This document shows, one piece after another, positions 1 through 16,521 of a stretch of 16,521 bases of DNA (the stretch's first letter is position 1; each line of letters starts with the position of its first letter). Location: contig CAAHDP010000454.1 in NCBI GenBank assembly GCA_900770515.1, positions 1 through 16,521 of the forward strand. Direction: 5' to 3'. The notes beneath the pieces are model-generated. The model did not search any database, was not told the DNA's origin, and saw only the letters and a program-made list of their open reading frames with translations. The stretch comes from an uncultured Prevotella sp. (lineage in GTDB: Bacteria > Bacteroidota > Bacteroidia > Bacteroidales > Bacteroidaceae). The translations under genes were made by a program, and so were the position numbers.

Positions 1-45
1 CTTGTCGTATTCCCGTCTTCGTCTGTCCTCGTCACTTTTAACCAA

Positions 46-85
46 AATGAGGAAAGCAACTGATAACCAGTAAACTTTCCTCATT
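46..85. terminator. Nested hairpin, possible terminator of the preceding unit
   Basis: The arms AATGAGGAAAG (46-56) and CTTTCCTCATT (75-85) are perfect reverse complements of 11 bp. Inside them lies a second perfect 4-bp stem, ACTG (59-62) with CAGT (68-71), around the loop ATAAC. The structure is followed on the + strand by a pyrimidine-rich stretch and a T5 run at 100-104. There is no classical U-tract directly at the stem base, so terminator is an inference. It could also be the end of a small mobile or repeat element. One open frame from the left edge stops at 71-73, inside the structure, as expected if an upstream gene ends here. Confidence 0.5.
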
Positions 86-137
86 CTTCTCTCAAACACT
101 TTTTATATGTACTTTCATAAAGGAAAACTATCAGTTA

Positions 138-524
138 TTGGATTTTTGTTGTCAAGACAAGAACTTTTTGTTTGGTTTTTCCAAAATGCTCCAGTCTGCT
201 GGTCGATATATGGATAGTAATGCCATGTTGCTAAAGGGAATCAAGATAAGCAATGATCCCATGTTTTGGGTTTTGATGGGTAATAATTTTAGGTCAATGG
301 AAATGTTAGATGATGCCATCAGATGTTATGATGTGGCAGATGAAATGCTGCCCAACAGATTGTATCCATTGTATAAGAAAATGCTTTTGTGGCAAGAACG
401 AGGAAATGTAACCCAAGCTAAAAAATGTGCAGGCGAATTGTTGCGCCGAGTTCCCAAACGTTCTTCTTCTGCAGTGAAAGATATGCAAGCAGAAGCTTGT
501 CGGATTCTGAATGTTCATCAATGA
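138..524 (+). pseudogene. C-terminal TPR fragment, probable remnant of an O-antigen-ligase/TPR-type membrane protein
   Basis: The open frame runs from just after a stop at 48-50 to TGA at 522-524. It has no credible start: the first candidates are TTG at 138 and ATG at 186, neither with a ribosome binding site. The protein resembles tetratricopeptide helices. A segment reading DPMFWVLMGNNF is followed by a DDAIRCYDVADEMLPNRLYPLYKK helix pair and an EAK-type repeat helix ending in LRRVPK. From memory, this pattern matches the C-terminal tail of Bacteroidota O-antigen-ligase-like proteins, in which membrane segments precede TPRs. Those membrane segments and most of the repeats are missing, and a hairpin sits where they should be. 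I infer a decayed or truncated gene. It may instead be a short independent TPR protein. Loss of the upstream part by the window edge is unlikely, because all three frames are closed before 75. Confidence 0.5.
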
Positions 525-674
525 AAATCCGATATTCCTGGTGAAGCAACATCATGTTTCTGTAACTTTGTTCTATGTAACATATCTAGGTTGAAGATAA
601 CTTGAAACTGTTGAATTAGGAAAATATAAACAAAAAGTAAATTTGAAAATAGTGGAGCATAATTTAATTTTTCT

Positions 675-682
675 TATTTTTG
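675..682 (+). promoter_or_regulatory. Candidate Bacteroidota -7 element upstream of the first NVEALA gene
   Basis: TATTTTTG matches the Bacteroidota sigma-ABfr -7 consensus TAnnTTTG and lies 54 bp before the ATG at 737. A convincing -33 TTG at the usual spacing is not visible. The surroundings are so AT-rich that a chance match is possible. Confidence 0.45.
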
Positions 683-716
683 CAGTGGCATCAGAAAGTA
701 GTGGATGCGTTTTTAT

Positions 717-726
717 TAACTTAATA
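717..726 (+). promoter_or_regulatory. Shared leader element upstream of NVEALA gene 1
   Basis: TAACTTAATA ends exactly 10 nt before the ATG. The identical decamer occurs at the identical distance before the second NVEALA gene (2385-2394). Neither gene has a Shine-Dalgarno sequence, so this may be part of the translation-initiation region. A conserved untranslated leader inherited from a duplication would also explain it. Confidence 0.4.
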
Positions 727-736
727 CATTAAATAT

Positions 737-1003
737 ATGAAGAAGAAATTTTTGTTAGGAATTCCTTGCGCAGCGATAGCTATCGCAAGTGTTATCGGAG
801 TAAGTCAGTTTGATTCAGAGAATCTTGCTGGAAATGACTTGCTGATGGAGAATGTTGAGGCTTTAGCTAGTGGTGAGGGTGAAATTTTTATTCCATGTTA
901 TAGCGTTAAAGACAGAACATATACTTTTAATATTAAAGATGCGGCTGGTCAATTTGGTACTGCTACAGTACGTGATGCCGAAAAGGCAGCTCCTTATGCT
1001 TAA
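737..1003 (+). CDS. NVEALA-family small exported protein (copy 1)
   Basis: This is an 88-residue protein with a basic N-terminus (MKKK) and a hydrophobic segment at about residues 5-23, consistent with an exported or membrane-inserted leader. It is followed by NDLLMENVEALA at residues 33-44, the signature of the NVEALA family of small Bacteroidota proteins. The family's function is not established. The motif ending in A-L-A could be a processing site, which would release a 44-residue C-terminal peptide; this is inference. The C-terminal part has only one cysteine (in IPCYS), fewer than copy 2, and ends in an alanine-rich tail. The ATG at 737 is the only sensible start. A propeller lipoprotein gene follows after a 79-bp spacer containing a hairpin. 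The pairing recurs downstream, so the two genes probably act together. Confidence 0.85.
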   Translation: MKKKFLLGIPCAAIAIASVIGVSQFDSENLAGNDLLMENVEALASGEGEIFIPCYSVKDRTYTFNIKDAAGQFGTATVRDAEKAAPYA

Positions 1004-1010
1004 AGAAATG

Positions 1011-1033
1011 ATAGGGAGTTTAGAACTCCCTAT
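1011..1033 (+). terminator. Intercistronic hairpin (attenuator or processing stem)
   Basis: ATAGGGAGTT (1011-1020) and AACTCCCTAT (1024-1033) form a perfect 10-bp stem with a TAG loop, 7 nt after the stop of NVEALA copy 1 and 49 nt before the lipoprotein start. The following bases (TATTGTAAA) are only weakly U-rich. I expect partial termination or 3'-end stabilisation rather than full termination, giving more small protein than lipoprotein. Confidence 0.6.
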
Positions 1034-1082
1034 TATTGTAAATAGTAAAAAGTAGTATGATAGAAAAAATGATTTAAAGACA

Positions 1083-2168
1083 ATGGTGAAAGTAAATTTT
1101 ATAGCAAGTTTCTTGTTGGCAATTGTGATGCTTACTTCTTGTTCTAATGTAGCGAAGAAGAGCATTGAGGATTTGACTGTAGAAAATATACAAGGTACGT
1201 TATTGCATCCTGATGATAAATGTATAGGAGCTTATCCTCGTTTGATAACGCAAGATTTTTGGCTTTCTCAGGTGTATAGAGATGATGTGAATTGCTGCAT
1301 CTGCGTACAAGATGGAGATTCGCTTTTGGCTAAAAGAAATGTATTTAATAGGGGAAAAGGAAGGGGTGAGTATGATGAAGTCTCTTTTGCCTTGTCTTCT
1401 GATGGGGCTTTGGGGGTGTTGAATTATGCTAATGGAAATCAGTTGCTGTCTTTTTCTTCTTTCCCAAAATCTGATTTGAACCGATTGGATTTTAGCAAGG
1501 GGCAACGTTTTGATTTGACCAAATTGCCTTCTATTCGTTTTGCAACTAATAGTTTTCAGGTATTGTCTGATTCTACCATATTGTTGCCAGGTGCTCCGTT
1601 CTCTCAGGCTGGACATCTGTTTTCAATTATTGATTTTAAGAATCTAAAGGCAGAAACGTTGGACTTTTGGCCGCAAGATAAGTTTGCTGGTGATAGTCTG
1701 TCTAAGCATTCTGTTTATACAGACAACAGTAGAATTTTCAAATCGAAAGACCGCTTCTTGTACCTTTGTGGATGGGAAAGGTATGCATTTATATTTTCTA
1801 TAGATAAGAATAAGGTGGAAGCCAAAAGTGAATTGTTCTCGGTGAAACCCGAATATAAGGAAGCTCCTGATGGTAATTATGAACTATTAAAGAATTCGGG
1901 TAAGAGATTGGCTATTGATGTTGATGAGGATGCTATTTATGTATTGATGATAGAAAAGAACTTATATGGTAAGACTCCTAAGAATTATATGGAATCTCAA
2001 TATGGCAATGAGATACAAGTGTATGATTGGGATGGAAATCCAATACGTAGAATAGCTCTGGACAAAGTGGGGAGCAGTATAAAGATTTCTGCTGATAAAA
2101 AGAAATTATATTTGTTCTCTGAAAATCCAAAGACTAAAGTTGATGAAATATGGATGTATAATCTTTAG
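1083..2168 (+). CDS. BF3164-type (TolB-like propeller) lipoprotein paired with NVEALA copy 1
   Basis: The 361-residue protein has a lipoprotein signal peptide: MVKVNF, a hydrophobic stretch, then the lipobox LTSC with lipidated Cys at residue 20. The rest is soluble and beta-rich, with repeated blade-like strands, for example FWLSQVYRDD, FQVLSDSTILLPG and IQVYDWDGNPIRRIALD. A GKGRGEYDE segment corresponds to the glycine-rich turn seen in Bacteroidota TolB-like/BF3164 6-blade propeller lipoproteins. The family's biochemical role is unknown. It presumably sits in the outer or inner membrane facing the periplasm or the surface. There is no Shine-Dalgarno sequence. The gene follows NVEALA copy 1 after a hairpin-containing spacer and ends 236 bp before NVEALA copy 2. 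Family assignment is from pattern recognition. Confidence 0.8.
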   Translation: MVKVNFIASFLLAIVMLTSCSNVAKKSIEDLTVENIQGTLLHPDDKCIGAYPRLITQDFWLSQVYRDDVNCCICVQDGDSLLAKRNVFNRGKGRGEYDEVSFALSSDGALGVLNYANGNQLLSFSSFPKSDLNRLDFSKGQRFDLTKLPSIRFATNSFQVLSDSTILLPGAPFSQAGHLFSIIDFKNLKAETLDFWPQDKFAGDSLSKHSVYTDNSRIFKSKDRFLYLCGWERYAFIFSIDKNKVEAKSELFSVKPEYKEAPDGNYELLKNSGKRLAIDVDEDAIYVLMIEKNLYGKTPKNYMESQYGNEIQVYDWDGNPIRRIALDKVGSSIKISADKKKLYLFSENPKTKVDEIWMYNL

Positions 2169-2384
2169 AAACAACAGAAAGACGTGTCTGAACTTCACGG
2201 CTTTCCTTCCTGCAATCAGCAAGAAGTCGATGATGAAGATTAAAGATCCAGTAAGGTCAAGGAATCTGAATAGAATTAGCTATGCATGCTTGTTTGATAT
2301 AAGCAATGATGTGGATACGCAATGGATGAACTACTACATGAAGTTTGGCCTACTTACTCGACGCTTAACAGATGAAAATTATAA

Positions 2385-2394
2385 TAACTTAATA
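2385..2394 (+). promoter_or_regulatory. Shared leader element upstream of NVEALA gene 2
   Basis: TAACTTAATA lies exactly 10 nt before the ATG at 2405, the same sequence and spacing as at 717-726. The rest of the 236-bp gap (2169-2404) shows no clear TAnnTTTG box, no strong hairpin and no convincing gene. Confidence 0.4.
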
Positions 2395-2404
2395 GAAAAT
2401 AACA

Positions 2405-2788
2405 ATGAAGAGAAAAATGATTTTTGGAATTTCATGCGTAGCAGTAGCTATTGCAGGATTAATATATGTTAACAAGTCAAACTCCGTAAAATTGGTGGAG
2501 AATGACTTGTTGATGGAGAATGTTGAGGCTTTAACCCAAAATGATTATCCTCAAGGTCCACCGCTTACCAATTGGAAAAAATATGATGTTATTTGCCCAG
2601 AAAAAATGATAACTACAACAATCTTTGTGGAACTTTCTGCAGGTGCTGTTATACCAGTAGGAGCTGTTCCTGTATATGTTAATGGAAAATTAGGGTATAA
2701 TAAAACTGTAACCAAAACTTATAAGCCTGTTGTGGAAAAATGTGGACAAGGTGCAGGTAGTTGTTTTATAAGTAAAAATTGTGATTGA
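2405..2788 (+). CDS. NVEALA-family small exported protein (copy 2), first gene of the putative pump operon
   Basis: This 127-residue protein has the same build as copy 1: MKRK, a hydrophobic segment at about residues 5-22, then NDLLMENVEAL at residues 33-43, exactly the same positions. The final Ala of the motif is Thr here (NVEALT). If processed at the motif, the mature part would be about 83 residues with four cysteines (64, 113, 120, 126). The last three lie in a C-terminal CGQGAGSC...NCD cluster, suggesting disulfides or metal binding outside the cytoplasm. The central part (VELSAGAVIPVGAVPVYVNGK) is beta-prone. The stop codon overlaps the next start in TGATG, pointing to translational coupling with the propeller lipoprotein and, through it, the efflux genes. 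The family is clear; the function is unknown. Confidence 0.85.
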   Translation: MKRKMIFGISCVAVAIAGLIYVNKSNSVKLVENDLLMENVEALTQNDYPQGPPLTNWKKYDVICPEKMITTTIFVELSAGAVIPVGAVPVYVNGKLGYNKTVTKTYKPVVEKCGQGAGSCFISKNCD

Positions 2789-4002
2789 TGAAAGAAAGGA
2801 TGAGAAATATTTTGTTTTTTATCATGGTCTTGTTTTTTTATTCTTGTTCGTCAGAAAAGCAAGGTAGGAATGCAGTTGACTATTCCATGATGAATAATTT
2901 GAAAGTAAGTGTAGAAAAAGCTGTTGACATAGATGTCAAAAGCGCAATGTGTTTGTCTGCTTCTGAATTTATGAAGAATCATCTTGAGGCTTTGACGTAT
3001 GTTCAGTTGGATAGTGCTCTTCCTTTAGGAAATGTTGAAAAGCTAACTGTAGCAGGACGTAAGGTAGCCTTATTGTCAAGAAGCCAAATTTATGCTTATG
3101 ATTTAGATACTGGGAAGTTGCTTTATCATATAGATAAAAAGGGGCATGGACATAATGAATATGTGGATATTCGTAATATTCAGATTATTCCTGAGGACAA
3201 TGAAATAATGGCAGTCGATGACCTTGGTAAGTCGTATTTTTATTTCGATTTGAATAATGGTCAATTCTTACGCAAGGAAACAAGTTTAATCGGCTCGATG
3301 GTTGCTTGTAAATATAATCATTTATATTTTAGTTCCATTGTCAATGGAAATGATTTTAACGACCGGGAAACATGGGGGCTGGTTGCCTCTGATAGCACAA
3401 AGTTAAGGTATAAGCAATTTCTGCTATATCCTTTGCAGGAAGGGGACTTTGTGGTGGATAATTTACATGTTTTTGATAATAAACTGTTTTATACCCCTGT
3501 TTTCTCAGATACGATCTATTCGGTTAATGACAAAAATAATGTTTCTGCTACTTATGTCATAAATCAGAAAAATAGCATTTGGACAAAGAAAAAGGAACAT
3601 TTGTCTTTTAGCAGAATATTGGAGTTGATGACTCGGAATGGGTATACTTGCCTTGATGGTAACAGAATATTTATATCGAAAGATGTTCTTTTCTTTCAAT
3701 TGTTAAAAGGCCGAAGAAATGGTTTCCTAGAGGAAAAGTATGTATATAATATTAAAGATAAAAAACTTTATAATTTGCAGACGAACGAATTGTTTGGAGA
3801 ACAATTTTCAGTCTTTCCTCATGTAATTTGTGATGTGGATAAGAATACATTTTATGGTATATATTTGGATGGACAAAAGTTTAAGGATATTTGCAAATCA
3901 GCGAATTTACAGATAACTGATGAGAAATTAAAAAAGGTATTGGAATCAAAGCAAATAAATCATAATCCGATTTTGGTTTCATTTAAAATGAAAAGAACAT
4001 GA
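2788..4002 (+). CDS. 6-bladed beta-propeller lipoprotein coupled to NVEALA copy 2 and TolC
   Basis: The protein has 404 residues from the ATG at 2788, preferred over the in-frame TTG just before it because ATG overlaps the previous stop as TGATG. The N-terminus is MKERMRNILFFIMVLFF followed by the lipobox FYSC, so it is a predicted lipoprotein. The start of the domain reads YVQLDSALPLGNVEKLTVAGRKVALLSRS, then YAYDLDTGKLLYHIDKKGHGHNEYVDI. This is the strand and 'GxGxxEY' turn layout of the Bacteroidota 6-bladed beta-propeller (DUF5128/BF3164-like) lipoproteins. Overall similarity to the lipoprotein at 1083-2168 is in architecture more than in sequence. The last 4 bp overlap the TolC start as ATGA. 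A sensing or scaffolding role for the exported small protein or the pump is possible but inferred. Confidence 0.8.
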   Translation: MKERMRNILFFIMVLFFYSCSSEKQGRNAVDYSMMNNLKVSVEKAVDIDVKSAMCLSASEFMKNHLEALTYVQLDSALPLGNVEKLTVAGRKVALLSRSQIYAYDLDTGKLLYHIDKKGHGHNEYVDIRNIQIIPEDNEIMAVDDLGKSYFYFDLNNGQFLRKETSLIGSMVACKYNHLYFSSIVNGNDFNDRETWGLVASDSTKLRYKQFLLYPLQEGDFVVDNLHVFDNKLFYTPVFSDTIYSVNDKNNVSATYVINQKNSIWTKKKEHLSFSRILELMTRNGYTCLDGNRIFISKDVLFFQLLKGRRNGFLEEKYVYNIKDKKLYNLQTNELFGEQFSVFPHVICDVDKNTFYGIYLDGQKFKDICKSANLQITDEKLKKVLESKQINHNPILVSFKMKRT

Positions 4003-5507
4003 AGGGGCATCAGAAAAAAGAATATATTGTGAGAAGTTGTTTTATACGTTCTTTATTGATAGCCTGTTGCTTTGGTGGTTTTTCGCCGCTTCACGCTCAG
4101 ACTGCTGTTTCTCTGGACAATGCCATAGCCATTGCCCAGAGAAACTCTTATGATGCCCAGTTGGCTAGGTTTAGTTTCTTGTCTAGCTATTGGACCTATA
4201 AGTCCTTTCGGGCAGAGCTGTTGCCTTCCATGAGCCTGACGGGAGGCATCATGAACTTTAATCATTCTCGGGTAGAGGCTAGAAATGCTGAGGATGGTAA
4301 GATCAATTATGTGGATAACAACTCTTTGGTCAACTCGCTGACCTTATCCTTGGAACAGCAGATTAGCTCCTTGGGAGGAACATTGTCGTTGCAGTCTTAT
4401 CTTTACCGACTGGATCAGTTTGATTATAAGATGACTACTTACAACACTCTGCCTTTGCGCTTGTCTTATTCCCAACCTTTCACATCATATAATGAGATGA
4501 AGTGGCGAAAGAAGATGGAACCAAAGGAATATGAAAGAGCCAAGCGGATATATTGTGAGAGTATCGAAAGCATCGCCATTCGGGTGGCTTCTCTTTATTT
4601 TGCTGCCATATCTGCGCAGTCGGATTATAACCAGAGTGTAACTAAATTGAAGGATTTGGAAGATCTTTATGCTATGTCGCAAAAGCGATTGTCACTGGGT
4701 ACGATTACGAAGGGTGACTTGCTGCAACTGGAATTGTCGATGCTCAATGCCAAGGTTACACGCAATGAGGCACAGGTCAAGATGAATGATGCTTTCTATG
4801 ATTTGTTCTCCTATATGAGGGTTAGTCATGATGAGAAAGTAATACTCTTGCCCCCCGAGAATGTCATTGAACAGGTGCTCAATGTGAATGAGGTGTTGCA
4901 AAAAGCGATGAATAATTCATCACATGCCATAGGACAAGACCTGGATTTGCTCTCTGCCCAACAGACTCTTGCCAAGGCTAAGGCGGCTCAAGGCATCCAG
5001 ATGCAGCTCAATGCGGAAGTGGGATTTAATCGTACGGCTGATGGCTTTGCATCCGCTTATAGTCATCTGCAAGACAATGAGATTATTGGCTTGACCATCT
5101 CCGTACCCATCTTTGACTGGGGAGTGAAGAAAGGCAGGGTGATGGTGGCAAAGTCGAATCTTGAGCTTGCCAAGACCAAGAAAGAGCAAGCTGATAACGA
5201 TTATGTGCAGAGCATCAAGCGAGAGGTGATGCAGTTTAGCTTGCAGGCAGAGCAATGCCGTACCTCAAAGCGTGCCCAGAAGATTTCGGAAGAGCGTTAT
5301 GAAATCACGAAGAAGAGATTTGAGACAGGCAATGTGTCGGTGACGGAGCTGAACACAGCCTTGCAGGAACTGGAGACGGCGAAGGCGCAATACATCGGAC
5401 AATTGCAGTCGTATTGGAATTATTATTATACTCTGCGCAAGTTTACCCTTTATGATTGGGTGGAACATAGAGACCTGATTGCCGATTTCGAGGCTCTGGT
5501 CAAGTAA
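3999..5507 (+). CDS. TolC-family outer-membrane efflux channel
   Basis: This is the outer-membrane factor of a tripartite efflux pump. It is predicted to form a trimeric beta-barrel plus alpha-helical tunnel that lets substrate leave the cell. The protein has 502 residues with a signal peptide ending about PLHA (residues 30-33), then SLDNAIAIAQRNSYDAQLA, the usual start of the OEP domain. Two OEP-type repeats follow, each rich in long amphipathic helices. Examples are YAMSQKRLSLGTITKGDLLQ in the first half and SEERYEITKKRFETGNVSV with ELNTALQELETAKAQY near the end, the classic second-repeat motif. The start overlaps the upstream lipoprotein stop (ATGA) and has no Shine-Dalgarno sequence, so translation is likely coupled. 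The adaptor gene follows 35 bp downstream. Codon choice becomes clearly more GC-rich from this gene on. Confidence 0.92.
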   Translation: MKGHQKKEYIVRSCFIRSLLIACCFGGFSPLHAQTAVSLDNAIAIAQRNSYDAQLARFSFLSSYWTYKSFRAELLPSMSLTGGIMNFNHSRVEARNAEDGKINYVDNNSLVNSLTLSLEQQISSLGGTLSLQSYLYRLDQFDYKMTTYNTLPLRLSYSQPFTSYNEMKWRKKMEPKEYERAKRIYCESIESIAIRVASLYFAAISAQSDYNQSVTKLKDLEDLYAMSQKRLSLGTITKGDLLQLELSMLNAKVTRNEAQVKMNDAFYDLFSYMRVSHDEKVILLPPENVIEQVLNVNEVLQKAMNNSSHAIGQDLDLLSAQQTLAKAKAAQGIQMQLNAEVGFNRTADGFASAYSHLQDNEIIGLTISVPIFDWGVKKGRVMVAKSNLELAKTKKEQADNDYVQSIKREVMQFSLQAEQCRTSKRAQKISEERYEITKKRFETGNVSVTELNTALQELETAKAQYIGQLQSYWNYYYTLRKFTLYDWVEHRDLIADFEALVK

Positions 5508-5542
5508 GACGTGGAGGGGTAAATCTATAACATCATAAGGAT

Positions 5543-6628
5543 ATGGCTAAAAAACATTATTTATATTTCATGGTGGCTTGTGCATTGTTAGGCTCTTTAT
5601 GTGCATGCAAACATAAGAATACGGAGGGAGATGGACAGGATATACCAACAGCTGATAGCTTGACTACAGAGATTTATGTAGATACGTTGAGGCTGAGGGA
5701 GCAGACATTCCATCGCCAGTTGGTTTGCAACGGCAAGTTGCGAGCCTTGGAAAAATGTGATTTGTCGTTAGCTGATGGGGGCAGCGTGGATCAGGTATTC
5801 GTGCATAATGGTGAAGTGGTGAGAAAGGGGCAGCTCATAGCCAGGACGGATGCTGCTGATGCCAAGCTGAGTGTGGAAAAAGCATCTCGTGATTTGGAGA
5901 ATGCCCGGATAGCCCTTGCCGATAAGTTGATCGGTTTGGGTTATAATGGCATTTCGGATGCCGTGCCTGCCGATGTGATGCATAGGGCAAAGGTTACCTC
6001 TGGATACTTTGCTGCCACTTACCAATTGCAGGCTGCAAAGCGTCTGCTGACGAAATGCGCCTTGGTTGCCCCATTCTCTGGTCGTATTACCGACTTGGTC
6101 AATAAGCGACATCAACGGGTGGATAAACTCTGTTGCTTGGTAAATGATACCCAGTTGGATGTGGAGTTTGAGGTCTTGGAGGCAGAAATCAAGCAGGTGC
6201 ATGTAGGGCAGACGGTATGGGTGAATCTCTTTGCGGATGATACTGAGCGATATAAGGGGCAAGTGGTGAATGTGAATCCTGCGGTCAGTGACAAGGGACT
6301 GATTAAGGTGATGGCTCGCATCCCTAATGCCCAGGGCAAGCTGATGGATGGTATGAATGTGAAGGTCATCGTGGAAAACGATGTGCCGCATTCGTTGGTG
6401 GTGCCTAAGGATGCCGTCATCGAACGTGATGGCTACCATGTGGTCTTCCTCTATGACAAGGGCGAGGCGGTATGGACCTATGTGGATGTATTGCATTCCA
6501 ATATACATTCTTATGCAATAGGGGGATGCAAACGGAAGGAGACACAAATCAAGGCTGGTGACGTGGTCATCACGTCGGGCAACTTAAACTTGGCAGATGG
6601 CACCGAGGTGCATGTAAGGAATAAGTAA
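5543..6628 (+). CDS. RND efflux periplasmic adaptor (HlyD/MFP family lipoprotein)
   Basis: This membrane-fusion protein links the inner-membrane RND pump to TolC. The protein has 361 residues with the N-terminal lipobox LCAC and probable lipidation at Cys22, as in AcrA-type adaptors. The domains run in the expected order. The first biotinyl-lipoyl half is GGSVDQVFVHNGEVVRKGQLIARTD. A helical hairpin of about residues 110-170 follows, then the second lipoyl half, KCALVAPFSGRITDLVNKRHQRVDK. A beta-barrel holds VEFEVLEAEIKQVHVGQTVWV, and a membrane-proximal domain holds LVVPKDAVIERDG and ends in GDVVITSGNLNLADGTEV. The hairpin is short, as usual for RND partners. An AAGGA stretch just before ATG 5543 is a modest ribosome binding site. 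The last codons are formed by the first unit of a short tandem repeat. Confidence 0.92.
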   Translation: MAKKHYLYFMVACALLGSLCACKHKNTEGDGQDIPTADSLTTEIYVDTLRLREQTFHRQLVCNGKLRALEKCDLSLADGGSVDQVFVHNGEVVRKGQLIARTDAADAKLSVEKASRDLENARIALADKLIGLGYNGISDAVPADVMHRAKVTSGYFAATYQLQAAKRLLTKCALVAPFSGRITDLVNKRHQRVDKLCCLVNDTQLDVEFEVLEAEIKQVHVGQTVWVNLFADDTERYKGQVVNVNPAVSDKGLIKVMARIPNAQGKLMDGMNVKVIVENDVPHSLVVPKDAVIERDGYHVVFLYDKGEAVWTYVDVLHSNIHSYAIGGCKRKETQIKAGDVVITSGNLNLADGTEVHVRNK

Positions 6629-6663
6629 TAAGGAATAAGCATAAGGAATAAGTAATAAGGAAT
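6615..6663 (+). repeat. Short tandem repeat across the adaptor stop codon
   Basis: TAAGGAATAAG occurs at 6615-6625, 6629-6639 and 6642-6652, with a fourth partial unit from 6656. The unit period is 13-14 bp. The first copy encodes the end of the adaptor (RNK) and borders its TAA stop. The others fill the spacer before the first RND gene. Each copy carries an AAGGA core that could act as a weak ribosome binding site. Confidence 0.75.
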
Positions 6664-6684
6664 TAGGAATTAATTTTGGGGTAT

Positions 6685-9600
6685 ATGATAAATTATTTGA
6701 TGAAGCGTCCTATAGCTGTCACCATGATACTGGTAGCCATCATGGTGATAGGCATGATTGGCATCAGGAACATGCCTGTTTCCCTGATGCCCGATATGGA
6801 TGTGCCCCAGGTTACGGTGCAAGCCAGTATGCCTGGATATTCAGCCCAAGAGATGGAGCAGAAGGTTATTGCCCCCTTGCGCTTGAACTTGTCTCGTGTA
6901 GCTGGTGTGAAGAGCGTCAACTCCGATTCTCGCATGGGGAAGGGAAGTGTCTTGATGAAGTTTGAGCCTGGTGCCAACATGGATATGTTCTTTATCGAGG
7001 TAAATGAAAAGGTAGATTTGACGATGGTTCATTTGCCTAAGGAGATGGAACGCCCTAAAATCATTAAGGCTAGTGCCATGGATATTCCTGCTTTTTACCT
7101 GGATATATCCATAAAGAATGAGCGTGCATGGGGCAAGGCTTCCCCTCAGTTTGCCCAATTGTGTGATTTTGCCGCCAATGTCGCCAGCAGAAGATTGGAG
7201 CAGTTGCCTTCTGTGGCTATGGTGGATATGAGCGGCATGGTCTCTTCCGAGATTAGGTGTATTCCTGAGCAGAAAAAGATGGAGGCACTGGGATTGACGA
7301 TTCAAGACCTACAGAGTGCTTTGGCTGACAACAACGTCCAGTTGACTTCTTTGTCTGTAGTGGATGGCATATATCGTTACAATATCCATTTTGACAGTCA
7401 GATATTGACTGTTGATGATGTGCGCAACATCTATATCAAGCATGCCGGCAGACTGTTGCAGCTGAAGGATCTGTGCCAGATAGAAGAGTGTGCGGCATTG
7501 CGAAAGAATTTTGTGCGCCATGATGGGAAGAATTGTGTTACGCTGGCTGTCATCAAGCAGAGTGATGCCCAGATGGGTGATCTGCAGGAGGCTATATCGG
7601 ATGTTGTGGCTAGCTTGCAAAAGGCAAACCCCAGTTTGGAGTTTGATGTGACAAGAGACCAGACCGAATTGCTGGATTATTCCATCCATAATCTGGAGTG
7701 GAACCTTTTGGCAGCCATCTTTTTTACGGCAATGGTGCTGGTTCTCTTCTTGCGAAGATGGAGATTGGCTTTGCTGGTGGCATTGTCTATCCCCGTATCT
7801 CTGGTGATAACCTTGCTTTGTTTTAAGTTGGCAGGCATATCCATCAATATCATTTCCCTTTCTGGACTGATCTTGGGTGTGGGTATGATTGTAGACAACT
7901 CCATTATCGTGATAGATAATATCTTGCAGAAGCAAAGAGGCGGAGCGCAACTGGAGAAGGCGGTATGCAAGGGCACTGCCAGTGTCTTTGCTCCCATGCT
8001 GAGTTCGGTGCTTACCACTTGCAGCGTTTTCATACCACTGATATTCATTGGCGGAATGGCTGGTACGCTCTTCTTTGACCAAAGCATGGGCATTACCATT
8101 GCCCTGTTCTCTTCCTTGGCGGTGAGTGTGCTGGTGTTGCCTGTTTATTTCTATGTATTGCATGTAAGGCAACACAAGGCACAGAATGTTGAGCAGCAAA
8201 CGATGATGCAGCCAAGTAAGTTGCACCATATTATATATGGGTATTATGACCGGATGCATGCCTGGACTTTTGCCCATTTGCGTTTATGCCTTGGTTTGTC
8301 TTTGTTGGCGATACCGGGGCTTGTTCTTGTCTTTTGGGTGTCCGACAAGCGGCAGATGCCAGCGATGAATGCTTCTGATGGAATCATGTATGTGGATTGG
8401 AATGCTAATATCTCTGTAGAGGAAAATGACAGACGCATGGGTGAGGTGCTGAGGCTATGTGATGACCAGACCCAAACTTACACTTCGATGGTGGGTAGCC
8501 AGGACTTCATGTTGTTTCATACCAGGGAGATATCATCTTCTGAGGCATTGGCTTACCTGAAGGGGAAGAATGAGGAACAGTATGAGGAGTGCCAAAAGAG
8601 ATTGCAAGCATGTATCTCTCAGAGATATCCTGAAGCTACCGTCTCCTTTGCTCCATCGGGCAATCTGTTCGATTTGATCTTCTCTTCCGGGCAACCTGAG
8701 CTATGCATCAAGTTGCAAGACCATTTGGGGCATCGTCCATCTGTAAATCAGGCTGAGGCTTACGTAGATTCTCTTCGCAGGCATTTCCCATCTTTGGATA
8801 TTCCATCTGTCGTGGTAGAGGACAATTTGGTGTTGGAGGCTGATGTGGAACAGATGTCATTGTACGGTATCTCCTATGACCAGCTTTATGATAGGTTGCG
8901 CCAAATGACGGGCAGCAATGAGGTGCTGCGCATCCATCAGGGAGCGGTTTCCCAACCCGTTGTCGTGGGTGCTGCTGAGGCTGATAGAAATACCCTGATG
9001 GCTGCGTCTATCAAAAATCAGACAGGGGTGGATGTTCCCTTGCAACTCCTTTTAAAAGAGAGGAAGGAGTCTGGTTTCAAGCATTTGTATGGATCGGAAG
9101 AAGGTGAGTTTTACCCGATAGAGCTGAGTACGACCGGGGGGCATGTGGATGATGTGCTTGACTTTGTGGCTCGCAGCAACCAAAGGTCTAGTGAACTGAA
9201 GGCATCCGTTAGTGGTGATTATTTCCTGAGCCAGCAAGCCGTCCTGCAAATGGTTGGGGTCTTGTTGGTATCCGTCCTGCTGCTGTTCTTTATATTGGCA
9301 GCGCAGTTTGAGAGTTTGGTTCAGCCATTTATCATCCTCTCCGAGATGGTGTTGGATATTTTTGTGGTGTTGGTTATCCTGTATCTGTTGAGGCTGCCGA
9401 TAGACCTGATGTCTATGACGGGACTTATCGTGATGGCAGGTATCGTTATCAACGACTCCATCCTGAAGGTGGATACCATCAATGGGCATCGCAAGAGCGG
9501 CATGCCTTTGTTGGAGTCAATCGTCAAGGCGGGCAGGGAACGTTTGTTGCCGATATTGATGACCTCGCTTACCACCATCTTCTCTTTGGTGCCATTTCTC

Positions 9601-9735
9601 TCAGGTGGTTCAATAGGGGCTGACTTGCAATTCCCTCTCTCGCTCACCATCTTGGTGGGCATGGTTGTGGGTACAGGAGTGAGCATCTTCTTTGTGCCTA
9701 TTCTCTATTATGTAATTTATCGGAAAAGAAAGTAA
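6685..9735 (+). CDS. RND efflux permease, HAE1/AcrB-like (first of a tandem pair)
   Basis: This is a proton-driven inner-membrane transporter of the RND superfamily. I start it at ATG 6685 (MINYLMKRPIAVTM), giving 1016 residues. The TTG at 6676 adds only three residues and has no support. The layout is standard: TM1 at residues 10-28, the large periplasmic loop 1 (PGYSAQEMEQKVIAPL is the porter-domain start), TM2-6 from about 340 to 500, the second loop at about 570-850, then TM8-12. TM4 carries GMIVDNSIIVIDNI with Asp404-Asn405 at the place of the AcrB D407-D408 pair, so one of the two relay acids is Asn. This is common in HAE1 relatives. TM10 has GIVINDSILKVD with Asp924 instead of the AcrB Lys940 region. 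The substrate cannot be told from sequence. The second permease starts 9 bp downstream. Confidence 0.93.
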   Translation: MINYLMKRPIAVTMILVAIMVIGMIGIRNMPVSLMPDMDVPQVTVQASMPGYSAQEMEQKVIAPLRLNLSRVAGVKSVNSDSRMGKGSVLMKFEPGANMDMFFIEVNEKVDLTMVHLPKEMERPKIIKASAMDIPAFYLDISIKNERAWGKASPQFAQLCDFAANVASRRLEQLPSVAMVDMSGMVSSEIRCIPEQKKMEALGLTIQDLQSALADNNVQLTSLSVVDGIYRYNIHFDSQILTVDDVRNIYIKHAGRLLQLKDLCQIEECAALRKNFVRHDGKNCVTLAVIKQSDAQMGDLQEAISDVVASLQKANPSLEFDVTRDQTELLDYSIHNLEWNLLAAIFFTAMVLVLFLRRWRLALLVALSIPVSLVITLLCFKLAGISINIISLSGLILGVGMIVDNSIIVIDNILQKQRGGAQLEKAVCKGTASVFAPMLSSVLTTCSVFIPLIFIGGMAGTLFFDQSMGITIALFSSLAVSVLVLPVYFYVLHVRQHKAQNVEQQTMMQPSKLHHIIYGYYDRMHAWTFAHLRLCLGLSLLAIPGLVLVFWVSDKRQMPAMNASDGIMYVDWNANISVEENDRRMGEVLRLCDDQTQTYTSMVGSQDFMLFHTREISSSEALAYLKGKNEEQYEECQKRLQACISQRYPEATVSFAPSGNLFDLIFSSGQPELCIKLQDHLGHRPSVNQAEAYVDSLRRHFPSLDIPSVVVEDNLVLEADVEQMSLYGISYDQLYDRLRQMTGSNEVLRIHQGAVSQPVVVGAAEADRNTLMAASIKNQTGVDVPLQLLLKERKESGFKHLYGSEEGEFYPIELSTTGGHVDDVLDFVARSNQRSSELKASVSGDYFLSQQAVLQMVGVLLVSVLLLFFILAAQFESLVQPFIILSEMVLDIFVVLVILYLLRLPIDLMSMTGLIVMAGIVINDSILKVDTINGHRKSGMPLLESIVKAGRERLLPILMTSLTTIFSLVPFLSGGSIGADLQFPLSLTILVGMVVGTGVSIFFVPILYYVIYRKRK

Positions 9736-9744
9736 AAAGTAACA

Positions 9745-12700
9745 ATGAAACTGTCTTCATTCTCTGTGATATTGACCTTTGTCATCTTGATGATAGTGGG
9801 TGCGGCTCTGTTGCCGTTGGTGGATGTGGGTACCGAACCTCAGAACCAGCGGGATAATCGTCTGGTCATCAGGTGCGAATGGCCACAGGTGTCGGCTAAG
9901 ATTGTAGAGCAAAATCTGACGACACCGATAGAGGGAATGGTCTCTGCGCTGAAAGGGGTGGAGCGTGTTTCCTCCCGCTCTTCCTATGGCAGCAGCGAGA
10001 TTGTTGTTTGGGCAAAGGAAAAGGTGGATGTTGCGGCTTTGCGATTCTCGGTTACTTCTCTGTTGCGCCAGTCGTATGCCAAGTTGCCCAAGGGTGCTGG
10101 CTATCCTGTGGTGGAAGGTGGCGAGGTAACCGGTGGTGCGAGAATGCACCAAGAGCAACAGCTGCTTCTCACTTATCAGGTGAATGGTGATATGCCGCCC
10201 GAAATGCTGAAGAAGCTTGTTTCAGGAAATGTGGTGCGACGCTTGCAGTTGCTGGATGGCGTGGACCGGGTAGAGGTGGCAGGAACCACGGATAAGTATG
10301 TGGAGGTGAGCTATGACCCGATGGCACTTGCTGCTTGTGGCATCACAAGCCAAGACTTGCAGGATGGAATCCGCAATTTCCTGGGAAAGGACGAGGTGGT
10401 TGGCACGATGCTGCATACCACTGCGGACAACAGGAAGGAGCGGATTGCTTTTCGATTGAAAACGGCATGCGATGGAAAGCAGCTTGCTGATGTTCCCATC
10501 AAGGTCAATGGCAATCGGGTGGTTTATCTCAATGATTTGGCTAGGATTCATGTCAAGCGATATGAGCCTTCTGGCTTTTATCGTGTGAATGGATTGAATA
10601 CGGTATATGTGAATGTTTATGCAAAGCCTGCAGCTCGCATCTTGCATCTGTCTGACCAGGTGCAAGACGAGATGGAGACTGTCAAGGGTGAATTGCACAG
10701 TCCGTTGTATGTGCATTTGTCATACGATGTGGCTCAACTCCAACGAGAAGAAATGTCCAAGCTGATAGGGCGTAGCCTAGCCTCATTATTCATCCTGCTG
10801 CTCTTTGTGTGGGTCATTTACCGCAATGCCAGGTATCTTATGGTGGTGACATCGGCTTTGGCGGCTAACATCTTGATAGCTGTAATCATCTATTGTGCTT
10901 GTGGCATCAAACTGCATATTTATTCGTTGGCAGGCATTACGGTGTCGCTTGGCATTATCATCGATTCTGTCATTGTCATGGCCGACCATTATGCCTATTA
11001 TCACAACCGGAAGGCTTTCCTTTCCATGCTGGCAGCGATGTTGACAACCATAGGCTCGCTTGTCATCGTCTTTTTCCTGCCAGAGGAATTGCAGGCAGAC
11101 TTGTATGATTTCGCCCTGATTATCGTCATCAACCTGGTTGTTGCCTTGTTGGTGGCTCTCTTCTTTGTGCCTGCAGCCATGCAAAGATGCAAGTGCCAAG
11201 CTCCGAGCGTCTTTAGGGGCAAGCGCAGATGGGTGGTCTGTTGGAATCATTTCTATAGACGCTATATCTTGATGGCATCGCGCCGCAAATGGATAGTCTA
11301 TATCGTCTTGGTGTGGGCATTCGGCATACCATTCCAAGCTTTGCCTGAAGATTGGAAAAGTGCTACAACGGATAAATTGGCTTCTTGTTTTGGAGGTACG
11401 ATTCAGCTCTTTGCTGATTATCTGAACGAGCATGAGCAGACCAGAAAAGCTGATGGGGACAAAGTGCTTCATATACAGGGATTGATGCCTGTGGGAGGCA
11501 CAGCCGTGCAGCTGAACGAGAAGATGGTCATCGTGGAGGAATTGCTGAAAAAATATCCGGAAATCAAGGAGTTTGTTACTCGCATAGATGGTCGGCAAGG
11601 TGAAATCACGGTGAAATTCAAGAAGAATGTGCCTGCCGGTTTTCCTTATCGCCTGGAGTCGAAGGTGATAGGCAAGGTTATCACGGTCGGGGGTGCCGAC
11701 TGGAGTACCTACGGCATCAGCGAACGAGGTTTTAGCAATTCCATCAACCTTCAATATCGTGCTACCAAAATCAAGGTGTCGGGCTATAACTATGCCCGAC
11801 TGTATCAGGTGGCAGAGAGCATGGCTGATTATTTGGGTAAGAATCCTAGGGTGCAAGACATTGCCGTGGAGACTCCTGGCTTTGAGAACCAAGAGGAGGA
11901 ACTCTATATGCGGTATGACAAGGATAGGATGAGCCTTTATGGTGTTGAGGCTGGTGATGTGCATCGCAAGTTGGGCAGCTTGTTGCAGCGGGTGTATGTG
12001 GATTCTTATCGGGACAAGGCGCATCCTGCTGATGTTTACCTGGCTCCTGAGCCTCAGGTGCCTTATGATTTGTGGAGTATGGAGAACAGCCAGATGCAGG
12101 TAGATAGCAGCCAGGTGCTTCTCTCCGATGTCATGATGTTGCAGCGCCGTGAGGCTAAGGAAGTTATACCAAAAGAGAATCAGGAGTATGTGCTCAATGT
12201 GGCATTCAATATATTGGGTTCGTACACCTATTCGGCTGAGTATATGGATAGCGTCATGGCTCATTTCAATAGAAGCATGCCGATAGGTTTTCGTTGCGAG
12301 ACGGCTGCCTATTACAATCCCATCAAGGAGAAGTCAAACTATTGGCTTCTCTTGGTGGTGGCAGTCTTGATATTTTTCATCTGCTCAGTGGTCTTCGAGT
12401 CTCTCTGGCAGGCTTGGGTTGTGGTGCTCATGATTCCTGTTTCCCTGATGGGGGCATTCTTGACCTTCGTATTGTTTGATGTAGGCTTTGGCAGTGGTGG
12501 CTTTGCTTCTCTTGTCTTGTTGAGTGGTCTCGTGGTGAATGCTTCCATCTATATACTTTGTCAATACAATTTGGTGGTTAAGTTGCGCAAGCGGGATGCC
12601 GTGTCGGCTTATCTCTGTGCCTTCAATCACAAGATTTTACCGATATTCTTGACGATAGTCTCTACCATCTTGGGGTTGTTGCCATTCTTTTGGGAGCGGG

Positions 12701-12813
12701 ATGAGGAACCTTTCTGGTTCTCTTTTGCCACGGGGGTGACGGGCGGTTTGCTCTTCTCCATCCCGATGCTGGTGTTCATCATGCCGCTATTGATGAAAAT
12801 GAGAACGAAATGA
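9745..12813 (+). CDS. RND efflux permease, divergent second member of the tandem pair
   Basis: This 1022-residue RND protein has the same topology as its neighbour but very different sequence. It starts MKLSSFSVILTFVILMIVGAALLP (TM1), followed by the porter-domain entry VEQNLTTPIEGMVSALKGVERV. TM4 reads GIIIDSVIVMADHY with a single Asp407 followed by Ser. TM10 reads LLSGLVVNASIYILCQYN with no charged residue, so a key part of the AcrB-type relay (D408, K940) is missing. The TM5-6 region (LLTTIGSL-type segment) is shortened and less conserved. It starts 9 bp after the first RND stop without a Shine-Dalgarno sequence. By analogy with MdtB/MdtC it may form a heterotrimer with the first permease and be partly or wholly inactive in proton transfer; this is inference. 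It may also be an independent pump sharing the adaptor and TolC. Confidence 0.9.
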   Translation: MKLSSFSVILTFVILMIVGAALLPLVDVGTEPQNQRDNRLVIRCEWPQVSAKIVEQNLTTPIEGMVSALKGVERVSSRSSYGSSEIVVWAKEKVDVAALRFSVTSLLRQSYAKLPKGAGYPVVEGGEVTGGARMHQEQQLLLTYQVNGDMPPEMLKKLVSGNVVRRLQLLDGVDRVEVAGTTDKYVEVSYDPMALAACGITSQDLQDGIRNFLGKDEVVGTMLHTTADNRKERIAFRLKTACDGKQLADVPIKVNGNRVVYLNDLARIHVKRYEPSGFYRVNGLNTVYVNVYAKPAARILHLSDQVQDEMETVKGELHSPLYVHLSYDVAQLQREEMSKLIGRSLASLFILLLFVWVIYRNARYLMVVTSALAANILIAVIIYCACGIKLHIYSLAGITVSLGIIIDSVIVMADHYAYYHNRKAFLSMLAAMLTTIGSLVIVFFLPEELQADLYDFALIIVINLVVALLVALFFVPAAMQRCKCQAPSVFRGKRRWVVCWNHFYRRYILMASRRKWIVYIVLVWAFGIPFQALPEDWKSATTDKLASCFGGTIQLFADYLNEHEQTRKADGDKVLHIQGLMPVGGTAVQLNEKMVIVEELLKKYPEIKEFVTRIDGRQGEITVKFKKNVPAGFPYRLESKVIGKVITVGGADWSTYGISERGFSNSINLQYRATKIKVSGYNYARLYQVAESMADYLGKNPRVQDIAVETPGFENQEEELYMRYDKDRMSLYGVEAGDVHRKLGSLLQRVYVDSYRDKAHPADVYLAPEPQVPYDLWSMENSQMQVDSSQVLLSDVMMLQRREAKEVIPKENQEYVLNVAFNILGSYTYSAEYMDSVMAHFNRSMPIGFRCETAAYYNPIKEKSNYWLLLVVAVLIFFICSVVFESLWQAWVVVLMIPVSLMGAFLTFVLFDVGFGSGGFASLVLLSGLVVNASIYILCQYNLVVKLRKRDAVSAYLCAFNHKILPIFLTIVSTILGLLPFFWERDEEPFWFSFATGVTGGLLFSIPMLVFIMPLLMKMRTK

Positions 12814-12944
12814 GGTCATTACAATGAACGGGTTTTTATCATTTGCAAGCATTATTTTGCCCTATAAACATGAGAATTCATAATCTTTAATGATAATTAT
12901 CCAAATATTATTGTTAAGTTTACACTATTATGGAAACTTTTGTG

Positions 12945-12952
12945 TATCTTTG
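12945..12952 (+). promoter_or_regulatory. Bacteroidota -7 promoter element for the GH127 gene
   Basis: TATCTTTG is a perfect TAnnTTTG match, 153 bp before the ATG at 13106, in an AT-rich intergenic region downstream of the RND pair. A TTG sits about 30 bp upstream (12911-12913), farther than ideal for a -33 box. It implies a leader of roughly 145 nt and separates this gene from the pump operon. Confidence 0.65.
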
Positions 12953-12978
12953 CAGCAGCTTAGCAGCACTCGGCCATT

Positions 12979-12994
12979 TGAAAGCAAGCTTTCA
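12979..12994 (+). promoter_or_regulatory. Palindromic hairpin in the 5' leader of the GH127 gene
   Basis: TGAAAGC (12979-12985) and GCTTTCA (12988-12994) are perfect inverted 7-mers with a 2-nt centre, about 30 nt downstream of the -7 element. In RNA the central bases would open to a short loop. It could be an RNA leader structure or a dimeric operator in DNA. The surrounding leader (12953-13080) has no gene. Confidence 0.45.
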
Positions 12995-13105
12995 TTGCGC
13001 TCGTTTGCATAAGCTGTGCACCGTTGTAAGGCTTCTTATAGAGAAAGTTTACGACAGGAAAGAATAAACAACAACTATAATTAATATCAATAAACCCGAT
13101 AAGCA

Positions 13106-15187
13106 ATGAAGAGATTTATTTCAGCAGTACTTCTCTCTGCCGCCGTGGCAATGCCAACAATGGCGCAGAAGAGTAACAAGGTGTTGAGCAATGGCTATCC
13201 ATTCACTCAAGTACCATTCACCAGTGTGAAGATTTCACAGAACACCTTCTGGGGTGCCCGCCTGAAGGCTGCCCGAGAAGTAACCGTGCCATTGGCTTTC
13301 AGCAAGTGTGAGAGCGAGCACCGTTACAAGAACTTCGAGATGGCTGCCTATACCCTGCAGCATCCTAACCACCCGGGTTTGAATACCAAGGAGTGGGATC
13401 TGAGCAAGTTGATGGGCTTCTCTTTCGATGATACCGATGTGTATAAGACCATCGAAGGTGCCAGCTACATCCTCCAGACTTATCCGGACAAGAAGTTGAA
13501 GGCTTACATCGACAGCGTGCTCGATGTGGTGGGTGCGGCACAGGAGCCGGATGGCTATCTCTATACAGCCCGCACCATCAATCCGAAGCATCCACACGGA
13601 TGGTCGGGAAATAAGCGATGGGTGAAGGACGAGGATTTGAGTCATGAGCTTTACAACCTCGGTCACATGGTAGATGCAGCCTGTGCTCACTATCAGGCTA
13701 CGGGTAGCACCAAGTTCCTGAACATCGCCAAGCGCTATGCCGATTGTGTGGTCAAGGAAGTGGGACCTAATCCAGGACAGGCTACCATCGTTCCGGGACA
13801 CCAGATTGCAGAGATGGCTTTGGCTCGTCTTTATACCTTGACCGGTGAGAAGAAGTATCTGGATGAGGCTAAGTATCTGCTTGACTATCGTGGCAAGACT
13901 CATATCCGCAACCCATATTCTCAGAGCCAGGCTCCTATTCTGGAGCAGAAGGAGGCAGTGGGTCATGCGGTGCGTGCCGGATACATGTATGCCGGTATCG
14001 CAGATGTGGCTGCCCTGACCAAGGATTCTGCTTATATGAAGGTTATCGACCGTATCTTCGAAAACATCGTTGGCAAGAAATACTATCTTACAGGTGGAGT
14101 TGGTGCCCGCCATGCCGGAGAGGCATTCGGTGATAACTATGAGTTGCCAAACATGACTGCCTATAACGAGACCTGTGCAGCCATCTCTATGGTTTACCTC
14201 TTCGAACGCATGTTCCTCCTTCATGGCGAGAGCAAGTATATCGACTGCATGGAGCGTACCTTATATAATGGTGTCATATCTGGTATGAGCATGGATGGTG
14301 GCAGATTCTTCTATCCAAACCCATTGTCAAGCGATGGCAAGTATAAGTTTAATGCCGATGGCAACACCACCCGCCAGCCATGGTTCGGATGTGCCTGCTG
14401 CCCAAGTAACCTGAGCCGCTTCATCCCTTCTGTTCCGGGTTATCTCTATGGCGTGAAGGATAACAATATCTACGTAAATCTCTTTGCCGGCAATAAATCT
14501 ACCATCAAGGTGAATGGCAAGGATGTAGTTCTGGAGGAGACTACCGAGTATCCTTGGAACGGCGATATCAAGATTGCTGTGAAGAAGAGTGGTGTGAAGA
14601 ATGCCAACCTTCTGATTCGTATTCCTGGATGGGTTCGCAATCAGGTGGTGCCTAGCGATCTTTACAAATATAGCGATGCCGAGAAGCCAGCTTATAGCGT
14701 AACCGTAAACGGCAAGGCTGTAGAGGCTGACCTCGATGCCAATAAGGGTTATCTCCCTGTCAAGAACATCAAGAAGGGTGATGTGATTCGTATCCACTTC
14801 GATATGCCTGTTCGCACCGTAGTGGCAAATGCTAAGGTTGCTGATGACAACGACAAGATAGCTGTAGAGCGCGGTCCATTGGTATATTGCGCTGAGGCTG
14901 TGGATAATAGCAATGAACCTGTGCTCCATGCCGTTATGCCAGAGAAGCCAAGCTTCACTCTCGTTGACAACTACAGCATCCAGAACACGGAGACCAAGGG
15001 AGCCCCAGCCTTCACCGTAAAGGCTATCGTTACCTCTCCTGCCCATATTATCTACCAGAAGAAGGAGGGAGTGGTCGCTGTAGATTGCACCCCTCTCACC
15101 CTGATTCCTTACTATGCCTGGAATCATCGTGGTGCTAACCAGATGAATGTCTGGTTCTATCAGGGCTTGTCGTTTATGGATAAGTAA
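13106..15187 (+). CDS. Secreted GH127/DUF1680 glycoside hydrolase, probable beta-L-arabinofuranosidase
   Basis: The enzyme has 693 residues with a signal peptide ending AMPTMA|Q (cleavage after residue 20), so it acts in the periplasm or outside. The fold expected is an (alpha/alpha)6 barrel at about residues 35-455 followed by C-terminal beta-sandwich domains. The active site of the Bifidobacterium HypBA1 type is intact. GEAFG contributes Glu339 (acid/base), NETCA contributes Glu355 and Cys357, and CACCPSN contributes Cys431 (nucleophile) and Cys432. The Glu and three Cys form the zinc site. The offsets to HypBA1 E322, E338/C340 and C417/C418 are consistent (17, 17, 14). Likely substrates are beta-L-arabinofuranosides from plant cell-wall glycoproteins or pectic side chains. 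Other GH127/146-like specificities cannot be excluded. The gene has its own promoter and terminator and no SusC/D partners in view. Confidence 0.92.
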   Translation: MKRFISAVLLSAAVAMPTMAQKSNKVLSNGYPFTQVPFTSVKISQNTFWGARLKAAREVTVPLAFSKCESEHRYKNFEMAAYTLQHPNHPGLNTKEWDLSKLMGFSFDDTDVYKTIEGASYILQTYPDKKLKAYIDSVLDVVGAAQEPDGYLYTARTINPKHPHGWSGNKRWVKDEDLSHELYNLGHMVDAACAHYQATGSTKFLNIAKRYADCVVKEVGPNPGQATIVPGHQIAEMALARLYTLTGEKKYLDEAKYLLDYRGKTHIRNPYSQSQAPILEQKEAVGHAVRAGYMYAGIADVAALTKDSAYMKVIDRIFENIVGKKYYLTGGVGARHAGEAFGDNYELPNMTAYNETCAAISMVYLFERMFLLHGESKYIDCMERTLYNGVISGMSMDGGRFFYPNPLSSDGKYKFNADGNTTRQPWFGCACCPSNLSRFIPSVPGYLYGVKDNNIYVNLFAGNKSTIKVNGKDVVLEETTEYPWNGDIKIAVKKSGVKNANLLIRIPGWVRNQVVPSDLYKYSDAEKPAYSVTVNGKAVEADLDANKGYLPVKNIKKGDVIRIHFDMPVRTVVANAKVADDNDKIAVERGPLVYCAEAVDNSNEPVLHAVMPEKPSFTLVDNYSIQNTETKGAPAFTVKAIVTSPAHIIYQKKEGVVAVDCTPLTLIPYYAWNHRGANQMNVWFYQGLSFMDK

Positions 15188-15204
15188 TAAATAGTTTTTT
15201 TAAT

Positions 15205-15243
15205 CAAGAAAGCCTGGCAAACGTCGTTTGCCAGGCTTTCTTG
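15205..15243 (+). terminator. Perfect long inverted-repeat terminator after the GH127 gene
   Basis: Two 19-bp arms (15205-15223 and 15225-15243) are perfectly complementary around a single central T. In RNA the loop would open to about 3-5 nt. The arms begin CAAGAAAGCC and end GGCTTTCTTG. A run of seven T precedes the left arm (15195-15201), while the right arm is followed by TTAATATAGG, so there is no strong downstream U-tract. It lies 17 bp after the GH127 stop and 83 bp before the sigma factor gene. Rho-independent termination is the likely role. Confidence 0.85.
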
Positions 15244-15294
15244 TTAATATAGGTTAATCCCATTAAGAAAAACACTTCTTTTCCGTTTATGTTG

Positions 15295-15302
15295 TAGTTT
15301 TG
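15295..15302 (+). promoter_or_regulatory. Bacteroidota -7 promoter element for the ECF sigma operon
   Basis: TAGTTTTG matches TAnnTTTG and lies 24 bp before the ATG of the sigma factor gene, downstream of the GH127 terminator. No clear -33 TTG is seen at the expected spacing. A short leader of about 17-20 nt is implied. Confidence 0.6.
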
Positions 15303-15326
15303 AACAAATAAAACAAAAGAGAGCAA

Positions 15327-15827
15327 ATGACAGAGAATGAATTCATCCATATCGTTCCGCAGTTGCGGCAGATAGCCTTGCAGATCAGTCAGGGTTATGG
15401 CGTTGGCAGCGAAGAGGCTGAGGACATCGCACAGGATGCGATGCTCAAGCTCTGGGCTATCAAGGAAGACATTCAGTCTGCTGCTCATGCCAAAGGTTCG
15501 ATGGGCTGCATCGCCAAGCATCTTTGCATCGACTTCTTTCGCAAGCGGAAGATGATTTCGATAGATGCCCAGCCTTTCGATAAGTCGTCTAGCCACTATG
15601 CGCCGCCCGATGTGGAAGTGGAAAACTTGGAGAACGAGCTGTGGCTGCAAAAACGCCTCAAGGCGCTGCCCTCCAACCAATATCAGGTGCTTTATCTGCG
15701 ACAAGTAGAGAAGAAAAGCTCTGAGGAAATAGCGCAAATCGTGGGCATCACCACAGAATCTGTATCCGTGTTGCTATCGAGGGCAAGAAAGCAGATGTTG
15801 CAGGAAATCAGAAAAAGATGTCGATAG
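15327..15827 (+). CDS. ECF-type RNA polymerase sigma factor (sigma-70 family)
   Basis: This 166-residue protein has the two-domain ECF architecture. Region 2 is at about residues 8-75, with SEEAEDIAQDAMLKLWAIKED (core binding and -10 recognition helices) and CIAKHLCIDFFRKRK at its end. Region 4 is at about residues 105-163, with LPSNQYQVLYLRQVEKKSSEEI and the helix-turn-helix IAQIVGITTESVSVLLSRARKQM. A short linker joins them. It would direct RNA polymerase to a specific promoter set. The next gene encodes a membrane protein beginning 46 bp downstream, so activity is probably controlled by that partner. In Bacteroidota such pairs often govern surface uptake or carbohydrate loci, but no SusC/D target is visible here. 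The ATG is preceded by GAGAGCAA, a weak ribosome binding site. Confidence 0.92.
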   Translation: MTENEFIHIVPQLRQIALQISQGYGVGSEEAEDIAQDAMLKLWAIKEDIQSAAHAKGSMGCIAKHLCIDFFRKRKMISIDAQPFDKSSSHYAPPDVEVENLENELWLQKRLKALPSNQYQVLYLRQVEKKSSEEIAQIVGITTESVSVLLSRARKQMLQEIRKRCR

Positions 15828-15857
15828 CCCTTATATATAAATAGATATAATCAATGA

Positions 15858-15863
15858 AGGAGG
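15858..15863 (+). promoter_or_regulatory. Strong Shine-Dalgarno fixing the start of the downstream membrane protein
   Basis: AGGAGG lies 10 nt before ATG 15874. Such a full Shine-Dalgarno sequence is unusual in this window. The two nearer ATGs (15854, 15869) run in one frame into a TGA at 15875-15877, so 15874 is the start. Confidence 0.6.
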
Positions 15864-15873
15864 AAAAAATGAT

Positions 15874-16521
15874 ATGAACGAAAAAGAAAAAGATATACGT
15901 TTGTTGCTCAATCGGTTTATGGCTGGTGAGACTACTCTTGAAGAGGAGGCTCTGCTAGGGGAGTGGTTTCGTCAGCATCCCGATGTGAGTGATGACCTGA
16001 AGGAATACCAGATGATGTTTGGATATTTCGACGAGGGCATGCCTCTTGACCATGAGGCGGAGGAGCATGTAGAAAATGCTCATCCAAAGGCTAAGGCACG
16101 AATGCGCCGCCTATGGTTGCCGCTTAGTTTGGCTGCATCCATCGCCCTGCTGATAGGGTTTGCTATTCCTTGGATAGGGCGACAGACAGGGTATCAGGAT
16201 GATTCGAAGATGGCTCAACTCGATGGCAGAACGACTCCGGAGGATACAGATTCTGCTGTTGGCCACGAGAAGAAATCGACAGATGCCAATCTTTCCATGC
16301 CTGAAAAGATAAAAAAGTCGGGTGATTTCGTATCTCCCAAAACAAGGAAGCACAAGCAGAGGAAATATCGTCAGCATCTGTTTGCTCCTGCTCCTCCAAA
16401 GCTTTGGATAGCTCAGAATATTGCTACCGATTCTTTGTTGGCAGAGCCGGAAAAGCTTGCCGATGAGCATCTCTGTGAGATGGAGGCACAGCAGAACGAA
16501 ATGTTCTTCAAACTCTATCTC
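15874..16521 (+). CDS. Single-pass membrane protein, putative anti-sigma partner (3' end outside the window)
   Basis: The open frame starts at ATG 15874 and is still open at the window end (216 codons seen). The cytoplasmic N-terminal part of about 79 residues begins MNEKEKDIRLLLNRFMAGETTLEEEALLGEWFRQHPD. This pattern resembles the N-terminus of FecR-like and other Bacteroidota anti-sigma proteins. One transmembrane helix follows (about residues 80-101, LWLPLSLAASIALLIGFAIPW), then a polar, lysine-rich extracytoplasmic part without a recognisable FecR domain in the visible stretch. It lies directly after the ECF sigma gene, so I infer that it holds or modulates that sigma factor. The domain that would receive the signal is not visible, and the identity of the C-terminal half is unknown. 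Confidence 0.75.
   Translation, partial: MNEKEKDIRLLLNRFMAGETTLEEEALLGEWFRQHPDVSDDLKEYQMMFGYFDEGMPLDHEAEEHVENAHPKAKARMRRLWLPLSLAASIALLIGFAIPWIGRQTGYQDDSKMAQLDGRTTPEDTDSAVGHEKKSTDANLSMPEKIKKSGDFVSPKTRKHKQRKYRQHLFAPAPPKLWIAQNIATDSLLAEPEKLADEHLCEMEAQQNEMFFKLYL

Follow-up and report, generated by a model that had tools for sequence, protein, structure and literature searches.

What does a small exported protein do at the head of an operon for a tripartite efflux pump? Such an arrangement is found in a stretch of 16,521 nucleotides (the window), in which the genes for an NVEALA-type precursor and a propeller lipoprotein run into those for a TolC-type channel, an adaptor and two RND permeases. The preliminary description of this DNA offered three roles for the small protein: a product exported or released by the pump, a signal or accessory factor for the pump, or a ligand through which the lipoprotein tunes it. 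Pfam names NVEALA by its motif alone, and neither this name nor those of the lipoprotein families PF17170 and PF15869 give a function. The new content of the present analysis is the link of the NVEALA family to an S26 signal peptidase and to an RND pump, and the earlier interpretation is partly supported by it.

The window encodes two NVEALA-type precursors, each followed by a propeller-family lipoprotein, and all genes described here are on the plus strand. The first pair consists of the 88-aa NVEALA-1 precursor (737-1003), in which the leader up to NVEALA is followed by a 44-residue tail with one Cys, and lipoprotein 1 (1083-2168), a TolB-like propeller protein presumed to be its partner; this pair (737-2168) belongs to the same gene set, a point that the preliminary description does not make. 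The second pair, the 127-aa NVEALA-2 precursor (2405-2788; leader up to NVEALT, tail with four Cys) and lipoprotein 2 (2788-4002), a predicted 6-bladed beta-propeller, runs via overlapping joints into the gene for an outer-membrane channel of the TolC family (3999-5507), followed by the genes for the RND periplasmic adaptor (5543-6628), the permease RND1 (6685-9735) and the divergent permease RND2 (9745-12813), which served as the marker for finding relatives. The ATG of lipoprotein 2 overlaps the stop codon of NVEALA-2 in TGATG (2786-2790), the joint between lipoprotein 2 and TolC is ATGA (3999-4002), and gaps of 35 bp (5507/5543), 56 bp (from 6628 to the ATG at 6685) and 9 bp (9735/9745) separate TolC, adaptor, RND1 and RND2; the gene order and all these joints and gaps are exactly as first described. 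The automatic ORF of RND1 begins at a TTG at 6676, as against the ATG at 6685. Both precursor-lipoprotein pairs, and likewise the channel, adaptor and permease genes, have intact open frames.

A 236-bp gap (2169-2404) precedes the NVEALA-2 gene, and no ORF similar to the plus strand of this segment, except itself, is found among the collected loci of relatives. The promoter consensus of Bacteroidota is TTTG-N19-21-TANNTTTG. With 0 matches anywhere in the window, this consensus is uninformative on promoters and thus on the earlier remark that no promoter-like gap follows 2405; its TANNTTTG half alone occurs 19 times in the window (11.8 expected). A sigma-70 scan of the window, with 38 sites against 32.5 expected, is uninformative as well. 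The window holds no RNA family at Rfam gathering scores and no tRNA genes detectable by ARAGORN.

By family, the pump is an RND tripartite exporter whose components are all encoded in a single locus: the TolC-type channel matches PF02321 at 131.9 bits (cut-off 22), the adaptor TIGR01730 at 135.2 bits (cut-off 94.9), and RND1 and RND2 match PF00873 (cut-off 28) at 540.2 and 271.4 bits. It falls outside the type 1 secretion systems, the permeases being RND proteins and the operon containing no other transporter gene. The N terminus of the adaptor carries a lipobox-like motif. RND2 is far more divergent than RND1, and, compared with AcrB, both permeases lack the second Asp in TM4 and the Lys in TM10. 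Lipoprotein 1 matches PF15869 at 35.7 bits (cut-off 29.2) and lipoprotein 2 matches PF17170 at 55.4 bits (cut-off 22.9). The AlphaFold2 model of the latter (mean pLDDT 80.3) has its best structural match in 4raa, the putative exported protein BF0058 of B. fragilis, from which no function is gained, and 33 other lipoproteins share 13-21% identity with it. A plasmid search returned three distant records for RND2 and no match for lipoprotein 2. NVEALA-1 is a member of PF14055 (29.6 bits, cut-off 27); NVEALA-2, at 21.3 bits, stays under the cut-off and outside the family so defined, and its leader and motif (NVEALT) still align with those of NVEALA-1.

Relatives were collected with an alignment of 19 RND2 proteins, and the best 80 of 127 confirmed candidates were taken. 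They reveal a fuller gene set, composed of NVEALA precursors, propeller lipoproteins, a CxxC lipoprotein, an S26 signal peptidase, a transglutaminase-like lipoprotein, a WaaL-fold/TPR membrane protein and adaptor-RND-RND-TolC. A partner gene is present in 54 of these best 80 of 127 pump loci, many of which are incomplete stretches, and in 41 of the 44 among them that have at least 3 kb before the pump. Partners anywhere in those 44 loci are the lipoprotein (30), WaaL/TPR (30), S26 (22), CxxC (17), NVEALA (16) and transglutaminase-like (11) proteins. The preliminary description would have been contradicted by related pumps consistently lacking the NVEALA/lipoprotein pair; on this point the outcome is mixed: a partner accompanies the pump in 41 of the 44 loci, but NVEALA itself is seen in only 16 of the 44 stretches. 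Approached from the other side, 17 stretches of 9-40 kb anchored on strong NVEALA matches contain propeller lipoproteins in 16, CxxC in 14, S26 in 13, transglutaminase-like genes in 12, WaaL/TPR in 11, adaptor in 7 and RND in 5. The NVEALA/lipoprotein pairs are placed before TolC, between adaptor and RND1 (L008, L016, L052, L053) or further upstream; locus L008 has seven NVEALA-type genes, and L018, with two pairs before TolC, resembles the window. Single-linkage gene clustering lumped unrelated families together, and its use was limited to seeking missed partners.

The partners outside the pump have recognizable features. S26 proteins of relatives, aligned on E. coli signal peptidase I, retain Ser and Lys in 31 of 31 cases, and the copy of locus L001 scores 96.6 bits against TIGR02227 (cut-off 47), placing it among type I signal peptidases. 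The CxxC lipoproteins keep the first Cys in 41 of 41 and the second in 39 of 41; their resemblance to redoxins is weak (19.3 bits in L053, cut-off 26.6), and DUF1573 is present in L162. MauE, checked by its CGC motif, occurs in 10 of the best 80 of 127 loci; the MauE profile, which had drifted onto RND fragments, was left out of the count. A transglutaminase core is detected in the lipoprotein copy of L031 at 23.8 bits (cut-off 23). The large membrane protein upstream in relatives carries Wzy_C and TPRs, and its model has an O-antigen ligase-like (WaaL) fold; a plain Foldseek search with this model returned mostly TPR proteins and a second look put WaaL first.

Whether the grouping is due to chance was judged in three whole-genome samples, drawn from the genus (299 genomes), family (251) and order (198) to which the genome with L031 belongs; a few genomes are shared between samples. 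NVEALA-positive genomes at E 1e-3 number 6, 49 and 8, respectively (5, 40 and 6 over the Pfam cut-off), and pump-positive ones 18 (E 1e-100), 67 (1e-60) and 32 (1e-95); these thresholds are the analyst's choice, the order limit having been set after a gap between 1e-99 and 1e-79 was seen, and the order sample was queried, unlike the others, with the RND gene of L153. The pump is found in 5 of 6 NVEALA-positive genomes of the genus (18/299 overall), 42 of 49 of the family (67/251) and 7 of 8 of the order (32/198), with Fisher p values of 2.6e-6, 5e-23 and 1e-5, all of which ignore shared ancestry. Among the seven family exceptions, a profile search recovered pump pieces in G515, G349 and G519 and none or weak RND matches in G339, G374, G498 and G527. 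The exceptions of genus (G211) and order (G596) have sub-cut-off NVEALA matches in frames of 361 and 568 aa.

Physical linkage agrees with the co-occurrence. In six genomes, a listed NVEALA match is no more than 16 kb away from 12 of 12 RND genes of the system, against 1 of 47 other RND genes (7/12 against 1/47 at 10 kb, 12/12 against 2/47 at 20 kb). Genes of the six partner kinds are absent from all of 20 control RND loci, which are the analyst's pick from these 47. Each of six genomes positive for NVEALA and pump has one or two S26 genes inside the NVEALA cluster plus S26 elsewhere, and in each of four pump-negative genomes S26 is confined to one locus. Some NVEALA genes must be dispersed, since 16 of the 35 matches listed in the six genomes of the linkage count are within 16 kb and 27 within 40 kb of a system pump. 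The pump in turn can stand apart from NVEALA: among 14 pump loci picked for having no PF14055 match, from 25 such genomes of the family sample, 12 have a partner (lipoproteins in 12, S26 in 3, NVEALA missed by the Pfam model in 2), with two of the 14 (L196, L200) repeating pump loci that fed the profiles. Pump clusters with lipoproteins but lacking NVEALA, S26 and CxxC suggest that the pump also serves without NVEALA cargo or has unrecognized cargo. In the genus sample, 12 of 13 pump loci have a partner, but 10 of the 13 repeat earlier loci and are not counted as support; the 13 leave out the RND2-anchored stretches L174, L179 and L180. Taken together, co-occurrence in three samples and the linkage of 12/12 against 1/47 support the NVEALA-lipoprotein-pump link proposed from the window as one conserved in relatives rather than a local accident.

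The precursors have a conserved leader and a divergent tail. In 116 distinct precursors found by motif, the leader contains a hydrophobic stretch, the commonest position of the box is 37 residues in (50 of 116), and the median tail is 41 residues long. Cys makes up 7.8% of the tails as compared with 1.0% of the leaders, and the number of tail Cys is 2, 4 or 6 in 89 of the 116, odd in 25 and zero in 2. Precursors of the same locus share on average 68% identity in the leader and 24% in the tail, the leader being more similar in 85 of 87 pairs (tails shorter than 20 residues left out). E[AG]L is present in 117 of 131 profile matches, where it is followed by A (89), S (15), T (10), C (1), G (1) or L (1), hence by a small residue in 116 of 117; the other 14, several of them partial frames, include SIAVMA, NIDANA and NVEVIA, which are also A-ended. 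The first loci were the source of the profiles, which leaves the statistics on box and labels less than fully independent. According to the signal-peptidase rule, the cleavage motif ends in a small residue such as A, and the end of the NVEALA box is like such a site in sequence. Among NVEALA genes, 61 have 1.7 kb or more of sequence downstream; in 49 of them an ORF of 280-450 aa follows on the same strand within 450 nt, as compared with 48 of 245 control ORFs. A chimeric sequence (P0126), joining the NVEALA-2 leader to the NVEALA-1 tail, would suggest cassette recombination at a 33-nt repeat; it was set aside as a single sequence on contigs of 1 kb at the longest and a possible assembly error.

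These features are consistent with a two-step peptide secretion system, a reading towards which we incline with some confidence. Judging from its leader, the NVEALA precursor would cross the inner membrane by Sec. The cluster-encoded S26 protein would then cut after the NVEALA box, as its co-occurrence and the residues of the box suggest, and the CxxC lipoprotein, aided by MauE in some loci, may form disulfides in the tail, a step to which the Cys counts and the CxxC partner point. Finally, the RND-TolC pump, on account of its linkage, would carry the tail out of the cell. Among the three roles first offered, export or release by the pump fits best and the accessory role fits less, because up to 21 PF14055 matches occur in one genome, unlike an accessory subunit. 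Each propeller lipoprotein may recognize, or protect against, its own peptide; the pairing of lipoproteins with peptides and the divergence among the lipoproteins suit a guard or a receptor. Running against a cargo role, the NVEALA-1 tail has a single Cys, and disulfide-bonded tails may count as folded for RND export.

The window itself is, judged by similarity, the cargo-plus-pump half of this conserved Bacteroidota gene set. Bases 1-118 are 96.6% identical to 25704-25821 of the Segatella copri HDE06 plasmid NZ_CP137558.1, an intergenic segment upstream of a site-specific integrase gene, and this similarity stops at base 118, the junction; the flank has no exact match in viral contigs. Judged by this flank, the DNA would come from S. 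copri or a near relative. Similarity to WaaL/TPR starts around base 123 (by eye), and only a 3′ remnant of this pump-preceding gene is left (138-524, C-terminal TPR part, 128 aa), a remnant of a conserved upstream gene that was absent from the preliminary description. S26, CxxC lipoprotein and transglutaminase-like genes are not among the ORFs labelled in the window, which in these ORFs therefore contains no type I signal peptidase. The six-gene composition first reported was the intact half of a wider recurrent set, whose additional part is missing or cut here. With the processing genes absent and WaaL/TPR cut, the cleavage step would here depend on genes located elsewhere in the genome, unless the system is in decay. 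Decay would mean that an integrase-linked rearrangement cut WaaL/TPR and removed the processing genes, leaving a pump with orphan precursors. The junction, the gene remnant and 16.5 kb devoid of the three processing genes speak for such decay, which we consider a real but rather unlikely prospect: both NVEALA/lipoprotein pairs and all four pump genes keep intact frames, clusters of near-identical sequences are large (2278 members for RND2, P0001; 268 for NVEALA-2, P0121), and the missing genes may sit elsewhere in the same genome.

Two other explanations deny the tails their exit through the pump. The tails could remain in the envelope as ligands or signals of the lipoproteins, the pump exporting another product, for instance of the WaaL-fold protein, and the whole set serving co-regulated surface remodelling. 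RND-TolC pumps move substrates from the periplasm to the cell exterior, which does not favour retention, and the tails, which are divergent and Cys-rich, share a conserved leader and can be so numerous in a single genome, resemble cargo; this alternative seems unlikely to us. The pump might instead be an ordinary multidrug or bile efflux pump, with the NVEALA/lipoprotein pairs as mere neighbours without joint function. Its TolC-adaptor-RND architecture is indeed of the drug-pump type, and the nearest solved chains are MdtB for RND1 and 6ows, which we take to be an AdeB-type pump, for RND2. However, the scores of RND1 (468.6 bits) and RND2 (221.2 bits) are far under the NCBIfam drug-pump cut-off of 1250 for RND_permease_2, NVEALA and pump co-occur, and the control RND loci of the same genomes have no partner gene, so that mere neighbourhood appears quite improbable.

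If peptide secretion by the RND pump is correct, a large gut-bacterial peptide family gains a maturation and export route and the motif itself is explained, whether RND pumps secrete gene-encoded peptides becomes testable, and NVEALA peptides become candidates for gut competition or signalling. Its broadest form would be a proton-driven system by which gut Bacteroidota secrete a hypervariable arsenal of peptides with disulfide bonds. The NVEALA box would then be where a dedicated signal peptidase cuts, a propeller lipoprotein would accompany each peptide as its own guard or receptor, and RND-TolC would release the product; for this we see the chances as evenly balanced. To our knowledge, it would be the first RND machine with a gene-encoded peptide as its natural cargo. 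According to a 2026 review, there is no direct evidence that RND transporters export toxins, and such export is possible for peptide toxins and unlikely for large or folded proteins (PMC13175466). Passages of another paper list four genes of B. thetaiotaomicron, namely an O-antigen ligase (BT0662), a 6-bladed propeller (BT0664), lepB (BT0667) and an RND adaptor (BT0669); the values given beside them go both ways, each with a second value over 0.1, and carry no weight here (PMC10434189). From gene names and order, as opposed to sequence, BT0662-BT0669 in these passages looks like the same cluster. The word NVEALA has no match in the open-access literature searched, and no paper on this gene set is among the open-access matches listed, a scope outside which subscription papers and bioRxiv fall.

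Known systems share parts of this design. MdtABC-type pumps have two RND permeases, and the NVEALA pump likewise combines an adaptor with two adjacent RND permeases, RND1 being nearest to MdtB. It differs from MdtABC in the far greater divergence of RND2, in its peptide partner genes and in the absence of the AcrB TM4/TM10 residues. Double-glycine leader peptides are exported by C39-peptidase ABC transporters. NVEALA precursors are like them in having a conserved leader and a variable short tail, and the leader would also be removed on the export path; unlike them, they have a box ending in EAL plus a small residue in place of Gly-Gly and a hydrophobic stretch in the leader, and no ABC or C39 gene is among the recurrent cluster families of the ORFs scanned. 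The closest working analogue is the heat-stable enterotoxin II (STII) of E. coli, which is secreted via Sec, Dsb and MacAB-TolC (PMC5985334). It is a small disulfide-rich peptide that passes through Sec, leader loss, periplasmic oxidation and exit by adaptor and TolC, steps that NVEALA peptides would share by analogy. STII relies on an ABC transporter and the general Dsb system, whereas the NVEALA loci have two RND permeases, a signal peptidase of the cluster, a CxxC lipoprotein and arrays of peptide-lipoprotein pairs.

The two NVEALA precursor genes share a 33-nt repeat, whose copies at 833-865 and 2501-2533 are 97% identical and in both genes encode the stretch NDLLMENVEAL. A single database protein (P0126) has the leader of NVEALA-2 fused to the tail of NVEALA-1, and this chimera reflects either recombination or an assembly error. 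Directly 3′ of NVEALA-1 and 5′ of lipoprotein 1 lies the hairpin ATAGGGAGTTTAGAACTCCCTAT (1011-1033), which could lower the expression of lipoprotein 1 relative to the NVEALA-1 peptide. The gap of 236 bp at 2169-2404 is contained in a 110-aa frame, for which no relatives were found among the related loci compared.

At the left edge (1-123), base 118 marks the junction at which the truncated WaaL/TPR gene meets sequence shared with an S. copri plasmid, where it lies close to an integrase; this arrangement suggests an integrase-linked rearrangement. At the right end (13106-16521), a GH127 beta-L-arabinofuranosidase gene is followed by one for a PG0214-family ECF sigma factor, then by a possible anti-sigma gene; a perfect 19-nt inverted repeat (15205-15243) is located between the first two.

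Small proteins with other boxes occur in related loci. Two in L008 (20277-20516 and 22916-23182) resemble NVEALA precursors in leader layout, carry SDANA or SDVHA where NVEALA would stand, and are perhaps a second cargo family. In the pump loci L066, L073 and L078 (from Geofilum, a Flavobacteriaceae bacterium and Flavivirga), the lipoproteins are preceded by Cys-containing small proteins, the boxes of which are signal-peptidase-like and different from NVEALA.

RND1 and RND2 (6685-12813) are both without two residues of AcrB-type pumps, the TM10 Lys and the second Asp of TM4, and so are the permeases of L008, L018, L053, L168 and L184 (L002 being the same place as L184 in this comparison).
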